Source: Fibrobacter succinogenes (lineage in GTDB: Bacteria; Fibrobacterota; Fibrobacteria; Fibrobacterales; Fibrobacteraceae). Taken from it: 64,000 nt of DNA. Numbering within the stretch: the first letter of the stretch is position 1; each line of letters begins with the position of its first letter. The notes beneath the pieces are model-generated. The model saw only the letters and a list, made by a program, of their open reading frames with translations, had not been told where the DNA came from and did no database searches. Shown piece after piece: positions 1-64,000 of this stretch. Made by a program: the position numbers and the translations under genes. The stretch covers positions 1 to 64,000 of the forward strand of contig CACVQR010000006.1 of the NCBI GenBank assembly GCA_902756345.1, given 5' to 3'.

Positions 1-1
1 A

Positions 2-115
2 GCGAATGGATTGGTTGATTACCGTTATTCATATTTTATGTATGATAGGATTCATGATAAAAACTTTGGCCTTCCCGTCCGCTGCGTAAAGAATTATTTG
101 TCGGAATCTAGGTGA
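2..115 (+). CDS. FISUMP (TIGR02145) protein, C-terminal part only
   Basis: An open frame entering from the left edge encodes about 37 residues and ends in NFGLPVRCVKNYLSESR before TGA. GLPVRCVKN is the typical end of the Fibrobacter succinogenes major paralogous domain; the two complete copies in this window end ASVRCVKDY and GLSVRCVKNR. The 5' part lies outside the window, so signal peptide and linker cannot be judged. The function of the family is unknown; members are usually secreted or lipid-anchored. A micro-ORF with a LEPR motif follows 70 bp downstream on the same strand, as at the other FISUMP genes here. Confidence 0.8.
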   Translation, partial: ANGLVDYRYSYFMYDRIHDKNFGLPVRCVKNYLSESR

Positions 116-152
116 GCTAGATTTCTTCCTTTAAAAATTTTAAACAAAAAAC

Positions 153-172
153 AGGGCTTTGAGAAAAGCTCT
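153..172 (+). other. Hairpin between FISUMP stop and LEPR micro-ORF (locus 1)
   Basis: AGGGCTTT (153-160) pairs with AAAGCTCT (165-172) with one G-T wobble, loop GAGA. It follows the AT tract AAATTTTAAACAAAAAAC and ends 13 nt before the ATG at 186. The same layout with a different stem sequence occurs at 5565-5586, 8795-8814 and 56476-56492. There is no clean T-run, so a simple terminator is not the obvious reading. Confidence 0.65.
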
Positions 173-185
173 ATGAGAATTATTT

Positions 186-278
186 ATGTCAAACAAGAAC
201 GTTAAGAACAACAAGAAAAATCGTCGTAACAACTACAAAATTGAGTCTCTTGAACCGCGCTTGATGATGGACGCTTAA
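186..278 (+). CDS. LEPR-motif microprotein, 30 aa (locus 1)
   Basis: ATG at 186 opens a 30-codon frame: a lysine/asparagine-rich basic start (MSNKNVKNNKKNRRN), then NYKIESLEPRLMMDA and TAA. IESLEPRLMMDA matches the LEPR-XLL motif, which in other bacteria marks the N terminus of very large surface or secreted proteins and has no settled function. Here the frame stops right after the motif and no passenger follows. GAG 9 nt upstream is a weak ribosome-binding site. A homologous ORF with a good ribosome-binding site lies at 5410-5550. It could be a real microprotein or the decayed 5' end of a large surface protein gene. The motif match is clear; expression is inferred. Confidence 0.6.
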   Translation: MSNKNVKNNKKNRRNNYKIESLEPRLMMDA

Positions 279-494
279 CCCCACCCCAAAATCAACCACC
301 CCGTGACCAAACGCACCGACATCTCAAGAAAAATGCTATAAAAATGCGCTTTTACAAAGAATTCGGCATTTTTCTTCCAAAAATACAAAACAAAATCGAA
401 CAAAAATACAAAACAAAACTTGACAATTTTACAAAACGAATTGTCTTAATTGGCAACCTTAGTGACCAACTATTTTTTTGGGGGAGGGGAGGGA
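279..494. other. Intergenic, no gene seen
   Basis: AT-rich spacer after the LEPR micro-ORF. It contains repeated AAAATACAAAACAAAA-like runs (about 378-440) and a G-rich run near 480-492. The plus-strand frame running from here to 649 is antisense to the small gene at 495-683 and has no protein-like character. Confidence 0.4.
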
Positions 495-683
495 CTAGAA
501 TTTCTTCCGCACATCCGCTGCAGAAAGCCAGCCGCCTTGTTCGGCAGATTTTTCGCCCTCGGCAAGAGCATTCTGAAGTTTCATTTCTGACTGAAGAAAA
601 TTGGCATATTCCTTTTCGAAAGTCCCTTTCTGCTTCGGATCCGCCATAATCCTATCGAAAGTCGATGTAGATTTTATCATCAT
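495..683 (-). CDS. Small hypothetical protein, antitoxin-like
   Basis: A 62-aa frame with two adjacent ATG codons at 683 and 680; GAGG lies just upstream and fits the second better. The protein is acidic-basic mixed and helical, with TFDRIMADPKQKGTFEKEYANFLQSEMKLQ in the middle and AADVRKKF at the end. IMADP-x3-FEKEYxxFLxSE resembles the N-terminal helix of small antitoxins of RelE-type or HTH systems, but no toxin sits beside it. It could be an orphan antitoxin or a truncated one. Function is not established. Confidence 0.5.
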   Translation of the reverse strand: MMIKSTSTFDRIMADPKQKGTFEKEYANFLQSEMKLQNALAEGEKSAEQGGWLSAADVRKKF

Positions 684-733
684 ACCTCAAATCTATTTTC
701 AGATTATCCTATTGTCAAGAGATTGATTTTATC

Positions 734-985
734 ATGAAAAAAAACTTGCATTTGTGCGGGCAAATATGTATGTTGAATGACATGAACAAGATTGAAAATG
801 CCGCCACATGGTCAAAAGAACGCTTCGATGCGGAACTCGAGAAAGGCTACGGCGATATGCTGAACGGCCGCACCACGCCCTGGAATGACATATACGCAAA
901 ACTTTCCAAAGCCATCGCCGAAATCAAAAACGAAGCACCAGTAGCCGATGCAGAAAAATTCATCAAGGGATTGATGAATTCCTAG
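734..985 (+). CDS. RelB-like antitoxin remnant or orphan
   Basis: An 83-aa frame. The region WSKERFDAELEKGYGDMLNGRTTPWNDIYAKLSKAI resembles the C-terminal, toxin-binding half of RelB/Phd-type antitoxins (ELEKGYxDMxxGRxxPxxxxFA). The N-terminal DNA-binding part is missing: the first 13 residues are unlike that family and ATG codons at 734, 770 and 782 are all possible starts without a good ribosome-binding site. No toxin follows. Probably a relic of a toxin-antitoxin pair. Confidence 0.45.
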   Translation: MKKNLHLCGQICMLNDMNKIENAATWSKERFDAELEKGYGDMLNGRTTPWNDIYAKLSKAIAEIKNEAPVADAEKFIKGLMNS

Positions 986-1015
986 CAAAAATCCATCATA
1001 GGGGAGGCATCCCCT

Positions 1016-1381
1016 TCACTTACTAAAATCAAAGAATGCGGTGGGGTCGGTTCCGAAGATTTCGCCGAGCTTTACCGCCATCTTGCGGGATACCGCCCTG
1101 CGGCCGTTTTCCATGGCGCAGAGGTTCTGGACCTGAATTCCGAGTTTTTCGGCAAGGGTGACCTGCGACCAGTTGCGCAAATCGCGGTTCGCGACAATCA
1201 TTTCGCCGGGGGTGGAATCCAGGTTCTTGAACCAGTCAGACTCCTCGAAGGGAATGGAATCCTCGTTTTTGCAGACCGCGACGTTTTCGGGCTTGTAGGT
1301 ATCCTTCAAGAACCTGACAAGCGGAGCAGGGATATGCTTCGCACGAATTTCAATACGGGGCTTTTTCACGACTGCCAACAT
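1016..1381 (-). CDS. HTH (XRE-type) antitoxin of a RelE/HigB-like pair
   Basis: 121 aa from the ATG at 1381, which has GAGG 6 nt upstream; an earlier in-frame TTG at 1393 is the ribosome-binding region. The C-terminal half carries a Cro/cI helix-turn-helix: NRDLRNWSQVTLAEKLGIQ, then NLCAMENGRRAVSRKMAVKLGEIFG. The first about 60 residues are a family-specific extension. Its start lies inside the 3' end of the toxin gene, so the two are translationally coupled in the toxin-first order of HigBA. It should neutralise the toxin and repress the shared promoter at 1619-1647. Confidence 0.8.
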   Translation of the reverse strand: MLAVVKKPRIEIRAKHIPAPLVRFLKDTYKPENVAVCKNEDSIPFEESDWFKNLDSTPGEMIVANRDLRNWSQVTLAEKLGIQVQNLCAMENGRRAVSRKMAVKLGEIFGTDPTAFFDFSK

Positions 1382-1613
1382 AGTATACCTCAATATTTAT
1401 CGACCCATTTTCGCATGTCCAGCAAGCGACCCAATTCAAGGCGATGTGACAATGATACCTATTATCGCCAAGCTTTGAGTAATGCCAGAAAAGTGGTTGT
1501 ATAGGTCCCGAAACCTTTAGTGATTGCAGTAGAGCCTTCAGCTTGTTCTGCACCGCTCTAGGCATCGTTTTTGCCGAACGTTCCGCCTTTTTGGTTATGG
1601 TTACATTGTACAT
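1350..1613 (-). CDS. RelE/ParE-superfamily toxin (HigB-like)
   Basis: 87 aa. Basic N terminus VTITKKAERSAKTMPRAVQNKLKALL, then a beta-rich part with YHCHIALNWVACW and a C-terminal IEVYYVGSREKAPY, as in small RelE-type mRNA interferases (phage-derived Gp49/HigB-like group). It precedes its antitoxin and overlaps it by 32 nt. No Shine-Dalgarno is visible: the ATG lies only 5 nt after a TATATT -10 box, so the transcript is probably leaderless. mRNA cleavage at the ribosome is inferred from the family; no catalytic residues are certain. Confidence 0.75.
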   Translation of the reverse strand: MYNVTITKKAERSAKTMPRAVQNKLKALLQSLKVSGPIQPLFWHYSKLGDNRYHCHIALNWVACWTCENGSINIEVYYVGSREKAPY

Positions 1614-2013
1614 TGTTGAATATAATCAATTTTTGATTATCTGTCAATAGAGTTGAACATTAACAAACAAAAAAAGCCTTTTTTTATAAAAAAGGAGTTA
1701 GAATTTATGGGATATAACAAAAGTATGCAAGGCGAACGAAGCAAAATCAAACTTGTTTGATTTTATTTCTGAGCCGCCGCCACGGACGCCGAAGGCGTCA
1801 AAAGTCGGCTTTTCTAGTCGAACGTGGCTTGTAGACGGAAATCCGCTACCAGTGCCTGTCAAGATTTAATATACAAAATTAGCGGAAGGAAAACAATATT
1901 TGGGGAGGAACTCAGTTTGATGCGCCATTCGGGGTCTTAGGGGCAGAGCCCTTAGGAGTAGGGGTGGGGAGCAACGAAGTGCGAGCCAGGGGGAGGCGTC
2001 CCCCCATTAATCG
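1614..2013. repeat. 400-bp intergenic stretch with two dispersed repeat types
   Basis: Besides the promoter above, 1721-1803 (ATGCAAGGCGA... to GGCGTCAAAA) is a diverged copy of 8622-8700; both contain a short palindrome and a GCCGC core. 1931-2006 is a G-rich element ending GGGGGAGGCGTCCCCCC, with a diverged copy at 18571-18648 and fragments near 1002-1016, 4975-4995 and 5230-5262. No ORF or RNA gene was recognised. Confidence 0.55.
1619..1647 (-). promoter_or_regulatory. Promoter with internal operator for the HigB-like pair
   Basis: On the minus strand TTGACA (1647-1642), 17-bp spacer, TATATT (1624-1619), then CAACA and the toxin ATG. A perfect 8-bp inverted repeat, ATAATCAA-TTT-TTGATTAT (1622-1640), fills the spacer and overlaps the -10 box. 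This is the expected position for autorepression by the HTH antitoxin. Confidence 0.75.
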
Positions 2014-2280
2014 TCAAACGTCTTCGTAATGTCCTTTGCACGAAAGGATATCGATGAACTCACCATTGATACGATAGATTAGTCGATTTGCGTCATCAAT
2101 TCTGCGGCTCCAGAATCCGCTAAGGTTGCCCTTCAATGCTTCGGGTTTTCCGATGCCTTCAAAATTGCTGCGTTCAATGTCTTTTAGCAATTGGTTGACT
2201 CTTTTCAGGGTCTTTTTGTCTTGGAGTTGCCAATAAAGATAATCTTGCCAGGCAGTTTCGGAAAAAGCGATTTTAGCCAT
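2014..2280 (-). CDS. yoeB: YoeB-family mRNA interferase toxin
   Basis: 88 aa, the usual YoeB length. Family features in order: AWQDYLYWQLQDKKTLKRVNQLLKDIERSNFEGIGKPEALKGNLSGFWSRRID with the GIGKPE-LK-NL-G-WSRRI core, then NRLIYRI and the C-terminal CKGHYEDV containing the conserved His-Tyr of the active site. YoeB binds the ribosome and cleaves mRNA at the A site. The start overlaps the end of the upstream antitoxin gene by 8 nt, so synthesis is coupled. No sign of inactivation. Confidence 0.92.
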   Translation of the reverse strand: MAKIAFSETAWQDYLYWQLQDKKTLKRVNQLLKDIERSNFEGIGKPEALKGNLSGFWSRRIDDANRLIYRINGEFIDILSCKGHYEDV

Positions 2281-2548
2281 TCTCCATCGCCTCCAGTTCT
2301 TCCATTGTCTTCACAATCCCCTTCCCGGCGTTAAGTTGCTCGATGCCTTTCTTGAGGGCTTCGATATCGCTTGCGTTGTAGCGGGGGGAGGGCTCGCGGA
2401 CTTCAAAGGGGATGCGGCGCTCGTTGATGACGTTTTTCACGAACATGTAAATGGCGGCAGAAGTGGACAGCCCCACATTGCTGCAGAACTTGTCAAAGCT
2501 TTCTTTGTCCTTGCTGTCGATGCGTGCGGATATCGTTGCCTGTGCCAT
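2273..2548 (-). CDS. RelB/DinJ-family antitoxin partner of YoeB
   Basis: 91 aa from the ATG at 2548, which has AAGGAG 7 nt upstream; the frame is open further upstream but this is the right start. N-terminal ribbon-helix-helix: MAQATISARIDSKDKESFDKFC then GLSTSAAIYMFVKNVINERRIPFEV, the DinJ/RelB signature. The acidic C-terminal tail (EALKKGIEQLNAGKGIVKTMEELEAME) should wrap YoeB. RelB-type antitoxin with YoeB toxin is a mixed but known combination. Likely autoregulated. Confidence 0.88.
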   Translation of the reverse strand: MAQATISARIDSKDKESFDKFCSNVGLSTSAAIYMFVKNVINERRIPFEVREPSPRYNASDIEALKKGIEQLNAGKGIVKTMEELEAMENG

Positions 2549-2572
2549 ATAATGCTCCTTTGTTACCTTACA

Positions 2573-2601
2573 AATATACATTTATTGACTGCAAAAAGCA
2601 A
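2573..2601 (-). promoter_or_regulatory. Promoter of the antitoxin-yoeB operon
   Basis: Minus strand TTGCTT (2601-2596), 17-bp spacer, TATATT (2578-2573) followed by TG. A short leader then carries AAGGAG before the antitoxin ATG. The same TTGCTT-17-TATATT layout precedes the radical SAM gene at 31018. Confidence 0.6.
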
Positions 2602-2680
2602 TAATTTTTAATAAAAATACTGCAATTTTATTCAACATTCTGCAATTTGCATAAAATTGCATTAAACATTGACGCTAAAA

Positions 2681-2715
2681 ACCCCGGCCTTCTTTACGAG
2701 AGGTCGGGGTATTTT
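2681..2715 (-). terminator. Rho-independent terminator after GH43 gene
   Basis: ACCCCGGCCT (2681-2690) pairs with AGGTCGGGGT (2701-2710) with one wobble; on the minus strand the stem is followed by TTTTTAG. It lies 45 bp past the stop of the GH43 gene. Confidence 0.75.
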
Positions 2716-2758
2716 AAAGTATGGGGGAGGCTGCGCGCGGTTTAAGATGCGCGAGAAC

Positions 2759-4876
2759 TCATTCCCCGACTTGCAATTTCAGGGTCTTTCCGGCGGGGTT
2801 GCGGACGACGTAGACGCCGCTCCCGAAGCCGGCGGTCTTGAGTCCGGCCTTGAGGTCCGTGAGCGTCGCGCCGGCGTTCAGGCGGATGTTCCCGAGCTGG
2901 GAGCCCATCAGGTCAAATACCCTGTAGCTGCCCGCGGCCCTCGCGAAAGCGTTTGCCATGCCCGCGGCTCCGGCGCCGTTTAGGGCGATTTTCGGCACAA
3001 TGCCCGTGGTCCCGTTGCGGATATCCTCAGCGCTGCCTTCGCTTTCCCCAAATGCAATCCAGTCGAGGTTCACGTAGTCGCTTGTCACAAGCACCTTGAG
3101 CACGTGCTCGCCCGTGGTGAGTTCCTTGGTGGTCGTGCCCTTGAAGGTGCCGTAGGAGTCGAAATCCCCGGTGCCCGCGAGCGCGAGCGTGTCGGTAATC
3201 GGCTCGTCGTCCATGAACAGGCGCACGCCCGTGTTGTCCATGCCGCTCGCGTAGCTGAGCTCGAAGGGGAGTTTCCCGCCGGCCTGCACGTTCACGGTGT
3301 ATTCAAGCCATTCGCCCTTCTGCGTGTAGCCCACGGCAAATCCGTCGCCGTTCTTCACGATGTCCACGCGGTCTTCGCGGTATTCGCCGCCCTGGTTCTT
3401 GGTATCCACGTCGTAGTAGGCCTTGCCGGCACCGCCCACGTCGTAGTTCTCGAAGTCGATGAAGTTGGCCGTGCCCTCGACCTTCGCGCCCACAACCGGC
3501 AAATTGCATTTTGCCTCGGGGTCGTTGAGTTTCGCCTTGCAGAACGGCCCCTGAGGAACTGCGGTCTTGCTGTCTTCAAATTCCCAGTAATCGGCTTCGA
3601 AATCACCTGCGAACATGAAGAATACATCATGCTTGCCAACTGCACCTTCGGCAGGCACGGTCACCAGACCGTCCTTACTGAATTCAGCCTTGGCAACCAC
3701 GGGGCCATCCACCTTGTCCAGGCGAACCGTAACGGAGGATGCCCTCTTAACGCTCAAAACGGAAGCCGAGAAGGATTCTGCGCCGGCGTCACCGAATTCC
3801 ACGCCGCTAATCTTGGTGTACTTGCCTTCGGTAAGGTTGGTGAGAACCGTATTGCCGGCAGCACCGCTCTTACGGACCCTCACTTCTTCGCCCCACGACA
3901 TGGTTTCCGCTTCCACGCGCTTGTACGGGTCAAAATCTTCCAGCTGGGCCACACCATTATCCGGCCACCACTCAATCTTCTGGATGGTTCCGTCGGCATT
4001 ATACTTCATCTCGGCAACGCCAACAGAACGGCGTTCCTTGTGCTGGAACTTAAGGCCCATTTTATCGGATTTCTGGTGCCAAAGCTGGTAATGATGGCCA
4101 AAAACGTATGATTTCCCCTTGTAATCCACAATTCCCGGGTGGTTTCCATTACTGCGGGAGGAATGAGGCATAATGTCGCCCTTGTAGGTCCAGGGGCCCG
4201 TGGGGGAGTCGCTCATGGCGTAACCGATGCCTTCGGCACAGCAGGTGGAAGCAAAAGCCATATAGTAATGTTTATCGTGCTTGTAGAGCCAAGGGCCTTC
4301 CTGGTAATCCTTGATCTTGGGGTAGGTAACAATATTGCCGGAAGTACTGATCATGTCTTCGTTAAGCTTGATCATATAGAGGTCGGGATTTCCCCAGTAC
4401 AAATAGGCCTGGCCGTCATCATCCACCCATACGGTGGGGTCGATGTCGTTCCAATGTTGCCGCTGCCAAACCAAGGCCTTGTTCAGAGGTTCCTTGAAGG
4501 GGCCGTAGGGACTATCTGCCACCAGGACAGAAATTCCGTTACCATGAATGGGGACGTACATGTACCATTTGCCATTGCGAAACACAACCTGCTCGGCCCA
4601 AGCGCCATTGGTCTTAGTACTCCACTGGATATCGTTCAGGGAGGCCACAGCCCCGTGGCTAGTCCAGTTGACCATGTCTGTAGACGTGTGTAACAGCCAG
4701 TCGTACATGACGAACCCTTCGGCATTGTCCTCGTCGTGGGTCGTGTACAGGTAAACCGTATCCCCATGGACATAGGGCGCCGGGTCACACGTGTAGTTGG
4801 TTGTAATGATTGGTTGCTGGGCAAAGGCCATTCCAGCCAAAGCCAATACAGAAGTAACGGATAAAATATTTTTCAT
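2759..4876 (-). CDS. Secreted glycoside hydrolase family 43 with two CBM6-like modules
   Basis: 705 aa from the ATG at 4876 (GGAG 7 nt upstream; the longer frame begins at a TTG in the ribosome-binding region). Signal peptide about 1-19. Five-bladed GH43 propeller about 25-320: the catalytic base is in CDPAP (Asp31), the pKa-modulating Asp in NDIDPTVWVDDDG, the acid Glu in YQEGPWLYKHD. Two CBM6-like beta-sandwiches follow (about 325-450 and 480-630), the second with the usual VDIVKNGDGFAVGYTQKGEWLEYTVNV pattern. The last about 60 residues (YRVFDLMGSQLG to GVYVVRNPAGKTLKLQV) are a C-terminal sorting-type domain as on other Fibrobacter secreted enzymes. Likely arabinofuranosidase or xylosidase on hemicellulose; the substrate cannot be read from sequence. 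Confidence 0.9.
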   Translation of the reverse strand: MKNILSVTSVLALAGMAFAQQPIITTNYTCDPAPYVHGDTVYLYTTHDEDNAEGFVMYDWLLHTSTDMVNWTSHGAVASLNDIQWSTKTNGAWAEQVVFRNGKWYMYVPIHGNGISVLVADSPYGPFKEPLNKALVWQRQHWNDIDPTVWVDDDGQAYLYWGNPDLYMIKLNEDMISTSGNIVTYPKIKDYQEGPWLYKHDKHYYMAFASTCCAEGIGYAMSDSPTGPWTYKGDIMPHSSRSNGNHPGIVDYKGKSYVFGHHYQLWHQKSDKMGLKFQHKERRSVGVAEMKYNADGTIQKIEWWPDNGVAQLEDFDPYKRVEAETMSWGEEVRVRKSGAAGNTVLTNLTEGKYTKISGVEFGDAGAESFSASVLSVKRASSVTVRLDKVDGPVVAKAEFSKDGLVTVPAEGAVGKHDVFFMFAGDFEADYWEFEDSKTAVPQGPFCKAKLNDPEAKCNLPVVGAKVEGTANFIDFENYDVGGAGKAYYDVDTKNQGGEYREDRVDIVKNGDGFAVGYTQKGEWLEYTVNVQAGGKLPFELSYASGMDNTGVRLFMDDEPITDTLALAGTGDFDSYGTFKGTTTKELTTGEHVLKVLVTSDYVNLDWIAFGESEGSAEDIRNGTTGIVPKIALNGAGAAGMANAFARAAGSYRVFDLMGSQLGNIRLNAGATLTDLKAGLKTAGFGSGVYVVRNPAGKTLKLQVGE

Positions 4877-5409
4877 CTTAATCTCCAAACATGTTTTACA
4901 CCAGAGATAAAGATATATTGCGAAAAGCCCCGCGGAATACCACGGGGTTAATTTGTCATTGACATTTTTTCAAAAGGGGGGGGGAGGCAGCCCCCTGCTT
5001 GCAGCCCCGGCTTATGCGTATGGCCTTCGCGATGTTGTTACCCGCTCAAGGAGCGACCGATCGGCTTTACAGCCTCTCTCTCGCGATCGCCCTCGCTTAA
5101 CGCTTGGGGCTTATTACTCACAGACGGAAATTTCCGTGGCTCGTTCGCTTGCTAACAACATTCGCTTCGGCTTGCACGTCATTGCGAGGAGCAAAGCGAC
5201 GAAGCAATCCATAGCCGTGGCTTCCAGCACCCCCTCGCCTAAGGGCTCTGCCCTTAAAAACCCGACATCAGGCAGCCCTCGGCTCCAGAAATATGCTCGT
5301 CTCGCTCTTACACGACCGTTCGACTCGCGTCTCACTCTCGCTACAGTCCCAGCTTAACGCATGGGGCTTTAAGCTCACATGGCCTCGGCCTTCGGCCTCT
5401 AATGTTCGC
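4877..5409. repeat. 530-bp repeat-rich intergenic stretch
   Basis: No gene recognised. It holds an imperfect hairpin CCCCGCGG-AATA-CCACGGGG (4928-4947), a G-rich element (4975-4995), clusters of GCTTCGGC-type palindromes, a CGTCATTGCGAGG-type element at 5177-5212, and at 5371-5412 a segment shared with 56384-56420 (CTCACATGGCCTCGG ... AATGTTCGCT). The last segment lies at the 3' end of both LEPR-type micro-ORFs. Confidence 0.55.
5177..5212. repeat. CGTCATTGCGAGG palindromic element, copy 1
   Basis: CGTCATTGCGAGGAGCAAAG-CGACGAAGCAATCCAT, the dispersed RPE-like element seen again at 10643-10679 (inside grpE), 47386-47425 (between ruvA and ruvB) and 58781-58818 (inside lpxC). Confidence 0.75.
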
Positions 5410-5550
5410 TCAACGACACATTTTCTTCCGCCTTAGGGCATTCATCTCCGGTTGTCTTGCCGCACTTGATGGCAGGCGCGGTTCAAGAGCTTCAAGAGTG
5501 AAATTTTTACGATTTTTCTTATTCTTGTTGTTTTTTTTGTTGTTGGACAT
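5410..5550 (-). CDS. LEPR-motif microprotein, 46 aa (locus 2)
   Basis: ATG at 5550 with AGGAG 7 nt upstream opens a 46-codon frame. A Lys/Asn-rich start (MSNNKKNNKNKKNRKN) is followed by FTLEALEPRLPSSA, a textbook LEPR-XLL core (LEALEPRxLLSA), then a short tail that runs into a dispersed repeat shared with 56384-56420. It is homologous to the 30-aa ORF at 186-278. It lies 90 bp downstream of the FISUMP gene on the same strand, separated by a perfect hairpin. The good ribosome-binding site favours translation. No passenger domain follows. Role unknown. Confidence 0.7.
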   Translation of the reverse strand: MSNNKKNNKNKKNRKNFTLEALEPRLPSSAARQPEMNALRRKKMCR

Positions 5551-5564
5551 AGAAGAACTCCTAA

Positions 5565-5586
5565 GATTCCGCCCCTCAGCGGAATC
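5565..5586 (-). other. Hairpin between FISUMP stop and LEPR micro-ORF (locus 2)
   Basis: Perfect 8-bp stem GATTCCGC (5565-5572) / GCGGAATC (5579-5586), loop CCCTCA. On the minus strand it follows AAGTTTAACAAAAAAAC and lies 14 nt before the ATG at 5550, overlapping no T-run. Same position but different sequence at the other three loci. Confidence 0.7.
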
Positions 5587-5639
5587 TTTGTTTTTTTGTT
5601 AAACTTTTTGGATTTTAGGCCTAAAGAAGGCGGAGAGAA

Positions 5640-6929
5640 TTAATAGTCTTTAACGCAGCGAACGGAAGCGCCGTACCTTTTTTGATTACCCCCTGCCAGA
5701 TAAGCATCATCAGAATACACAGCTCCACCTCTACATGTAGCTGCGTCCACGGCTTCATATTCTGTAGGAAAATCAAATAGTGATCCATATCCAAGGTTTT
5801 TGAACACAACCAATTTATTTCCATCCATTCTATTCAAACGATAGCCTGTTGCAATTAGGCTCATTCCGGTAAGATTTCTTCCTCCGACCAACGAAAAGGA
5901 AATTTCTGATTTTATAGTATTTGATCGTTCAATTTCACTTACGCCAACGTCTGAAGCATAAGATGCCGCAAGCAATTCCCTTTCGGTCATTACATGCCAG
6001 CCACTCGGGCAAATACCTTGATGGAAACCGTCTCCATCAGTGTCAATCAAATCGGCACAATTTTTACTGTTACATTCATACGGCAAAGCCATCATTTCAG
6101 CCCACTGGTACAAGCCGCCCCACCAGTCATTGCAATACTCAATGCTGTCGTTATAGCAGTATATTTCAACCTTTGTGTCGTCTTCTTGCTCTTCTGTACC
6201 AGCGACCATCTTTTCATGATATTTAAGATTCTGGGCAAATACAGTAAAAGCTAGATGGACACTATCGGGGCCATACTTGTTATCAATATTAATTGTTGCG
6301 TACTTTGTTCCGTCACGAGTATCCGTAAATTCGCCATAGCTCATATTATAGTGCAACGGACTCGGCAAAGAGTCATAGCCCCGGCTGCTGCTGCTCTTGG
6401 GTGTGGAACTAGAAGAAGGCGGAATATAGAGAGTCCATACGCCATTAACACATTCAGCATACTCCCCTCCAATAATTTTTTGCACTCCATCTTTGGGACA
6501 CGGACCACCCATAACAGCCTTAGCACTTGATGAAGAACTAGCAGAACCACTCGGCACGACACTTGAAGACGATTGTTTCACTTCTTCACTGCTGCTGGAC
6601 TTGGCATCCGAAGAAGACGGCTTTACCGAGGAACTAGATTCCTTCGCCTTTTCTTCCGACGAACTGGAATTTTCATTTTTTTTAGAAGAAGAGGAGGACT
6701 TCGACTTTTCTACCGAGGAAGAAGACTTTTCCTTATTGGAGTTCTTTTGCGAACTCGAGGAATTCTTGGAAACTTCACCACTGCTAGAGCTGGTATCGTC
6801 ACAATCTTCGTTCTGATCCTCACAGGGGCGGGGATCTGGGGAAACAGAAGATGAAGAGGAATCGCCTCCGCATGCAACAAGCATGGTCAGGAGAACGGAC
6901 AGGGCAAGGACACTTTTAAAAATCTTCAC
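5640..6929 (-). CDS. FISUMP (TIGR02145) lipoprotein, 429 aa
   Basis: GTG start at 6929 with GGAGG 7 nt upstream; the ribosome-binding segment CCGGAGGTCTTCTGTGAA is shared exactly with the FISUMP gene at 57689. Lipoprotein signal KIFKSVLALSVLLTMLVACG (Cys20), then about 130 residues of Ser/Lys/Glu poly-serine linker. The major paralogous domain occupies about 190-429: YGEFTDTRDGTKYATI, the NLKYHEKM-type segment, CYNDSIEYCNDWWGGLYQWAEMMALP, then ICPSGWHVMTERELL and the end GASVRCVKDY. The Cys pairs suggest disulfides outside the cytoplasm. The family is largely confined to Fibrobacter and relatives; function unknown. A LEPR micro-ORF follows downstream. Confidence 0.9.
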   Translation of the reverse strand: MKIFKSVLALSVLLTMLVACGGDSSSSSVSPDPRPCEDQNEDCDDTSSSSGEVSKNSSSSQKNSNKEKSSSSVEKSKSSSSSKKNENSSSSEEKAKESSSSVKPSSSDAKSSSSEEVKQSSSSVVPSGSASSSSSAKAVMGGPCPKDGVQKIIGGEYAECVNGVWTLYIPPSSSSTPKSSSSRGYDSLPSPLHYNMSYGEFTDTRDGTKYATINIDNKYGPDSVHLAFTVFAQNLKYHEKMVAGTEEQEDDTKVEIYCYNDSIEYCNDWWGGLYQWAEMMALPYECNSKNCADLIDTDGDGFHQGICPSGWHVMTERELLAASYASDVGVSEIERSNTIKSEISFSLVGGRNLTGMSLIATGYRLNRMDGNKLVVFKNLGYGSLFDFPTEYEAVDAATCRGGAVYSDDAYLAGGNQKRYGASVRCVKDY

Positions 6930-6986
6930 AGAAGACCTCCGGTAACCTCAAAAATCTACACCCCAAATTTAGTTTATTTTCGCACA

Positions 6987-7053
6987 AATTGTCCCTTCCG
7001 GCTATTGACAGGGGAGTTCAATTTATATATATAAGTGTTCAAATGAGCAAAAA
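6987..7053 (+). repeat. 67-bp direct repeat, copy 1 (promoter plus start codon)
   Basis: AATTGTCCCTTCCGG... to ATGAGCAAAAA, identical to 8907-8973 except for one base at 7033/8953. It contains TTGACA (7005-7010), TATATA (7028-7033) and an ATG at 7043. Here the ATG leads only into an 18-codon dead-end frame (7043-7096), whereas in copy 2 it starts the RhuM gene. Confidence 0.85.
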
Positions 7054-7109
7054 GTCAGGGCTCTGTCGGGCTATTCCGGCCCCGAATCAGCCGTAAACTG
7101 CTGGATTAT

Positions 7110-7191
7110 AAATTTACGGGGAATGTCGAATTTTTAATTTAAAAATTTGCGGGAAAAGGTGGTTTTGCTCAAAATAAATTTGCGGGAAAAG
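7110..7191 (+). repeat. Three direct repeats upstream of the AAA ATPase
   Basis: AAATTTACGGGG (7110-7121), AAATTTGCGGGAAAAG (7143-7158) and the same 16-mer at 7176-7191. They lie just before the ATPase gene starting at 7232, the position of regulator binding sites or iterons. Confidence 0.6.
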
Positions 7192-7231
7192 AAAAATTTA
7201 TGTATATTTAGACATGTTCGGGGGATAAAAT

Positions 7232-8566
7232 ATGCCGAAATTTACATTTAAACGCAAAATATACGCAAAAATGCTCGAATGGAAGTCCGAAAGCAAGGGA
7301 CGGACTGCCTTACTTATTGAAGGAGCCCGCCGAATCGGGAAATCCACCATTGTCGAAGAATTCGCCATTAGGGAGTACGAAACATACATCCTTATCGACT
7401 TCAATAAGGCCTCCGAAGAAGTCAAATCCCTGTTCGACGACCTCATGGACTTGGACTTCATTTTCCTGCGACTACAGGCGATTTTCCACAAGTCACTGAA
7501 ATCTCGCAATTCAGTAATCATCTTCGACGAAGTCCAAAAATGCCCCAACGCGCGGCAGGCCATAAAGTACCTGGTCGCAGACGGACGCTACGACTACATC
7601 GAAACGGGGTCGCTTATCAGCATCAAGAAAAACACGGAAAACATCACCATTCCCAGCGAAGAAGACCGACTGCAAATGTACCCCATGGATTTCGAGGAAT
7701 TCCGCTGGGCAATGAATGACGAAGTGACCATACCCGCGCTGAGCAAGTTCTTCGAAAGGAAGTTGCCGCTCGGTGCCGCATTCAGGACGACCATGCGCGG
7801 CCTACGGCTTTATGCGCTAGTCGGCGGAATGCCACAAGCCGTCGTCGAATATCTAGAAACAAATGACCTGCGCAAGGTCGATGCTATCAAACGTAAAATC
7901 ATAAAGCTTTACACCGAAGATTTTTTGAAATTGGACCCGTCAGGGAATATGTCAAAACTGTTTGAAAGCATTCCCGCACAACTCAGTCGTGGAGCGAACC
8001 GCTACGTGACATCTAGCATCATTGGAAAAGTCGGAAAAGCTGGAGAAAACAGCCTGCTGCAACAACTCGAAGACAGCAAAACAGTGAATGTCTGCTACCA
8101 TTGCGACGATCCCAATGTGGGCATGGCCCTGACACAGAATCAAGAGCGGTTCAAATTATTTGTCTGCGACACGGGGTTGTTCGTGACACTTGCATTTTGG
8201 GACAAAAACTTTACCGAAAATGTCATCTACGAACGAATGCTTTCGGATAAACTGTCCGCAAACCTGGGCTACGTTTACGAGAATCTTGTGGCTCAGATGC
8301 TGACAGCCAAGGGCGATAAGCTTTTTTACCACACCTGGGCACAAGACGAAAAACACAATTACGAAATTGACTTCATCCTTTCGCGCGGGAAAAAGATTTG
8401 CCCTATCGAAGTCAAGTCCTCCGGATACAGGACACACGCTTCGCTCGATGCCTTCTGTGAAAAGTTCAGCGAACGGATACAAGACCGCTACCTGATATAC
8501 ACCAAGGACTTGGGCCACAACGAACAAGTGCAGCATATCCCGACCTGTTTTACCTTGTTCATTTAG
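7232..8566 (+). CDS. AAA (AAA_14) ATPase with DUF4143 nuclease-like domain
   Basis: 444 aa; GGGGGA 8 nt before the ATG. N-terminal P-loop ATPase: Walker A EGARRIGKST (about 30-39), Walker B SVIIFDEVQ (about 92-100), sensor ETGSL. The C-terminal DUF4143 region (about 200-420) ends with YEIDFILSRGKKICPIEVKSS, a D-E-K arrangement like a degenerate restriction-endonuclease fold. Such proteins are common, often multi-copy, accessory genes in gut bacteria and archaea; their substrate is unknown. It sits between two copies of a direct repeat and beside a FISUMP remnant, so it belongs to the variable part of the genome. Confidence 0.88.
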   Translation: MPKFTFKRKIYAKMLEWKSESKGRTALLIEGARRIGKSTIVEEFAIREYETYILIDFNKASEEVKSLFDDLMDLDFIFLRLQAIFHKSLKSRNSVIIFDEVQKCPNARQAIKYLVADGRYDYIETGSLISIKKNTENITIPSEEDRLQMYPMDFEEFRWAMNDEVTIPALSKFFERKLPLGAAFRTTMRGLRLYALVGGMPQAVVEYLETNDLRKVDAIKRKIIKLYTEDFLKLDPSGNMSKLFESIPAQLSRGANRYVTSSIIGKVGKAGENSLLQQLEDSKTVNVCYHCDDPNVGMALTQNQERFKLFVCDTGLFVTLAFWDKNFTENVIYERMLSDKLSANLGYVYENLVAQMLTAKGDKLFYHTWAQDEKHNYEIDFILSRGKKICPIEVKSSGYRTHASLDAFCEKFSERIQDRYLIYTKDLGHNEQVQHIPTCFTLFI

Positions 8567-8621
8567 CAAAACAATCGAGTTTATCGAGAGATTCAGTAGC
8601 GTGCAAGTGAGTGTCGCGACA

Positions 8622-8700
8622 AAAGGATGCAAGGCGAGATAGCGCAAAAAACTTGTTTTTGCATTATCGAGCCGCAGCTACGGACGTCGTAGACGTCAAA
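8622..8700. repeat. Dispersed intergenic repeat, copy 2 (with 1721-1803)
   Basis: GGATGCAAGGCGAGATAGCG ... GACGTCAAAA. Aligns with 1721-1803 over about 80 bp: a common start ATGCAAGGCGA, an ACTTGTTT-containing middle, GAGCCGC and a closing GTCAAAA. It lies just beyond the 3' end of the LEPR remnant. Confidence 0.6.
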
Positions 8701-8721
8701 ACGCTTGCGTTGTAGACGCCT

Positions 8722-8781
8722 TTAGGCGTCCATTTTGTAGTTCTTGCGAGTGGAATTTTTCTTATTGAACTTCTTGGACAT
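8722..8781 (-). CDS. Micro-ORF, LEPR motif deleted (locus 3)
   Basis: ATG at 8781, GAGGG 9 nt upstream, 19 codons: MSKKFNKKNSTRKNYKMDA and TAA. Compared with locus 1 (RNNYKIESLEPRLMMDA) it reads as the same peptide with IESLEPRLM deleted in frame, keeping NYK and MDA. It follows a FISUMP 3' remnant and a hairpin (8795-8814) like the intact loci. Likely a decayed member; whether it is still translated is unknown. Confidence 0.5.
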   Translation of the reverse strand: MSKKFNKKNSTRKNYKMDA

Positions 8782-8794
8782 AATAACCCTCAAT

Positions 8795-8814
8795 GGCATT
8801 CTGTACGGAATGCC
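8795..8814 (-). other. Hairpin before micro-ORF (locus 3)
   Basis: Perfect 7-bp stem GGCATTC (8795-8801) / GAATGCC (8808-8814). On the minus strand it follows AAAATTTTAAACAAAAAA and ends 13 nt before the ATG at 8781. Confidence 0.65.
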
Positions 8815-8860
8815 TAGTTTTTGATTTTTTGTTTAAAATTTTACAGTTTAAAAATGGTGG

Positions 8861-8905
8861 TTATTCAACCATTACACAACGGACAGAAAAACCCTGAGTC
8901 TTATA
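8861..8905 (-). pseudogene. FISUMP C-terminal remnant
   Basis: The last 14 codons before TAA at 8861 read YKTQGFSVRCVMVE, matching the family end (GxSVRCVKx). Upstream the frame runs straight into the 67-bp direct repeat (8907-8973), so the rest of the gene has been replaced. The downstream hairpin and micro-ORF are still in place. Confidence 0.7.
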
Positions 8906-8906
8906 C

Positions 8907-8973
8907 AATTGTCCCTTCCGGCTATTGACAGGGGAGTTCAATTTATATATATTAGTGTTCAAATGAGCAAAAA
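8907..8973 (+). repeat. 67-bp direct repeat, copy 2, with leaderless promoter for RhuM
   Basis: TTGACA (8925-8930), 17-bp spacer, TATATT (8948-8953), then 9 nt and the ATG at 8963, with no Shine-Dalgarno. One mismatch to copy 1 at 6987-7053. The left border coincides with the break in the FISUMP remnant. Confidence 0.8.
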
Positions 8974-10024
8974 TGGTCAAAAATTCAATCCCGTGTCTAT
9001 CCGCAGTTCCGCTGCAGAATACTTGACTTATGTAGCAGCCGTTGGCGGTTCCGAACAGAGCGTCGAAATGCGTTACGAAGACGAAAACGTATGGCTCACG
9101 CAAAAAATGATGGCAGAACTGTACGGGGTCGATGTGCGTACGGTTAATGACCATATTTCAAAAATTCTGGCAGATGGTGAATTGCCCGAAAATCCAACTA
9201 TCCGAAATTTTCGGATAGTTCAAACAGAAGGTTCACGACAGGTTTCCCGTGAAATAATGCACTACAACCTCCAGATGATTATCGCCGTGGGGTTCAAGGT
9301 CAACAACGAGCGGGCGGTGCAGTTCCGCAAATGGGCGGGGCAAATTGTCAAGGATTACACCATCCAGGGCTGGGTCATGGACAAGGAGCGGCTCAAGAAT
9401 TTCGGGACAATCCTTACCGAAGACTATTTCGAGCGGCAATTGGAAGCCATTCGAGAAATCCGCGTGTCGGAGCGACGCTTTTACCAGAAGGTGACCGATA
9501 TCTATTCGACTGCGTTAGATTACGATCCCTCTGCAAAAATCACCCGGGATTTTTTCAAGAAAGTCCAAAACAAACTCCACTGGGCGATTCACGGCCATAC
9601 GGCGGCGGAACTCATTGTAGAACGGGCTGACAGCCAAAAGGAGCACATGGGGTTAAAGACCTGGGCTGCATCTCCAAAGGGCAAAATTCTTCAGTCCGAC
9701 GTAGTTGTTGCAAAGAATTACCTTGAGGAAGATGAACTCAAGGCCCTGGAGCTGATTGTCTCGGGTTATCTGGATTTTGCAGAAATGCAGGCCGCAAGGC
9801 ACATTCCTATGACGATGGAAGACTGGGCGAGGCACCTTGACCGCATTCTTGAGGCTACGGAGCACGAACTTTTGACGAATGCGGGTAAGATTTCGATGGA
9901 AGTGGCCCAGGCCCACGCCATTACGGAATGGGAAAAATATCGCGTGGTTCAGGATAAGCTTTTCCACAGCGATTTCGACTATTTTTTGGAATTGCACGAA
10001 AAAATGGCACAGTACAAAGCGTAG
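8963..10024 (+). CDS. RhuM-family (virulence RhuM) protein
   Basis: 353 aa from the ATG at 8963; the frame is open 18 codons further upstream but that part is the promoter repeat. Family features: VWLTQKMMAELYGVDVRTVNDHISKIL (an HTH-like Bro/RhuM start), EGSRQVSREIMHYNLQMIIAVGFKVNNERAVQFRKWA, and the long C-terminal region with FFKKVQNKLHWAIHGHTAAELIVERAD and AQAHAITEWEKYR. RhuM homologues occur in pathogenicity islands and mobile regions; their function is not settled. The gene is intact. Promoter and start codon come from a segment duplicated 1.9 kb upstream. Confidence 0.9.
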   Translation: MSKNGQKFNPVSIRSSAAEYLTYVAAVGGSEQSVEMRYEDENVWLTQKMMAELYGVDVRTVNDHISKILADGELPENPTIRNFRIVQTEGSRQVSREIMHYNLQMIIAVGFKVNNERAVQFRKWAGQIVKDYTIQGWVMDKERLKNFGTILTEDYFERQLEAIREIRVSERRFYQKVTDIYSTALDYDPSAKITRDFFKKVQNKLHWAIHGHTAAELIVERADSQKEHMGLKTWAASPKGKILQSDVVVAKNYLEEDELKALELIVSGYLDFAEMQAARHIPMTMEDWARHLDRILEATEHELLTNAGKISMEVAQAHAITEWEKYRVVQDKLFHSDFDYFLELHEKMAQYKA

Positions 10025-10056
10025 CTGTGCCTAAATAGCGGGGGAGTGTCACTCGG

Positions 10057-10112
10057 AGATCCTTCGACGGAGTTTACCCTGAGCTTGCCGAAGGGCTCAG
10101 GATGACATGGAG
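10057..10112. repeat. GATCCTTCGAC...CTCAGGATGACA palindromic repeat
   Basis: A repeat starting AGATCCTTCGAC and ending GGGCTCAGGATGACATGG, with a shorter copy at 59339-59373. Forms a long imperfect hairpin between the convergent rhuM and grpE genes. Confidence 0.6.
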
Positions 10113-10138
10113 CCTGCCTTGAGCTTGCTGAATGGGTG

Positions 10139-10807
10139 TCATTTCCCGGAAGAGACGATGACTTTCGCGGTCTTCAAGATTTTGTTCTTGAGCTTGTAGC
10201 CCTTCTGGAACACGGTGACCACGTGGCCTTCGGGCACGGTCTCGCTGGGCTGCTGCATCAGGGCTTCGTGCATGTTCGGGTCGAATTCGGCACCCGTCGG
10301 GTCGATTTGCTCGAGGCCTGCATCGGTGAGAATCTTTGCGAACTGGTTGTAAATCATCTGCATGCCTTTTTCGAAGGCTTCCAAATCCTGGGCCTTGTTT
10401 TCGCTTGCGAAGGCGCGCTCGAAGTTGTCCTGCACTTCAGAGAGCTTTTCAAGGAGCTTGCCGTTCGCGGTCTCGATGAGTTCGAGCTGTTCCTTGGCAG
10501 TACGGCGGCGGTAGTTGTCGAATTCGGCCATCAGGCGCAAGTTCCGGTCGTTTGCATCGGCAAGGGCGGCCTTGAGCGCGGCAGTCGGGTCTTCGGCAGC
10601 GGGTTCTGCAGGCTGTTCAGCAGATTCGGTTGATGCTTCTTTTTGGATTGCTTCGTCGCCTTGCTCCTCGCAATGACGTTCTGCGGCATCAGCCTTGTTG
10701 GCCTCGGCTTCCATCTTCATAGCGTCTTCGGCGGCCTTGAGCACGTCTGCTTCGAATTCTGCCTTTTCTTCTGCGGTCGGTTCCTGCTGATTCAAATCTT
10801 CTGCCAT
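10139..10807 (-). CDS. grpE: GrpE nucleotide-exchange factor
   Basis: 222 aa, ATG at 10807 with AAGGAT upstream. Long acidic, coiled-coil N terminus, then the conserved core RLMAEFDNYRRRTAKEQ (about 99-115), FERAFAS, the GMQMIYNQFAKILTDAGLEQIDPTGAEFDPNMHEALMQ beta-domain and VVTVFQKGYKLKNKILKTAKVIVS. It releases ADP from DnaK in the cytoplasm. The segment ERHCEEQGDEAIQKE near residues 44-58 is the in-frame translation of a CGTCATTGCGAGG element (10643-10679), which lengthens the variable N-terminal region. dnaK, hrcA and dnaJ are not adjacent, and no CIRCE operator is visible. Confidence 0.95.
   Translation of the reverse strand: MAEDLNQQEPTAEEKAEFEADVLKAAEDAMKMEAEANKADAAERHCEEQGDEAIQKEASTESAEQPAEPAAEDPTAALKAALADANDRNLRLMAEFDNYRRRTAKEQLELIETANGKLLEKLSEVQDNFERAFASENKAQDLEAFEKGMQMIYNQFAKILTDAGLEQIDPTGAEFDPNMHEALMQQPSETVPEGHVVTVFQKGYKLKNKILKTAKVIVSSGK
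10643..10679 (-). repeat. CGTCATTGCGAGG palindromic element inside grpE
   Basis: Minus-strand CGTCATTGCGAGGAGCAAGG-CGACGAAGCAATCC, coding for RHCEEQGDEAIQ in the grpE frame. Same element as 5177-5212. Confidence 0.8.
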
Positions 10808-11025
10808 TTCTAAATAATCCTTTAAAAATGCCTCACATTGATATGTCGGGGCTCTGTTTTACATTTTCCGTGCCATATTTAGCAATTTTCATGCCAAGTG
10901 CAAAGATTAGAAAGTTGTTTTGTTTTGAAACATACAACGACTTTTTTACAATTATTTGAACAAAAATGTTTTTTCATGAAAAAAGAGTATATCTTTGTAA
11001 ACAAAAGTTATAAGAAGGAGTCCTT

Positions 11026-11556
11026 ATGAATACAGAATCACCAAATCGCGGTCCTGCTCCGGCTCAAATGAAGGCTGTCGGCCTCCGAATTTCGTTTATG
11101 ATGGCTCTGTGGATGAGCTTTACACTCAGTATTTTTGGTACCGCGACGGCGGAACGCCCTGCCGGAATGCCACTTGCCCCGATTATTATCGGCTGGTTCG
11201 GCAGTTTTTTGCTCAGTTTTGTGGTCAGTTTTGGCATCGGGTTTGTGGTGCCCATGGGCAAGGTGAACGCCGCTCTTGGCCGAAAATTCCACCTGACGCC
11301 GCATAAAATCACGACTCACGCCATCGAAACCTTCGTTTCTAACCTGATTTACACGCCGCTCATGACGGCTGTCATGGTGACTTTTGCGTTCTTTGTGCTC
11401 ATGCCGCCCGACCATAAGCCGCCCTTTATGCCCATGTTCGTGGGCTCTCAAATTGCCTGTTTTGTATTCGGCTATATCATGATTTTTATCGCAATGCCCT
11501 TTATCGCCAAAAAAGCCTTCAAATCGGCTGGAATCGGCATGCCGCCCAAGCCGTAA
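11026..11556 (+). CDS. Four-helix membrane protein, tandem DUF2798-like
   Basis: 176 aa, AAGGAG 6 nt before the ATG. Four hydrophobic segments: ISFMMALWMSFTLSIFG, IIIGWFGSFLLSFVVSFGIGFV, LIYTPLMTAVMVTFAFFVL and IACFVFGYIMIFIAMPFIA. The two halves have the same two-helix layout, consistent with a tandem DUF2798-type protein. Inner-membrane location inferred; no known function. Its own terminator follows at 11613. Confidence 0.6.
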   Translation: MNTESPNRGPAPAQMKAVGLRISFMMALWMSFTLSIFGTATAERPAGMPLAPIIIGWFGSFLLSFVVSFGIGFVVPMGKVNAALGRKFHLTPHKITTHAIETFVSNLIYTPLMTAVMVTFAFFVLMPPDHKPPFMPMFVGSQIACFVFGYIMIFIAMPFIAKKAFKSAGIGMPPKP

Positions 11557-11612
11557 GTTGTTGTTAAACTTTTGATTACAATCTAAGCTTTTAAATAGAT
11601 TATTTCGGAAAA

Positions 11613-11643
11613 CCCCTAGTGAATCCAACTAGGGATTTTTTTA
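11613..11643 (+). terminator. Rho-independent terminator
   Basis: CCCTAGT / ACTAGGG stem (11614-11634) followed by ATTTTTTT, between the DUF2798-like gene and the acyltransferase fusion. Confidence 0.85.
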
Positions 11644-11685
11644 AATTATCCTGGTAATAACTTCATCCTTTTTAGAAGGTATTGT

Positions 11686-14600
11686 ATGTGGAAAACTAAG
11701 GGTACGATTCGATATTTCTTGTCGATCCTTGCGATGACCTTTGTACAAATGGGCGTGTTTATTTATGCCCAGAAGATTTTGTCCGGATCGTTTGTGAACG
11801 AGGATTCGGGACAGACCTGGCAAGCGTTCATGCTGCAAATCTTCTTCCTCGCTCCATATATTCTAATGGTGTTCTTTGCGGGGTTCTTTACCAATAGGTT
11901 TTCCAAGAACAAGGTGCTTGCCTGGTCGTCACTCATGATGACGGTCTTTGTGATTGCTCAGGCGATTCTTGTGACCTGCAATACCCCGCGTGTGGCGTTC
12001 TGGCTGTCTATTGGCTTGAGTTGCGGTTTCGCTATCCATAGTGCCGCAAAATACGGTATTCTTAAAGAGATGTTTGGCGTTCGCAACTTGAGTTTTGCGA
12101 ATGCTTTTTTGCAGATTTTTGGCTTGGGCGGTATTATTTGTGCGTCTTGGCTTGCAGTGGTGGGGGTAAACCTCATTAACCTGGAATCGCTCAAGTCGTA
12201 TGCAGCGGTTCACCGTATTACTTCGGAATCACTCGTGATTCCTTGGATTTTGGCGGGTGTCGGTGTGCTTGGAACAGTGGCTAGCTTTATGGTGCCCAAG
12301 GTCAAGTACGAAAACCCGAACGTGAATATCGAGAACGTGAAAAAGCACTTGAGCCTCGGTTGGCGAGTGCCGACATTGCGCGCTTCGATTATCGCCCTTT
12401 CGATGTTCTGGGCCTTGGCTCAGGTGTTCGTGCTCATGTATCAGGATGTGTCAGGCTCCTATGCAATCGACACTATTCAGAATTACCTAGCATTCGCCTT
12501 TGTTGGCCTTATGATTGGTTCCATTATTGCGGCCACCAAGTCCCGTGACTTTATCGAGACCGGCTTTATCCCCATGGGCATGATTGGTGTATCCATCTGC
12601 ATGTTCCTGGTGCCGTTCTTTGTGAACCCCATAGCCCTGGTGATTCTTTATTCCTTGACCGGTTTGTTCGGCGGTCTCTTCCTGGTGCCGGTGAACGCCT
12701 TGTTGCAATACAATACGCGCCCAAACAATTCCGGTTCGGTGCTGGCCTTAGCAAACATGATCCAGGCAATCGTGCTGATTGCCTTCTTGTTCCTATTCTC
12801 CTTAATGGTCCATTACACCAACATCCGTCCGCAACTGTACTTCCTCGGAATCGCCATCGTATCGCTGGTGGTGTTTGTATGGACCATTTCGAACTTGCCG
12901 CAGGCGTTGCTCCGCACGCTTCTTAAGCTGGTGTTCAACCGCTACCGCATTCGCGTGCTTGGCGTGCAGAATATTCCGAACGAAGGTCCCGTGCTTTTGG
13001 TGGGTAACCACCACAGCTTTATCGACTGGGCCATGTTGCAGATGGCATCCCCCCGTCCGCTTTGCATTGCAAGCAACAAGGACCACTTTGAAAAGTGGTA
13101 CCTGCGCGCAGTCCTCAAGCGTTTGGGCATGATCCGTATTGACAACAATAACCCCAAAGAGGCCATGGACAAAATCCATCAGGATCTTCTGGAGGGTAAA
13201 GCCGTGGTCATATTCCCCACAGGCGAGGTGTCCAAGTCCCCGCACGTGGAACCCTTTACCATTGACTATTCTTCGGCTGTTGACGAGACCGATGCAGTGA
13301 TTGTCCCGTTCTACATTCAGGGCCTTTGGGGCTCCAACTACAGCTATAGCGGCTCCAACATGTACGGCGCGTCTTCGGACCGTTCCGTGACGGTTGCCTT
13401 TGGCGAGGCCATTCCTGCAACGACGCCTCCTAACGAGATTCGCGCCATTGTCCGCAAAATTTCGATTGATGCCTGGAAGTACGCAGTCAAGTTCGTGCAC
13501 CCGATTGCCTCGTCTTGGATTCGTACTTGCAAGCGCTACGTGAAGCACGGGCCTGCCATTTACAGCCCCGACGGCAAACACTTTTCGGGTTACAAGCTCA
13601 TGGGCGCCGTTATGGCATTCCGCGGTCTTTTAAAGAAAAAGCTTGGCAATGATGAACAGAATATCGGTATCATGCTCCCGCCGAGCCCCGCTGGCGTCAT
13701 CGTGAACCTGGTACTCTGGGTCATGGGCAAGACGAATGTGAACTTGAATTACACCTCGTCGGTCGAAAACGTCAAGTACTGTTGCGAACGCGCCGACGTG
13801 ACGACGGTCATTTCGAGCAGGCAATTTATCCAGAAACTGAAGGGGAGAGGGAACGACTACTCTGAAATAGCCTCGGACAAACTTCGCATTCTTTACGCCG
13901 AAGACTTGATGAAAGAAATCCCGAAGGCAAAGATTGCGGCTCTCCTGTTCCTTTGCATTATTATGCCGAGCTGGCTCATTCGCTTTATTTTCTGCAAGCG
14001 TACCAAGATTGACGATACCGCTGTTATTGTATTCAGTTCCGGTTCCGAGGGAACTCCGAAGGGCGTGATGCTCAGCCACAGGAACTTGATGGGTAACATT
14101 CAGCAGCTAGCCTGCATTATTAACGTGAGCCGCGGCGACGTGATGCTTTCGGAACTCCCGCTGTTCCATAGCTTTGGCCTTACGGTTACGACCCTCTTGA
14201 ACTTGACCGAAGGCTGCCCGATTGTGGCAGTGGCAGACCCCACCGACGTAAAGACCATGGCCCGCGTTTGCGCCGAATTCCACGTAACCTGCCTGGTCGC
14301 AACGCCGACCTTCTTGCGTGCCTTTACGGTGAGCCGTTACGTGCACCCGTTGGTGTTCAAGTACGTGCGCATGATTATTGCCGGTGCCGAAGCCTTGCGC
14401 CCGGAACTTGCAACAGCATTCCGCCTCAAGTTCGGTAAAGAAATCTACGAAGGCTACGGCTGTACCGAAACCGCTCCGGTGGCCTCGGTAAATACCGAAA
14501 ATACGCTGCACAACGACTACACGACGCTCCAGATTAACCATAAGCCCGGCACCGTGGGCCCCGCGCTTCCGGGAACACAGTTCCTGATTGTAGACCCCGA

Positions 14601-15114
14601 AACGAACATTCCGCTCCCGACAGGCGAAGCGGGTATGATTCTGATTGGCGGATGCCAGGTGATGCAGGGCTACCTCAAGGATCCGGACCGCACAAACAGC
14701 GTGATTGTTAAAATCAACGGAATCCGTTACTATCGCACGGGCGACAAGGGCTACCTTGACGAAGACGGATTCTTGACGATTGTGGACCGCTACAGCCGAT
14801 TCGCAAAGCTTGGCGGCGAAATGGTGAGCCTCGGTGCCGTCGAAAAGAAGATTCAAGACACCCCGGTTCTGGAAGGCTGTGACTACCTCGTGACGACCAT
14901 TCCAGATTCTGCCAAGGGCGAAAAGATTGTTCTTTTGTACCAAGGCGAAAAAGACCCGAAGGACGTGATTTCGGAATTGCGTGCAAGCAATTTCCCGCCG
15001 ATTATGTTGCCGTCGCTCGCATTCCAGGTCGAAAAAGTGCCTAAGCTCGGTACGGGCAAGGCCGACTTTACCACCGCGAAAAAGCTCGCGAAGGAACTGG
15101 CAGGAGTGAAATAA
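11686..15114 (+). CDS. aas: Fused LplT-like transporter / PlsC acyltransferase / acyl-ACP synthetase
   Basis: 1142 aa, about the sum of E. coli LplT (397) and Aas (719). Residues 1-405: 10-12 hydrophobic segments of an MFS lysophospholipid transporter. About 420-620: PlsC domain with NHHSFIDW (catalytic H442-x4-D447), a GMIRIDNNN segment and FPTGEVS. About 640-1142: AMP-forming synthetase with FSSGSEGTPKGV (near 783), EGYGCTETAP, YRTGDKGYLDEDG and the final lysine in KLGTGKADF. It should flip lysophospholipid inward and re-acylate it with acyl-ACP, repairing membrane lipids. Intact; AAGGT precedes the ATG. Confidence 0.92.
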   Translation: MWKTKGTIRYFLSILAMTFVQMGVFIYAQKILSGSFVNEDSGQTWQAFMLQIFFLAPYILMVFFAGFFTNRFSKNKVLAWSSLMMTVFVIAQAILVTCNTPRVAFWLSIGLSCGFAIHSAAKYGILKEMFGVRNLSFANAFLQIFGLGGIICASWLAVVGVNLINLESLKSYAAVHRITSESLVIPWILAGVGVLGTVASFMVPKVKYENPNVNIENVKKHLSLGWRVPTLRASIIALSMFWALAQVFVLMYQDVSGSYAIDTIQNYLAFAFVGLMIGSIIAATKSRDFIETGFIPMGMIGVSICMFLVPFFVNPIALVILYSLTGLFGGLFLVPVNALLQYNTRPNNSGSVLALANMIQAIVLIAFLFLFSLMVHYTNIRPQLYFLGIAIVSLVVFVWTISNLPQALLRTLLKLVFNRYRIRVLGVQNIPNEGPVLLVGNHHSFIDWAMLQMASPRPLCIASNKDHFEKWYLRAVLKRLGMIRIDNNNPKEAMDKIHQDLLEGKAVVIFPTGEVSKSPHVEPFTIDYSSAVDETDAVIVPFYIQGLWGSNYSYSGSNMYGASSDRSVTVAFGEAIPATTPPNEIRAIVRKISIDAWKYAVKFVHPIASSWIRTCKRYVKHGPAIYSPDGKHFSGYKLMGAVMAFRGLLKKKLGNDEQNIGIMLPPSPAGVIVNLVLWVMGKTNVNLNYTSSVENVKYCCERADVTTVISSRQFIQKLKGRGNDYSEIASDKLRILYAEDLMKEIPKAKIAALLFLCIIMPSWLIRFIFCKRTKIDDTAVIVFSSGSEGTPKGVMLSHRNLMGNIQQLACIINVSRGDVMLSELPLFHSFGLTVTTLLNLTEGCPIVAVADPTDVKTMARVCAEFHVTCLVATPTFLRAFTVSRYVHPLVFKYVRMIIAGAEALRPELATAFRLKFGKEIYEGYGCTETAPVASVNTENTLHNDYTTLQINHKPGTVGPALPGTQFLIVDPETNIPLPTGEAGMILIGGCQVMQGYLKDPDRTNSVIVKINGIRYYRTGDKGYLDEDGFLTIVDRYSRFAKLGGEMVSLGAVEKKIQDTPVLEGCDYLVTTIPDSAKGEKIVLLYQGEKDPKDVISELRASNFPPIMLPSLAFQVEKVPKLGTGKADFTTAKKLAKELAGVK

Positions 15115-15168
15115 TGTGAAATGTGGAATGAGTAATTACACATCACACATTTCACACTACACATTGCA
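15113..15168. repeat. Heptamer palindrome, family A copy 1
   Basis: AATGTGA AATGTGG AATGAGT then AATTACA CATCACA CATTTCA CACTACA CATTGCA: perfect 7-nt periodicity, the two halves being near inverted complements. Starts inside the stop codon of the preceding gene. Confidence 0.8.
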
Positions 15169-15183
15169 AACTAAGAAGGGCCT

Positions 15184-16167
15184 ATGACTGAAGAAAAAGA
15201 GATCCAGGGACTGACTCCGGTACGCACGGCACGGTTGATAGCATCGCTAATCGCCCTAGTGGGCATGGTTTTCTTGTTCCTGGAACGGGCGCTTGCTGCC
15301 GTGCTGCAAATGGCATCCGAAGGCGTTCAGCTTGGCTTGACTCGCTATGACAGCTTTACGGGCCGAATGGCGCTTCAGAACTTCGCCGAAGACCGTCAGC
15401 TGTTCAAGATGCTTCAAGACGTTCAAGGGTTACTTCCTTCAGCAGAATCGGCCTTGACGGTTCTCTTGTTTATTGCAATCGTGTTGTTGGCTATTGCCGT
15501 GGTGGGGCTTGCTTTACCTAGGTTCTTTGTGCATATTCTTGTGACCCTCAAGCTCCTTAAATGGGAAACTGACGGTACCGAAGAAGAAGGCGAAAAGACT
15601 TCTTTCCGTGAAATAATTGAAAACATTGGTGAGATTCCCCTAAAAAAACTGGCCATTCCGGTTGCAGCAATTGTCGTTTTAGTGGGCGGTTTCGCAGGTA
15701 TTCGCAGCTGTCATGAATCGGCCAAGCTTGCGTCCGTCGATTCTGCGGTCGAAGACTTGGAACAGCATACTCTGGACTATATCAAGGCACAAAAGGCCTA
15801 TTTTGGCAGGACAAAGACTGTTGGAGGGCCAAAGGCCTTGCAATTGCCGGACACCTCGTCTTCGGACTACTTTGAATACAAAGTGACTGGTGCACGCTTT
15901 ACCGCCATTTCGAGAGTGCCTATCGAGAATTGCCCTGCAGGCACCAAATGGAGCGTGTATTCCGAAGCAAAGGGCGTTTTTACCAAGGAATTGGCACTTT
16001 ACAGGCAACCTCCCAAGGTTCCGGCCTGCATAAGCATTACGCCGAACTACAAGAATATTGGCCGCCCCGAAAAGAACAAGAAAGTCGAAGATTCGAAGGC
16101 AAAAGACCAGAAAACCAAGGATTCGACTGCCAAAGACCAAAAGACAAAAGAGCCTGAAAAAAAGTAG
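15184..16167 (+). CDS. Membrane protein of unknown function
   Basis: 327 aa; AAGAAGGG precedes the ATG. Three hydrophobic segments (about 15-38, 93-122 with LTVLLFIAIVLLAIAVVGLAL, 156-173). After the third, a predicted periplasmic region has a pilin-like look: a start SVDSAVEDLEQHTLDYIKAQKAYFG followed by a beta-rich part with two cysteines (NCPAG, VPACIS). It ends in a charged repeat of KDQKTKDSTAKDQKTKEP. It follows the acyltransferase fusion after a heptamer repeat and may be cotranscribed. No family recognised. Confidence 0.7.
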   Translation: MTEEKEIQGLTPVRTARLIASLIALVGMVFLFLERALAAVLQMASEGVQLGLTRYDSFTGRMALQNFAEDRQLFKMLQDVQGLLPSAESALTVLLFIAIVLLAIAVVGLALPRFFVHILVTLKLLKWETDGTEEEGEKTSFREIIENIGEIPLKKLAIPVAAIVVLVGGFAGIRSCHESAKLASVDSAVEDLEQHTLDYIKAQKAYFGRTKTVGGPKALQLPDTSSSDYFEYKVTGARFTAISRVPIENCPAGTKWSVYSEAKGVFTKELALYRQPPKVPACISITPNYKNIGRPEKNKKVEDSKAKDQKTKDSTAKDQKTKEPEKK

Positions 16168-16290
16168 TTTTGCCTGTTGAACAAAATACAGCGACAGATT
16201 GTTTAATTTTGTATACAAGAGCTCGTTTTAGCTAAACGAGCTTATATTTATTTATATCGCCCGTGTGGGTGTGTTGTTTGGGAAAAATGT

Positions 16291-18570
16291 ATGAAAATCA
16301 ATCATGGTATAAATTTTGCCATGGCGGTATTTTGCGCAGGTGCAGTAAGCGCGAACGCCGCCATTGAATGGGTAAACCAGTGTGCCAGTAACGGCTTTAC
16401 ACTGATTGCGGAATCGGATCACTTTGAAGTTTGCAAGAAGCCGACGACAGACGACGGCCAGGCAAACAACGTGTCCATTCCGAATTCGGATGCGCAGGGC
16501 GTGCTCACGTCGCTTGAAAAAGTTTATTCATTCTATATCGATTCGCTCGGCTGGATGCTTCCGTTCCCGAAAAGCCCGGATAAGAAACTCAAGAGCAACA
16601 TCTACGTGTTCGATAATTCCGTCATGGCGGCGCTCTACGGCGGTCAGGATTACGTGAAGGGCCTGAACAATGAATTCGGCCCCGGAATGTGGATTGGCGT
16701 GGGCTCGCTCAAAGATTACTGGGGTACGTCGCATGAGTTCGCACATGGCCTGCAAGGGGTTGCGGGCTGGATGGGTAACAATAGCCATTCGGGCTGGTTC
16801 GCCGAAAGCCATGCGAACTGGATGGCCCACCAGTACAATCCGAATGACGCCCATTGCTCGGAATACCTGATTAATTATCCATACCTGTATTACGGTTCCA
16901 CGCGCGACCGCTACTGCAACTGGCAGTTCTTGGAGCACCTCAAGGAAGAATTCGGCGGCGGCCACAAGGGTGCCCACGAAGTCAATCGTATTTGGATGGA
17001 ATCGATCCGCGATGGCGAAGACGGCCGCATGGAGCAGACGCCGTTTACCGCGATGATGATGGTTTACGGTTGGACGCTCGATAGCCTGAACCAGCAGTTC
17101 GGCAAGTTCGCGATGAAGAATGCGACGCTCGAGTATACGCCCGCAAAGAAGGCTTTGTATAAAAAATCCTATGGCGATTATGAATTCAAGACGCGTCGTG
17201 ACGCCAGTTGGGGCGACAATTACCGCAGACACACGCGCGTGACCATGCTGAACAAGATGGAATGCGCGGCGGGCGAGAAGTGCGCGGACCGCTACATTTC
17301 GCCGAGTTATTGGGCTCCGCAGCGCTGGGGCTACAACCTGGTGCGAATCTATCCGGATTCCGCCGGCAAGGTGACGGTCAAGTTCCGCGGAATCGTGCAG
17401 GACAAGCCGGCCGTGAACGGGTATAAATGCTTTGGCGACAACACCGACCACTACATGGGAAAATCATACAACTGGTGCAATTACGCGCCCGACAAGCTGC
17501 CGGACCCGGCCTCGGGCTGGACGGTCGGGCTAGTCGCGGAGGGCGCGGACGGAACGCCCCGCTACAGCGAGATGAAGCATGGAACCGGATTCAATCTTGA
17601 AATTGAGACGAAGGCGAGCGACAAGGCTTTGTGGCTTGCCGTGACGGCGACGCCGACCGAGATGCAGACGATTTTGTGGGACCAGTTCTACTACAGCATT
17701 TACCGCTACCCGTACATGATCGAGGTCGTGAATGGCGTTCCCGAAGGCTACAACAAGGATTTCTGGAAGCCCGTAAATGCAAACGGCTACACCAAGCACA
17801 GTAACGGCGGCGGCCTCGTGAGCAGCAAGGCGAAGGTTGACGCCTCCGTGTATGTGGGTCCCGATGCGGTCGTGAACGGCGGCACCGTTTCTGGAAACGC
17901 CCGCATCGAGGATTTCGCGGTCATAGACGGCGGAACCATTAGCGGGAATGCCGTTGTCCGCGGGCGCGCGCTCGTGACTGCAGGTACCATTGGCGACGAT
18001 GCCGTGCTCGAAGAAGACGCCTGGCTCGTGAGCGGAAGCATTACCGGCAAGGCTAAGGTTGGCGCGCTTTCGATTATCGTGAATACGACGGTGACCGACA
18101 ACGCTCAAGTCTACGGCGTGATGTGGGCATTAAACGGCAAAAAGCTCTCTGGCACGGCGCAGTTGCGCGGCGACCTCGAAAACAACTTCGACAAGGAAAT
18201 TTCGAAGGGGATCTTCTACGGCATGGTCGACAACGGAATGCTTAACAATGCAAACTATGGCGCAAACCTCACGACTCCGCCTACCGATGCGACCGCAAGC
18301 CTGGATAAGGCCGTATGGTATGCGGTGGCGGACGATTCGACTGAAACGGGTCCTTCTAAATTAATCAATACTCAACGCCTGCGCCTGAATTTGGCGGACG
18401 ATACTTTTGAAGTGTTCAATTTGAACGGAAAGTATCTGGGTGTCGTTAAAAACGGAACTCAAGGTCGAATTTCGCTGCAAGAATCTTTGCGCAAGGCGGG
18501 CCTGAACGCGGGCACATATCTTATTCGCAGCAAGGAATCTAATAAAATGCACCGCGTGAACTTGCGTTAA
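16291..18570 (+). CDS. Secreted HExxH protein (Svx/AvrXca-like, DUF6055) with hexapeptide helix
   Basis: 759 aa. Signal peptide about 1-23 (ends SANA). The first half carries a zinc-metallopeptidase signature TSHEFAHGLQG (His148, His152) with a downstream WFAESHANW (Glu172), the glutamate-zincin arrangement seen in Svx/AvrXca-type proteins. Residues about 510-650 are imperfect hexapeptide turns (AVVNGGTVSGNARIEDFAVI ...) of a left-handed beta-helix. The C-terminal about 65 residues (FEVFNLNGKYLG to GTYLIRSKESNKMHRVNL) are a sorting-type domain. Svx was described as a type II-secreted factor of plant-attacking bacteria; here a plant cell wall or rumen protein target is inferred. Confidence 0.8.
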   Translation: MKINHGINFAMAVFCAGAVSANAAIEWVNQCASNGFTLIAESDHFEVCKKPTTDDGQANNVSIPNSDAQGVLTSLEKVYSFYIDSLGWMLPFPKSPDKKLKSNIYVFDNSVMAALYGGQDYVKGLNNEFGPGMWIGVGSLKDYWGTSHEFAHGLQGVAGWMGNNSHSGWFAESHANWMAHQYNPNDAHCSEYLINYPYLYYGSTRDRYCNWQFLEHLKEEFGGGHKGAHEVNRIWMESIRDGEDGRMEQTPFTAMMMVYGWTLDSLNQQFGKFAMKNATLEYTPAKKALYKKSYGDYEFKTRRDASWGDNYRRHTRVTMLNKMECAAGEKCADRYISPSYWAPQRWGYNLVRIYPDSAGKVTVKFRGIVQDKPAVNGYKCFGDNTDHYMGKSYNWCNYAPDKLPDPASGWTVGLVAEGADGTPRYSEMKHGTGFNLEIETKASDKALWLAVTATPTEMQTILWDQFYYSIYRYPYMIEVVNGVPEGYNKDFWKPVNANGYTKHSNGGGLVSSKAKVDASVYVGPDAVVNGGTVSGNARIEDFAVIDGGTISGNAVVRGRALVTAGTIGDDAVLEEDAWLVSGSITGKAKVGALSIIVNTTVTDNAQVYGVMWALNGKKLSGTAQLRGDLENNFDKEISKGIFYGMVDNGMLNNANYGANLTTPPTDATASLDKAVWYAVADDSTETGPSKLINTQRLRLNLADDTFEVFNLNGKYLGVVKNGTQGRISLQESLRKAGLNAGTYLIRSKESNKMHRVNLR

Positions 18571-18648
18571 ACGGGGTTTTAGGGGTGCCCCCTAGGAGAG
18601 GAGGGTAGCGAACAACGCCGTGTGAGCGAGGGGGAGACTTCCCCCTTT
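18571..18648. repeat. G-rich intergenic element
   Basis: GGGGTTTTAGGGG...CCTAGGAG then GAGCGAGGGGGAGACTTCCCCC, a diverged copy of 1931-2006. Confidence 0.55.
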
Positions 18649-18697
18649 GTTCATTTTTTGTTATAATAATGGTTAGCATAAGAGGGGGGAGCGTCGA

Positions 18698-19699
18698 ATG
18701 CTAAAAACTGTCCTCATAGCACTGGCCTTGTTCAGTGCGGCGAGTCTTGCGCAGGATCCGAACCTGCACATTTATCTCGCGTATGGACAATCCAACATGC
18801 AAGGTGTTGCCCCGTATATCGACGCTGATTTTGAAACAAGCCCCCGCTTTTTGGTACTTCGCGCCGCCGATTTTTCGGATCAGAAGGTAGGCGAGTTTTA
18901 TCTGGCCAAGCCTCCAATGGGAAACAGCCAATCCATGGTCGGAATTTCGGATTTCTTCGGTCGCAAGATGGTCGAAGAACTTCCGGATTCTATCACCGTT
19001 GCCGTCGCAAATGTCGCTATTGGCGGGCAGAGCATTGACTTGTTCGACAAGGACCGTAATACGGCTTATCTGGAGAGAATGAGAAGTCACGGAACAACCT
19101 GGTGGTGGATTCCGCTTTTGAACGAATATGGGGGCGACGTTTACAGGCGTCTTGTCGAAGTGGGTAAAATTGCTAGAAAGAAAGGCGTCATCAAAGGGAT
19201 CCTGTTCCACCAGGGCGAAGCGGATTACAACATGCCCGATTGGCCGCAACGGGTCAAAAAGGTTTATTACGACCTTCTTTACGATTTAAATCTGGACCCT
19301 AAAAAGACGCCCATTTTGATTGGCGAACTTGCACCCACAGGCGATTTTGGATGGCGGAATATTGCTGTAAAAATCGCGGCAGGAATGATTCCGAACGGGC
19401 ATTTGATTTCTGCAGAAGGTTGCTCCGTCCAAAAAGAAACTGACCCCGTAACGCATGAAACCTTCCTATTGCATTATACCCGCGAAGGTTACAAAATTCT
19501 GGGTGAACGCTACGCTGAAAAAATGCTAGAACTTCTGAGGGAACAGGCCGTAGCCGATTCTCTTGATAAGATGTACCATAAGGAATTCGTGAAACCGAAA
19601 CTGTACTACGATGTCAGGAAGCAAGCTCTCTTTATCCATCTAAAGAAACACGGGAAAACATACAGCTACCAGCTAACGGGGCGTAGAAAGAACGAATAA
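18698..19699 (+). CDS. Carbohydrate esterase family 6 acetyl esterase, copy 1
   Basis: 333 aa; GGGGGAG 7 nt upstream. Signal peptide MLKTVLIALALFSAASLAQ. The SGNH-type catalytic block I is YLAYGQSNMQG (nucleophile Ser near 32), with VANVAIGGQSIDLF as the oxyanion Gly block, HQGEADYNM, and the C-terminal LLHYTREGYKILGERYA carrying the catalytic His. CE6 enzymes remove acetyl groups from xylan. It lacks the long linker of copy 2 but keeps the C-terminal YYDVRKQALFIHLKK-type short domain. The two genes form a tandem duplication on one strand. Confidence 0.9.
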   Translation: MLKTVLIALALFSAASLAQDPNLHIYLAYGQSNMQGVAPYIDADFETSPRFLVLRAADFSDQKVGEFYLAKPPMGNSQSMVGISDFFGRKMVEELPDSITVAVANVAIGGQSIDLFDKDRNTAYLERMRSHGTTWWWIPLLNEYGGDVYRRLVEVGKIARKKGVIKGILFHQGEADYNMPDWPQRVKKVYYDLLYDLNLDPKKTPILIGELAPTGDFGWRNIAVKIAAGMIPNGHLISAEGCSVQKETDPVTHETFLLHYTREGYKILGERYAEKMLELLREQAVADSLDKMYHKEFVKPKLYYDVRKQALFIHLKKHGKTYSYQLTGRRKNE

Positions 19700-19784
19700 A
19701 TGCATTTTTGTACAAATGCAAACTCCATTTTTCATTTGCATTTGTTATCTTGGTATTGTTTGGTGTGGAAAAAAGGAGGTTTAC

Positions 19785-20870
19785 ATGTTTGGAAAATCCC
19801 TATTTTTAACGACGGCGCTTTGTGTCGCCGCCTTGGCTCAAGACCCTAATCTGCATATCTACCTGGCCTACGGACAATCGAATATGTCGGGGCAGGCAAC
19901 AGTGACCGATGCGGATCGTCAAACAAATCCGCGGTTCCAGGTGTTGCGTGCAGGCAACCATTCGAACCAGAAGGTGGGCGAGTTTTACCCGGCGGCACCC
20001 CCGATGGGGCATAGCCAATCCAAGGTCGGCATTGTCGATTTCTTCGGCCGCAAAATGATCAAGGAATTGCCGGATAGCATTACGGTGGCTGTCGCGAACG
20101 TGGCGATTGGCGGGCAGAGCATTGACCTGTTCGACAAGGACCGCAACAAGAGTTACGTGCAGAATGCCAAGAACAAAGGCGACACCTGGTGGATTCAGTA
20201 CCTGGACGAATACGGCGGCGATGCCTACAAGCGCATTGTCGAGATGGGTAAAATCGCAAAGCAGAAAGGTGTCATCAAAGGGTTCCTCTTCCATCAGGGC
20301 GAAGCGGATTACCAGATGAACGACTGGCCGAAACGAGTGAAAAAGGTCTACGACGACTTGATTGCCGAGCTGGAACTCGACCCGGAAAAGACTCCGATTC
20401 TAATCGGTGAACTTGCTCCGACAGGTGACCTCGGATGGCGCAACGACGCTGTAAAGCAGGCGGCAGACCTTATCCCGAACGGGCACTTGATTTCTGCCCA
20501 GGGGTGCCCGGCACTTAAGGAAGCCAGCTATACGCTGCACTTTACGCGCGAAGGTTACCAGACGTTTGGCGAACGCTATGCCGAAAAAATGCTGGAACTT
20601 TTGAAGGCGCAAGAACCCGAGCCTGACACGACCTCAAAAGATACCGTGAAGACGGACTCCACTCAGCAAGATTCTTCTAAAATCGATTCAGTCAAAACAG
20701 ATTCGACGGCACAAGATAGTACGATTGCAATCCGCAGCTTGCCGCGCCTGCAGGCCGTAGAATCTGTTCAGCCAAAGCTCTATTACGACCAAAAGGAACA
20801 AGCCCTATTCGTTCGCTTCAAAAAGAACGGGCGAGAATTCCGCTACCGCGTCACTGGTAGCAAGAACTAG
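19785..20870 (+). CDS. Carbohydrate esterase family 6 acetyl esterase, copy 2
   Basis: 361 aa from the ATG at 19785, which has AAAGGAGG 6 nt upstream; the frame is open 23 codons earlier but without a ribosome-binding site. Signal peptide about 1-18. Catalytic block YLAYGQSNMSG, VANVAIGGQSIDLFDKDRN, FHQGEADYQM and LHFTREGYQTFGERYAEKM as in copy 1. A Thr/Asp/Ser/Lys linker (about 282-325, KTDSTQQDSSKIDSVKTDST) leads to a terminal module YYDQKEQALFVRFKKNGREFRYRV that also ends copy 1. Secreted hemicellulose deacetylase. Confidence 0.9.
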   Translation: MFGKSLFLTTALCVAALAQDPNLHIYLAYGQSNMSGQATVTDADRQTNPRFQVLRAGNHSNQKVGEFYPAAPPMGHSQSKVGIVDFFGRKMIKELPDSITVAVANVAIGGQSIDLFDKDRNKSYVQNAKNKGDTWWIQYLDEYGGDAYKRIVEMGKIAKQKGVIKGFLFHQGEADYQMNDWPKRVKKVYDDLIAELELDPEKTPILIGELAPTGDLGWRNDAVKQAADLIPNGHLISAQGCPALKEASYTLHFTREGYQTFGERYAEKMLELLKAQEPEPDTTSKDTVKTDSTQQDSSKIDSVKTDSTAQDSTIAIRSLPRLQAVESVQPKLYYDQKEQALFVRFKKNGREFRYRVTGSKN

Positions 20871-20898
20871 GACTGAGCGATTAAAGATATAAGCAAAA

Positions 20899-20926
20899 AG
20901 CCCCGGATTAAATCCGGGGCTCATTT
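20899..20926 (+). terminator. Rho-independent terminator
   Basis: AGCCCCGGAT / ATCCGGGGCT (20899-20921), perfect 10-bp stem with loop TAA, between CE6 copy 2 and convergent trpB. A-run before and short T-run after; may act in both directions. Confidence 0.8.
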
Positions 20927-20993
20927 AATATTTGCTCATACCTCAAAGTGCCGAAGGCACGACCTCGTGCCTCTAGCGCTTAGCGTGTACTTG

Positions 20994-22373
20994 TTACACC
21001 TGCGGAAGCTGGGCGAGGCTCTTGGCGATTTCTTCATCCGTCGGGATGTAGTCAGCCATTTCGCCGTCGTTGAACTTCTGGTAGGCCACCATGTCGAAGT
21101 AACCCGTGCCGGTGAGGCCGAACACGATGTTCTTGGCCTGACCGGATTCCTTGCACTTGAGAGCTTCGTCAATCGTCGCGCGGATAGCGTGGCTAGATTC
21201 CGGAGCTGGGAGGATGCCTTCGGTCTGGGCGAAGAGCTTGGCGGCTTCGAACACCTTGGTCTGTTCCACAGATGTTGCGCGCATCAGGCCCTGGTCGTAG
21301 ATTTCGGAGAGAATGCTGCTCATGCCGTGATAGCGGAGACCGCCGGCGTGGTTTGCAGACGGAATGAAGCTAGAGCCCAGCGTGTACATCTTGGCGAGCG
21401 GGCAGACCTTGCCGGTGTCGCAGAAGTCGTAGGCGTACTTACCGCGAGTGAAGCTCGGGCAGCTGGCCGGTTCCACAGCGAGAATGTCGTAGTCGGCTTC
21501 GCCACGGAGCTTTTCGCCGACGAACGGGCTAATAAGACCGCCGAGGTTGGAACCACCACCGGCGCAACCGATAATGAGGTCGGCCTTCACGCCGAGCTTG
21601 TCAAGGGCGGCCTTGGTTTCGAGACCGATGACGGACTGGTGCAGCAACACCTGGTTCAGCACGGAACCGAGAACGTAGCGGTAACCCGGCTGCTTCACGG
21701 CGGCTTCCACGGCTTCAGAAATGGCGCAGCCGAGGCTACCCGTGGTGCCCGGGAATTCGGCGTTGATCTTCTTGCCGATTTCAGTCGTCATGGAAGGCGA
21801 CGGGGTGACGCTTGCACCGTAGGTGCGCATGACTTCGCGGCGGAACGGTTTCTGTTCGTAAGAAACCTTCACCATGTAAACCTGGCAGTCCAGTCCGAAG
21901 AAGGCGGTGGACATCGAAAGGGCGGTGCCCCACTGGCCGGCACCCGTTTCGGTGGTGACACCCTTGAGGCCCTGCTTCTTGGCGTAGTAGGCCTGAGCGA
22001 TAGCGGAGTTCAGCTTGTGGCTGCCCGAGGTGTTGTTGCCTTCGAACTTGTAGTAGATGTGTGCCGGAGTGCCGAGTGCCTGTTCCAGGAAGTAAGCGCG
22101 AACGAGCGGAGAGGGGCGGTACATCTTGTAGAAAGTGCGGATTTCTTCAGGAATTTCGATGTATGCGGTATCGTTATCGAGTTCCTGCTTGATGAGTTCG
22201 TCGCAGAACACCGGCTGCAAGTCTTCGAACGTGACCGGCTTGCCGGTTGCCGGATTCAGGAGCGGAGCGGGCTTTTTCTTCATGTCGGCACGGACGTTGT
22301 ACCATGCTTTCGGGAGTTCGTCTTCTTTAAGGTAAGTCTTGACCGGACCTTCAATCTTGAGCGAGTTTCTCAT
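20994..22373 (-). CDS. trpB: Tryptophan synthase beta chain (TrpB2 type)
   Basis: 459 aa from the ATG at 22373 (AAGGA 8 nt upstream); 26 more codons are open upstream but include the promoter region. PLP lysine in EGNNTSGSHKLNSAIAQA, GAGQWGTALS, the phosphate loop GCAGGGSNLGGL, and ILPAPESSHA; length and the N-terminal extension fit the TrpB2/TrpB-like class rather than TrpB1. It condenses indole with serine (or related substrates) in the cytoplasm. No trpA or other trp gene is adjacent, which is usual for TrpB2. Confidence 0.93.
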   Translation of the reverse strand: MRNSLKIEGPVKTYLKEDELPKAWYNVRADMKKKPAPLLNPATGKPVTFEDLQPVFCDELIKQELDNDTAYIEIPEEIRTFYKMYRPSPLVRAYFLEQALGTPAHIYYKFEGNNTSGSHKLNSAIAQAYYAKKQGLKGVTTETGAGQWGTALSMSTAFFGLDCQVYMVKVSYEQKPFRREVMRTYGASVTPSPSMTTEIGKKINAEFPGTTGSLGCAISEAVEAAVKQPGYRYVLGSVLNQVLLHQSVIGLETKAALDKLGVKADLIIGCAGGGSNLGGLISPFVGEKLRGEADYDILAVEPASCPSFTRGKYAYDFCDTGKVCPLAKMYTLGSSFIPSANHAGGLRYHGMSSILSEIYDQGLMRATSVEQTKVFEAAKLFAQTEGILPAPESSHAIRATIDEALKCKESGQAKNIVFGLTGTGYFDMVAYQKFNDGEMADYIPTDEEIAKSLAQLPQV

Positions 22374-22486
22374 ACTAATTCCTTTTTTGCAGGCGTAAAG
22401 CCGATAATAACGGCGTGAAATATAGTAATCTGTCGTTTCCGAATTGGCCAAGAATTGCCTTTAGGTGCGAAAAAGGACCTGTGTTA

Positions 22487-22514
22487 TTGACAGAAAAAAT
22501 TTTTTTAGTAAATT
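22487..22514 (+). promoter_or_regulatory. Promoter for the 22.5-kb RNA or small ORF
   Basis: TTGACA (22487-22492), 16-bp spacer, TAAATT (22509-22514). An ATG lies 7 nt after the -10 box. Divergent from trpB. Confidence 0.65.
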
Positions 22515-22521
22515 GAAAAGT

Positions 22522-22683
22522 ATGGCTATCAATCATAACCTATTTACTGGGCAGACGGAACTAGCGGGGGAGGTCCGCGTGTCGCATGCTGGCGAGGGTG
22601 CAAAACAGCTCCCGGTCCACAGCGGTAAAAAATTCATTAGACTCCGCCCGCAATCTCGGAAGCCTAAAGTACAAAATAAATAG
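22522..22683 (+). CDS. Leaderless 53-aa ORF or structured non-coding RNA
   Basis: ATG at 22522 begins a 53-codon frame (MAINHNLFTGQTELAGEVRV...) with no family resemblance. The same segment can fold: GCGGG-GGAG near 22564-22572 pairs with CTCC-CCCGC near 22642-22652, enclosing hairpins GCGTG-TCG-CATGC (22578-22590) and GGGTGC-AAAACA-GCTCCC (near 22597-22614). It could therefore be an uncharacterised sRNA rather than a gene for protein. The strong promoter and the terminator at 22835 support a short transcript of about 340 nt. Confidence 0.4.
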   Translation: MAINHNLFTGQTELAGEVRVSHAGEGAKQLPVHSGKKFIRLRPQSRKPKVQNK

Positions 22684-22807
22684 ACCAAAGAAGTATGAGA
22701 ACTCCAAAAGGTTAGTCAGTCTTTGGTCTTCCTTCGCTTTGATAACAGCTTAATACCTGTTACCAAAGCTCGGCATAATAAACAGACCAAAGAAGTATGA
22801 GAACTCC
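22682..22807 (+). repeat. Two 24-bp direct repeats, each starting a hairpin
   Basis: AGACCAAAGAAGTATGAGAA-CTCC occurs at 22682-22705 and 22784-22807. Copy 1 pairs AGACCAAAGA with TCTTTGGTCT (22720-22729); copy 2 pairs ACCAAAGAA with TTCTTTGGT (about 22811-22819). Both lie inside the transcript that starts near 22521. Confidence 0.75.
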
Positions 22808-22834
22808 TCATTCTTTGGTTTATATCGTCTAAAA

Positions 22835-22860
22835 ACACCTCGGTTCTCCGGGGTGTTTTT
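22835..22860 (+). terminator. Terminator (probably bidirectional)
   Basis: ACACCTCGG-TTCT-CCGGGGTGT, 9-bp stem with one wobble, then TTTTT. Ends the plus-strand transcript above and, read on the other strand, the ogt gene. Confidence 0.85.
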
Positions 22861-22905
22861 AACAAATTATAAAAAGCGCACGTTGTCGACGTTCGGCAAG
22901 AAAGC

Positions 22906-23451
22906 TTACTCTAATAAGAGTTCCTGCGGGATTGCACCCTCAATTACGAGGAGACGCCGCTTAAGGTCGAGCCCCAGGGCGTAGCCGACCAGGCTTCCGC
23001 CCTTGCCCACCACGCGATGGCAGGGGAGTATAATCTGTAATGGGTTCGCGCGGAGGGCGGCGCCCACGGCACGCGTGGCGCGGGGCTCTCCAACCGCTTC
23101 GGCCACCTGCTGGTAAGTCCGCGTTTCTCCGTAAGGAATCTCGGTGATGGCTTCCCAGACCTTCTTCTGGAAATCGGTGCCGTAAATCTTGAGCGGGAGC
23201 GAAAATTCGTGGAGTTTACCCGCTAAATACAAATTAAGCTGTTGCACGGCCTTGCGGTAGGCGCGGGCCACCGTCGAAGATAGTGTCTGAATCACATCCG
23301 GCTCGGCATAGGCGCAGGCCTGAACCGAACTTGGCACACCTTCTCCCGTATATCGCAGGCTACACAACTTGGATTTCTCGAACACGAATGTCCACTGCCC
23401 CCACAAATTGCGGTGCGCAATCGTCGTGAATCTTGAATCCGAGAAGTTCAT
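22906..23451 (-). CDS. ogt: Methylated-DNA--protein-cysteine methyltransferase
   Basis: 181 aa. C-terminal DNA-binding domain with YGTDFQKKVWEAITEIPYGETRTYQQVAE, the Arg-finger segment EPRATRAVGAALRANP, and the active site IILPCHRVVGKGGSLVGY (acceptor Cys). The N-terminal half is the variable ribonuclease-like domain. It repairs O6-alkylguanine by suicidal transfer. No Shine-Dalgarno: ATG lies 6 nt after TATATT, so it is probably leaderless. Confidence 0.95.
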   Translation of the reverse strand: MNFSDSRFTTIAHRNLWGQWTFVFEKSKLCSLRYTGEGVPSSVQACAYAEPDVIQTLSSTVARAYRKAVQQLNLYLAGKLHEFSLPLKIYGTDFQKKVWEAITEIPYGETRTYQQVAEAVGEPRATRAVGAALRANPLQIILPCHRVVGKGGSLVGYALGLDLKRRLLVIEGAIPQELLLE

Positions 23452-23457
23452 GGTATG

Positions 23458-23486
23458 AATATAAAAAGGTGTTCAGTTTCAGGCAA
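23458..23486 (-). promoter_or_regulatory. ogt promoter (leaderless)
   Basis: Minus strand TTGCCT (23486-23481), 17-bp spacer, TATATT (23463-23458), CATACC, ATG. Confidence 0.65.
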
Positions 23487-23497
23487 CAAGTTTTTGA

Positions 23498-23630
23498 AGG
23501 AAGTAGGCAGTAGACAGTAGGCAGTGGTTAGTAAGAACTTAGTTGGTAGAACTTAGAACTCAGACTAATTACGAAAAAAAGCCTATTTCTCTATACTCTA
23601 AGCTCTAAGTTCTAAGTTCTGTTTTCTAAC
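23498..23630. repeat. Heptamer repeats, families B and C, between ogt and the Mur ligase
   Basis: AGGAAGT AGGCAGT AGACAGT AGGCAGT GGTTAGT AAGAACT TAGTTGG TAGAACT TAGAACT in strict 7-nt register (23498-23560), then CTCTAAG CTCTAAG TTCTAAG TTCTGTT TTCTAAC (23596-23630). TAGAACTTAGAACT is complementary to AGTTCTAAGTTCT, giving a large hairpin directly before the next ATG. Confidence 0.8.
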
Positions 23631-23639
23631 TTTCCTAAC

Positions 23640-25055
23640 ATGGAATCTTACTTTTTTATCGGTGTTGCGGGCGTGGGCATGAGTGCCATCGCCCAGTATT
23701 TGGTTGGCAAGGGTGTTTCTATTAGCGGTTCGGACCGCCAGTTCGGTGCGGCAGAAAAGCCGCTCGTCATGAGCCAGCTTGAAGAATGTGGCGTCAAGTG
23801 CTTTCCGCAAGACGGCTCGGGCGTTGTCGCGGGTCTCTCTGCGGTGGTGGTGAGTACCGCCATCGAAGATTCGAATCCGGACCTCAAGCGCGCCAAGGAA
23901 CTGGGAATCCCGGTGATGCACCGCAGCGAAATGCTCGCAAAGATTTCTAAGGAAGCAAAGACCATCGCCGTTTCGGGCACCAGCGGAAAGTCCACCGTGA
24001 CCGCCATGATTTACCACATTTTGCAATATGCGGGCCTCCAGCCGTCGGTCATGACGGGGGCGGGCCTCGTGAACTTGCAGAAAGAAGGCAAAATCGGTAA
24101 CGCCGTGTCCGGTAAGGGTGAATGGCTCGTGGTCGAAGCGGACGAAAGCGACGGAACGCTGGTCCGTTACGAACCCGAAATCGGCCTGATTCTGAATGTG
24201 GACAAGGATCATAAGGAATTGAGCGAACTCCAGGAAATATTTCTCAAGTTCAGCCACAACATCCTCGATAACGGCAAGATTCTGATTGTAAACGATGCGC
24301 ACCCGCTGGCCAAGAAGTTCAGCGCCGGTCGCGAATTCGATTTTGGCTTTGAAAATTACGTAGGCGTGCAGGGCACGGACTTCAAGTCAGTCGGCACGTC
24401 CATTCAGTTCCGTGTGCGCCACAATGCAGAACTTGTGAAGTTCGTGGTGCCGCTCCCGGGCAAGCACAATATGGAAAATGCCCTGGCCGCAACGGCTGCC
24501 GCCCTCTGCGCAGGGGTAACGCTACATACTTGCGCCGACGCCCTTGCGACATTCCCCGGCGTGTTCCGCCGTCACCAGATTTTAGGGACTTTCAACGGCG
24601 TGACTCTGGTGGATGACTTCGCCCATAATCCGGCAAAAATTGCCGCCAGCATCAAGAGCGCCCAGGACTTTACCGAGGGCCGCGTCATCGCCTGGTTCCA
24701 GCCTCATGGCTTTGGCCCCACGCGATTCCTGCGCAAAGACCTTGTGGAATTTATCGCGAAGACGCTTCGCCCCAAGGACTTTGACGACGACCGTGAAAAC
24801 GACGTGATGTTCTTCAGCGAAATCTACTACGCCGGCGGCACCGTCACCCGCGACATCAGCGCCGGTGACCTTGCCGATGACCTGTTGCTCAAGGGCTGCG
24901 AAGCCGTCTACATCGCCGACCGCAACGAATGCGCCAAGAAAATGGTGGAATACGCCCAGCCCGGCGACACGATTCTCTTGATGGGCGCGCGTGACCCGAG
25001 CTTGCAGAATTACGCTCAATATGTGCAGAAGTTGTTAGAAGACGAGCCGATGTAA
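23640..25055 (+). CDS. Mur ligase family protein (MurC/Mpl-like)
   Basis: 471 aa. N-terminal Rossmann domain FIGVAGVGMSAIAQYLVGKG-x-SGSD as in MurC. The P-loop reads GTSGKST (113-119) instead of the usual GTHGKTT. The central domain has VVEADESDGTL and NVDKDHKELSEL; the C-terminal domain VTLVDDFAHNPAKI and FQPHGFGPTRF. MurC adds L-Ala to UDP-MurNAc; Mpl re-ligates recycled tripeptide. The gene is outside any mur/fts cluster and has the unusual loop, so a recycling or specialised role is possible. No ribosome-binding site is visible before the ATG, which abuts a heptamer repeat. Confidence 0.85.
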   Translation: MESYFFIGVAGVGMSAIAQYLVGKGVSISGSDRQFGAAEKPLVMSQLEECGVKCFPQDGSGVVAGLSAVVVSTAIEDSNPDLKRAKELGIPVMHRSEMLAKISKEAKTIAVSGTSGKSTVTAMIYHILQYAGLQPSVMTGAGLVNLQKEGKIGNAVSGKGEWLVVEADESDGTLVRYEPEIGLILNVDKDHKELSELQEIFLKFSHNILDNGKILIVNDAHPLAKKFSAGREFDFGFENYVGVQGTDFKSVGTSIQFRVRHNAELVKFVVPLPGKHNMENALAATAAALCAGVTLHTCADALATFPGVFRRHQILGTFNGVTLVDDFAHNPAKIAASIKSAQDFTEGRVIAWFQPHGFGPTRFLRKDLVEFIAKTLRPKDFDDDRENDVMFFSEIYYAGGTVTRDISAGDLADDLLLKGCEAVYIADRNECAKKMVEYAQPGDTILLMGARDPSLQNYAQYVQKLLEDEPM

Positions 25056-25081
25056 AAAAGTTCTATATCTAATAAAAAAAA

Positions 25082-25110
25082 AGAGAATGCTTAAAAACAT
25101 TCTCTTTTTT
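25082..25110 (+). terminator. Rho-independent terminator of the Mur ligase gene
   Basis: AGAGAATG-CTTAAAAA-CATTCTCT followed by TTTTTT. Confidence 0.9.
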
Positions 25111-25217
25111 GTAAGTAGCAATACTATTACAAATTTAAAGCAGCAATGCTTGTTGTGAGGGTATTGCAAAAAAAAATGATTTATCGTCGGTATACTCTTG
25201 GCTGCGTCGGCCACGCC

Positions 25218-26243
25218 TTATAAACACTCATGCTTGCTCATGCAATGCAGGCTACCGCCTTCCTCAATCACGGTGCGGCAGTCCAGCCCGATGACCTTGC
25301 GGTCGGGGTACACGCTTTCAAAGTAGCGCTTGGCGACAGCGTCGTTCGGTGACTTGTACTTCGGGAAAATGAGTGCCCCGTTGGCGTAGATGAAGTTCAT
25401 GTAGCTGGCCGGCAGAATTTGTCCGTCGTCAAGCTTGCGCTGCGGCGGGAGCGGCAATGTATCGACCTTCGCCGACTTGCCGTAATGGCTCTTGAGCCAG
25501 GTTTTAATCAAGTACTTCGCTTCGGTCAGAATCACGTTGTTCGGGGAGCGCTTGTCGTTAGCCTCGCACATCACGATGCGATCCTTCGCCACAAAACGCG
25601 CCACATTGTCGATGTGGCCGTCGGTGTGGTCGCCGTGCAAACCGTGGGGGAGCACCAACATGTCGCGGAGCCCGAATGCCTTGCAAAGAGCCTTGACAAC
25701 ATTCTTTATGTCCTTCGCATCGTTGCGGTTCTTGCCCGTCAGGCAATCCAGCGTGGTAATGCCGAGACCGTCGCCGTTGACTTCGATAGCGCCGCCTTCA
25801 AAAATGTACGGGACACTCACGCCTTTTTTGTATTCAAAAATGTCGGCGATTCGTGCGGGAATTTCGTTGTCGTTTTTCCAAGGCGGAAACTTTGCGCCCC
25901 AGGCGTTAAAGACCGTCTCCGAAACAATAGTCTCTTTCCCTTTTTTCAAGAAGAACGGACCGTAATCGCGAATCCAGATGTCGTCTGTCTTGATGGTAAA
26001 GAAACTGGCCGGATAGGGGCGGTCGGCAACGGCAATTTTTTCTTCCGTCGTCAAAAAATCCTTTTTAGGAACCAGCACGTTCACAGGTTGAAATTCGCTG
26101 ATCGTGCGAATCAAATTGATATAGAACTTGCGGATCATTTCTCCGCGTTCACCGTACCAGTTCTTTTTGTTGTGCGGGAATGCGAGCCACGTGGCGGCCT
26201 GTTCTTCCCATTCAGCGGGGTATCTTACAGTTGCTTTAGCCAT
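25218..26243 (-). CDS. aguA: Agmatine deiminase
   Basis: 341 aa from MAKATVRYPAEWEEQAATWLAFPHN (ATG at 26243). Family features: IRDYGPFFL, FNAWGAKFPPWKND, FEGGAIEVNGDGLGITT, HGDHTDGHIDNVARFV (catalytic Asp and His) and the C-terminal GGSLHCMSKHE with the nucleophilic Cys. It converts agmatine to N-carbamoylputrescine. It lies 33 bp downstream of the amidohydrolase on the same strand: a two-gene putrescine pathway. The peptidyl-arginine deiminase name applies to the same superfamily but the context supports agmatine. Confidence 0.93.
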   Translation of the reverse strand: MAKATVRYPAEWEEQAATWLAFPHNKKNWYGERGEMIRKFYINLIRTISEFQPVNVLVPKKDFLTTEEKIAVADRPYPASFFTIKTDDIWIRDYGPFFLKKGKETIVSETVFNAWGAKFPPWKNDNEIPARIADIFEYKKGVSVPYIFEGGAIEVNGDGLGITTLDCLTGKNRNDAKDIKNVVKALCKAFGLRDMLVLPHGLHGDHTDGHIDNVARFVAKDRIVMCEANDKRSPNNVILTEAKYLIKTWLKSHYGKSAKVDTLPLPPQRKLDDGQILPASYMNFIYANGALIFPKYKSPNDAVAKRYFESVYPDRKVIGLDCRTVIEEGGSLHCMSKHECL

Positions 26244-26276
26244 AAAAAATCTCACGTCTGTAGGGCGAAGCCCGTT

Positions 26277-27143
26277 CTATTTATCGCACCAAATCTTGAG
26301 AATGTCGCCGTAAAGGTCTACGCGGCGGTCCCTGAAATGCGGCCACCAGCGGCGATTTTCTTCGGTTTCCTTCAGGTCAATTTCTACAATGCTTGCACCC
26401 AAGAAATCGGTATCGCACTTGTGAATCAAGTAGCCATCGGGAGCGGCCACGAACGACGTTCCCCAGAAGGTGAGTTCGCCTTCGGTACCGATACGGTTTG
26501 CCGAAAGCACGAAGGTGCGGTTCGCAATGGCGTGTCCGCGCATCACCGTGACCCAGCTGTCCTGCTGGCGCGGGTAGATTTCAGCCGGCTCCGATTTCAT
26601 CCAGCCGATGGCAGTGGGGTAGATCAGAATGTCTGCGCCCTTCAGGCTCATAATGCGGGCCGCTTCGGGGAACCACTGGTCCCAGCAAATCAGCACGCCC
26701 AGCGTACCGGCGCTCGTCTTGATGGGTTCAAAACCGGTGTCGCCTGGAATGAAATAATACTTTTCATAGAAAGCCGGATCGTCGGGAATGTGGCTCTTGC
26801 GGTAAAGGCCTGCAATCGAACCGTCGCGTTCAAAAACGAAGGCGCTGTTATGGTAAATGCCTCGGGCGCGTTTCTCGAAGAACGGGAAAACGATGACCGC
26901 GTTGATTTCTTTGGCGATTCCCTGCCACTGCCTGACAATCTCGCTATCCTTTTCGATAGCCATGTCAAAAAAGTCGGCATTTTCTTCGAACGGAAAATAC
27001 GGCGTGTGGAACATCTCGGGGAGAACGACCAGGTCGATTCCCTTGCCCTTGAGCGCAAGCGCCTGGTCCACGTACCACTGGTTATTGGTTTGGCTGTTGC
27101 CCGTCCACTTGCCCTGCAGTGTTGCTGTCTTGATTTTGTTCAT
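26277..27143 (-). CDS. aguB: N-carbamoylputrescine amidohydrolase
   Basis: 288 aa nitrilase-superfamily enzyme. The catalytic triad is visible: Glu43 in LPEMF, Lys in GLYRKSHIPDDPAFYEKYYF, Cys in VLICWDQWFPEAAR. YFIPGDTGF and the C-terminal RRWWPHFRDRRVDLYG are typical of AguB. It hydrolyses N-carbamoylputrescine to putrescine, completing the route started by the neighbouring deiminase. First gene of the operon. Confidence 0.94.
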   Translation of the reverse strand: MNKIKTATLQGKWTGNSQTNNQWYVDQALALKGKGIDLVVLPEMFHTPYFPFEENADFFDMAIEKDSEIVRQWQGIAKEINAVIVFPFFEKRARGIYHNSAFVFERDGSIAGLYRKSHIPDDPAFYEKYYFIPGDTGFEPIKTSAGTLGVLICWDQWFPEAARIMSLKGADILIYPTAIGWMKSEPAEIYPRQQDSWVTVMRGHAIANRTFVLSANRIGTEGELTFWGTSFVAAPDGYLIHKCDTDFLGASIVEIDLKETEENRRWWPHFRDRRVDLYGDILKIWCDK

Positions 27144-27245
27144 GGTCCAAATTTAGATTATTATTGTTCAATTTCAAGAACCAATAGTCTTCACTATTGA
27201 TGGAACTTGCGTTGAGAATCGGGTCGTTTTCCGGATCGATCATAA

Positions 27246-28823
27246 CTACCTCAATGTGTCGCGGACAAAGCCGTCTTCTGGGGGTTCACCAAAGACTTCG
27301 AAGGTTCCCGAACCAATCACGGCCCCGTTCTTGTAAGCGATTTCGACGCGGTACTTGCCCGGGGGCGTGTTCTTCTTGCGGGTAAACGTCCTGAATCCGG
27401 ATTCACGGCCGCCGTTAATCATCATGCGGCCAGAAGAAATACGGTCCGTAAGCATGTACTTGCCCGTTTTGGGGTCCTGGTAATACCACAAATATTCAAG
27501 CTCGGCCTTGAGCTTTGCCGGCGCATAGACCGATGTCAAGAAGTAGACTTCGCTGCTGTCGACGCGATGCACGCTCGGAATCTTGAGGCCAATCATTTGC
27601 AGCAAGCTCGGGTCATCTACATCGCAGCTATAGCTTGCCTTGTCAAAGTTCTGGCAGGCAATCTTTTGCTTGAGCACCAGCGGTACAGGCGGCACCCAGT
27701 TCATAATGTAAGCCACAATCAAGAAAATGCTGATGAGCGCCGGAGCCACCAGAATAGACTTCTTGCGGTGCGAAATCTTCCAGATAAACAAGCACAAGCC
27801 AAACGAAAGCACCGTGCTAATCAAGAACCAAATGAATCCGATTCGGTGAACCAAGTGCGGAATGGCAAAGTTCATGAACATGGTGCCCAAAAGGCAGAAG
27901 AACGCAAGGCTCACGCCGAAGCTTTCGTATTTTTTCTGCAAAAATTCGTTACCCACAAGTAAAATGGCAAGCAAAATTACCAGCAAGAACGAGGCGAGCG
28001 AGCCGCTACTCTTAAAGTAGCATACCACCAGGGCGCTAAACAGACCGCCAAAGAAGAATTGCACGGCCCAAGTAAAGCGCTGTTTCCAGGTTTCGCTCCA
28101 TTCGCGATCCAAAAAACGGTGGCGCACGACGATTGCATTTTCGGGGATTGCCGTAGATTCGTAACCCACGTTCTTGGCGAACTTGGTGGCAGCCCCCTTC
28201 GCCTTGACAGCGGCATCTTTCGCTTCGATGGCGGCACGGCTTGCCGCTTCCTTGGCTTTTGCAGATGCAAGGGCTGCGGCCTTGGCTGTCGCTTCTTTAG
28301 CTTCCAGGGCGGCGCGGTTGGCGGCCTCCTTGGCGCGGGCGGGCGTTTTTTCTGCGATGAATGCGGCGGCCCTTCTAAGACGAGATTCTTCGATTTTTAC
28401 ATCTGGATTTTCAGAAACGGAATCTTCAGAAACAGGTTCTGCGGATTCAGATTTTTCTTCCGCAGGGGAGGGTGCAACCTTTGTCGCCTTCGGTGCGACT
28501 GCGGCAGGCTTCGGCTTCGCTTGCGCCTTGGCAAGCGCCTGCAAGCGTTCCTTAGTCCATCCTTCAGGGTGTTCCAATTGCGCCGAAAGCAATATCACCA
28601 AAATAAGTGCGCCGGTATAGTAGGCGAGCAAAATCAGAATATCGGAGTCATAGACCATCTGGCCTAGCGTAATGGAATCCCAGGCAAAACCGCCCAAGAA
28701 CGCTATAGCCGGGAAAAACTTCTCTAACTTCTGAACCGCGGGTTTTTCCCGCAATTTTTCAACGAATTGCATACCCATAAAATAAAAAAAATACGGCCAA
28801 TGGGCTAATATTAATCGGAGCAC
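27246..28823 (-). CDS. DUF2914-family membrane protein with Ala/Lys-rich coil
   Basis: Up to 525 aa; the start is unsettled (GTG at 28823, ATG at 28778 or 28772; no ribosome-binding site at any). Two N-terminal hydrophobic segments, then about 120 residues of Ala/Lys/Glu repeats (AKEAANRAALEAKEATAKAA...) that should form a long helix, six further hydrophobic segments (about 240-400), and a C-terminal DUF2914 domain (VYFLTSVYAP ... SGFRTFTRKKNTPPGKYRVEIAYKNG). The same architecture without the coil is widespread in Gram-negative bacteria; function unknown. Confidence 0.75.
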   Translation of the reverse strand: MLRLILAHWPYFFYFMGMQFVEKLREKPAVQKLEKFFPAIAFLGGFAWDSITLGQMVYDSDILILLAYYTGALILVILLSAQLEHPEGWTKERLQALAKAQAKPKPAAVAPKATKVAPSPAEEKSESAEPVSEDSVSENPDVKIEESRLRRAAAFIAEKTPARAKEAANRAALEAKEATAKAAALASAKAKEAASRAAIEAKDAAVKAKGAATKFAKNVGYESTAIPENAIVVRHRFLDREWSETWKQRFTWAVQFFFGGLFSALVVCYFKSSGSLASFLLVILLAILLVGNEFLQKKYESFGVSLAFFCLLGTMFMNFAIPHLVHRIGFIWFLISTVLSFGLCLFIWKISHRKKSILVAPALISIFLIVAYIMNWVPPVPLVLKQKIACQNFDKASYSCDVDDPSLLQMIGLKIPSVHRVDSSEVYFLTSVYAPAKLKAELEYLWYYQDPKTGKYMLTDRISSGRMMINGGRESGFRTFTRKKNTPPGKYRVEIAYKNGAVIGSGTFEVFGEPPEDGFVRDTLR

Positions 28824-28884
28824 TGGTTACCATATCAAAAAGTTTATATTTTTTAATCAAAATGGAATTATGAAGGAGGAAATC

Positions 28885-30858
28885 ATGAAAAAAATGATTT
28901 CATTGGCAATAGCCTTTTTCTTTGCAACCGCAGCTATTGCTGAAGAAGAGTATGTTGCGTCGCCAATAATTACAGAAGAAGTCCTGTCGGGCAAACTTGA
29001 ACAGACGGTGACTGTAGGTGACAATATCGAACAAACAAAAATCGTGTACACCAAAGCCAAAGGTGCGCTTAAAACAGAAGGTTTCTCGGCTTTGGGCTTG
29101 TCGGCCTCCTGCACCGCAAACCAATCTGAAAAAAAAGTTTCTTGTACGGTTTCCGGAGAAATTAAACGGAATCTTGTTGTTCCCACAACAATCAAGCCAT
29201 TTATCCTTGTAGAAGATGATAATGGCAGAGTTGCTATTACGTATTTTACATTCAATTTGCAAGCAAGGCCGACGACTCTCAAAGTCATCAAGGGCGAAAC
29301 AACTCAGTCTGTCAAAGCGGGCGAATCCATTTCGGATGTCGAAATTGAATATGCCGGCATTAAATCGTTTATTTATAGCAGTTCGCCTGCAGGAATCAAA
29401 GTAGACAAGGATACCGAAAAACAAATCCTTAAAATTAGCGGTAAAATTGATGAACGCGTTGCAACAGGCGAGTATAAATACAAGGTTCGTGGCATAACGC
29501 AAGACGAAAAGGATACGCTTAGTGTCGAAATCACTTTCAAAGTCACAGGCAAACCGGTTTCATTAACCGTCTCTGAAAATGCTACCCAGAAGGTTGTCGC
29601 TGGTGATTCGATCAAGCCGGTTACATTCTCATTTACCGGTGCAAACGATCTCAAGATTACAAAGACTCCGCCGGGAAAATTCTCCGCCATGAAAGACGGT
29701 GAAAGCATGACAATCGTGGTTTCGGGCTACATTGACGAAAATACGAAAGACGGAACATACACCATTGAACTTGAAGCAACAGATGGTGATAAAATGGCCA
29801 AAGCACAGGCGACTGTCGAAGTGACTCACAAGGTTATGGAGACTAAGGTTGTTGTGAGCAAAAATGCTTCTCAGACAGTAACCGCAGGTGATTCGATCAA
29901 GCCGATCGTTTTCAACGTTGAACATATGTCGGAAATTGTTGAACTTACCGGATTCCCGGGTAGCTACGAAGTCATTCCCGACAATAATACGGTGACTGTT
30001 TATGGCGTACTTAAAGAAGATGCCAAGGGAGAATATAAGATTACTCTCAAAATCAAAGGCACCGACAACAGCGCGACAGCAGACGCAACGATTAACGTGA
30101 CACCTGTAAAATTGAAATTTGATCTTATTGAAGGTAGCGCTAATCAAACGGTCGTTGCCGGCAAAGACATCGTTCCGATGGTTTATCGGTATGAACACCT
30201 GAAACTCGTAAAAGGTTCTGGCTTACCCGCTGATTTGAAAATGGAACAAGATCCAGAAAAGAAGCAAGTCAAGATCTATGGTACCGTGGATTCTGAATCG
30301 GCAGCCAAGGAATACGTTTATTCGTTGGAACTGACGGATATTTATTCGGAAATAACGACCATAACAGGCAAGATCAATGTTGTTAGGGCTTCGAGCAGTT
30401 CTTCTGAATCCACTTCGTCCAGCTCTGAAAAGATTGATTCTTCGAGCAGCAAGGAAACCTCTTCTAGCAGCGAAACGACTAAGCCTACAAGCTCCAGTTC
30501 CGAAACGACGAAACCTGAAAGTTCTAGTTCTGAAAAGACTGTTTCTTCCAGCTCCGATAAGGCAGTTTCTTCTAGCAGCAAGGAAACTTCGTCCAGCAGC
30601 GAAAAGACTGCGATTATCGCTACTGTCGTGCCGAGTTTCGAATTCGGTTTCGTCAACAACGAACTGACGGTTGTGCTGCCGAAGCCCGCAATGCTTCGCG
30701 TACAGGTGTTCGATATGATGGGCCACAGGGTTGAAACCTTCGCCGAATCGGTGGTTTCTTCCAAGAGCTTCAATCTCGCTCACCTGAACATGGGGAACTA
30801 CGTGGTGCGCATTGAAAGAGATCGCTACGCCCGTACCGCTAAGATTCTGGTGAAATAG
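28885..30858 (+). CDS. Secreted surface protein with Ig-like repeats, Ser linker and sorting domain
   Basis: 657 aa from the ATG at 28885, AAGGAGG 5 nt upstream. Signal peptide about 1-19 (ends AIA-EE). About five tandem beta-repeats of 85-90 residues, each starting T/SQxVxAGxSIxPVxF (for example TQKVVAGDSIKPVTFSF, SQTVTAGDSIKPIVFNV, NQTVVAGKDIVPMVYRY), with bacterial Ig-like character. Then a 75-residue SSSS-x-E-K/T linker, and a C-terminal domain with VQVFDMMGHRVETF and MGNYVVRIERDRYARTAKILV, a type A T9SS-like sorting signal. Probably cell-surface adhesion; no catalytic motif. Confidence 0.8.
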   Translation: MKKMISLAIAFFFATAAIAEEEYVASPIITEEVLSGKLEQTVTVGDNIEQTKIVYTKAKGALKTEGFSALGLSASCTANQSEKKVSCTVSGEIKRNLVVPTTIKPFILVEDDNGRVAITYFTFNLQARPTTLKVIKGETTQSVKAGESISDVEIEYAGIKSFIYSSSPAGIKVDKDTEKQILKISGKIDERVATGEYKYKVRGITQDEKDTLSVEITFKVTGKPVSLTVSENATQKVVAGDSIKPVTFSFTGANDLKITKTPPGKFSAMKDGESMTIVVSGYIDENTKDGTYTIELEATDGDKMAKAQATVEVTHKVMETKVVVSKNASQTVTAGDSIKPIVFNVEHMSEIVELTGFPGSYEVIPDNNTVTVYGVLKEDAKGEYKITLKIKGTDNSATADATINVTPVKLKFDLIEGSANQTVVAGKDIVPMVYRYEHLKLVKGSGLPADLKMEQDPEKKQVKIYGTVDSESAAKEYVYSLELTDIYSEITTITGKINVVRASSSSSESTSSSSEKIDSSSSKETSSSSETTKPTSSSSETTKPESSSSEKTVSSSSDKAVSSSSKETSSSSEKTAIIATVVPSFEFGFVNNELTVVLPKPAMLRVQVFDMMGHRVETFAESVVSSKSFNLAHLNMGNYVVRIERDRYARTAKILVK

Positions 30859-30885
30859 TCCAAATTCCAAGCCAAGATAAATAAA

Positions 30886-30912
30886 ATGAGACCCTACGGG
30901 GTCTTATTTTTT
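30886..30912 (+). terminator. Rho-independent terminator
   Basis: AGACCC-TACG-GGGTCT followed by TATTTTTT. Confidence 0.85.
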
Positions 30913-30952
30913 ATGTACAGCAAAAATGGAATAAAATAATTCTAAATACCAC

Positions 30953-30981
30953 TTGCTTTTTTGTGCAGTTATACTTATATT
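30953..30981 (+). promoter_or_regulatory. Promoter of the radical SAM gene
   Basis: TTGCTT (30953-30958), 17-bp spacer, TATATT (30976-30981) followed by TAG; the ATG is at 31018. Confidence 0.6.
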
Positions 30982-31017
30982 TAGTGAACAAAGGTGCAAC
31001 TAAACAAAAAGGCAATT

Positions 31018-32274
31018 ATGGACATTCGCGAAAAGTTGAATATTCTTTCGGCCGCGGCCAAGTACGACGTGTCGTGTTCTTCGAGCGGATCTAAGCGACA
31101 AGCCCCCAAGGGTGGGCTCGGGAGTGCCTGTAGTGCAGGAATTTGCCACACTTGGTCATCGGACGGGCGATGCATTTCGCTTTTGAAGGTGCTCATGAGC
31201 AACGCCTGCAAGTACGATTGCGCCTATTGCATTAACCGCCGCAGTAACGATATCCCTCGGGCCACGTTCACGCCCAAGGAACTCATCAACTTGACGCTGG
31301 AATTCTACCGGCGTAATTATATAGAGGGCCTTTTCTTGAGTTCTGCGGTGGTGGGCAGTCCTGACCGCACCATGGAAATGCTGATTCAAGTCGCCAAGGA
31401 ACTGCGCACCGTCCACAAATTTGGCGGTTACATTCACCTGAAGGCAATTCCCGGTGCAAGTCGCGAGCTTTTGTACCAGGCGGGGCTTTATGCCGACCGC
31501 AGCAGCGTGAATATCGAGATCCCGACTGACAGGGCGCTGCAATACTTGGCCCCCGAAAAAAATCACGCCTCTATCATGACGCCCATAAACTTTCTTGCCG
31601 AAAAGAAACTGGAGTACAAGAGCGAGCGATGCCGCTATTCGCCTAAATTCTTACCGGCTGGTCAAAGTACGCAGATGATTGTAGGAGCAGCGGGGGAGTC
31701 GGACTTGCAAATTCTGACCCTTTCTAACGGATTCTACAAGCAGCAGCAAATGAAGCGCGTGTATTTTTCGGGCTATGTACCGGTCAACGCCGACAAGCGC
31801 CTGCCTGCACTCACGACAAAGCCGCCCCTGCTGCGCGAACACAGGCTTTACCAGGCCGACTGGCTTATGCGATTCTATAAATTCGGCTACGACGAGGTGG
31901 TCGACCAGGCGCACCCGAATCTGGACCTGGAGCTAGACCCCAAGGCGGCGTGGGCTCTTAGACACCCGGAATTTTTCCCCATCGACATTCAAACCGCCGA
32001 CTACGAGATGCTCTTGCGCGTGCCGGGCATTGGCGTCAAATCAGCGCAATTGATCGCTTCGGGGCGCAGGTTCTCTAAAATCCGCCTAGAACACCTGAAA
32101 AAGATGGGCGTTGTACTCAAAAGGGCGCAGTACTTTATTTACCACCCGGATACTCCCGCCTGTTTGCGCAGGCTTTACCCTGAAATGGTCCGACCTTTGC
32201 TGCTCCCCAAGCCCCAGCCCTTGCAGCTAGATTTGTTCTCCAACCAACCCCTTGCACTCCCCGCCGCAGGTTAA
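31018..32274 (+). CDS. Radical SAM protein, putative DNA modification/repair (TIGR03916-like)
   Basis: 418 aa from the ATG at 31018 (AAAGG upstream). Radical SAM cluster CKYDCAYC (C64, C68, C71), unusual as Cx3Cx2C preceded by GSACSAGICHTWSSDGRCISLLKVLMSN. The C-terminal part has a helix-hairpin-helix DNA-binding motif (LLRVPGIGVKSAQLIASGRR). This family is always linked with a partner of the DUF4130/UDG-like family, and that partner follows here at 32402. Role in DNA repair or base modification is inferred from the pairing and the DNA-binding motif. Confidence 0.9.
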   Translation: MDIREKLNILSAAAKYDVSCSSSGSKRQAPKGGLGSACSAGICHTWSSDGRCISLLKVLMSNACKYDCAYCINRRSNDIPRATFTPKELINLTLEFYRRNYIEGLFLSSAVVGSPDRTMEMLIQVAKELRTVHKFGGYIHLKAIPGASRELLYQAGLYADRSSVNIEIPTDRALQYLAPEKNHASIMTPINFLAEKKLEYKSERCRYSPKFLPAGQSTQMIVGAAGESDLQILTLSNGFYKQQQMKRVYFSGYVPVNADKRLPALTTKPPLLREHRLYQADWLMRFYKFGYDEVVDQAHPNLDLELDPKAAWALRHPEFFPIDIQTADYEMLLRVPGIGVKSAQLIASGRRFSKIRLEHLKKMGVVLKRAQYFIYHPDTPACLRRLYPEMVRPLLLPKPQPLQLDLFSNQPLALPAAG

Positions 32275-32282
32275 TTGCATAT

Positions 32283-32393
32283 ATAATGTTAAATGTGTAA
32301 TGTGAAATGAGTAATGAATAATCTCACACTACACACTTCACACCTCACACCTCACACTTCACACCTCACATTTCACATCTCACATCTCACATC
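32283..32393. repeat. Heptamer palindrome, family A copy 2 (longest)
   Basis: Five or six AATGnnn/TAATGnn-type heptamers, then ten consecutive CACANNN units (CACACTA CACACTT CACACCT CACACCT CACACTT CACACCT CACATTT CACATCT CACATCT CACATCC). It fills the gap between the radical SAM gene and its partner. Confidence 0.85.
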
Positions 32394-32401
32394 CTTATCC
32401 C

Positions 32402-33157
32402 ATGCTTTCCATTTCTTACGATTCAACCTTCGATGGCTTCTTGAGTGTCGTATTCGAGATTTACCGCCAGCACCTGGAAGTGGGCGAGATTCATGGCGAC
32501 CGCAGTACAGCGCCTTGCAACCTGTTTATGCAGCCCTTCCGCATCGAAACGTCCGAAGAAGAAGCGGCCAGACTCAAGCGGGCTATCGAAAATAACGCCA
32601 GCGCTGATATTTTGGAGCTATTGCATGTGGCATTCCGCTCCGAAGAAGAGGGCATCGAGATGAAGATTCTCGCTTACCTCCGCAAAGTATTCGACGGAAA
32701 AGACCCGAAATACGCCAAGAACCCGACCTCCGACGAAATGTTGCCCTTGTTCTTGACGGCTAGAGCAGTAAGGCACGAGGCTGGCGGAATGCTCGGGCTT
32801 GTTCGCTTCAGCAAGACATCTGACGGCACGTATTTCGCCGAAATCGAACCCAAATATGACATTTTGGACATGATTGTGGGGCACTTTCGCGGGCGATTCG
32901 CCAACGAAAAGTGGGCGATTTACGATTCCAAACGCGGTTACGGCGTGTATTACGCGGGCCATCAGCTTGCAGAAATCACCATTCCGAACCTAGATGCAGT
33001 CACCAAGGCCACTCCGCCCGACGAAATGGTCCGCCTTTGGCAGGATTATTACAAATCGATAGCCATCAAGGAGCGCGAAAACCCCAAACTTTTAAGGAGA
33101 TGCCTGCCTGTTCGCTATTGGAACCACTTGCCAGAACGACAAATGAGCTCTTGTTGA
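32402..33157 (+). CDS. DUF4130 / radical-SAM-linked DNA glycosylase-like protein (TIGR03915-like)
   Basis: 251 aa, no ribosome-binding site (the ATG abuts a heptamer repeat). Start YDSTFDGFLSVVFEIYRQHLEVGEI is characteristic of the family; then a region with DEMLPLFLTARAVRHEAGGMLGLVRF and the uracil-DNA-glycosylase-like core EPKYDILDMIVGHFRGRFANEKWAIYDSKRGYGVYYAG. It is the expected partner of the preceding radical SAM protein. Probably acts on damaged or modified bases; the exact substrate is unknown. Confidence 0.88.
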   Translation: MLSISYDSTFDGFLSVVFEIYRQHLEVGEIHGDRSTAPCNLFMQPFRIETSEEEAARLKRAIENNASADILELLHVAFRSEEEGIEMKILAYLRKVFDGKDPKYAKNPTSDEMLPLFLTARAVRHEAGGMLGLVRFSKTSDGTYFAEIEPKYDILDMIVGHFRGRFANEKWAIYDSKRGYGVYYAGHQLAEITIPNLDAVTKATPPDEMVRLWQDYYKSIAIKERENPKLLRRCLPVRYWNHLPERQMSSC

Positions 33158-33256
33158 TATTCTTCCAACCAATTTTTTGCAGTTTTTCAAAAAAAAAGCC
33201 CCTGTTCCTGCAAATAATTGTATTTTTCTTTTGGAAATATTGGAGAAATAGTTGCT

Positions 33257-34879
33257 ATGAATATGGTTTCGGCAAAACCTGGCTTTTTTGTACAAGATCG
33301 TTTTTTATACAGTAAAGATAACGAAAAGGTGATTCTTCGTGGAATCAACCATATGTTTATTTGGACAGACCGCGAAGGAAAAACCATTCCCGAAATAGCC
33401 AAGACGGGAGCCAATTGCGTAAGAATCGTTTGGAATACCCGCGGCCGCGTGAGCGACCTCGACAACATTATTGCGCAGTGCATTGCTAACGGAATGATTC
33501 CCATTCCCGAAATTCACGATACCACGGGCAACTGGGAACGCCTGGGCGATGCTGTCGATTTCTGGCTCCGCGAAGAAACGGTGCAGATGATTTCGAACCA
33601 TCAGCAGTACTTGATTCTGAACATCGGTAACGAACCGGGTGCAGAATCCAAGTCCGCAGACGAATTCTTCACCGTCTATAATTCCATTGTCACCAGGATG
33701 CGCGCCGCCAACATCCGCATTCCGCTGATGATTGACGCCGACCAGTGGGGCCAAAGCGAAAAGAATTTGCTTGAAGTTGGCCCCAAGCTTTTGCAGGCCG
33801 ATCCGGAACACAACCTTTTGTTCTCGCTGCACATGTGGTGGCCCTCGGAACGTCACGATCCGAAAGCTACGGGCTACGCTACCGTTCAAGACCGAATCCG
33901 CGGCGTACTCGAAGCCTCCGTCGAAAAGAATTTGCCGCTGATCGTAGGCGAATTCGCTCCTGTTGCCGCTGGCGATGTCAAGGAAATCCCGTATAAGTTC
34001 ATTATGGCCGAAGCCGAACGCCTGAGCATCGGCTGGCTCGCCTGGAGCTGGGGTCCGGGTAACTTCGACAGCCCCGAAATGGATATGACAGTCCATAGCT
34101 CATTCAATACCCTGGTGGGCTGGGGCAAGGAAGTCTGCGTCGATAACCCGAACGGCATCCAGAACACGAGCGTCATTCCGACATTCATTCAAGAGAAAAA
34201 TTTTGATACAGGCTCCCAGGCAATCGATGCAAACCTGATCCAAAATGGCGATTTTTCTGCCGACGAACCGCTAACCAACTGGCAAGTGGACTTCTGGGGC
34301 GGCAAGGCCGACGTCAAGGTCACGAACGGCGTTGTCCGTTTTGACATCAAGAAGGCAGGCAAGGAATCCTGGAACCTGCAGTTCAAGCAGAAACTTTCGC
34401 TCCGCGAAGGTATCACCTACATTTTCAGCATGCGCGCCAAGGCCGACAAGCCCCGCACCTTGAATGTGAATATCAAGCGAGATTCCGAAGAATATACGCC
34501 CTACGCCAACGGCCGTATCCTGGACTTGAGTACCAGCTGGCAGAGCTTTAGCTGGAAGTTTACCATGAAAGAAGATTCGGACCCCGATGCCTTGTTGATT
34601 TACGATATGGGCGGGGTACCGATTTCTTGGGAACTCAGCGATATTTCGCTTGTGCAGGCCCGCAGCGTAGAAGACCGCCTCAACCGAACCTTCCAGCGCA
34701 ATGTGCAGAAGAATTCGGGCTATTTTAACGCCCCGAATGGCCCCTGGGAATTGCATTTGTATTCCACCAAGGGTGAGCTTCTGGAGGTGCTCGACAAGGG
34801 GCGCGGTGGCGAAGGCATGCGCCAGTACCCCAAAATCGAACGCAGCGGAATCATGGTCGTAAAGGACCTGTCCAAATAG
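33257..34879 (+). CDS. GH5 glycoside hydrolase with carbohydrate-binding module, no signal peptide
   Basis: 540 aa from the ATG at 33257 (GGAGA 11 nt upstream). GH5 barrel about 10-300: RGINHMFIW, GANCVRIVW, IPIPEIHDTTG, acid/base in ILNIGNEPG, nucleophile in IVGEFAP, and WLAWSWGPG. The pattern is closest to mannanase-type GH5 subfamilies. About 325-475: a beta-sandwich module (LIQNGDFSADEPLTNWQVDFWG ... WELSDISLVQA, CBM4/CBM11-like). The C-terminal part (GPWELHLYSTKGELLEVL to IMVVKDL) resembles a sorting domain. No N-terminal signal peptide is visible, which is odd for this architecture. Function as an endo-glycanase is likely. Confidence 0.85.
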   Translation: MNMVSAKPGFFVQDRFLYSKDNEKVILRGINHMFIWTDREGKTIPEIAKTGANCVRIVWNTRGRVSDLDNIIAQCIANGMIPIPEIHDTTGNWERLGDAVDFWLREETVQMISNHQQYLILNIGNEPGAESKSADEFFTVYNSIVTRMRAANIRIPLMIDADQWGQSEKNLLEVGPKLLQADPEHNLLFSLHMWWPSERHDPKATGYATVQDRIRGVLEASVEKNLPLIVGEFAPVAAGDVKEIPYKFIMAEAERLSIGWLAWSWGPGNFDSPEMDMTVHSSFNTLVGWGKEVCVDNPNGIQNTSVIPTFIQEKNFDTGSQAIDANLIQNGDFSADEPLTNWQVDFWGGKADVKVTNGVVRFDIKKAGKESWNLQFKQKLSLREGITYIFSMRAKADKPRTLNVNIKRDSEEYTPYANGRILDLSTSWQSFSWKFTMKEDSDPDALLIYDMGGVPISWELSDISLVQARSVEDRLNRTFQRNVQKNSGYFNAPNGPWELHLYSTKGELLEVLDKGRGGEGMRQYPKIERSGIMVVKDLSK

Positions 34880-34940
34880 CGTTTCACCTGTGAATATTCC
34901 AATTTGAAATAAAAAAACTCCCATTTTTTTTTACAAATAA

Positions 34941-34965
34941 AGCACTTTTTCTTTGAAAAAGTGCT
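34941..34965. terminator. Perfect hairpin between GH5 gene and GGDEF operon
   Basis: AGCACTTTTTC-TTT-GAAAAAGTGCT, 11-bp perfect stem, preceded by a poly-T run and followed by ATTATAAT that could serve as a -10 box for the next operon. Confidence 0.5.
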
Positions 34966-35024
34966 ATTATAATACACAAAGAAGGATAATGTCACAGACA
35001 TAATACACATGGAGGGCTGTTAAT

Positions 35025-36437
35025 ATGGATCTACAGGATTATGTCAATCATTTCGACTCAATGACCTGTATCATATCTGTCGAAAAAAAATCAGACGGGT
35101 CTTACGGGAAAATACGAATCGAAGTGGGAAATCCTGCATATGTTGCTTCTTTTGACAAAGCAAACGCCCCCATAGCCATGAAAGACGAGAATGGATTTGT
35201 TCCCGGATGTGAATACACGACCTATCTCCCGAAGGATTTAAACTTTGAACATTTTGTTGTAGCCAGCGCAGTCAACAAAAAACCAATGCACGCCTATATC
35301 CACCCGGACCGTTTCCCCATTTGGTTCAACATTTTCAGCCTTCCATTAAATATTGACGATCCTGACAAGTATTACTGTACCTACACCCAAGAACTCTCGA
35401 CCGAAGCAAATACAGAACAGATGACGAATTTGTCTGCCAAGGCAACATCGCAAGTCTTGCAGACCTGCATCAAGCTTCGTAGTTCTACGAATTTCCTGAA
35501 AACGATGGATGAAATCATCCATGATATTCGCACCGCTTGCGAAGCAAGCTATTGCTGTGTCATGCTTACTGATTTTAAAGAAAGGACCTGCAGTCTTTTA
35601 AGCGAAGATATTGCAGTCGGCGTGCCGCAACATTCTCTCAAAAATTTTTTGGACGATTCCTTCATTGAATACGCCGAAAGTTGGCTTAAAACCATTGACG
35701 GAAGCAATTGTCTAGTCATTCAAGACGAAAACGACATGAAGGAAGTCAAGCTGCGCAATCCCAATTGGTACAGGTCGTTAAAAAGCGCCGAAGTGGAAAG
35801 CCTTGTTCTGTTCCCGCTTCAGTACAATAGCGAGACGGTCGGATTCATTTGGGCGACCAACTTCGACACCAAGGATACCGACCGCATTAAAGAAACTCTT
35901 GAACTTACGACATTCTTCATAGCCTCAGAAATTGCCAACTATCAACTTCTACAGCGCCTTGAAATGCTGAGTTCGACAGACTTGTTGACGGGAGTCCTGA
36001 ACCGTAACGCTATGAACAACCGAGTTCTCCGTATGGTTACCGGTCGCGAGCGCAAGCCTGAATCGATTGGCATTGTCTTTGCCGACTTGAACGGGCTCAA
36101 ACCTGTTAACGACAAGGAAGGCCACAACGCAGGAGATTGCCTGCTGAAAGAAGCCGCCTTGATTCTCAAGTTGTCGTTCGAAGGGTGTGAAATTTACCGA
36201 GCCGGTGGCGACGAGTTCGTGATTATCGCCTTGGACAAACCTAGAAAAGAGATTGAATCGCGCGTCGAAAAAATCCGGAAGGACTCGGCGGACCCCCAAA
36301 ATGTCAGCTTTGCGGTAGGATTTTACTATGATGACAAGGGTGGCGACATCCGTGTTGCAATGCGCGAAGCCGACGCCCTTATGTACGAAGACAAAAAACA
36401 ATACTACGATCGATTCCCTGAATTAAGACGAAAATGA
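35025..36437 (+). CDS. GAF-GGDEF protein (diguanylate cyclase), first of a coupled pair
   Basis: 470 aa, GGAGGG 9 nt upstream. Residues 1-125 form a family-specific sensor-like domain (STTCIISVEKK-type opening, HAYIHPDRFPIWFN). About 150-300 is GAF-like (SSTNFLKTMDEIIHDIRTACEASYCCVMLTDFKERTCSLL ... FIWATNFDTKD). GGDEF domain about 318-465 with STDLLTGVLNRNAMNN, ADLNGLKPVNDKEGHNAGDCLL and the active site RAGGDEFVII (394-398). The RxxD inhibitory site is absent five residues upstream (EIYRA instead). It should make c-di-GMP in the cytoplasm in response to an unknown input. The next gene overlaps by ATGA. Confidence 0.88.
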   Translation: MDLQDYVNHFDSMTCIISVEKKSDGSYGKIRIEVGNPAYVASFDKANAPIAMKDENGFVPGCEYTTYLPKDLNFEHFVVASAVNKKPMHAYIHPDRFPIWFNIFSLPLNIDDPDKYYCTYTQELSTEANTEQMTNLSAKATSQVLQTCIKLRSSTNFLKTMDEIIHDIRTACEASYCCVMLTDFKERTCSLLSEDIAVGVPQHSLKNFLDDSFIEYAESWLKTIDGSNCLVIQDENDMKEVKLRNPNWYRSLKSAEVESLVLFPLQYNSETVGFIWATNFDTKDTDRIKETLELTTFFIASEIANYQLLQRLEMLSSTDLLTGVLNRNAMNNRVLRMVTGRERKPESIGIVFADLNGLKPVNDKEGHNAGDCLLKEAALILKLSFEGCEIYRAGGDEFVIIALDKPRKEIESRVEKIRKDSADPQNVSFAVGFYYDDKGGDIRVAMREADALMYEDKKQYYDRFPELRRK

Positions 36438-37840
36438 AAAAAGAAGAATTGCAAAAATTCGTTGAATCTTTTCCGACTATGACGAGTATTCTATCGGTAG
36501 AAAAGCGTACCGATGGAAGTATCGGGACTATCCGCATCGAAGCGGGTAACCAAATCTATATCAAGTCCATGGAAAGAAAAGACGAGGACGGCAATTCCGT
36601 ATTCACCCAGACTTTTGTTCCGGGCTCCAATTATGAACGGTACATGGAAAAGGAACTGAACTTCGAGAAGTTCGTTTACCAGAGCGCCATTCTGCATAAG
36701 CCGGTTCATGCCTACATTCGCCCGGAACGCTTTAATTTTTGCATCAATGAATTCTTGATGCCCGTCGATGTCGAAGACGACGAAAAGGGCTATTGCGTCT
36801 TTACCCTTGAAATCCAGCCCGAAGAAGACCTTGACACCTCCACAAGGCTTTCTTCTGAAATTTCGCAAAACGTGCTCAAGGCATGCATCAAGTTGCGCGG
36901 TTCAAAGGATTTCAGGAAAACCATGGACGAGGTGATTGAAGACGTTCGCATTATTTGCAAAGCGAGCACCTGCAGCGTTTTATTGACCGACTTCAAGGAG
37001 AGAACCTGCTCCATTTTGACTTGTGCCCGAAGGCAAGACATGCCTCCGCTGGATCTTGATAGAGTATTCAACAACGAATATATCTATATCGCAGAATCCT
37101 GGATAGAAACTCTTAAGGGGAGCAATTGCCTGATTATCCAGAACGACGCGGACATGGAAATTATTCGCCAGAGAAACCCGAACTGGCACAAGACGATGAT
37201 GGAAGCCGGTGTTAAAAGCCTGGTTTTGCTACCGTTGACGCACAACAACGAATTTGTCGGATTCATTTGGGCGACCAACTTTGACACTTCCAGAGTCCTG
37301 CATATTAAAGAAACCCTCGAATTGGTGACATTCTTTATTGCATCTGAAGTGGCTAGCTACAAGCTGGTGCAACGCCTTAGCTTCTTGAGCAACGAGGATT
37401 TGTTGACTGGCGTGAACAATCGTAACGCCATGAACAACAGGGTGCTTCAATTTGTAAGTGGCGAAGTCAATTACAGAACAATTTCTGTGGTTTTTGCAGA
37501 CTTGAACGGTCTTAAGCCCATTAACGATAACGAAGGCCACAATGCCGGCGACGCCCTCTTGAAGAGCGCCGCAGAGATCTTGAAGCAGACCTTCTCGGAT
37601 TGTGAAATCTACCGTGCAGGTGGCGACGAATTTGTCGTCGTGGCAATCGATGTTCCCAAGGAAAGCCTTGAAGCTAGAGTCGAAACGCTCCGCAAAAAAT
37701 CCAAGGTCAAGGGCAACGTGAGTTTCGCTATCGGGTTCTACCACGACGAAAACGGGGGAGACGTCCGTAAGGCGATGCGCGAAGCCGATGCCCTCATGTA
37801 CGAAGACAAGAAAGAGAACTACGCCCACAGCCGTGGGTAA
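36434..37840 (+). CDS. GAF-GGDEF protein (diguanylate cyclase), second of a coupled pair
   Basis: 468 aa; the ATG overlaps the previous stop (ATGA), so translation is coupled. It is a close paralogue of the preceding gene over its whole length: MTSILSVEKRTDGSIGTIRIE, RPERFNFCINEFLMPVDV, the GAF-like part GSKDFRKTMDEVIEDVRIICKASTCSVLLTDFKERTCS, then LLTGVNNRNAMNN, ADLNGLKPINDNEGHNAGD and RAGGDEFVVV (396-400). Again no RxxD inhibitory site. Both keep the catalytic residues. The adjacent pair suggests recent tandem duplication with possible heterodimer formation. Confidence 0.88.
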   Translation: MKKEELQKFVESFPTMTSILSVEKRTDGSIGTIRIEAGNQIYIKSMERKDEDGNSVFTQTFVPGSNYERYMEKELNFEKFVYQSAILHKPVHAYIRPERFNFCINEFLMPVDVEDDEKGYCVFTLEIQPEEDLDTSTRLSSEISQNVLKACIKLRGSKDFRKTMDEVIEDVRIICKASTCSVLLTDFKERTCSILTCARRQDMPPLDLDRVFNNEYIYIAESWIETLKGSNCLIIQNDADMEIIRQRNPNWHKTMMEAGVKSLVLLPLTHNNEFVGFIWATNFDTSRVLHIKETLELVTFFIASEVASYKLVQRLSFLSNEDLLTGVNNRNAMNNRVLQFVSGEVNYRTISVVFADLNGLKPINDNEGHNAGDALLKSAAEILKQTFSDCEIYRAGGDEFVVVAIDVPKESLEARVETLRKKSKVKGNVSFAIGFYHDENGGDVRKAMREADALMYEDKKENYAHSRG

Positions 37841-37889
37841 GAACACAAGACCGCTCGCACAAAACCGCTCGATTATGATACAGAATTTT

Positions 37890-37919
37890 GCCCTCGGATA
37901 ATGTCCGAGGGCCTTTTTT
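37890..37919 (+). terminator. Rho-independent terminator of the GGDEF operon
   Basis: GCCCTCGGA-TAATG-TCCGAGGGC followed by CTTTTTT. Confidence 0.92.
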
Positions 37920-38045
37920 GCATTAATTTATGACTTTCATCAATGAATTTTGCACGCTTGTATCATGAGAAAACATTGATTACGATTCATAATCGGCGAA
38001 AATAGACAATTTTCGTTTTTTTTTAACTTTTTGTATCATAAGTTG

Positions 38046-38074
38046 TTGACTTTGTTAAGAAAAGATTATATATT
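38046..38074 (+). promoter_or_regulatory. Leaderless promoter of the TIGR02147 unit
   Basis: TTGACT (38046-38051), 17-bp spacer, TATATT (38069-38074), AAGAGAC, ATG at 38082. Confidence 0.7.
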
Positions 38075-38081
38075 AAGAGAC

Positions 38082-38921
38082 ATGAAACCTGTAATGGAAT
38101 ATACCAGCTATCGCATTTATATTCGCGACTATTATACCGAACGCAAGGAGCGTTCCGGCTTTACATGGCGCGACTTTGCCAAAGCCGCTGGCTATTCCTC
38201 TCCGGTGTTCCTGAAACTGGTTTGCGACAGCAAGGCGAACTTGAGCGAAGCGGGTATCGAACGCGTCGCATCCGCTATGGGCCTTGTCGGTGTCGACCTG
38301 CAGTACTTCAGGCACCTGGTTGCATTCAATCAGGAAAAGTCTTCGGCCGCAAAGAAGAAAATCTTTGCCGAAATGCGCAACATTGCCAACGAAAATTCCT
38401 TTGCGCTCGTGGGCGAAGACCAGTACGACTATTATGGCAGCTGGCTGAATCCCGTACTTCGCGAAATGGCCCCGCGCCTGAACGGCGCAACACCCGCCCA
38501 GATGGCGGGGGAGCTCGTCTTTGGAAGCGATGCGGCTCACGTCAAAAGCTCTCTCAAATTGCTCGAAAAGAACGGCTTCCTCGAAAAAGACGAGCAGGGC
38601 CATTACAGCCAGAGCAATCGCTCCGTGACTACGGGCAATCTCGATGTCACCTCGCTCGCCATCCGCGAAATGCACCGCCAGATGGGCGAGCTCGGCGTTC
38701 AAAGCCTCGACCAGGTTCCGGTAGCCGAACGAGACATCTCCGGCCTTACCATTGGCATTTCCGAAACCGCCTACGAAAAAATTACTAAAGAAATCGCCGA
38801 ATTCCGTCGTCGCATCAGCTCGATCGTGATGGAAGATTCCGGCGAAGAACGCGTTTACAGACTAAACGTGCAGTTGTTCCCCCTCACCAAAACCTTGCCC
38901 GGGGAGGAGCATCATGACTAG
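38082..38921 (+). CDS. TIGR02147-family putative regulator
   Basis: 279 aa. Opening VMEYTSYRIYIRDYYTERKERSGFTWRDFAKAAGYSSPVFLKLVCDSKANLSEAGIERVASAMGL is the TIGR02147 signature, a helix-turn-helix-like region followed by YFRHLVAFNQ. The C-terminal half (ELVFGSDAAHVKSSLKLLEKNGFLEKDEQGHYSQSNRSVTTG) looks like a winged helix. The family is expanded in Fibrobacter and typically sits beside lipoprotein genes; DNA-binding regulation is inferred. The next gene starts inside this one (8-nt overlap). The frame is open 17 codons further upstream, but that region is the promoter. Confidence 0.88.
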   Translation: MKPVMEYTSYRIYIRDYYTERKERSGFTWRDFAKAAGYSSPVFLKLVCDSKANLSEAGIERVASAMGLVGVDLQYFRHLVAFNQEKSSAAKKKIFAEMRNIANENSFALVGEDQYDYYGSWLNPVLREMAPRLNGATPAQMAGELVFGSDAAHVKSSLKLLEKNGFLEKDEQGHYSQSNRSVTTGNLDVTSLAIREMHRQMGELGVQSLDQVPVAERDISGLTIGISETAYEKITKEIAEFRRRISSIVMEDSGEERVYRLNVQLFPLTKTLPGEEHHD

Positions 38922-40254
38922 GCTTAATAAAATAGGTCTTGGCCATTGGGCTATCGCTTCTTTCGCATTCACGCTGTCTGCATGCGGTGTTTTTTGGGCT
39001 GGCGGGGTAGACGAAGAACAGAATACGGTCGCCGGAGTTAACGAAGAAAACAACACCGACATCAAACAGAATACTGACCAAAATAAATGCATCACGAGAA
39101 ACGATTCAACCTATTGCGTCAGCAGTGTTGGTTATCAAGACAGTAAAGGCCCCGCTATTGATATAAATGACCCCATAAAAATTGATCCGGTGATTAATAG
39201 AGATTCTGCCAATACGGAAATCCCCACGGCCGAACCCACTTTAGGTACTCACTTTTACAATATCAAGGGTTACGTAGCCAAAGACCTGGAAACCAACAAT
39301 TCTATTGAAATCGCTTTAGTCGATACCACGTTCTACGTGCAGGGCAATTCCGACGGCATGTTTGAAATTGCTGTTCCTAAAGGAACCTATTCATTCATCG
39401 TGAAGTCCGTGACATCTGAGGGAAATGTTTCGGAATCCAATTACTATTTGACTTATGGTTCCCGTATCAATGTATTAGGTCCTGTTCCGACGAGCGTGGC
39501 CAACAATGTTGACGCCGAAGATCTTGAAGCTCCACCCGTTCAGACAGTCGTGATGCCGCCTGTAATCGGCACGACTCCTGATCCGAATCCGGTTGATCCC
39601 CTGCCTGACTCCGCCACAACATCTGTCCCTCCGCAAGATACGACAGACAACAATTCCGACGTAGTCATCCTCTTGCCGAACGATCCTGATTACGGTCTCG
39701 TGTATCATTGGAACGGATCCAATATGCCTGCAAACGAAAGCACTGTAAACGATTCTCTCGTCTTTGCAGAAGGTCTTGAAGAGCTTACGTTCGAAATCAC
39801 TTTCAAGGTAACATCGTTCCCGGAATCGCTGCGATACAGCAAGAATGTATTCGGAAAGAAGGGCCTGTTCAACCTCGCCATTACAAAATCGGTATGCTAT
39901 GTCCAGGAACCCGCTTTAGCATTCTTTATCGGAAACGGATTCGACTACAGCTCTTGCCATGACAAGGCAGTCGCATCTTCGGCAACGATTGAAGTCGGTA
40001 AAGAAATCACCGTGACCGGCGTTTGGGACGGCAAGCACGTGATGCTTTACAAGGACGGCTTCCTGATTGCCGAACAGACTCTTACCAAGATTGCCGACAT
40101 CAACTACATTACCGCCGACAACATTATTGAAACGCCGTTCGTATTCGGCGACAAGGACTTGGATATCTCTATTATAGATGCGCGATTGGGGAACAAAGCG
40201 ATCAGTTCTGCCGATGTCTTGTACCGGCACTATCTAAAAGGAGGCGCACAATGA
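38914..40254 (+). CDS. Lipoprotein with C-terminal concanavalin-like domain
   Basis: 446 aa; GGGGAGG 6 nt before the ATG, inside the preceding gene. Lipobox FTLSACG (Cys about 24). A low-complexity Asn/Asp/Glu stretch follows, then a carboxypeptidase-regulatory-like beta-sandwich (about 110-190: NIKGYVAKDLETNNSIEIALVDTTFYVQGNSDGMFEIAVPKGTYSFIVK), a proline/acid linker, and a LamG/concanavalin-like domain (about 265-440: LVYHWNGSNMP ... VTGVWDGKHVMLYKDGFLIAEQTL). Cell-surface location is expected. The protein partner of the TIGR02147 regulator; ligand unknown. Confidence 0.8.
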   Translation: MTRLNKIGLGHWAIASFAFTLSACGVFWAGGVDEEQNTVAGVNEENNTDIKQNTDQNKCITRNDSTYCVSSVGYQDSKGPAIDINDPIKIDPVINRDSANTEIPTAEPTLGTHFYNIKGYVAKDLETNNSIEIALVDTTFYVQGNSDGMFEIAVPKGTYSFIVKSVTSEGNVSESNYYLTYGSRINVLGPVPTSVANNVDAEDLEAPPVQTVVMPPVIGTTPDPNPVDPLPDSATTSVPPQDTTDNNSDVVILLPNDPDYGLVYHWNGSNMPANESTVNDSLVFAEGLEELTFEITFKVTSFPESLRYSKNVFGKKGLFNLAITKSVCYVQEPALAFFIGNGFDYSSCHDKAVASSATIEVGKEITVTGVWDGKHVMLYKDGFLIAEQTLTKIADINYITADNIIETPFVFGDKDLDISIIDARLGNKAISSADVLYRHYLKGGAQ

Positions 40255-40742
40255 TGACAGAGAACTCTATCGAATTGGCCTACTTTGAGGTCAACCAACA
40301 CGGCCGCCTTCTAAGCGGAAACAGGCGCTTTTGCCGCATGTTCGGTTTCGAGCCATCGGAACTGCAGTGGCATTACGTAACCGACCTGTACCGCCATGCT
40401 AGCGACTGGAACGCATTCCGCAATGACACCGTGAATGCAAGCTTCAACATGCGTATGCGCAACCGTCGCGGACGCAGTTTTGACTGCTGCATCACTCGTG
40501 AAATCATCCAGAATGCAGACGGCGAAATCGTATTCCGTAATACGGTTCACAAGGTGGGCGAGGCTCGCGGCACTCATACCTCGACCACACCACTTTCCAT
40601 GGTATTTCTTACAAAGTGTGCTGACTGCGGCGCGCAGATCCGCGTGACATCCGTTGCCGAAACAAGGCTCCGCATGTTGTGCAATCAATGCGCAGCAAAG
40701 GCATTCCCGGAGACGTACTATACGAAGAGTGCCCAAATGTAG
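40251..40742 (+). CDS. PAS-domain protein with zinc-ribbon-like tail
   Basis: 163 aa; the ATG at 40251 overlaps the preceding stop (ATGA), GGAGG 7 nt upstream. PAS domain about 5-100 (IELAYFEVNQHGRLLSGNRRFCRMFGFEPSELQ ... DGEIVFRNTVHKVGE). The tail has two CxxC pairs, TKCADCGAQIR and MLCNQCAAKAF, a probable zinc ribbon. No output domain is present, so it may be a small sensor acting on a partner, for example the TIGR02147 regulator encoded first in the same operon. Confidence 0.75.
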   Translation: MMTENSIELAYFEVNQHGRLLSGNRRFCRMFGFEPSELQWHYVTDLYRHASDWNAFRNDTVNASFNMRMRNRRGRSFDCCITREIIQNADGEIVFRNTVHKVGEARGTHTSTTPLSMVFLTKCADCGAQIRVTSVAETRLRMLCNQCAAKAFPETYYTKSAQM

Positions 40743-40870
40743 CGAGGCAATACCACGGTTTCAATAGTGCGATAGAGCCGAGCGGTCCTGAGCTGATTGG
40801 GAGTTCAGTGGGGCCAGTAAAACTCAGGGAGCGAGCAAACTGGCATACTAAAGGAGAGCAGGAAAGGAGA

Positions 40871-40906
40871 AAAAAAGGCGACCTCTAAGATTAGAGGTCG
40901 CTTTTT
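40871..40906 (+). terminator. Bidirectional terminator
   Basis: GCGACCTCTAA-GA-TTAGAGGTCGC with A6 before and TTTTT after; works for the PAS gene on the plus strand and the omega-like gene on the minus strand. Confidence 0.9.
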
Positions 40907-40953
40907 CAACAAGGATTCGTTGCTTTAACGAAATGTTTTGACGATTGCGTGGA

Positions 40954-41271
40954 CTATGCGCCGAAAGCGTCGTCTGCAGCAGCAGATACCTGGGCCACGT
41001 TTTCGGAAGTCATTTCCGGTTCGGCGGCAGCAACGGCTTCGTTATCGAACTGTTCACCAGCCTTCTTTTCAGAAATGGAAAGCTTGCCTTCCTTGAACTT
41101 GTACATGGCGATGGTGGTCGGCTTCTTGGTAAGAGTAATGTAACCCTGAGTAGCCTGCTTGTTCACAAAGCGGGCTTCCTGGGCCATCATGACCACTGCG
41201 CGGAAAACGGAGCCTTGACATTGTTCGTTAGCGTAAATGTCATCAAGATAGACTCTCTGTTCTTCAGCCAT
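40954..41271 (-). CDS. rpoZ: RNA polymerase omega subunit-like protein
   Basis: 105 aa, GAGG upstream. YLDDIYANEQCQGSVFRAVVMMAQEARFV corresponds to the omega/Rpb6 core helix (normally NRFxLVxxAAxRARQL), and KKPTTIAMYKFKEGKLSI to the conserved K-x-T-x-x-A-L-x-E-I-x-x-G segment. The C-terminal about 30 residues are Ala/Glu-rich. Omega stabilises the beta' subunit. The match is by pattern only; the gene is small and divergent. A tRNA-Ser gene lies just upstream on the same strand. Confidence 0.7.
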   Translation of the reverse strand: MAEEQRVYLDDIYANEQCQGSVFRAVVMMAQEARFVNKQATQGYITLTKKPTTIAMYKFKEGKLSISEKKAGEQFDNEAVAAAEPEMTSENVAQVSAAADDAFGA

Positions 41272-41295
41272 CTAGGTACCTCTGAAAATGTTTAG

Positions 41296-41380
41296 AAGAG
41301 GGAGAGGGATTCGAACCCTCGTTACCGTGAGGTAAACACGCTTTCCAAGCGTGCGCCTTCAACCACTCGGCCATCCCTCC
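41296..41380 (-). tRNA. tRNA-Ser (GGA)
   Basis: Minus strand begins GGAGGGATGGCCGAGTGGTT at 41380. Anticodon arm CACGCTTGGAAAGCGTG gives anticodon GGA; a long variable arm (TTTACCTCACGGTAAC) identifies serine; T arm GAGGG-TTCGAAT-CCCTC. CCA is not encoded. The acceptor stem closes with a G-T pair. Confidence 0.93.
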
Positions 41381-41503
41381 AGGATGTGCGCCAAATATAC
41401 CATTTTATTTTTCGTTTGTCAAGCGTTTTTGGGCTTTTTTACGAAAAAAATGCATTTTTTTCTCTCGTCTTTCGTCTGTAGGCTCGAAGAGCCGTTCTTT
41501 CGT

Positions 41504-43189
41504 CTAGTTTAACTCGTCCCACACGACCTGCATGAGCGGCTCAATGGTTTTCGCGGTAAAGTCAAACTTGATGTTTGCGGCGGCAAAAAGCTCCGGCAGC
41601 GGACGGCTATCGCCCAAACTTTCGGCCCTAAACAGGTCGTCAATGGCCTTTTTCGGGTCTTTTTTGAAGTTTGCCCACACCTGGAGCGCGCCAAGCTGTG
41701 CAATTCCGTATTCGATGTAGTAGAACGGGCATTCGAACAGGTGCAGCTGCTTTTGCCACAGGTTAATGCGCACGGATTCGAATCCGGAGTAGTCCACGCC
41801 CGCATCGTAGCGGTCCATGATACCCTTCCAGATTTGTTCGCGGTCCTTGGCCGTATGGTTCGGGCGGCTGTAAAGTTCATGCTGGAAACTGTCGATGCTT
41901 GCCACCCACGGGAACAGCCAAATCACGTCTTCAAGTTCGCCCTCGATACTCCTGCGGATAGCCTCGGAATCGTCGCCGTAGAAGGGCTTGAGGTTGCTCA
42001 TGCCGATCAGTTCCATGCTCATGCTCGCAACTTCGGCGAATTCCGAAGGCACGTCGCGGTAAGCGAGAATCGGCTGGTTTGCAAGCGCATACTGGTGGAA
42101 AGAATGTCCCGATTCGTGCAGCAGCGTGTAAATGTCACGGTCGGTTTCGGCCGAATTCATGAAAATGAAGGGGAGGCGGCTTTCGTCAAAACCAATTTGG
42201 TAGCCGCCCGGAGCCTTGCCGAGCCTGCTATCCGGATCGATAAGCTTTTTGGCCTGCATTTCGCGGGCCCACTTACCCGCCTGCGGGTGAATCGATTCGA
42301 AAATCTGGTCGACTTTTTCAATCAATTCTTCGCCGTTCTGATACGGTTTGAGGGGTGGGCGTGAAAGCGGATCCACACTCAAATCCCACGGGCGAAGCGT
42401 CTTGAGGCCCATCTTTTCGGCGCGTTTCTTGTAGATTTCCTTGAGAAGCGGGAGCACCAACTTTTCGACGCTTTCATGGAACGCCTTGCAGTCTGCAGGG
42501 GAGTAGTCAAAGCGGCGCTTGGCTAAGAAGATGTAGTCGATAAAGTTCTTGCAATGAGCGTTTTTTGCAATTTTGTTGCGAATCTGGAACAACTTGTCGA
42601 AAGAGGCATCCAAGGCATCTTTATCTTTCAGGCGGCGGTCCCACATGGTGCGGAATGCTCGTTCGCGCAAGTCGCGGTCCGTCTTTTCAAGGTATGCACC
42701 CAGCTGCTGCATGGTCTTGATTCCGCCGTCAAATTCCACGCTCATGCCGCCGGTAATTTTCTGGTAAGCCTGAACCGCCATGGTTTCTTCGGTTTCGAGC
42801 GGAATGTTTGCGGGGGAGAACAGGTCCAAAGAAACCTGCACGCTTTTGAACCATACGCCGAATTCGTCTTTCAGCAGGTCCTTGGCCGGGTGCGCCATCA
42901 ATTTCTTGTTCAACTTGTCGTCGAATTCGCTCATCACAGGGTCGATATTTCCGACAAAGTCTTCGTACGCCTTGGCGGCTGCTTCATCCTGCGTATTCAC
43001 AGTCATGGCCACGTAACGACGGCTAGAAACCTCTGCCAATACAGACCCAAGTTCACTCCACTTCAAGATCCAGGCACGCAGGGCGTCGGGGGAGTTCGGG
43101 ATATTTTCATCGAGAAGAGTCTCGAAAAGACGGGTAACGTCTTCTACACTGTCTACATTCAAATTTTCAGGTACGAATTTTCTATTCAT
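41504..43189 (-). CDS. pepF: M3 family oligoendopeptidase
   Basis: 561 aa from MNRKFVPENLNVDSV (ATG at 43189; the frame opens slightly earlier at TTG/GTG codons in the leader). The zinc site is LLHESGHSFHQYALA, with the third ligand Glu in YRDVPSEFAEVASMSMELI. CHNFID-type KNFIDYIFLAKRRFDYSPADCKAFHESVEKLVLP and PWDLSVDP are M3-type. Cytoplasmic zinc peptidase cleaving short peptides. A lipoprotein gene lies upstream on the same strand with an 18-bp gap and may be cotranscribed. Confidence 0.93.
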   Translation of the reverse strand: MNRKFVPENLNVDSVEDVTRLFETLLDENIPNSPDALRAWILKWSELGSVLAEVSSRRYVAMTVNTQDEAAAKAYEDFVGNIDPVMSEFDDKLNKKLMAHPAKDLLKDEFGVWFKSVQVSLDLFSPANIPLETEETMAVQAYQKITGGMSVEFDGGIKTMQQLGAYLEKTDRDLRERAFRTMWDRRLKDKDALDASFDKLFQIRNKIAKNAHCKNFIDYIFLAKRRFDYSPADCKAFHESVEKLVLPLLKEIYKKRAEKMGLKTLRPWDLSVDPLSRPPLKPYQNGEELIEKVDQIFESIHPQAGKWAREMQAKKLIDPDSRLGKAPGGYQIGFDESRLPFIFMNSAETDRDIYTLLHESGHSFHQYALANQPILAYRDVPSEFAEVASMSMELIGMSNLKPFYGDDSEAIRRSIEGELEDVIWLFPWVASIDSFQHELYSRPNHTAKDREQIWKGIMDRYDAGVDYSGFESVRINLWQKQLHLFECPFYYIEYGIAQLGALQVWANFKKDPKKAIDDLFRAESLGDSRPLPELFAAANIKFDFTAKTIEPLMQVVWDELN

Positions 43190-43207
43190 AAACACCAATT
43201 CTTTTAT

Positions 43208-43873
43208 TTAAAATCCAATTGCTCCGACCCAGTCGCTTACAATGTTGTCCAAAACCGAGGTGCGGGCCTTGTCGGCAAGCGCCTGCTTTTCTTCTTGGCT
43301 GATTTTACGATCCTGGTCAAATTCGAGCGTAAAAGCTTCATCCCCTGCCTCCAGCGAGACATCCATACGGCCCACGATATGGATAACATTCACGTCCATC
43401 AGCCTGAAAATACGGCGGTCAATGGGCATTTCGGTCACCAGAATTACCGTGTTGTCTCCAGGAACGAGTTTAACCGTGTCTCGGAGTGCCACAGGAAGCT
43501 CCATCAGGGAATCTAGCACCAGGTTTGCCATCAGGCCACGAATCCAGAGCGTATCTTTGCCCGAGTTCTTGGCATTCAGGCCAACGGTCAAATGCGCCTT
43601 GCCAATCTCCTTTTCCAGGATTCCGCGGGCAAAATCCTGCACCAGGGCAATCACGTGCGGGTTCGGCAACAGGCCCTTCTTCAGGTCGTCAGATTTCGGG
43701 AAAAGATCCGGGTTGATGCTCGCAGAGTCAAGCGAGAGCGATTCAAACTCGAGCTTCGTTTTAGAAAGAATATCTGCCGCCGACAGTTTCTTGGTCATTG
43801 CACAACTGGCGAGCAACAATGCCAAAATGGAGATTCCAACAATCTTCAACTGAGTCGACGAAATTCGTTTCAT
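43208..43873 (-). CDS. Hypothetical lipoprotein
   Basis: 221 aa. Lipobox LLLASCAM (Cys about 24). The rest is a soluble mixed alpha/beta protein with a repeated LxVxLNAKNSGKDTLWIRGLMANLVLDS and a conserved-looking MPIDRRIFRLMDVNVIHIVGRMDVSLEAGDEAFTLEFDQDRKIS region, a beta-sandwich (LEA14-like) pattern. No enzyme motif. First gene of a possible two-gene unit with the M3 peptidase. Confidence 0.75.
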   Translation of the reverse strand: MKRISSTQLKIVGISILALLLASCAMTKKLSAADILSKTKLEFESLSLDSASINPDLFPKSDDLKKGLLPNPHVIALVQDFARGILEKEIGKAHLTVGLNAKNSGKDTLWIRGLMANLVLDSLMELPVALRDTVKLVPGDNTVILVTEMPIDRRIFRLMDVNVIHIVGRMDVSLEAGDEAFTLEFDQDRKISQEEKQALADKARTSVLDNIVSDWVGAIGF

Positions 43874-44080
43874 ATCGACAATATAATAAAATGGATTTAA
43901 CGTTATGATCCATCCAGACCTCCCTGCAGTTTTTCCGTGACTTATTATTGCCGATAATGCGGATTATGTAAACTAAATAATCGCTAAAGATATCACACTT
44001 TTTTTCATTTTTGTGCGATATTCGTGAAATTTGAGTATATTTTCAACATACAAGTTATTCGAGGAGAACAAATCCGTTTT

Positions 44081-44749
44081 ATGCGAGTTCTGTTATTTAT
44101 TGCTTCATTGTTTCTTGTTTTGACAGGATGTACGAATCCGACACAAAAGTACCATCCGTTTGACAAGCCCGAGTATAGCAAGGGCGAAATTGTCAAGTAC
44201 GAAGATGCCAAAATCAACACCAGATACAGAAGTGATTTTGCCTACGAAATCAAAACTCCCGGCAGCGAAGACAGCGTAAAGTTCTATACCGCTAATCATT
44301 TCTGTTACGATCCCCAAAACAGGAATATCGTTGTTCCGCTCAAAGACCGTAATGGTTTTGAGATGACTTCCCCCGCGGATGGCCTTTTTATTGCCATTCC
44401 TAGGGATAGCGTTACCCTATGCAAAAACGGCGTCAGGAACAACTCTGATTTTGCAAGAAACCATGCACTTCACGGATTCACCTATGGTGCTATTGTTGGA
44501 GGCGCTATTATGGGTTTAGGAGCTTTAGCAGCGGCCCCGATTTTCCTCTTTTATTCCGAAGGAGCAGCCAATGTTGGCTTAATAATCGTGGGAATGGTTG
44601 GCATAGGAGCAGGAGCAGGAGGTCTTTTCGGGACAACTGTTGATTTGGGCTACAACGGAAAGGCCGTGGAAGAATTTCAAGAAAGTTGTTCGGCTTATTT
44701 CACCGAAGAAGAACTTGAAAAATACCTCAACGATAATCTTTGCTACTAG
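44081..44749 (+). CDS. Lipoprotein with glycine-rich membrane segment
   Basis: 222 aa from the ATG at 44081; GAGGAG is 16 nt upstream, rather far. Lipobox FLVLTGCTN (Cys about 16). A soluble N-terminal part, then a Gly/Ala-rich hydrophobic stretch (about 130-190, GAIVGGAIMGLGALAAAPIFLF and GLIIVGMVGIGAGAGGLFG) like a glycine-zipper, and a short acidic tail. Followed after 9 nt by a beta-barrel gene, probably in the same operon. No known family. Confidence 0.7.
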   Translation: MRVLLFIASLFLVLTGCTNPTQKYHPFDKPEYSKGEIVKYEDAKINTRYRSDFAYEIKTPGSEDSVKFYTANHFCYDPQNRNIVVPLKDRNGFEMTSPADGLFIAIPRDSVTLCKNGVRNNSDFARNHALHGFTYGAIVGGAIMGLGALAAAPIFLFYSEGAANVGLIIVGMVGIGAGAGGLFGTTVDLGYNGKAVEEFQESCSAYFTEEELEKYLNDNLCY

Positions 44750-44758
44750 GAGAATTAT

Positions 44759-45658
44759 ATGAAACACATTACACTTGGCGTTCTCCTTTTGACAGCTGCT
44801 TTCGTATTCGCCCAAGAAGATTCCTCGACGACTGAAGATTCTACCCTGGCACAAACCGCTATTCTAGAAACCGCACCAGAGGAATCCCCCGCTGAAGAGG
44901 TCTTGCCGGAACGTACGCCAGAAGGTTACCGCATTATCCGAATCCAGAAAACGGAAACCAAGGCGTACAAGGATAGCGTCAAAAAAGTTGAAAGACAAAT
45001 CGAAGAAGATAAAAAGCCTACGATTCCCTTCCGTTTTGAAGTCGGCCTATTGGCCTCTATTGGTGCAAAAGAGCTATTCGGCAGTGACCGATACGCCTAT
45101 TACGATCGTGATAGAACAAGCAAGGAAATTGAACCGGTTACATTATTCCATGGTTATCCTGTCAACGTGGGTTTAATTGCTACAATTCCCTTGAACGAAG
45201 CTACCGTCGCCATTAAAGTCGGAGCCCTCTTTGAATACACAAATCTCATTCATAACGAAGACTTTTTCCTGAAAACAAACGATTCCGACGAAAGTCCTTG
45301 GTTTGAAGAAAAAAAACGTGAGCCGGAACATGGAAATATCTCCCAAATGCGCGTGAGTTTCCCCCTGCTGTTTGCGCTAAAGGGACGAACTACCCCGGCG
45401 ATGTTTGAAGTCGGTTCCAAAATATCCATTCCGATTCAAGATAAATACAAATCCGTTGATTTTGTTGACCATAACTTAAGACCTGCTGTCGATGCAGCGC
45501 TTCTCATCGGAGGGTCATTCATCATCAATAAGTATTTCACATTAATGACTCATATTGAAGCTCAGTGGAGCGAAATTTACGATGATGAACTGTTTGTCGG
45601 TGTTTCGGACATCAGTCTTTTAGGCATCCACGTCGGGTTAGTATTCACACCGTTCTAA
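44759..45658 (+). CDS. Outer-membrane beta-barrel protein
   Basis: 299 aa; AGGAG 6 nt upstream. Signal peptide about 1-18 (ends VFAQ). An acidic Thr/Glu region (about 20-60), a basic coil (KTETKAYKDSVKKVERQIEED), then about 200 residues of alternating beta-strands ending LLGIHVGLVFTPF, with the terminal Phe typical of outer-membrane proteins. A 29-codon copy of its C terminus follows at 45666. Function unknown. Confidence 0.75.
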   Translation: MKHITLGVLLLTAAFVFAQEDSSTTEDSTLAQTAILETAPEESPAEEVLPERTPEGYRIIRIQKTETKAYKDSVKKVERQIEEDKKPTIPFRFEVGLLASIGAKELFGSDRYAYYDRDRTSKEIEPVTLFHGYPVNVGLIATIPLNEATVAIKVGALFEYTNLIHNEDFFLKTNDSDESPWFEEKKREPEHGNISQMRVSFPLLFALKGRTTPAMFEVGSKISIPIQDKYKSVDFVDHNLRPAVDAALLIGGSFIINKYFTLMTHIEAQWSEIYDDELFVGVSDISLLGIHVGLVFTPF

Positions 45659-45665
45659 ACGTAAA

Positions 45666-45755
45666 AGATACGTCTATAACAACGAACTGTTTGTCGGCGT
45701 TACAGATATCATGTGTCTAGCTTATAGAATCGGCGTACTCTTTACACCTTTTTAA
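45666..45755 (+). pseudogene. Duplicate C-terminal remnant of the beta-barrel gene
   Basis: Reads RYVYNNELFVGVTDIMCLAY-RIGVLFTPF then TAA. It aligns with the last 28 residues of the preceding gene (EIYDDELFVGVSDISLLGIHVGLVFTPF), differing at about 11 positions. It has no start, so it is the relic of a second, diverged paralogue. Confidence 0.8.
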
Positions 45756-45796
45756 TCATTAGAGCCCCTAGTCCAAAATCCTGTTTAAAAAAAATA

Positions 45797-45820
45797 ACAC
45801 CCTTTGCCGGGTGTTTTTTT
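45797..45820 (+). terminator. Rho-independent terminator
   Basis: ACACCC-TTTGCC-GGGTGT followed by TTTTTTT. Confidence 0.9.
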
Positions 45821-45833
45821 ATAGTTTGGAAAT

Positions 45834-46604
45834 ATGATTAGGAAAATCTTTCTTGCAAGCGCTCTCGTGGCAAGTACAGCTTTTGCTTCATGGGATCTAT
45901 TCCCCGTTCTTGGTAATCATAAAGGTCAAGCCAAGATTGACGCCGGATTACAAACATACGAATATACCCGCCATGATTTCGGCATATTGGAAACAGCTGC
46001 CAGTGCCCGATACACCGTTATTCCGAAGCTAGAGCTTGCACTCGGTGTACCGTACCGTATCATGACCCAAGACAACGGAAACGAACAAGATATGGACGGC
46101 CTCGGAAACATCGGATTGTCGGCACGTTACCAGTTCTTGTCTTCCATGAACGCTTTTACAGACGTGTTTATTCCCGTGGGCGATGATTCCTATAACGAAA
46201 AAGGAGCGTGGGGATTCAACGTTGGCGCGCAATATTCCGTAGAATTCAGCCAGATGCTCAATTTCGGTTCCGAACTCGGGATCAATTTCGAAACTAAAGG
46301 CGATGACCACGAAGCGCCCGTATCGGTATTTGGCGCAACTGAACTTGATTTTAGACTTTCGCCGCAATTTACCCCATACATCGGGACAAACCTTGCCGTA
46401 GGCATTGGTGCATTCAAGCATTACGATTTCCTGGTATCTCATGGTGGTGGCGAAGTATATATTGAGCCGTATTTTGGTGGGACATACGATATCAACCATC
46501 GTATTTCACTTGATGTCTCGGCTTCTTTTGGCAATTGGGTTAATGCGGACGATAAGCCCAGCGTGATAACAACCGCTAGCTTGGCCCTCTTGTTTAATTT
46601 CTAA
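45834..46604 (+). CDS. Outer-membrane beta-barrel protein, transporter-like
   Basis: 256 aa. Signal peptide MIRKIFLASALVASTAFAS. Repeated amphipathic strands (AKIDAGLQTYEYTRHDFGI, KLELALGVPYRIMTQDN, GLGNIGLSARYQFL, FTDVFIPVGDDSYNEKGAWGFNVGAQYSVEF ...) and a C-terminal Phe (LALLFNF) fit a 10-12-stranded barrel of the MetA-pathway phenol-degradation-like type. Starts just after a terminator. Ligand unknown. Confidence 0.75.
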   Translation: MIRKIFLASALVASTAFASWDLFPVLGNHKGQAKIDAGLQTYEYTRHDFGILETAASARYTVIPKLELALGVPYRIMTQDNGNEQDMDGLGNIGLSARYQFLSSMNAFTDVFIPVGDDSYNEKGAWGFNVGAQYSVEFSQMLNFGSELGINFETKGDDHEAPVSVFGATELDFRLSPQFTPYIGTNLAVGIGAFKHYDFLVSHGGGEVYIEPYFGGTYDINHRISLDVSASFGNWVNADDKPSVITTASLALLFNF

Positions 46605-46707
46605 TAGACAAATTGAAAAACTTCTAATAGCTAATTTAGGACCGGTCGAGCGAAGGTCTTTTCTTTCGTTAAAAAACAACGATTTTTGAAAAAAAGTGAA
46701 GAATTGC

Positions 46708-46736
46708 TTGACACGAATCTATAAATAGTATATATT
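46708..46736 (+). promoter_or_regulatory. ruvAB promoter
   Basis: TTGACA (46708-46713), 17-bp spacer, TATATT (46731-46736) followed by TG; ATG at 46774. Confidence 0.75.
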
Positions 46737-46773
46737 TGTGCAGTGAACAGATGTTTATTGCTATGGTACAGGC

Positions 46774-47382
46774 ATGATTGAACGAATTCGCGGAATTTTG
46801 GTTGAAAAGTCCCCCACTTTCGTGGTTGTGGACGTGAACGGCGTGGGCTACGGTGTAAATATTTCGGCCTACACTGCAGGCAAATTGCCCGAGGTGGAAA
46901 GTGAGGTTACGCTCTACACGAACCTGGTAGTGCGCGAAGATTCCATGACGCTGTTCGGTTTTGCCGACAAGACCGAGAAGGACACCTTTATCATGTTGCT
47001 CGAAGTGAACGGCGTAGGGCCGAAACTTGCCCAACGCATTTTGAGCGGTAGCTCCCCCGCCGACCTTTTGAACATGATTGCCAGCGACAACAAGAGCGCC
47101 CTCGGCAAGATCAAGGGGCTTGGCAAAAAGACTTGCGAGCAGATGGTGCTTTCGCTGAAGGACAAGGCGGGAGCAATGATGCAGGCCCTGGGCGATGTCG
47201 AAGGCTCTGGCATTACAGGTATGGGCGCTCTCACCGGCCCGAAGATGGAAGCGGTTCTTGCCTTGCATACGCTAGGCGTGAAGGATCCGGCAGCAGAAAA
47301 GGCCGTGATGAAGGCTGCAGAAATCTTGGGTGATTCTGCGGATGCGGCAACCCTTATTCCCGAAGCTTTGAAGTATTTATAA
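46774..47382 (+). CDS. ruvA: Holliday junction branch-migration protein RuvA
   Basis: 202 aa, typical length. Domain I OB-fold MIERIRGILVEKSPTFVVVDVNGVGYGVNIS; domain II with two helix-hairpin-helix motifs (LLEVNGVGPKLAQRILSG and LGKIKGLGKKTCEQMVLSL); a Gly/Met-rich flexible linker; domain III (MEAVLALHTLGVKDPAAEKAVMKA) that contacts RuvB. Binds the Holliday junction and loads RuvB. ruvC is not adjacent. Confidence 0.96.
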   Translation: MIERIRGILVEKSPTFVVVDVNGVGYGVNISAYTAGKLPEVESEVTLYTNLVVREDSMTLFGFADKTEKDTFIMLLEVNGVGPKLAQRILSGSSPADLLNMIASDNKSALGKIKGLGKKTCEQMVLSLKDKAGAMMQALGDVEGSGITGMGALTGPKMEAVLALHTLGVKDPAAEKAVMKAAEILGDSADAATLIPEALKYL

Positions 47383-47385
47383 GCA

Positions 47386-47425
47386 CGTCATTGCGAGGAG
47401 AGTCTAGCTCAACGAAGCAATCCAT
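47386..47425. repeat. CGTCATTGCGAGG element between ruvA and ruvB
   Basis: CGTCATTGCGAGGAGAGTCT-AGCTCAACGAAGCAATCCAT. Same ends as 5177-5212 with a longer centre. Lies in the 62-bp gap of the operon. Confidence 0.75.
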
Positions 47426-47444
47426 GAAAATGCAGGATTTATAA

Positions 47445-48488
47445 ATGGACGATCAAAGAATCATATCTCCTGAACGCCGTGCCGGTGACGAAAGCGATGT
47501 GGAGCGTTCCCTGAGACCGCCTTCTCTTGAAGAATTTACCGGACAGAAGAACATCAAGGAAAGCCTTTCGATTGCGATTGAAGCCGCCAAGCACCGCGGC
47601 GATTCGCTGGACCATTGCCTTTTTTGCGGTCCTCCGGGACTTGGCAAGACGACATTGGCCGGAATTATCGCTAAAGAAATGGGCGTGAATATCCATATCA
47701 CGAGCGGTCCGGTGCTTGAAAAGGCCAGCGACCTGGCGGGGCTTTTAACGAGCCTGCAAGAGAACGACATCTTATTTATTGACGAAATTCACCGTCTGAA
47801 CCGCGTGGTGGAAGAATACCTCTACCCCGCTATGGAAGATTTCAGGCTTGATATTATGCTGGATTCCGGGCCGGCGGCTCGCAGCGTGAACTTGCCGCTC
47901 AAGCATTTTACGCTGGTGGGGGCGACAACCCGCAGTGGCCTTTTGACTAGCCCGCTGCGCGACCGATTCGGACTCCAGTACCGCCTGGAGCTTTATGATG
48001 AAGACGACATCAAGAGTATTCTGATGCGTAGCGCGAAGATTTTGAACGTGGGGCTCGAAGAAGATGCCGCAAGGCTTTTGAGCGGTCGCTGCCGTGGAAC
48101 GCCTCGAATTGCAAACCGCGTGCTGAGGCGTTGCCGAGATGTGGCTCAAGTTCGCGGCACAGGCGTTATCGACTTGATGTCGGCGAGCAAGACTCTTGAA
48201 ATGCTTGGAATCGACGGCGAAGGCCTCGACCACATGGACCGTAAAATTCTCTCGATGATTATCGACAAATTTGGCGGTGGCCCCGTGGGGCTGGGCACCA
48301 TCGGGGCTGCGCTCGGCGAGGAGCCAGACACCCTCGAAGAAGTCTACGAGCCGTATTTGATTCGCAAGGGGCTCCTCGCGAGAACGCCGCGTGGCCGTAC
48401 CGCCACGCGCACCGCCTACGAGATGCTTCACAAGTCGATTCCGAAAGCACTTGCAGAAGCCAGCGCACAGGAATCGCTGAATTTGTAA
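47445..48488 (+). CDS. ruvB: Holliday junction branch-migration helicase RuvB
   Basis: 347 aa. Walker A CGPPGLGKTTLA, Walker B ILFIDEIHRLN, sensor LVGATTRSGLLTSPLRDRFG with the arginine finger, and the C-terminal winged helix (RKGLLARTPRGRTATRTAYEMLH). Hexameric motor driving branch migration with RuvA. Cotranscribed with ruvA. Confidence 0.97.
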   Translation: MDDQRIISPERRAGDESDVERSLRPPSLEEFTGQKNIKESLSIAIEAAKHRGDSLDHCLFCGPPGLGKTTLAGIIAKEMGVNIHITSGPVLEKASDLAGLLTSLQENDILFIDEIHRLNRVVEEYLYPAMEDFRLDIMLDSGPAARSVNLPLKHFTLVGATTRSGLLTSPLRDRFGLQYRLELYDEDDIKSILMRSAKILNVGLEEDAARLLSGRCRGTPRIANRVLRRCRDVAQVRGTGVIDLMSASKTLEMLGIDGEGLDHMDRKILSMIIDKFGGGPVGLGTIGAALGEEPDTLEEVYEPYLIRKGLLARTPRGRTATRTAYEMLHKSIPKALAEASAQESLNL

Positions 48489-48903
48489 TTTTTGAGTACC
48501 TAAAAACTTCATAAACAAACCATTGTATGGGAACTTTTGTCCACATAGTAGTTATGGACGTGCTCCCATGTCGATATGTTTTTCTGCAGAATAGTTATGC
48601 AACGAATCAATAGCGTCATAATCGACCTATTAATGTATTTTTTTCTATGTAAATCGAATTTTTTCGTTCCTTAAATAAAATGCATTTACTTACAAACAAC
48701 ATGTTTTATGTAATTTATTGTAAAAAAAACATAGAAATGAACATTTGTACCAATTTATAATTTGCATATGTAGTATATTTATCAAACCATATACTAGAAG
48801 GAGATCAAAATAAAAAAAAAAGTATTGTAGATGCAAACTTTCATTTCCATTCCAAGGAGGAATTCAAGTATCTGTAAACTCATCAACAGATAATGGAGTC
48901 ACA
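48489..48903. other. AT-rich intergenic, probably a decayed gene start
   Basis: 415 bp of strongly AT-rich sequence after ruvB. Near 48800 AAGGAG is followed by a run of ten A and a frame encoding KKKSIVDANFHFHSKEEFKYL before TAA (about 48811-48876); another frame encodes QVSVNSSTDNGVTM running directly into the next ORF. This looks like one gene broken by a frameshift in or after the poly-A run. No other gene seen. Confidence 0.45.
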
Positions 48904-49107
48904 ATGACTCCAATAAATAAGTTAGAAGACCTAAAAGAATACACGAACGATCCTAGTGTTAACGTAGTTACCGAATACAACGGCGCTGTTATAGGTATGC
49001 ACTATGTTCGTCATGGGAACCATGAATTTAGAGCAAAAACTAGTAAAAACGCTCCTGCAGACCTTATAAAGCATATTAAACAGAAATATACCCTATCTTA
49101 TAGGTAA
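48904..49107 (+). CDS. Hypothetical protein, 67 aa, possibly 5'-truncated
   Basis: ATG at 48904 with GGAG 5 nt upstream. Sequence ends HGNHEFRAKTSKNAPADLIKHIKQKYTLSYR. The frame is open upstream for at least 18 codons of protein-like sequence without a start, so the annotated ORF may be the 3' part of a frameshifted gene. Codon use is AT-rich like the next two genes and unlike ruvB. No family recognised. Confidence 0.5.
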   Translation: MTPINKLEDLKEYTNDPSVNVVTEYNGAVIGMHYVRHGNHEFRAKTSKNAPADLIKHIKQKYTLSYR

Positions 49108-49113
49108 AACAAT

Positions 49114-49635
49114 ATGAAAAAAATATTTCTATTGCTAGCCATCTTTGCGGGATTTAGCTTTGCAGAAATTGGAGCATCTCTCGGATTTGGTCCTTACCAT
49201 GGAATGGTCGGAGTCGAATATTCAATAATAAACCAGCATCTATCCGCTAATATACACTTGAGTGGCTACGATTCTGATTACGACTTCATGGGAGGAATCG
49301 GCCTAACATATAGATTCCAAGGATTGACTGGCCCTTATATATTTCATTCTTCCGAATGGATAACAGGAGAATTAGAAGGTTTTACCATTCTTAATGCGAA
49401 TAGCGACAACACGTATCTTGAAGAAAAAAATGTCGACATAAATTATTGGCGATTAATATTCGGTTGTGGATATCAACATATGTTTACTAAACATTTTGGG
49501 GCATATTTTGAACTAGGCTTTCAATTCTACGCTGGTAATGGAAGTTACTATACCAATTTCGATATAGATGACGGATCTCTCAATCGAGATGAAATCATCT
49601 TCCCATTCGGCTTTGGTATAGTAGTAGAATTATAA
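49114..49635 (+). CDS. Small outer-membrane beta-barrel protein
   Basis: 173 aa. Signal peptide MKKIFLLLAIFAGFSFA. Eight or so amphipathic strands (IGASLGFGPYHGMVGVEYSI, HLSANIHLSGY, YDFMGGIGLTYRF ... KHFGAYFELGFQFYAG, FPFGFGIVVEL) fit an 8-stranded barrel. AT-rich codon use (ATA, AGA, TTA) sets it apart from most of the window. Starts 6 nt after the previous stop. Confidence 0.7.
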   Translation: MKKIFLLLAIFAGFSFAEIGASLGFGPYHGMVGVEYSIINQHLSANIHLSGYDSDYDFMGGIGLTYRFQGLTGPYIFHSSEWITGELEGFTILNANSDNTYLEEKNVDINYWRLIFGCGYQHMFTKHFGAYFELGFQFYAGNGSYYTNFDIDDGSLNRDEIIFPFGFGIVVEL

Positions 49636-49636
49636 C

Positions 49637-49909
49637 ATGAATTACTTCATTTGCTTTATAGTCTTTTTTCTTGTTAGTTGCGCATGTCAGGATCCACGCG
49701 GATGCAATGCATCTAATGGAATCGGAAATGCGGCTAATCGAACTAGATTAGTGCAAGAAGGAAGGGATTATCAGACATATCAAAATACAAAAATGCCTCT
49801 TCCCCCTAGCAATTCTGACAACAAACAAAACAAAATGCCTCAGCTACAAATTAACCATGAGATAGACAGCCTCGTAATAAATGATAGACTTGATTTAAAT
49901 AACTTATAG
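49637..49909 (+). CDS. Small lipoprotein
   Basis: 90 aa. Lipobox FFLVSCAC (Cys15). The rest is short, polar and Asn/Gln-rich. Starts 1 nt after the preceding stop, so it is cotranscribed with the small barrel gene. AT-rich codon use. No family. Confidence 0.65.
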   Translation: MNYFICFIVFFLVSCACQDPRGCNASNGIGNAANRTRLVQEGRDYQTYQNTKMPLPPSNSDNKQNKMPQLQINHEIDSLVINDRLDLNNL

Positions 49910-50147
49910 AAATCAAGGGAAATAGTCAGACACTTAAGCTCCGGCTGTTTTACCGTCTTTTTTTTTCTGAGTAGAGAGCGAAGCAAATAAAGCGAAAGAC
50001 ATTTATCGTGGTGAAGACTGTTTTTTCCTATTTCGGCACAATTCTATCGATACACTTGTTTTATTTTAACACTTGCAGGCGTTGTAACGTCTGCATTTTC
50101 TTTATAAATTCATTATTGGTGATGAGGATGTGTTAATTGGAGGCATG

Positions 50148-51203
50148 ATGCATCTTAAAACGACTCTTTCCGTTCTCGCAATCGCGGCGGTAGCAACCAT
50201 GGCACAAAACAAAGCTTATTCCGGAGCAGAACTTTATACTCTGGATGAATTTACGTACGGCAAGTACGAAGCCCGCATGAAGATGGCTGCAGCCTCCGGT
50301 ACTGTCAGCTCCATGTTCCTCTACCAGAATGGTTCCGAAATTGCAGATGGACGCCCTTGGGTCGAAGTCGATATCGAAGTTCTGGGTAAAAACCCAGGCA
50401 GTTTCCAATCTAACATCATTACCGGCAAGGCCGGTGCTCAGAAAACAAGCGAAAAACACCATGCGGTGAATCCGGCTGCAGACCAGGCGTTCCATACCTA
50501 CGGCCTCGAATGGACTCCTAATTACGTCCGTTGGACTGTCGATGGAGTCGAAGTCCGCAAGACCGAAGGCGGCCAGGTAAACGACCTCAAGGGAACGCAG
50601 GGCTTGCGCTTTAACCTCTGGTCTTCCGAAAGTGCTGCTTGGGTCGGCCAGTTTGACGAATCCAAGCTTCCGCTTTTCCAGTTCATCAACTGGGTCAAGG
50701 CTTACAAGTACACTCCGGGCCAAGGCCCGAACGGCAGCGACTTTACGCTTGACTGGTCTGACAACTTTGATAATTTTGACGGCTCCCGTTGGGGCAAGGG
50801 CGACTGGACCTTCGATGGCAACCGCGTAGATCTCACCGACAAGAACATCTATTCCAGGAACGGCATGCTGATTTTGGCCCTCACCCGCAAGGGTCAGGAA
50901 AACTTCAACGGCCAGGTTCCCCAGGATGCTGCAGGCGATGCAGAATTCAACGGCCAGGGCCAAAATCCCCAGTCTTCGAGCAGCGTTACCCCGAGTTCCT
51001 CGAGCGTGGCCTCTTCTTCTAGCGTTACGCCAAGCTCCAGCAGCCAGTTCACTCCGCCCAGTTCCAGCAGCGAACAGGAAACCGGCATTCTCCAGAACCG
51101 CGCCAAGCTCCAGAACAAGGAAATCCGCGGAACGGTCAACGCCAAGGGCGCTCGCGTGAACCCGAACAACAAGGCCAACTATCAGGTTGACTTCAATTTC
51201 TAG
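50148..51203 (+). CDS. 1,3-1,4-beta-D-glucanase (lichenase), circularly permuted GH16
   Basis: 351 aa from the ATG at 50148 (GGAGG 4 nt upstream; an adjacent ATG at 50145 is too close). Signal peptide MHLKTTLSVLAIAAVATMAQ. The catalytic ExDxE is WVEVDIEVLG (Glu73, Asp75, Glu77). The order of the GH16 strands is the circular permutation known from F. succinogenes lichenase, with DWSDNFDNFDGSRWGKGDWTFDGNRVDLTDKN at the C-terminal end of the domain; identity to that enzyme by eye is high. A PSSSS repeat linker (about 275-310) and a basic C terminus follow, as in the known protein. Secreted; hydrolyses mixed-linkage beta-glucans of cereal walls. Confidence 0.97.
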   Translation: MHLKTTLSVLAIAAVATMAQNKAYSGAELYTLDEFTYGKYEARMKMAAASGTVSSMFLYQNGSEIADGRPWVEVDIEVLGKNPGSFQSNIITGKAGAQKTSEKHHAVNPAADQAFHTYGLEWTPNYVRWTVDGVEVRKTEGGQVNDLKGTQGLRFNLWSSESAAWVGQFDESKLPLFQFINWVKAYKYTPGQGPNGSDFTLDWSDNFDNFDGSRWGKGDWTFDGNRVDLTDKNIYSRNGMLILALTRKGQENFNGQVPQDAAGDAEFNGQGQNPQSSSSVTPSSSSVASSSSVTPSSSSQFTPPSSSSEQETGILQNRAKLQNKEIRGTVNAKGARVNPNNKANYQVDFNF

Positions 51204-51234
51204 AAACCATTCATCCAACCCCCAAACAACCCCG

Positions 51235-51265
51235 ACCTGCGCAGGAACCTCCCCTGCGCAGGTTA
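51235..51265 (+). terminator. Terminator hairpin of the lichenase gene
   Basis: ACCTGCGCAGG (51235-51245) pairs perfectly with CCTGCGCAGGT (51253-51263). Short T-run after (TATTTGTTT). Confidence 0.7.
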
Positions 51266-51273
51266 TTTGTTTA

Positions 51274-51484
51274 CAGACTGCTCGGCTCTATTGCGTACAT
51301 CAAAATGTGACGTCGCCTCGCTCCCACCTAAAGGTGGCCATGTACACTAAGGCCTTACCCAAAGGGCATAACTCCACTAAGTGCTAAAGCACTAAGAGTC
51401 GTATAAAAGGCCAAGTGTCCAAAGGTCGCCAACACGGCTCGCTTACGCCGAGCCGCTTGTGGCTCACACAGACCGCTCGGCTCT
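51274..51484. repeat. Direct repeats and hairpins upstream of the GntR gene
   Basis: CAGACTGCTCGGCTCT at 51274-51289 and CAGACCGCTCGGCTCT at 51469-51484, one mismatch. Between them lie several small palindromes (ACCTAAAGGT, AGTGCTAAAGCACT, CGGCTC-GCTTACGCC-GAGCCG). The second repeat sits just before the promoter of the regulator gene. Confidence 0.55.
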
Positions 51485-51501
51485 TTATTATATTTTCGGC
51501 T

Positions 51502-52893
51502 ATGAAACAGCGGATTATTAAGGCTTTGCTTGACATGAACCTCGCCGAGGGCGACAGGCTTCCGTCGGTGCGTTCGATGATCAAGAGTTTCGGAGCATCG
51601 TCTGGCACTGTTCAGGCGGCGCTTTCTGAATTGGAATCCGCCGGAAAAATTTGCAAAATCCAGGGCAAGGGCTGTTTCTGGGGAGCAACCCCGCTCAAGA
51701 ACAGGGTTGCATACGTTCACGAGACGGTCTCTGAAAAGCTTGCAAAGGCTTTCGAACGCGACTTTGCGCAAGGCTACCTGAAACCTTCGCAGCCGCTACC
51801 GCTTTCAAAAGAACTTTCTGCCCGCTACAATGTTTCGCAGGGCACGCTCCGCAAGTTCCTGGAAGAAAAGGTCGCACGCGGAATCCTGAAAAAGGAAGGC
51901 CGCCAGTATGTCTTTTATCGCAAGCAGCAGCAAAGAGACGAGGCTCCCCTCAGCGAACTCATTTTCGTGACGCGATGCAACAGCTGGGGCGGATTCAGCG
52001 CCGAAAGCGAACGCGAACTGGACTTCTTGCGACTGATTTACAAGACTGCCGGCAAGAATCATTACAAGCTGACTCTTTTCGGCATTAACGACGCCACGGG
52101 CAAGCTCATTGACCGTAGCGGCAAGCCCTGCAAACTTTCGGAACATCCGAACGCTGTGGGGGCAGTACTTTCGACGCTCCTGGTGCAAAACTTCAGGCCG
52201 CTCCTGACGTTTTTCGCCGACGCCAAGTTCCCCGTGGCCGTATGGTGGGAACACCCTATCGATGCCGTGCCCAAGAGCTTTTTACGCAAGGACAACTGGA
52301 TATTCTTCAACTCCACCTTCGGCAAGAACCCCGGCAAAGAAATCGGCCGCTACCTGCTGGGCCTCGGAGTCACCGAAGTCGGGTATTTTTCTCCGTACCA
52401 CAACAGTTCCTGGTCCAAGGACCGCTTGACCGGCCTCGAAGAATCGGGTCTGGTGGTGCACCCCTACGTGGACGCCGAATTTGCTAGCCCCTGGGATTAC
52501 AAACAAATTGCCCGCAAGAAAGTCGAAAAGCTCTCCGTAGAAATCATGGCACGCAGCCTAGAAAAGGAAAAACTCAAGACGCTCGCCGAACGCGCCCTTG
52601 AATTCCAGGCGGCAAACGGCAACAACATGCCCTGGATTTGCGTAAACGACGAAGTCGCGGGAATCTTCATGGAAATGGCCGAAGAAAACAACATGGAAAT
52701 CCCGCAGCCAAACATCGGGCCGACCTACATCGCCTTCGACAACTCCATGGAAAGCTACCTGCTGCGCATTCCGTCTTACGACTTCAATACCGACGCGCTC
52801 GTGGAGCAAATTTTCTACTACATCAGCAGCCCCTCGGCCTTCGATGGTATCAAAAAAATCCACCACATCCTCGGGAACGTGGTGGAGAAGTAA
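51502..52893 (+). CDS. GntR-type regulator with two winged helices and LacI-like sensor domain
   Basis: 463 aa from the ATG at 51502, 7 nt after TATATT (51489-51494) with no ribosome-binding site: probably leaderless. First GntR winged helix about 1-65 (LAEGDRLPSVRSMIKSFGASSGTVQAALSELESAGKICKIQGKGCFWG); a second similar unit about 75-145 (YLKPSQPLPLSKELSARYNVSQGTLRKFLEEKVARGILKKEGRQYVFY). Residues about 155-460 resemble a periplasmic-binding/LacI sensor (GAVLSTLLVQNF, GKEIGRYLLGLGVTEVGYFSPYHNSSWSKDRLTGLEESGL, WICVNDEVAGIFMEMAEENN). A sugar-responsive regulator is likely; the adjacent lichenase is a candidate target. Confidence 0.83.
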   Translation: MKQRIIKALLDMNLAEGDRLPSVRSMIKSFGASSGTVQAALSELESAGKICKIQGKGCFWGATPLKNRVAYVHETVSEKLAKAFERDFAQGYLKPSQPLPLSKELSARYNVSQGTLRKFLEEKVARGILKKEGRQYVFYRKQQQRDEAPLSELIFVTRCNSWGGFSAESERELDFLRLIYKTAGKNHYKLTLFGINDATGKLIDRSGKPCKLSEHPNAVGAVLSTLLVQNFRPLLTFFADAKFPVAVWWEHPIDAVPKSFLRKDNWIFFNSTFGKNPGKEIGRYLLGLGVTEVGYFSPYHNSSWSKDRLTGLEESGLVVHPYVDAEFASPWDYKQIARKKVEKLSVEIMARSLEKEKLKTLAERALEFQAANGNNMPWICVNDEVAGIFMEMAEENNMEIPQPNIGPTYIAFDNSMESYLLRIPSYDFNTDALVEQIFYYISSPSAFDGIKKIHHILGNVVEK

Positions 52894-52942
52894 ATAGTAA
52901 ATAGTAGGAAGTAGACAGTAAGTGGTTGACAGTCTACTGTAG
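52891..52942. repeat. Heptamer repeat, family B copy 2
   Basis: TAAATAG TAAATAG TAGGAAG TAGACAG TAAGTGG TTGACAG TCTACTG TAGCCTT; strict 7-nt register starting in the stop codon. Confidence 0.8.
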
Positions 52943-52970
52943 CCTTGTTCGCGATTTTCGCCTTGCTACT

Positions 52971-53705
52971 TTACTTATTCTTATTGACAATCAGGGTCTT
53001 GGCCTTGAAGGTCTTCTTGTCAATCCACTTGACCATGAGCGACACCTTGTTGTCCTTGTCGAGGGCGGCCCAGTACTTTTTGAGCGTGTCTTCGGCGTTG
53101 TCAAAAATCGGCATCAGCTTCGGGAAACCGTTGAAAGACGGAATCGGGCTACCATCAGTTTCGTAGGTGCTGATGAAGTGGCCGAGACCGGGCAAAGCCT
53201 TCTCGTATTCAAACGTCATGCGTTCGCAACCGGCTTCTTCGCTGTTGCCCCTACTCTTGAGAATGGAGAGCTTGTAAACGGCGGGGCTAGCGTTCTTGTA
53301 GTGGATGCCCGAGATGCGCGGCGTGAAGTTCGGGGCGTCGTCTTCGTACTGGCGCGTGCGGAGGGCGCTTTCGAAGGTGCCGCCGAGCTTGATGGCGTCG
53401 TAAATCGTGTCAGTCTGGTCGCCGTTCGTGATAATCTGCACGTCGGCAGTGTGGCGTGCCGGGTAGTAGATAATCAGGTGCGGGTCGGTGAGCTTGGATT
53501 CATCGAAGGCCTTCGTCTTCATGAAGCCGGTCTTCGGTTCGATTTCGAACACGCGGTTGCGGCTGTTGACGCTGCGGCCCATAATCCAGTAGACCTGCAC
53601 GTAGGACTTGCCGTCGGCGCTTTCGCCGAGGATAATGCCACGGCCAGGGTAAGGGTTATTGGAGAGGGCCTTGAAATTCTGTTTTGCTTCGTCTGTGTAG
53701 GACAT
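52971..53705 (-). CDS. IMP cyclohydrolase (PurO-like)
   Basis: 244 aa. NNPYPGRGIILGESADGKSYVQVYWIMGRSVNSRNRVF is the IMP cyclohydrolase signature; YYPARHTADVQIITNGDQTDTIYDAI and EYEDDAPNFTPRISGI follow. This fold (NTN-hydrolase type) was first described in archaea as PurO and catalyses the last step of de novo IMP synthesis, FAICAR to IMP. No ribosome-binding site is visible; a heptamer repeat lies just upstream. Confidence 0.88.
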   Translation of the reverse strand: MSYTDEAKQNFKALSNNPYPGRGIILGESADGKSYVQVYWIMGRSVNSRNRVFEIEPKTGFMKTKAFDESKLTDPHLIIYYPARHTADVQIITNGDQTDTIYDAIKLGGTFESALRTRQYEDDAPNFTPRISGIHYKNASPAVYKLSILKSRGNSEEAGCERMTFEYEKALPGLGHFISTYETDGSPIPSFNGFPKLMPIFDNAEDTLKKYWAALDKDNKVSLMVKWIDKKTFKAKTLIVNKNK

Positions 53706-53739
53706 AGTGATTAGTAAATAGTGGTTGGTGGTTGGGAAA
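53705..53739. repeat. Heptamer repeat, family B copy 3
   Basis: TAGTGAT TAGTAAA TAGTGGT TGGTGGT TGGGAAA in 7-nt register, between two minus-strand genes. Confidence 0.65.
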
Positions 53740-53741
53740 TT

Positions 53742-54116
53742 TTATCGTTTCGGGTTGTAGTTGTTCATGAGCACCATGGCGACGGCGACACAGAGCATCA
53801 CGATGCTGCCGACAATGACTTGCTGGCGGTGGTTGTATTCACGCTTAACGTAGGTCGGATTTTCTTCGTTGAGCTCCTGGAGCGTCGGCCCCTGGTTCAA
53901 TTTGGTTGAGTCGATGCCGTACGTTTCCGCGATTTCTTCGTCGGTCATGTTCAGCGTACTCACATAAGCGCTGTCGTACTTGTCGAGCTTGTCCGCGGCA
54001 ACCGCAGGAATCGCAAGAAATAGGGCGAGGAGAACAGCAAAAACAAGGCGCTTCGGCGAGCTCAGCGACCTTGTTATCAATTCCGAATTCCGAAATCCGA
54101 ACTCCGAATTATCCAT
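53742..54116 (-). CDS. Small membrane protein of unknown function
   Basis: 124 aa if the ATG at 54116 is used; this overlaps the gatB stop as TAATG. The first 12 codons are encoded by heptamer repeats, so a TTG inside (starting ITRSLSSPKRLVFAVLLALFLAIPAVAA) may be the true start; that gives a good signal peptide or first helix. Then an acidic region (EEIAETYGIDSTKLNQGPTLQELNEENPTYVKREY) and a C-terminal membrane segment QVIVGSIVMLCVAVAMVLM. No family. Confidence 0.65.
   Translation of the reverse strand: MDNSEFGFRNSELITRSLSSPKRLVFAVLLALFLAIPAVAADKLDKYDSAYVSTLNMTDEEIAETYGIDSTKLNQGPTLQELNEENPTYVKREYNHRQQVIVGSIVMLCVAVAMVLMNNYNPKR
54079..54106. repeat. Heptamer repeat, family D, at the 5' end of a coding region
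   Basis: AATTCCG AATTCCG AAATCCG AACTCCG in perfect 7-nt register, read as codons of the next gene if the ATG at 54116 is the start. Confidence 0.75.
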
Positions 54117-55570
54117 TATTCCTTCGCGAGCTTGTCGAGGATCTGGTTCACGAGGCCCGGGTTAGCCTTGCCGCCGGACTTGCGCATGGTCATGCCCACG
54201 AGGAAGCCCTTCAGCGCGACCTTGCCGGCCTTGAATTCGGCGAACTGGGCGGCGTTTTCGGCACACACGGCACGGACCACTTCTTCGATGGCACCGGTGT
54301 CGGTCACCTGCACGAGGCCCTTTTCCTTCACGATGGCTTCGGGGTCCTTGCCTGTTTCGAACATTTCGGCAAAGACCGTCTTTGCAATCTTTCCGTTGAT
54401 GGTGTTGTCGGCAATGAGGTTCACGAGCTTGCAGAGGTCTTCGGGCTTGATCTTGAGGGCGCTGAGGCCACCTTCCAGTTCCTTCACCTTGGCCAGAAGT
54501 TCGGTAATCACCCAGTTGGCGAGCATCTTGCCATTCTTGCAGTTCTTCGCGGCGGTGTCATACCATTCGCTCACATCGCGGTCTTCGGTGAGCACCATGG
54601 CGTCGTATTCGGAAACACCGAAGTCGTCCATGAAGCGCTTGCGGCGGGCATCCGGCAGTTCCGGAAGCGTGCGGCGGATTTCTTCCACGAAGGCCGGGTC
54701 GGTCACAAGTCGGACCATGTCCGGTTCCGGGAAGTACTTGTAGTCATGAGCGTCTTCCTTAGAGCGGATGACGATGGTCTTGTCCGCGTTGGGGTCGTAA
54801 CGCTTGGTGCACTGTTCCACTTCCTTGCCGGCGTCGAGCGTCGAGGCCTGCAGGTTCATCTCGCAGTAGAGAGCCTTTTCGAGGTTCGTAAAGCTGTTCA
54901 GGTTCTTGATTTCGGCGCGGATGCCGAACGGAGCGTCTTCGCTCTTGCGGAGAGAAATGTTGCCGTCGCAGCGCATGTTGCCGTTTTCCATGTTGGCGTT
55001 GGACACGCGGGTGTATTCCAGCGTCTGCTTGATCTTCTTCAAGACGAGCACGGCTTCTTCCGGGCTACGGATATCCGGTTCGGTCACGATTTCGCAAAGC
55101 GGCGTACCGCAGCGGTTCGCGTCGAAGTGGGATTCGGTCGGGCTCATGTCGTGGATGAGCTTGCCGGCGTCTTCTTCCATGTGGATACGGGTAATACCCA
55201 CGCGCTTCTTGGTGCCGTCATCCTTGACGATTTCGAGCCAGCCGTTCTTGCAAATCGGGTGGTCGTACACCGGAAGTCCGCCCGTCTGGGTAATCTGGTA
55301 GCCCTTCGGCAGGTCCGGGTAGAAGTAGTTCTTGCGGGTCCACATGGCGTTCAAATCAATTTCGCAGTTCAGGGCTAGCCCTAAGCGAATGGCGTATTCC
55401 ACTGCCTTCTTGTTCGGCACGGGCATGGCACCCGGCATACCGAGGCAAACGGGGCAAACGTGCTTGTTCGGGGTCGTATTCACTTCGATTTCGCAGCCGC
55501 AAAACATCTTGGTTTTAGTTGCGAGCTGGCAATGGATTTCAAGACCGATAACAGGACAATAATTGGACAT
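54116..55570 (-). CDS. gatB: Asp/Glu-tRNA amidotransferase subunit B
   Basis: 484 aa, GGAG 8 nt upstream. Full GatB signature: PVIGLEIHCQL, zinc-type FCGCEIEVNTTPNKHVCPVCLGMPGAMPVPNKKAVEYAIRLGLALNC, RKNYFYPDLPKGYQITQ, RIHMEEDAGKLIHD, ARCGTPL-type NRCGTPLCEIVTEPDIRSPEEA, FPEPDMV, and the C-terminal YqeY-like tail domain (GFLVGMTMRKSGGKANPGLVNQILDKL). Subunit of GatCAB, which converts misacylated Glu-tRNA(Gln) or Asp-tRNA(Asn). gatA and gatC are elsewhere. Confidence 0.97.
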   Translation of the reverse strand: MSNYCPVIGLEIHCQLATKTKMFCGCEIEVNTTPNKHVCPVCLGMPGAMPVPNKKAVEYAIRLGLALNCEIDLNAMWTRKNYFYPDLPKGYQITQTGGLPVYDHPICKNGWLEIVKDDGTKKRVGITRIHMEEDAGKLIHDMSPTESHFDANRCGTPLCEIVTEPDIRSPEEAVLVLKKIKQTLEYTRVSNANMENGNMRCDGNISLRKSEDAPFGIRAEIKNLNSFTNLEKALYCEMNLQASTLDAGKEVEQCTKRYDPNADKTIVIRSKEDAHDYKYFPEPDMVRLVTDPAFVEEIRRTLPELPDARRKRFMDDFGVSEYDAMVLTEDRDVSEWYDTAAKNCKNGKMLANWVITELLAKVKELEGGLSALKIKPEDLCKLVNLIADNTINGKIAKTVFAEMFETGKDPEAIVKEKGLVQVTDTGAIEEVVRAVCAENAAQFAEFKAGKVALKGFLVGMTMRKSGGKANPGLVNQILDKLAKE

Positions 55571-55610
55571 GATATCTCCGATAATTTTTACGCTGAAAAG
55601 ATAGAAAAAG

Positions 55611-55652
55611 TAGGAAGTAGGAAGTAGGCAGTAAACAGTGGTTTGTGGTTAG
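55611..55652. repeat. Heptamer repeat, family B copy 4
   Basis: TAGGAAG TAGGAAG TAGGCAG TAAACAG TGGTTTG TGGTTAG in 7-nt register, between divergent gatB and the YrdC gene. Confidence 0.8.
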
Positions 55653-55665
55653 GATAATAACAATC

Positions 55666-55694
55666 TTGTAAAAAAAGAACTATTATTCTAAATT
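55666..55694 (+). promoter_or_regulatory. Leaderless promoter of the YrdC/Sua5 gene
   Basis: TTGTAA (55666-55671), 17-bp spacer, TAAATT (55689-55694), TTTAAT, ATG at 55701. Confidence 0.6.
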
Positions 55695-55700
55695 TTTAAT

Positions 55701-56294
55701 ATGCGTTTTGAAGTTCACCCTGTAAATCCGCAAGCGAGAATCGTGAAGCTTGCCGCTGCCGCCCTCGAAGACGACGGTCTTGTTCTCTACCCCACTGAAT
55801 CTGGTTACGCGATTGGCTGCAACGCCGAATCGCCCAAGGCAATCCACAAGCTTTATGCCCTCAAGAAGCCGATGAAGAAGTTCTTCATGGCGCTCATCAT
55901 CCCAGACATCCGTAAGGCCACCGATTACGCCCGCGTCGACAACTTCGCGTTCAACATCATGAAGCCGCGCGTTCCCGGCCCCTATACGTTTATTCTCCCC
56001 GCCGACCCGCATATCGCCCGCCGTCTAGACGTCAAGCGTCCGGAAATCGGCGTGAGGATGCCAACGCACCCGTTTTTCAAGGAACTTTTCCAGCATTTCG
56101 ACAAGCCGATTCTGAGCACGGCGGCCAAACTCACCGAAGAAGACATGTACGAACCCGATGACATCTGGAAGACCTTCGAACATTCCGTCGACATGATGGT
56201 CGACTGCGGCCCCATCGAAATAAACCCGACCAACATTATCAGTTTGGTCGGGGATCAAGTCGAAGTGATTCGTGGCGAATTGCTAGATCCGTAA
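55701..56294 (+). CDS. Sua5/YciO/YrdC family, threonylcarbamoyl-AMP synthase-like
   Basis: 197 aa. Core: VKLAAAALEDDGLVLYPTESGYAIGCNAESPKAIHKLYALKKP, MALIIPDIRKATDYA, PRVPGPYTFILPAD, RPEIGVRMPTHPFFKELFQHFDKPILSTAA. The KxR/SxN nucleotide-binding pattern is partly kept, with the YciO-like KKPMKKFFMALI variant. YrdC-type proteins make threonylcarbamoyl-AMP for tRNA t6A; YciO paralogues are less well defined. No ribosome-binding site, probably leaderless. Confidence 0.85.
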   Translation: MRFEVHPVNPQARIVKLAAAALEDDGLVLYPTESGYAIGCNAESPKAIHKLYALKKPMKKFFMALIIPDIRKATDYARVDNFAFNIMKPRVPGPYTFILPADPHIARRLDVKRPEIGVRMPTHPFFKELFQHFDKPILSTAAKLTEEDMYEPDDIWKTFEHSVDMMVDCGPIEINPTNIISLVGDQVEVIRGELLDP

Positions 56295-56334
56295 AAAAGC
56301 CACACGAATTCGAAATCACTAACGTGATTTCTGT

Positions 56335-56463
56335 TTAATAAGAGTCATTATTGCGAAGAGCGCTTCGGCTCTGCCTGCACCGCAGCTCACATGGCCTCGG
56401 GCTTCGCCCGACGAATGTTCGCTTAGCGGCCAGGCATTCGCCGTCGCTTTTCTTCTTAGACAT
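56335..56463 (-). CDS. MSKK micro-ORF without LEPR motif (locus 4)
   Basis: ATG at 56463, AGGGGG 6 nt upstream, 42 codons: MSKKKSDGECLAAKRTFVG then a basic Cys/Arg-rich tail that reads through dispersed repeat sequence shared with 5371-5412. It occupies the same place as the LEPR ORFs: 12 nt after a perfect hairpin, downstream of a FISUMP gene. The motif itself is gone. Probably decayed; translation uncertain. Confidence 0.45.
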   Translation of the reverse strand: MSKKKSDGECLAAKRTFVGRSPRPCELRCRQSRSALRNNDSY

Positions 56464-56475
56464 ATAACCCCCTGG

Positions 56476-56492
56476 GCTTTTCAAGGAAAAGC
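56476..56492 (-). other. Hairpin between FISUMP stop and micro-ORF (locus 4)
   Basis: Perfect 7-bp stem GCTTTTC (56476-56482) / GAAAAGC (56486-56492), loop of 3. On the minus strand it follows AAGATTTTAAACAAATTAAT and ends 12 nt before the ATG at 56463. Confidence 0.65.
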
Positions 56493-56522
56493 ATAATTAA
56501 TTTGTTTAAAATCTTGCTATGA

Positions 56523-57689
56523 TTAGCGGTTTTTCACGCAACGGACAGACAGGCCGTTCGGCTTGTCAGAATTCATTTTTAAATCGACTCTACTTATACC
56601 CCGCGCAGCCGACCCCAACGATATCGAAGTTACATTAGTGGCAGATGATTCAAACGGTAATCTGTAACGTCCATAAACTCTAATATATTGGTATTCCCCT
56701 GTTATGGCCAAAGCAATTCCCCCATACAAGGCCGAGAATCCTTGGCTGTTGCTCCCGCCATTTACTTTCGACACAAAACCATAATCATCTTCACTTGCCC
56801 CCTTCAAGGCGCCCCATTCTTGCCTATTCATCACGTGCCACCCTTCCGGACAGATCCCCTGTATCTTCAAACGATCCCATTCATGATCGTATTCGCGGCC
56901 CGGGAATATCGAGTCCGGGCAGGCGGGAGTCGTTCCCGTCCATACGCTGTCGCATGCCTTCGGAAGGCCCATCGCCTCGCTCCAGCTGTACAGCCCGCCG
57001 AACCCGTTGTCGCAGAACCACGGGTCGTCGTCGTAGCAGTATTTTTCGGGAGCATTGTCGTCAAACACCGTCGTATTTAACGGGATTTGTTTTCCATAGT
57101 TAAGGTTGGTCGCGAATACGGTCATATTTTCAAAGCCATCGTAACCGAATTTCGTGTCTAAAATCCTGTACTTTTGCCCATCACGCGGGTCAACAAATTC
57201 CCCATACGAATACTTGCTGTTGTAAAGACTGTCCATGTTGAAATAGCTGCTGGTGGGCACGGACGAGGAACTGGAACGAACATACAGAACATAGAAGCCA
57301 TCTTTACAGATATATTCCAATTTTTTGCCAGATTCTCGATCGGTCCTGTCTAGAATTGAGCCTTCACTAGAACAAGGCTTAGTCCAAACAGAACTTGACG
57401 AAGTCCCCGAGCTGCTCGACTTAACGCTGGACGAGGCGGGACTGGATTCACCGCCACTGCTCTTGGAATCCGTAGACGAACTGGATTTCGCAGAAGAAGA
57501 ACTGTTCTTCGATGAGGACGAGACGCTGCTGCTGGATTTGTCTCCATTGCCGTCACTGGTCCCGTCGCCGCTGCTCAGGATTTCGCTAGACGAAGATTCC
57601 TTTTCCGGTTCAACGAAGCTGCTGCTGTCATCGTCACCGCAGGCGACGAACAAAACAGCAGGAAGCAACAACGCAGCAAAATATTTCAC
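56523..57689 (-). CDS. FISUMP (TIGR02145) lipoprotein, 388 aa
   Basis: GTG start at 57689 with GGAGG 7 nt upstream (CCGGAGGTCTTCTGTGAA, identical to the FISUMP gene ending at 5640); the longer frame from a TTG just reads through this ribosome-binding site. Lipobox LPAVLFVACGDDD (Cys17). Poly-serine linker (about 25-110) with SSSS-K/S repeats, then the major paralogous domain about 160-388: YGEFVDPRDGQKYRILDTK, CYDDDPWFCDNGFGGLYSWSEAMGLP, GICPEGWHVMNRQEWGAL and the end GLSVRCVKNR. Surface lipoprotein of unknown function. Confidence 0.9.
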   Translation of the reverse strand: MKYFAALLLPAVLFVACGDDDSSSFVEPEKESSSSEILSSGDGTSDGNGDKSSSSVSSSSKNSSSSAKSSSSTDSKSSGGESSPASSSVKSSSSGTSSSSVWTKPCSSEGSILDRTDRESGKKLEYICKDGFYVLYVRSSSSSVPTSSYFNMDSLYNSKYSYGEFVDPRDGQKYRILDTKFGYDGFENMTVFATNLNYGKQIPLNTTVFDDNAPEKYCYDDDPWFCDNGFGGLYSWSEAMGLPKACDSVWTGTTPACPDSIFPGREYDHEWDRLKIQGICPEGWHVMNRQEWGALKGASEDDYGFVSKVNGGSNSQGFSALYGGIALAITGEYQYIRVYGRYRLPFESSATNVTSISLGSAARGISRVDLKMNSDKPNGLSVRCVKNR

Positions 57690-57861
57690 AGAAGACCTCC
57701 GGGGTTCCAACAATAATTCGAGCTAAGTATAGTTTTTTCGCAGATTAAAAAAAAGATGCCGCATCAAGTGCGGCATGACAATCAGGGAAACATTTTTACA
57801 CAAACAGATTTTACGTTAGTAAAATCGAATCCGTGTGGCTCCACTAGGGCGCTTGAAAAAC

Positions 57862-58353
57862 TTAGACCATGGCGGCGCTGAAGTCGGCCTTGGTGCAGAG
57901 GGTTTCCTTGCCTTCAGCATCGACGGTCAGGAGTTCGCCGCTGTACTTGTAAATGCCGTGGCGGGCCATGATGAGCTTGGCCTTCAGAACGATTTCGGCC
58001 TTCGGAATCACCGGAGCGCGGAAACGACAGTTTTCGACCCCCATGAATGCCGGGCGCTTGCCCGTGGTTTCGGCTTCGCGACCGATCATGGTGAGGAGCG
58101 TAGCGGCCTGGGCCATGGATTCAATCTGAATCACACCGGGGAGCACCGGATTGCCCGGGAAATGTCCCTTGAGGAATCCTTCTTCACCGGTCAAGTGCCA
58201 CTTGGCAACGATTTCCATGTTTTCAGCATCGAGGGAGAGGATTTCATCGACAAAGGCGAACGGGGCCTTCTGCGGAAGCACGCTGTGGACGACTTCGGCA
58301 TCGTAGAGGATTCCATCGACGTTAGACTTGGGTAAAGATTCCAGCATTGACAT
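57862..58353 (-). CDS. fabZ: 3-hydroxyacyl-ACP dehydratase FabZ
   Basis: 163 aa from MSMLESLPKS (ATG at 58353, or 58347), which lies inside the end of lpxC. Hot-dog fold core LPQKAPFAFVDEIL, the active site LKGHFPGNPVLPGVIQIESMAQAA (His, Glu), and GVENCRFRAPVIPKAEIVLKAKL. Dehydrates 3-hydroxyacyl-ACP in fatty-acid synthesis; it shares 3-hydroxyacyl-ACP with LpxA/LpxD, and clustering with lpx genes is common. Confidence 0.93.
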   Translation of the reverse strand: MSMLESLPKSNVDGILYDAEVVHSVLPQKAPFAFVDEILSLDAENMEIVAKWHLTGEEGFLKGHFPGNPVLPGVIQIESMAQAATLLTMIGREAETTGKRPAFMGVENCRFRAPVIPKAEIVLKAKLIMARHGIYKYSGELLTVDAEGKETLCTKADFSAAMV

Positions 58354-59278
58354 AAGGAATGATTTTCTCCATGATTTGGTGGTGGGACACATGCCCACCG
58401 TTGGTGATTTCGATTCTGACCCTCGGAAGGGCCGGACAGATAAAACTCAGGTCTCCAATCAAATCTAGTATTTTATGCATCGCAGGTTCGTTTGCGATGC
58501 GGAATTTGGGCGAACAGGCGCTGTTTTGAGCCGCGCAATCCCCCGCTGCGAGCAGGAGTCCGCAAGATTCATCGACTCCGGCGAGGAGCCCTGCCGCACG
58601 GGCGCGCTCCAGTTCCACCTGGTGAATGAAGGTGCGTGCCATGAAAATTTGGTACAAGTTCTCGGGCGAATAAATGGAGACGGACGCCGCCGACTTCAGG
58701 TCGTAACCGTCGCGGGCGGTATTGCGATCGAGCACGTATTCGACTTCGAAAGTTTCCGCCGGCGTAATGCGGACATGACCATGGATTGCCGCGTCGCCTT
58801 CGGCTCCTCGCAATGACATTCCGACGGCATGCAAGTCCCACTCGGCGTGTACGGGGGCATCGTAAAAGACGAGTTCTTCGGGCGCTCCGCAAAATTTTCG
58901 CATTTCGCAGAAGAACGGAATCGACGAACCGTCCATCATCGGGACTTCGGGCTTTGTAGCATCAGTGAGTCGCACGTTAAAGCGCCGGTGCGGCCACATC
59001 AGGAACACGGGTGCCAAATGCTCCGGCGAAAGCAACTGCAGCGAAGGCTCCCCCGCCGCAGAATCCGCCGAGTCCTTCAACCTATAACCGGCGGTACGTT
59101 TCGCAAAAAATTCAAGTTCTTCAAAACAATGACACGCGTCGCTGCGATAAAAAAGCTTTTCGCCCACATACCACGCCACAAAAGGAACCTTCTGCGGATC
59201 CTTTTCCAGCGGCTCGACAGAAACCGATGTCGAACCAAAGCTTAAGCTGGGGGATTTAAATTCACACACATTACTCAT
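58322..59278 (-). CDS. lpxC: UDP-3-O-acyl-GlcNAc deacetylase, divergent LpxC
   Basis: 318 aa. Pattern matches: SPEHLAPVFLMWPHRRFNV (first zinc His), ARTFIHQVELERARAAGLLAG, NEPAMHKILDLIGDL (second His and Asp), NGGHVSHHQIMEKI (catalytic His). The N terminus is divergent. MSLRGAEGDAAIHG near residues 155-168 is the in-frame translation of a CGTCATTGCGAGG element (58781-58818). LpxC commits lipid A synthesis. It lies between lpxD and fabZ with a 3' overlap with fabZ. The main residues are present, so it is probably active. Confidence 0.85.
   Translation of the reverse strand: MSNVCEFKSPSLSFGSTSVSVEPLEKDPQKVPFVAWYVGEKLFYRSDACHCFEELEFFAKRTAGYRLKDSADSAAGEPSLQLLSPEHLAPVFLMWPHRRFNVRLTDATKPEVPMMDGSSIPFFCEMRKFCGAPEELVFYDAPVHAEWDLHAVGMSLRGAEGDAAIHGHVRITPAETFEVEYVLDRNTARDGYDLKSAASVSIYSPENLYQIFMARTFIHQVELERARAAGLLAGVDESCGLLLAAGDCAAQNSACSPKFRIANEPAMHKILDLIGDLSFICPALPRVRIEITNGGHVSHHQIMEKIIPYVNAGIFTQV
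58781..58818 (-). repeat. CGTCATTGCGAGG palindromic element inside lpxC
   Basis: Minus strand TGTCATTGCGAGGAGCCGAA-GGCGACGCGGCAATCC, read in the lpxC frame as SLRGAEGDAAI. A different reading frame of the element is used than in grpE. Confidence 0.75.
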
Positions 59279-59338
59279 TACGAGCTACAAAATAGTAAAT
59301 ATCTGCAGTAAGACATTTTCAAGCCTCAGTCAACAAAA

Positions 59339-59373
59339 GATCCTTCGACTCGTTACACTCGCTCAGGATGACA
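59339..59373. repeat. GATCCTTCGAC...CTCAGGATGACA repeat, copy 2
   Basis: AGATCCTTCGACTCGTTACA-CTCGCTCAGGATGAC. Short copy of 10057-10112, next to a heptamer palindrome. Confidence 0.65.
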
Positions 59374-59380
59374 CTCAAAC

Positions 59381-59450
59381 AATGTGAAATGACAAATGAG
59401 AAATGTGAAATAAATAATCTCTCATCACACACTTCACATTACACATCCCT
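59381..59450. repeat. Heptamer palindrome, family A copy 3
   Basis: AATGTGA AATGACA AATGAGA (1 nt) AATGTGA AATAAAT AATCTCT CATCACA CACTTCA CATTACA CATCCCT. Same organisation as copies 1, 2 and 4; between lpxD and lpxC. Confidence 0.8.
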
Positions 59451-59459
59451 AATCACTGT

Positions 59460-60527
59460 CTACTTCAATTTTTTTTTCGCCATCATGCGGAGTTCGACCA
59501 TTTGACGACGCCAGATTTCGATGTCAATCGCCGGGAACCCAGCAACGGTCTTGCCAGCGGGAACACTCTTGGTCACGCCCGCTTTCGCGGTCACAATCGC
59601 ATTCTTGCCCACGGTCAAGTGCCCCGCCGCCTTGGCTCCGCCCGCGAACTGTACGCCGTCTTCGAGAATCGTCGTGCCGCCGAGCGCCGTCTGCGAGGCC
59701 ATGTAAATGTTGTTGCCTAAAACGCAGTTGTGAGCAATCTGCACCATGGAATCCAAGTGGCAATTGTCGCCGATGGTCGTCGGCGAAATGAATCCGGCCG
59801 CCACGACCGTATTCGCACCAAAGCTACAACGATTCCCAATGCGGACGCCCGCAAAATGCGGCACCATACGTCGTTCACCTTCGTGCTCGTAAAATCCGAA
59901 CCCGCGGCTACCGACCACGACGCCTGCCTGAAAAATGCAACCCTCGCCCACGATGACATTCGGGTAAATGGTCACGTTCGATTCCAGGCGGCAGCCTCGC
60001 CCGACACTTGCACCTCGCATTACCACGCAGCCGGGCCCGACAAAGCAACCTTCGTCGACAAAGCCTTCCACAACTGCCGTCGGGTGAATCCACGGGCCGG
60101 TTTCGCCATAGTCCACGCCCATGTAGTCGCGGTCAAAATGCACGCCCGATTCCATATTGTCATTAAAGCCATTGCCCTCGAAACGTTCCAGGAACTTGAC
60201 CATGGCATGGTAAGGTTCTTTGACGGCGACAATGTTCTTTGCGTTCGGGAAAATCTCGGCGAACGAAATCTCGCCCGATTGCACCGCTGCAGAAGGCACG
60301 AACAAGAGGCCGGCAGCCGTCTTTTTCAAATCATCGTTCGAAGGACCGTTTGCATGCGTCACGCTCTCGACGCGACCCACCCAAAAACTCACGTCGTTTT
60401 CGCGAGCCTGCGTCAGTGCAGCAAAGCCTGTTAAAGTAACCTCTGGCGACTCGCGCAAGACGTTACATTCCATCGATTCTGTATTGCGTAAAAATTCAAG
60501 GACTTCGGCACAGCAAACGGAGAACAT
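59460..60527 (-). CDS. lpxD: UDP-3-O-acylglucosamine N-acyltransferase
   Basis: 355 aa. The N-terminal uridine-binding domain (FAALTQARENDVSFWVGR ... GLLFVPSAAV), then about 25 hexapeptide turns of a left-handed beta-helix (IHPTAVVEGFVDEGCFVGPGCVVMRGASVG ...), with the catalytic His in DSMVQIAHNCVLGNN and a C-terminal helix. Adds the second 3-hydroxyacyl chain to UDP-GlcN in lipid A synthesis. ATG overlaps the dagK stop (TAATG), so translation is coupled. Confidence 0.95.
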   Translation of the reverse strand: MFSVCCAEVLEFLRNTESMECNVLRESPEVTLTGFAALTQARENDVSFWVGRVESVTHANGPSNDDLKKTAAGLLFVPSAAVQSGEISFAEIFPNAKNIVAVKEPYHAMVKFLERFEGNGFNDNMESGVHFDRDYMGVDYGETGPWIHPTAVVEGFVDEGCFVGPGCVVMRGASVGRGCRLESNVTIYPNVIVGEGCIFQAGVVVGSRGFGFYEHEGERRMVPHFAGVRIGNRCSFGANTVVAAGFISPTTIGDNCHLDSMVQIAHNCVLGNNIYMASQTALGGTTILEDGVQFAGGAKAAGHLTVGKNAIVTAKAGVTKSVPAGKTVAGFPAIDIEIWRRQMVELRMMAKKKLK

Positions 60528-61489
60528 TATTCCCCCAGCGCCATAATCTGCACCTTGCAGGCAAAGTCAATGTCTACATGGCCGCCAAGTTTACCGCTCA
60601 AGTCTTCGCCATCGAGCTGCAAAAATTCGTCTTCGGCAAATTCCAGTTTAATCGATTTCGCCTTGCGAGTCTTGATGAAATATTTTTTGACTAGGTTTCC
60701 GATTACCGGCAAGTTCCCGACCGCAATGGCCAGCAAGAACGTGAACATGTTCGGCACGCATACGATTTCGAGCAAGCCATCTGCCATGTCGGACTTGTAG
60801 AAGGGATTCGTACCGCTAGCAAAACTCGGGATATTGCCCACAATCACGGTGCGGTGGCCGTCCAGAATTTTTTGCCAGCTGCGGCCCTCGGCATCTACAA
60901 ACGAAAGCTTACCCTTTTTAAGCTGGTAAGAGCGGTCCGCAAAGAAACTCTTCACGTAATGCAGTTTGTTCACCAGCACAGAATTCGAATTGAATTCGCC
61001 GTTGGCGCGGGCGCGGTTAAAGTCGTGAGCGATTCGGGCATCGATACCGCCCGAAAAATAGTTCGCAAAGGCAAGTTTCCCGTTCACCTTCCAGATATCG
61101 AAAGGGCGCGCCTTGGCTTGCAGCAAGCGACGCACCAAGAACAAGAGTCCCTTGTCTACATAGGGCTTGTAAAGGTTCAGCACGCGCGCAAGGTCGTTGC
61201 CAGTACCCAGCGGAATCAGGCCGATTTTTACGGACTTCGCGTATTCCGAAGAGACCATGACCGAAAGGACAGAAGACACGGTGCCATCGCCACCGACGGC
61301 CACCAGTTTTTCGGTATTGGCAAGAGCGTCCCTGATCTGATTGTCTAACCCATCGATATTGGTAAATTCGGCCTTCCATTGGTCTTCCGTATAATTCAAA
61401 GAAGACATGATTTCGGGCAAATACTGGTGAATCACCTTGCCCTGGCCGCCGCCACTAATCGGATTAATGAGAAAGACAAACTTATACAT
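60527..61489 (-). CDS. dagK: Diacylglycerol kinase family lipid kinase
   Basis: About 320 aa from the ATG at 61489 (a GTG lies one codon earlier). ATP-binding LINPISGGGQGK, catalytic VAVGGDGTVSSVLS and IGLIPLGTGNDLARVL, and the C-terminal beta-domain with SDMADGLLEIVCV and LQLDGEDL. Phosphorylates diacylglycerol or a related lipid at the membrane. First gene of the dagK-lpxD-lpxC-fabZ row. TATATT lies 9 nt before the ATG without a ribosome-binding site. Confidence 0.9.
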   Translation of the reverse strand: MYKFVFLINPISGGGQGKVIHQYLPEIMSSLNYTEDQWKAEFTNIDGLDNQIRDALANTEKLVAVGGDGTVSSVLSVMVSSEYAKSVKIGLIPLGTGNDLARVLNLYKPYVDKGLLFLVRRLLQAKARPFDIWKVNGKLAFANYFSGGIDARIAHDFNRARANGEFNSNSVLVNKLHYVKSFFADRSYQLKKGKLSFVDAEGRSWQKILDGHRTVIVGNIPSFASGTNPFYKSDMADGLLEIVCVPNMFTFLLAIAVGNLPVIGNLVKKYFIKTRKAKSIKLEFAEDEFLQLDGEDLSGKLGGHVDIDFACKVQIMALGE

Positions 61490-61554
61490 CACAGCTAAAA
61501 TATAATTATATAAAGGATCAAGTCTAAAGCAAAGTTTTTTGTAGCAAAAAAGCG

Positions 61555-62067
61555 TTAAGAGTTTCTCAACTCTTCTTTAATGACCAAATAATGTTCCGCA
61601 TTTTCGTGAAATTTGCGGATTTCGTCTTCGGTCAGTTCACGCACCACATGGGCCGGAGCACCCACAATCAAGCTGCGTTCCGGGAATTCCTTGTTTTGCG
61701 TCACCACGGCACCGGCAGCCACCACGCTGTTCGACTTGATGTGTACGCCGTCCATGAGGATTGCACCCATGCCAATCAGCACGTGGTCGTCAACATCGCA
61801 AGCATGCAAAATGGCATTATGGCCCACGGTCACGTCGTCGCCCACATGCACGCCGACTCCTGTCGAAAGATGCACGGTCACATTATCCTGGATATTGGTT
61901 CGCTTGCCAATGCGAATTTCGGCGAGGTCTGCACGGATAACCGTATTGTAAAAAACAGACGAATCGTCGCCAATTTCTACATCGCCAACGACTTTGGCAC
62001 CTTCTGCGATAAACACGCGTTCGCCAAGAACGGGCTTTTTACCTTTGTATTCAATCAAACTAGCCAT
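61555..62067 (-). CDS. Gamma-class carbonic anhydrase family protein
   Basis: 170 aa. Left-handed beta-helix with GERVFIAEGAKVVGDVEIGDDSSVFYNTVIRADLAEIRIGKRTNIQDNVTVHL; metal-binding His in NVTVHLS and in VTVGHNAILHAC, the third in the same triad. VGAPAHVVRELTEDEI closes the helix. The family includes YrdA and CaiE-like proteins; carbonic anhydrase activity is shown for some only. Monocistronic. Confidence 0.88.
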   Translation of the reverse strand: MASLIEYKGKKPVLGERVFIAEGAKVVGDVEIGDDSSVFYNTVIRADLAEIRIGKRTNIQDNVTVHLSTGVGVHVGDDVTVGHNAILHACDVDDHVLIGMGAILMDGVHIKSNSVVAAGAVVTQNKEFPERSLIVGAPAHVVRELTEDEIRKFHENAEHYLVIKEELRNS

Positions 62068-62087
62068 AATTACAATTTATAAAAAAG

Positions 62088-62115
62088 TAGGCAGTAGACA
62101 GTAGGAAGTAGACAG
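62088..62115. repeat. Heptamer repeat, family B copy 5
   Basis: TAGGCAG TAGACAG TAGGAAG TAGACAG, followed by T8; between the carbonic-anhydrase-like gene and the divergent aldehyde dehydrogenase. Confidence 0.8.
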
Positions 62116-62210
62116 TTTTTTTTATGGATAGAATCATTTGACTCGCTACAATGGTATAAATCAAGCGACTTTAGGCCTAAGACGTATGAGTAAAAATTAT
62201 ATTGTTCCAC

Positions 62211-63641
62211 ATGTCAGATTTCTTACAAAACATATTTGATGCGCAGGGTGAAAACCGCTGGAAAATTGCACAATTAAGCGTGAAGGAACGCATCGCCAAG
62301 TTGGCTAAACTCCGCAAGGTCATTGTGGCCCGACAGCAGGAATTTTATGATGCCGTATGGACCGATTTCCACAAGCCGAAAACCGAAGCCTGGCTTACCG
62401 AAGTCTACCCTGCCCTGCAAGAAATCGACCACACCGTGAACCACTTGCCCGATTGGGTCGAAGATAAAGACGGTAACTTTAGTCTTCTGTTCCCGCTGAA
62501 TTCAAGCGTGAGCCATTTTGAACCCAAGGGCCGCGTGCTGATTATGGCACCGTGGAATTACCCGTTCTTGCTTTTTATTTCGCCGGTCGTCGCAGCCGTC
62601 GCTGCCGGCAATGTGGTGATAGCAAAGCCGAGCCACAAGACGCCTCATGTAGCGGCATTTCTTGAATCGCTGATTTCTGACGTTTTCCCGCAAAACGAAG
62701 TCGCCGTTGTGCAGGGCGCAGGTGCCGAAATTGGCGACCAGTTGCTCGCCCTCCCCTTCGATCATGTATTCTTTACGGGTAGCCCGAACGTGGGCGCCCA
62801 TGTGGCAGAACAAGCGGCAAAAATTCATGCCAGCGTGACGCTTGAGCTCGGCGGAAAATCGCCGGCAATCGTTCTGGATGACGTGAACATCAAGGATGCC
62901 GCAAAGAAAATCGCCTGGGGCAAGTGCCTGAACGCAGGTCAAACCTGCATCGCTCCCGACTACATGCTTTGCCCGCAACGTTTAATGCAGCCGCTCGCCG
63001 AAGCCGTTGCAGACAACATAAAGAAAATGTACGGCGAAACCGAAGACGCCCGCCGGAACTCCGAGATTTTTGTACACATCGTTGAAAGCCGCACCGTCGA
63101 GCGCCACCAAGCGCTCATTGAGGATGCGCTTGCAAAAGGTGCGAAGGCCGTCATCGGCGGCGCGGAATTCTGCGACAGTGGCACCAGATACACTCCCGCA
63201 ACCGTACTCACGGGAATCACCGCCGACATGCGCATTATGGAATCCGAAATTTTCGGACCGATTCTCCCGATAATTGCCTACGAAAATCTCGACGATGCGA
63301 TACAATTCGTGCAAAGTCGCCCGAAGCCGCTGGCACTGTACATTTTCGGAAAGTCCGAAGTGAAAATCAACGAAGTTATCGCCCGCACCTCATCAGGTTC
63401 CACCTGCGTAAACCACTGCATTTTGCAAATTGAAAATCTGTCGGTTCCTTTTGGCGGAGTCGGCATGAGCGGCACCGGCAATTACCACGGAATTTACGGA
63501 TTCAAGACTTTTAGCCACGAACGCAATGTAATGCGGCAAGGCGCATTAGACACCATGACATTCCTTTACCCGCCATACCACAAGAAGGGCGACAAGGGCT
63601 GGCGCGCGTTCATCCAGAATTTGGTCAAGAAAATATTATAA
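62211..63641 (+). CDS. Aldehyde dehydrogenase
   Basis: 476 aa from the ATG at 62211, 7 nt after TATATT (62198-62203) with no ribosome-binding site; the frame is open 3 codons upstream. MAPWNYPFLLFISPVVAAVAAGNVVIAKPSHKTPHVAAFLESLI, FTGSPNVGAHVAEQAAKIHASVTLELGGKSPAIVLDDVNIKDAAKKIAWGKCLNAGQTCIAPDYML (Glu and catalytic Cys), and the C-terminal PFGGVGMSGTGNYHGIYGFKTFSHERNVM are those of class 3-type (ALDH3/coniferyl- or fatty-aldehyde) dehydrogenases. NAD(P)-dependent oxidation of aldehydes; a C-terminal basic helix may attach it to the membrane. Confidence 0.92.
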   Translation: MSDFLQNIFDAQGENRWKIAQLSVKERIAKLAKLRKVIVARQQEFYDAVWTDFHKPKTEAWLTEVYPALQEIDHTVNHLPDWVEDKDGNFSLLFPLNSSVSHFEPKGRVLIMAPWNYPFLLFISPVVAAVAAGNVVIAKPSHKTPHVAAFLESLISDVFPQNEVAVVQGAGAEIGDQLLALPFDHVFFTGSPNVGAHVAEQAAKIHASVTLELGGKSPAIVLDDVNIKDAAKKIAWGKCLNAGQTCIAPDYMLCPQRLMQPLAEAVADNIKKMYGETEDARRNSEIFVHIVESRTVERHQALIEDALAKGAKAVIGGAEFCDSGTRYTPATVLTGITADMRIMESEIFGPILPIIAYENLDDAIQFVQSRPKPLALYIFGKSEVKINEVIARTSSGSTCVNHCILQIENLSVPFGGVGMSGTGNYHGIYGFKTFSHERNVMRQGALDTMTFLYPPYHKKGDKGWRAFIQNLVKKIL

Positions 63642-63709
63642 TGTGTGATGTGTAATGTGAAATGTATGATGAATCATTTCACATTCCTCATTCCACATTT
63701 CACATTAAG
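63640..63709. repeat. Heptamer palindrome, family A copy 4
   Basis: AATGTGT GATGTGT AATGTGA AATGTAT GATGAAT CATTTCA CATTCCT CATTCCA CATTTCA CATTAAG: ten heptamers, the two halves near-perfect inverted complements. Separates convergent genes and starts in the aldehyde dehydrogenase stop codon. Confidence 0.85.
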
Positions 63710-63715
63710 CACGGT

Positions 63716-64000
63716 CTAGTGTCCGACGTAAAGTTTCTTCATTTCATCGGAAATGGCCATGGGGCGGCCGCGTTTCATGTCGACAAGCACCCACTGGGTT
63801 TCCGATTCGAAAATCACCTTACCGTCAGAGACACGTTCAAAGCGGCACTTGCGTAAGCTGGCCACTTTACCGTAGGCGGCGACCCACGTGGTTCCGCGGA
63901 TTTCGTCACCCAAGAACGCCTGGTTCTTGTATTCCACGTGCTGCACGTGAATCATCCAGCCGGCACCCAGTTCACGCATCAAGGCTGTGCCGCCCACCTG
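63716..64000 (-). CDS. 4HBT-type acyl-CoA thioesterase, 5' end beyond the window
   Basis: The last 94 residues of a hot-dog thioesterase: VQHVEYKNQAFLGDEIRGTTWVAAYGKVASLRKCRFERVSDGKVIFESETQWVLVDMKRGRPMAISDEM. The VLVDxxxGRPxxI segment is typical of 4-hydroxybenzoyl-CoA thioesterase/FadM-like enzymes. The frame stays open to the right edge, so the N-terminal catalytic Asp region is missing. Substrate unknown. Confidence 0.8.
   Translation of the reverse strand, partial: QVGGTALMRELGAGWMIHVQHVEYKNQAFLGDEIRGTTWVAAYGKVASLRKCRFERVSDGKVIFESETQWVLVDMKRGRPMAISDEMKKLYVGH

Follow-up and report, generated by a model that had tools for sequence, protein, structure and literature searches.

Peptides carrying the LEPR-XLL motif are expected at the N-terminus of very long proteins, which raises the question of why, in one stretch of a Fibrobacter succinogenes genome, several of them end at or shortly after the motif. 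This stretch, hereafter the window, spans positions 1 to 64,000 of contig CACVQR010000006.1 (G000:C6:1-64000, G000 being its own genome). A sequence-only reading had described its LEPR loci as free-standing peptides, used either as stand-alone products or representing the decayed 5' ends of a family of giants.

LEPR loci of the window

Both LEPR-XLL peptides, at 186-278 and at 5410-5550, are confirmed. The former, on the plus strand, translates to MSNKNVKNNKKNRRNNYKIESLEPRLMMDA-stop and scores 18.9 bits against the NCBIfam model NF012209 (LEPR-8K), above its cut-off of 17; the latter (5550-5410, minus strand) reads MSNNKKNNKNKKNRKNFTLEALEPRLPSSAARQ...-stop and, with 13.3 bits, falls below it. 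LEPR-encoding DNA is enriched in the window, with seven matches against a mean of 1.75 in shuffles. NF012209 places the motif at the N-terminus of a very long protein. Both peptides depart from this (30 and 46 aa, closed by an in-frame stop), and it holds for the giants having the same heads as the stubs.

None of the peptides stands alone: directly upstream of each of the four loci, on the same strand, is a FISUMP (TIGR02145) gene or its remnant, a neighbour that the sequence-only reading had overlooked. At the first locus (plus strand), the 3' end of a FISUMP gene (2-115, ...GLPVRCVKNYLSESR-stop, read from sequence and truncated by the contig start) is followed by a leader (139-185) composed of an A-tract, a hairpin at 153-172 (AGGGCTTT-gaga-AAAGCTCT) and a ribosome-binding site, then by the 30-aa stub at 186-278. 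Its tail, of type T03 (MMDA-stop), is common to five further genomes. The other three loci are on the minus strand. A FISUMP lipoprotein gene with a Ser-rich linker (5640-6929, profile match) precedes a leader hairpin (5563-5588) whose plus-strand reading is a terminator, and the 46-aa LEPR ORF at 5410-5550, of which the head is intact and the tail enters a dispersed repeat. At the third locus, only the last 14 codons of a FISUMP gene are left (8861-8906, ..KTQGFSVRCVMVE-stop), followed by a leader hairpin (8795-8814, read from sequence) and a split LEPR head at 8722-8781, which translates from 8781 to 8722 as MSKKFNKKNSTRKNYKMDA-stop. At the fourth, a FISUMP lipoprotein gene (56523-57713, profile match) and a leader hairpin (56478-56494, read from sequence and aligned) lead to an LEPR start (56335-56463); the slot of genome G041 is in the same state.

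Two of these loci had been described as reduced forms of the peptide. An in-frame deletion of IESLEPRLM had been proposed for 8722-8781. Instead, NYK is followed by an inserted dispersed repeat (GGACGCCTAAAGGCGTC...GCACGCTACT), which supplies the terminal MDA-stop. A deletion is ruled out by a paralogue in the same genome (C20:560), where the displaced end ...GAGTCTCTTGAACCGAGGCTCTTGATG (ESLEPRLLM) persists beyond the repeat, ~90 nt further along, and by G074:C65:8453, which has the same insertion. The reading of 56335-56463 as a mere MSKK start stands, its minus-strand ORF keeping only ATGTCTAAGAAGAA before another repeat (AAAGCGACGGCGAATGCCTGGCCGC...), which has 11 matches in the ~359 kb of own-genome sequence searched. 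Dispersed repeats are found in the window at 8612-8733 and 1717-1803, and at 56385-56450. They form two families, marked by GACGCC...GGCGTC hairpins or by AAAGCGACGGCGAATGCC starts, and at several loci they have invaded LEPR stubs and leader hairpins.

Other genes of the window include a YoeB/RelB type toxin-antitoxin pair (2014-2581) adjoining the T03 slot, and a protein resembling the Svx/AvrXca family (16291-18570; 482.6 bits, below the cut-off of 625). FISUMP-LEPR arrays elsewhere (L049, L173, L177) have AbiEii-type genes and further AAA ATPase genes as neighbours.

Pairing of FISUMP and LEPR across genomes

A LEPR profile search of 80 Fibrobacter genomes recovered both short ORFs (26-60 aa), which the sequence-only reading had suggested looking for, and giants of up to 8,237 aa. 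Within the class, matches beyond the genus come solely from genera of its own family. The survey set comprises 89 exact LEPR loci from 33 Fibrobacter genomes. A FISUMP gene ends 16-237 nt upstream in 86 of them, the remaining three being located at window or contig edges. This association is not circular, since 79 of the 89 loci, those in relatives, were retrieved through their LEPR match and not through FISUMP. More than half of the ORFs (54) stop within 60 aa, two measure 61-99 aa, and 33 reach at least 100 aa, many of the latter being giants of 3,800-8,200 aa. The stubs thus cannot be put down to recent frameshifts in genes that always continue into a long ORF in relatives, with 54 of 89 loci being short. 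The one giant checked for domains, that of G039 (5,901 aa), possesses RTX repeats (PF00353).

The own genome harbors 115 FISUMP domain matches. With the LEPR model, at E-values up to 10, eight places are found, each behind a FISUMP gene, and additional LEPR loci were recovered starting from the FISUMP side; this LEPR search found no LEPR ORF longer than 147 aa in G000. The upstream FISUMP genes exceed the TIGR02145 and PF09603 cut-offs (65.8 and 69.2 bits against 41.65; 41.6 and 49.7 against 33.9), and those of arrays display a putative lipobox of the L-S-A-C type, read by eye. Sequence search returned no related solved structure, and a low-confidence predicted model (pLDDT 51.7) gave no PDB match with E <= 0.001. 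The LEPR ORF is probably the front end of the second gene in a two-gene unit, behind a FISUMP lipoprotein gene.

Heads, tails and leaders

The DNA before LEPR (head) and the DNA after it (tail) were clustered separately, yielding 27 head types and 39 tail types among the 89 loci. Twelve heads are joined to two or more tails, and seven tails to two or more heads. Stub tails are discrete (MMDFAV*, LLMAAVE*, MMDA*) and common to many heads. T00 is joined to 12 heads and T01 to three. Five heads (H02, H04, H06, H07, H11) end in a stub in one genome and in a long ORF or giant in another, and an identical leader and head can precede either a stub or a giant. All four combinations of H02 or H04 with T00 or T01 are present, which requires recombination or repeated identical events. 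In T00, the MMDFAV-stop is followed by AATTCCACATTCCATATTTCAC... and then by the start of the next FISUMP gene, and arrays of two or three units keep a constant plan, in which a first FISUMP gene, head and T00 are followed by another FISUMP gene, whose signal peptide is fixed, and then by head and T01. Both the units and the stub arrays recur in a one-contig genome of another genus (G104).

Counted from the L of LEPR, identity between loci breaks at +12 to +26 nt. With breakpoints spread over 14 nt, site-specific recombination at LEPR is not favoured. Carriage of the stubs by phages was set aside, T00 being absent from the viral contigs searched.

A 146-aa LEPR ORF of the same length and with a nearly identical tail is found in four species behind different heads (L049:1706-2146; L177:73294-73734, in genome coordinates; L184:828-1268; L162, genome position 8349). 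In G031, the start of this ORF extends into one of 5,216 aa.

In one head group, a hairpin of variable sequence has its end 9-14 nt upstream of the start codon, exceeding 95% of shuffles at 33 of 37 loci; it is present in only 4 of 52 array-type heads. It is accompanied by a 5'-side A-tract in the leaders of H00, H01, H10, and H20 loci, as at 139-172 and 5563-5588 of the window. Because the A-tract (7.1 of 10 on average) precedes the hairpin, the two look like an intrinsic terminator on the antisense strand, placed between FISUMP and LEPR; two of these hairpins are listed as predicted terminators on the opposite strand. Being missing from most array-type heads, the hairpin is not essential to exchange.

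Exchange of cassettes between slots and species

Identity profiles over 1.5 kb reveal a block of ~1 kb, containing the FISUMP domain, the spacer and the LEPR head, between constant flanks. Two kinds of mosaics were observed. In the first, one cassette occupies different slots: between the locus of a 28-aa stub (G044:C19:1697) and that of the 5,901-aa giant (G039:C1:679105), identity is ~50% upstream, rises to 98-100% across most of the stretch from ~-960 to near LEPR, and falls to ~55% past LEPR. The pattern is reversed between G044:C19:7426 and G043:C4:382358, where one slot holds different cassettes: signal peptide and early linker are 78-100% identical (mostly >90%), the FISUMP domain ~60%, and the sequence from LEPR onward 92-100%. 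The same block is thereby found in different flanks, and different blocks in the same flanks. At the protein level, the 5' break falls within the Ser-rich linker.

These cassettes are closer to each other than the genomes harboring them. Those of G044 and G039 are 99.8% identical over 448 nt, yet their tails are unrelated, and the background identity of the two genomes at the housekeeping lpxD locus is 84%. Between G044 and G010, the ends of H04 cassettes are 98-100% alike, against 70% at lpxD. In some pairs (G065 versus G010, G039 versus G041), leader and head have moved together with only a small part of the FISUMP gene, and the cassette therefore has no single fixed extent. The comparison set contains one genome per species. 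Many of these are drafts or assembled from metagenomes and hence prone to misassembly at repeats; the units and stub arrays are also seen in the single contig of G104, but any individual mosaic may be a chimera. Taken together, these sequence comparisons indicate that the segment running from the linker of FISUMP as far as LEPR constitutes a cassette, replaced between slots and passing nearly unchanged between species.

The slots of the window bear the same marks. That at 56.5 kb is absent in G044 and houses other FISUMP domains in G004, G041, G076, and G077. The domain of G077 is 87-100% identical over ~700 nt to the window gene at 5640-6929 and only ~60% identical to the window's own gene at this slot (56523-57713); the window's 5.6-kb cassette is thus found in G077 at the slot orthologous to 56.5 kb. 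G041 has the same 3' end there (ATGTCTAAGAAGAA and the repeat), with a different FISUMP domain and hairpin. LEPR is therefore not essential for exchange, since this slot has exchanged its cassette despite having lost LEPR. At G044:C1:934801-936490, the counterpart of the 8.7-kb slot (flanks 96-98% identical), G044 possesses a FISUMP gene and a 144-aa LEPR ORF, against the 14-codon remnant and split head of the window.

Close to this slot, a 67-nt direct repeat (99%; 6987-7053 and 8907-8973) includes a promoter-like TTGACA-17-TATATT ahead of a RhuM-family gene (8963-10024). It flanks a block with an AAA_14/DUF4143 gene, 94% identical to G074:C65, and the arrangement looks as if recombination had inserted the block.

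Origin and possible use of the stubs

The stubs are probably the empty ends of exchanged FISUMP-LEPR cassettes in two-gene units, partly decayed. Each unit would consist of a FISUMP lipoprotein gene with a Ser-rich linker, and of a second gene encoding a protein that starts with a K/N-rich head and LEPR-XLL. Exchange would proceed by homologous recombination, for which the DNA of the Ser-rich linker, that of the conserved end of FISUMP (SVRCVK) and the stretch coding for LEPR are the likely arms, with donor DNA presumably derived from other Fibrobacter. Both the surface lipoprotein and the giant's N-terminus would be diversified in this way, a stub being what the cassette leaves where the slot has no giant. 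Open heads may be kept either by passage of cassettes through giant-bearing slots or by some use of the peptide, and stubs would decay through dispersed repeats and point mutations.

The first rival, which we hold possible but rather doubtful, sees the stubs as microproteins with a function: free LEPR leader peptides produced together with the FISUMP lipoprotein. Head codons are indeed under purifying selection (pS 0.32, pN 0.054, ratio 0.17, p 5e-22, 17 independent pairs), equally so in stub-stub (0.11) and passenger-passenger pairs (0.12), and also in stub pairs with the same tail (ratio 0.24, p 3e-8). The leader with its ribosome-binding site is conserved, and G000 retains about ten open LEPR ORFs although the LEPR model recovers none above 147 aa there. 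Such constraint is no proof of stub use, because heads circulate between stubs and giants and may acquire it in the latter. Moreover, the C-terminus past LEPR is set by the slot and not by the head, and repeat insertions and broken heads occur among stubs: a DNA-level search revealed start loss or frameshift in G043:C4, G039:C18, G039:C14, and G104:C1:693404, and a nonsense mutation in G044:C19:8791. The excess of broken heads over passenger loci (5 versus 0) is not significant (p 0.15). With stub heads constrained and sometimes broken, a stand-alone product of the stubs may exist. It could act on the export of FISUMP or on the machinery that secretes or sorts LEPR giants, or could compete with the giants.

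Truncation of each giant gene in place is markedly less probable. The idea of decayed 5' ends retains some merit: other Fibrobacter genomes have giants that begin with the same heads, and the 8.7-kb slot has lost the FISUMP gene and the 144-aa ORF still seen in G044. Most stubs, however, are not random truncations. Their discrete tails recur behind many heads, the moving part is the FISUMP domain with the head, and the constant T00 leads straight into the next FISUMP gene. One tail shared by 12 heads, within arrays of constant structure, makes independent truncations impossible as the source. Random truncation and absence of constraint, as expected of pseudogene remnants, are seen at single loci and not overall; independent decay is refuted as a general account and stands for single slots such as 8722-8781.

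That the giant tails are mobile, entering or leaving LEPR sites, is comparably improbable: T04 and its neighbour gene do lie behind three different heads, but fixed slots keep their 5' flank and tail while FISUMP domain and head differ, and no fixed breakpoint was seen at LEPR.

Beyond the cassette account itself, a more speculative extension, to which we give a minor chance, is live surface variation: stub-ended FISUMP-LEPR arrays would serve as a store copied into the slots before giant RTX-repeat proteins, LEPR DNA acting both as signal and as recombination arm. If so, the lipoprotein and the N-terminus of the giant would change together.

Comparison with known systems

The loci resemble the LEPR-XLL family (NF012209, LEPR-8K) in their motif, its N-terminal position and the presence of giants of 3,800-8,200 aa in the same genus. 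They differ in that 54 of 89 ORFs end within 60 aa and the motif is the junction of a recombining cassette. No account of LEPR-XLL function was found in the literature searched, nor any of FISUMP-LEPR pairing and cassette exchange.

The upstream gene belongs to the FISUMP or Fib_succ_major family (TIGR02145, PF09603), and its high copy number agrees with the 17-119 copies of TIGR02145 reported per Fibrobacteres genome, with one exception (PMC4704652). A cellulose-binding or cohesin-like role has been suggested (PMC4704652), and a FISUMP protein has been located in the cell envelope (PMC4619616). FISUMP is thus a hugely amplified family of unsettled function in a leading cellulose-degrading rumen genus. 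Trading of FISUMP and LEPR as one unit would account for part of this copy number, and the pairing supplies a partner for each giant, making both functions testable.

Cassette-based variation of surface proteins is known from pilE/pilS of Neisseria and vlsE of Borrelia. These systems share with the Fibrobacter loci variable blocks within constant flanks, many partial copies, and probably homologous exchange. In contrast, the Fibrobacter cassette reaches from the end of one gene into the beginning of the following one, its copies are whole lipoprotein genes that may be expressed, and its exchange is seen between species, from one genome per species. In polymorphic toxin systems, large secreted proteins are put together by recombination from constant and variable modules, and stand-alone modules also occur (PMC3482391). 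The part swapped there is C-terminal, whereas Fibrobacter swaps the domain of the upstream lipoprotein together with the N-terminal head.

What the first reader, a model, noticed from the sequence alone, without database searches (positions are those of the whole stretch)
5410..6929. FISUMP genes are followed by a hairpin and a micro-ORF in a fixed layout (four loci)
At 2-278, 5410-6929, 8722-8905 and 56335-57689 the order is the same: FISUMP 3' end, an AT tract containing TTTAAAC or GTTTAAC, a 7-8 bp hairpin, 12-14 nt, then an ATG opening MS(K/N)K or MSNN. Stem sequences are unrelated between loci while pairing is kept, which argues for selection on structure. The two complete FISUMP genes also share an identical ribosome-binding and GTG start segment. 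This looks like a repeated module: lipoprotein plus RNA hairpin plus basic microprotein. The hairpin could couple or attenuate translation of the micro-ORF, or mark a recombination site that spreads the modules.
Basis: partly seen in the sequence, partly recalled or inferred. Interest (0 to 1): 0.8.

Follow-up and report, generated by a model that had tools for sequence, protein, structure and literature searches.

The report
Orphan leaders of giant secreted proteins
In Fibrobacter, the tiny genes found behind certain surface-lipoprotein genes are the leftover front ends (a known "LEPR" leader) of giant ~5,000-residue secreted proteins, still carrying the RNA hairpin that stands before the giant gene, and lipoprotein-plus-leader units appear to be swapped between giant genes and headless stubs at one precise point.

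Summary
The layout is real but is not a property of FISUMP genes in general: about 18 of ~96 in this genome carry it. The micro-ORF is the N-terminal leader of LEPR-XLL giants (NCBIfam NF012209, above cut-off for locus 1). Across 80 Fibrobacter genomes the leader is bimodal: of 150 parsed matches, 84 lie in frames of 62 aa or less and 34 begin frames of 3,700-8,200 aa. A sampled giant has RTX repeats. 90 of 98 leaders lie directly behind a FISUMP gene. Twelve stub-giant pairs share FISUMP + spacer + leader DNA at 87-99.5% identity; in 11 the identity stops 13-30 nt after the LEPR codon. The window's genome has stubs only; RTX repeats and a companion M50 protease are absent. The hairpin belongs to one leader subclass (35/39 versus 6% of shuffles; other leaders 1/46), covaries, and also precedes giants. 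It has a U-tract only on the antisense strand and sits 12-13 nt before the ATG, so it is a 5'-leader element or an antisense-facing terminator. Two of four window micro-ORFs are deleted or fused to repeats. Best reading: orphan leaders left by recombination that joins FISUMP-leader modules to giant bodies or drops the body.

The parts
1..115 (+). 3' end of a FISUMP lipoprotein gene, cut by the contig end (window = contig C6 from base 1); ends ...RCVKNYLSESR*
153..172 (+). hairpin AGGGCTTT-GAGA-AAAGCTCT, 13 nt before the ATG
186..278 (+). LEPR-XLL leader stub MSNKNVKNNKKNRRNNYKIESLEPRLMMDA*; followed by a repeat (TTAACCCCACCCCAAAATCAACC...) shared with stubs of other genomes
   Evidence: NF012209 18.9 bits, cut-off 17
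5640..6929 (-). FISUMP-domain protein gene (429 aa, GTG start)
   Evidence: TIGR02145 65.8 bits, PF09603
5563..5588 (-). hairpin AAGATTCCGCT-GAGG-GGCGGAATCTT, 12 nt before the ATG; terminator-like on the opposite strand
5410..5550 (-). LEPR leader stub; native up to LEPRL, then a dispersed repeat read in frame
   Evidence: 13.3 bits, below cut-off; identical leader DNA with a different 3' flank in L134
8861..8908 (-). 3' fragment of a FISUMP gene, broken at 8908/8909
8795..8814 (-). hairpin GGCATTC-CGTACA-GAATGCC, 13 nt before the ATG
8722..8781 (-). leader stub with a 24-nt deletion that removes LEPR (MSKKFNKKNSTRKNYKMDA*)
56523..57689 (-). FISUMP-domain protein gene (388 aa, GTG start)
   Evidence: TIGR02145 69.3 bits, PF09603
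56476..56492 (-). hairpin GCTTTTC-CTT-GAAAAGC, 12 nt before the ATG
   Evidence: not the minimum-energy structure when folded alone
56449..56463 (-). remaining leader codons MSKKK, then the repeat GCGACGGCGAATGCCTGGCCGC (56426-56447), which occurs 8 times in the genome, each time behind a FISUMP gene

Best explanation
The module is the 5' part of a two-gene unit: a FISUMP lipoprotein gene followed by a giant RTX protein gene whose first ~30 codons are a basic LEPR-XLL leader. In one subclass of these units a hairpin stands in the spacer directly before the ribosome-binding site of the second gene. Recombination breaks the unit at one point, just behind the LEPRLMM(D) codons. FISUMP + spacer + leader are kept, while the giant body is replaced by a stop codon within a few codons, a dispersed repeat, or the next FISUMP cassette in a tandem array. 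In the window's genome the giant bodies and their companion protease are gone, so the stubs there are most likely relics or a reserve of lipoprotein-leader modules, not working microproteins. Shown: identity of the leader, the unit order, the break point, the covarying hairpin and its presence before giants, and the absence of RTX repeats and M50 gene here. Inferred: that the break comes from homologous or microhomology recombination, that the hairpin acts on the giant gene's mRNA, and that LEPR is an export or processing leader.
For: Leader matches NF012209 above cut-off. Bimodal frame lengths: of 150 parsed matches, 84 are <=62 aa and 34 are >=3,700 aa. 51 of 59 stubs stop 5-11 codons from the start of LEPR; random deletions in a ~5,000-codon gene would almost never do so. 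90 of 98 leaders follow a FISUMP tail. Twelve stub-giant pairs over 300 bp at 87-99.5% identity, 11 of them breaking at +13 to +30 from the LEPR codon, one pair within one genome (L125/L126). A giant has RTX repeats; an M50 protease gene follows some giants. PF00353 and the M50 gene are absent from G000 and G044 (stubs only) and present in G010 and G077, where every listed RTX match lies in a giant frame that begins with LEPR. Hairpin in 35/39 of the motif class, also before giants L112, L123, L144, L158 and, outside the motif class, L165. Tandem arrays in contigs of several genomes and in the closed genome G094.
Against: Stub leaders that share a stub junction still show far more synonymous than replacement change (for example dS 0.67, dN 0.01), which a pure relic should not, unless the divergence arose while they were attached to giants. 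The role of LEPR (export or processing) is taken from gene neighbourhood, not tested. About 25 matches have frames of 63-300 aa, so not every break is at the leader end; five loci share a 146-aa form with a conserved end. Most genomes are draft assemblies and stubs are often near contig ends.
Confidence: 0.72

Rival explanations
1. Hairpin, reading 1: it acts in the sense mRNA as the 5' leader element of the LEPR cistron. It lies between an A-rich unpaired tract and the SD, so transcription passes, and it protects or insulates the start of the giant mRNA after processing in the A/U tract.
For: Stem end to ATG is 12-13 nt in 30 of 35 and 9-14 in all; SD-like purines between stem and ATG in 32 of 35 and no U-run after the stem in the sense direction; pairing kept through sequence change; present before giants.
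Against: No RNA data; RNase sites are not predictable here; other LEPR leaders do without it (1 of 46).
Confidence: 0.45
2. Hairpin, reading 2: it is an intrinsic terminator that faces the other way and stops antisense transcription from running out of the giant gene into FISUMP; perhaps derived from a bidirectional terminator of FISUMP that lost its sense U-run.
For: 34 of 35 have a U-tract on the antisense side against 22 of 35 for the tract 14 nt further upstream, and 1 of 35 on the sense side; the consensus scan calls the locus 2 hairpin a terminator on the + strand only.
Against: The tight spacing to the ATG is not explained; the flank is A/T-rich anyway; no evidence of antisense transcripts.
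Confidence: 0.35
3. The micro-ORFs are functional free peptides (decoys, signals or peptide substrates of the M50 protease family found next to some giants).
For: Replacement changes are rarer than synonymous ones between stub leaders; the companion M50 protease resembles daptide and epipeptide maturation proteases.
Against: The M50 gene is missing from stub-only genomes G000, G044 and G094; two of four window copies are broken or fused to repeats; tails are unrelated.
Confidence: 0.12
4. The hairpin is a recombination or mobility site that spreads the modules.
For: Modules do recombine, and an ~85-bp repeat has inserted in the 3' arm of the hairpin in several genomes with AAAAGC at both ends.
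Against: Cassette arrays with the clearest shuffling lack the hairpin; break points cluster behind LEPR, not at the hairpin; own genome has only two tyrosine recombinases and no reverse transcriptase.
Confidence: 0.06

Closest known systems
LEPR-XLL domain proteins (NCBIfam NF012209, 'LEPR-8K')
   Same: Basic N-terminal leader ending LEPRLMMDA at the start of giant RTX proteins; a giant ~8,000-aa LEPR-XLL protein with RTX and serralysin domains is reported in Vibrio (PMC10868602)
   Different: Here most copies are orphan leaders of about 30 codons without a body, behind FISUMP lipoprotein genes; no description of this was found in the paper searches
FISUMP / Fib_succ_major (TIGR02145, PF09603)
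   Same: The upstream gene is a member above the curated cut-off
   Different: Only a minority of family members carry the hairpin and LEPR leader
Polymorphic secreted-protein loci with swapped domains and orphan modules (CdiA, Rhs, MafB type; from general knowledge)
   Same: Exchange at a fixed motif, orphan modules in tandem arrays, interspersed toxin-antitoxin-like genes
   Different: Here the constant body is the C-terminal giant part and the exchanged part is the upstream lipoprotein gene plus the leader; no toxin or immunity role shown
Diversity-generating retroelements
   Same: Hairpin behind the 3' end of a variable surface protein gene
   Different: No reverse transcriptase in the genome

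Membership tests
LEPR-XLL domain (NF012209) | HMM score above the curated cut-off of 17 bits | tested here: met
   18.9 bits (window 186-278), 21.1 (C10:75103), 21.3 (C5:1706); window locus 2 only 13.3
LEPR-XLL domain (NF012209) | Leader of a long secreted protein | tested here: not met
   Not met for the window copies (stubs); met for 34 of 150 parsed genus matches
FISUMP (TIGR02145) | Domain score above cut-off 41.65 | tested here: met
   65.8 and 69.3 bits
Diversity-generating retroelement | Reverse transcriptase in the genome | tested here: not met
   0 matches to PF00078 in the 99.2% complete genome
Integron cassette array | Dedicated integron integrase near the array | tested here: not met
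   Own genome has only two tyrosine recombinases, none in the window; attC folding not tested
Intrinsic terminator, sense strand | U-run directly after the stem | tested here: not met
   1 of 35
Intrinsic terminator, antisense strand | U-run directly after the stem | tested here: met
   34 of 35 by sequence, window locus 2; termination itself not testable here
Known Rfam RNA family | Covariance-model match at gathering score | tested here: not met
   Only one tRNA in the window

The most novel reading that the evidence does not exclude
The FISUMP-leader cassettes are a reserve in a shuffling system: an array cassette (lipoprotein plus matching LEPR leader) is copied by homologous recombination in front of a giant RTX body, changing which surface lipoprotein is made with the giant protein, much as silent cassettes feed an expression site in antigenic variation.
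Probability: 0.25. Interest if true: 0.78.

Novelty: new variant of a known kind. Interest (0 to 1): 0.55.

Why it matters
FISUMP proteins are a very large paralogous surface family of these rumen bacteria (about 96 genes here) with no known function. Linking a subset of them to giant RTX proteins through a conserved LEPR leader gives that subset a testable partner, and the stub-giant pairs give a natural series for asking how giant secreted proteins are gained, swapped and lost. The LEPR-XLL leader itself has, as far as I know, no demonstrated function.

Tried and rejected
DGR: rejected, no reverse transcriptase. Giant bodies with their 3' ends retained (stub tails FAV*, AVE*, R*/H* being giant C-termini): rejected, giants end in other sequences. 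Giant body as an island that integrates into an empty LEPR site: rejected for the FAV type, because 18 of 18 copies of the FAV tail in 13 genomes coincide with LEPR stubs and none sits alone at the far side of a giant. DNA-level site-specific recombination at LEPR: weakened, since the LEPR codons vary freely at synonymous positions and the own genome has only two tyrosine recombinases. Hairpin as recombination site: disfavoured, see rivals. RNAalifold on the MAFFT alignment gave no structure, so a half-swapping test was used instead. A first parse of the FISUMP genes with wrong locus orientation was discarded and repeated, and a first motif class that was too narrow was widened. Several domain scans failed on wrong reading frames and were repeated.

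Full report
What was checked. The four loci were read directly. Each has a FISUMP 3' end, an A/T tract, a short stem, an SD-like stretch and an ATG. The two complete FISUMP proteins are TIGR02145/PF09603 members. The window lies in a 3.36-Mb genome (27 contigs, 99% complete), contig C6 from base 1. Its closest named relatives in the genome collection are MAGs of Fibrobacter succinogenes.

What the micro-ORF is. The peptide of locus 1, MSNKNVKNNKKNRRNNYKIESLEPRLMMDA, scores above the curated cut-off of NF012209, the LEPR-XLL domain. The own genome has ten copies at E <= 10, mostly behind FISUMP genes. With an alignment of eight copies (A1), 42 of 80 genus genomes have matches. Of the 150 frame lengths I parsed from that list, 84 are at most 62 aa and 34 are 3,700 to 8,237 aa. 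The same leader is thus either an orphan or the start of a giant protein. One giant (4,852 aa) has RTX calcium-binding repeats; an M50 protease related by profile to daptide and epipeptide proteases follows some giants. A published Vibrio giant of about 8,000 aa has the same layout: LEPR-XLL at the N-terminus, RTX at the C-terminus (PMC10868602).

How the unit is built. Of 98 distinct leaders fetched, 90 follow a FISUMP tail; most gaps are roughly 15-150 nt. Conversely only about 18 of ~96 FISUMP genes in the own genome have it, several only as remnants.

Where it breaks. 51 of 59 stubs stop 5-11 codons from the start of LEPR, with recurring tails: LEPRLMMDA*, LEPRxMMDFAV*, LEPRLLMAAVE*, LEPRLH*, LEPRLR*. 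Twelve stub-giant pairs share FISUMP, spacer and leader over 0.4-1.4 kb at 87-99.5% identity, and in 11 of 12 the identity stops 13-30 nt after the LEPR codon. One pair lies in one genome (G077, L125/L126). Giant bodies can also be the same behind different FISUMP genes (L118/L173). The window locus 2 leader is identical at DNA level to one in G044 and departs from it four bases after the LEPR codons. Tandem arrays of FISUMP-leader cassettes with a near-identical 5' part and different 3' parts occur in seven or more genomes, including a closed one (G094), with AAA ATPase and toxin-antitoxin-like genes between cassettes (named from sequence, not scanned).

State of this genome. RTX repeats (PF00353) and the M50 gene are absent from the window's genome and from G044, both of which have only stubs; in G010 and G077 every listed RTX match lies in a giant frame that begins with LEPR. 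In the window, locus 3 has lost LEPR by a 24-nt deletion, and locus 4 keeps five codons before a repeat. That repeat occurs eight times in the genome and each time behind a FISUMP gene.

The hairpin. A class of leaders was defined by the A/T motif alone. 35 of 39 have a strong stem ending 9-14 nt before the ATG, against 6.3% of dinucleotide shuffles; leaders outside the class give 1 of 46. Joining the 5' half of one leader to the 3' half of another lowers the mean stem score from 18.2 to 11.3 (SD of the mean 0.67, maximum of 1,000 permutations 13.4), so the two arms covary. This uses hairpins found by search, and the sequences are related, so it is strong but not a calibrated probability. RNAalifold on a plain alignment shows nothing because the arms shift register. 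The class includes giants, so the hairpin is a feature of the unit and not of the micro-ORF. One of 35 has a U-run behind the stem in the sense direction, 34 of 35 in the antisense direction, and the consensus scan calls locus 2 a terminator on the + strand. The stem ends 12-13 nt before the ATG in 30 of 35. I weigh a sense 5'-leader role slightly above an antisense-facing terminator; the sequence cannot decide. No Rfam family matches.

Selection on stubs. Pairs of stubs with shared 3' junctions show many more synonymous than replacement differences (for example 11 versus 1), though some pairs are near parity. Either stubs are under selection or their leaders diverged while attached to giants and were moved later; the exchange shown above makes the second possible.

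Verdict. The micro-ORF is the orphan leader of giant LEPR-XLL RTX proteins, the hairpin is part of the giant gene's leader region in one subclass, and the module recombines at a precise point behind LEPR. The parts are known families; their linkage, the orphan-leader arrays and the covarying hairpin were not found in the literature that could be searched.

Noticed in passing
6988-7052 and 8909-8970: Direct repeat of about 62 bp (one mismatch) flanking a 1.9-kb segment with an AAA ATPase-like gene (7232-8566) and the FISUMP 3' fragment; the second copy is the leader of a RhuM-like gene (named from sequence, not scanned).
   Followed up: no
L094, L143, L162, L168, L067; own C6:244533, C8:111024, C6:250480: A repeat of about 85 bp (GTGCTAA...GACAAAANGCTTGCNTTTTG...GGCGTC) inserted in the 3' arm of the hairpin, with AAAAGC or a similar hexamer on both sides; several insertions at the same place.
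   Followed up: partly
56426-56447 and seven other places in the genome: Repeat GCGACGGCGAATGNCTGGCCGC occurs 8 times in 3.36 Mb, each time directly behind a FISUMP gene, cutting the leader at different points but always after A-rich AAAG.
   Followed up: yes
L061, L135, L151, L221, L224: FISUMP-leader arrays carry single genes between cassettes that look like AbiEii-type nucleotidyltransferases, PIN-domain proteins and AAA ATPases (read from sequence, not scanned).
   Followed up: no
L061:1706-2146 and four or more other loci: A recurrent 146-aa LEPR protein (MNADVVLEDFEDNISNVSTT...LKLDFDVLAA) of unknown role, between stubs and giants in size, with a conserved end.
   Followed up: no
L137, L155, L186, L189 upstream of the FISUMP gene: A second short LEPR-like segment (PYSIERLKPRFMVDA) ends just before the FISUMP gene of several giants.
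   Followed up: no
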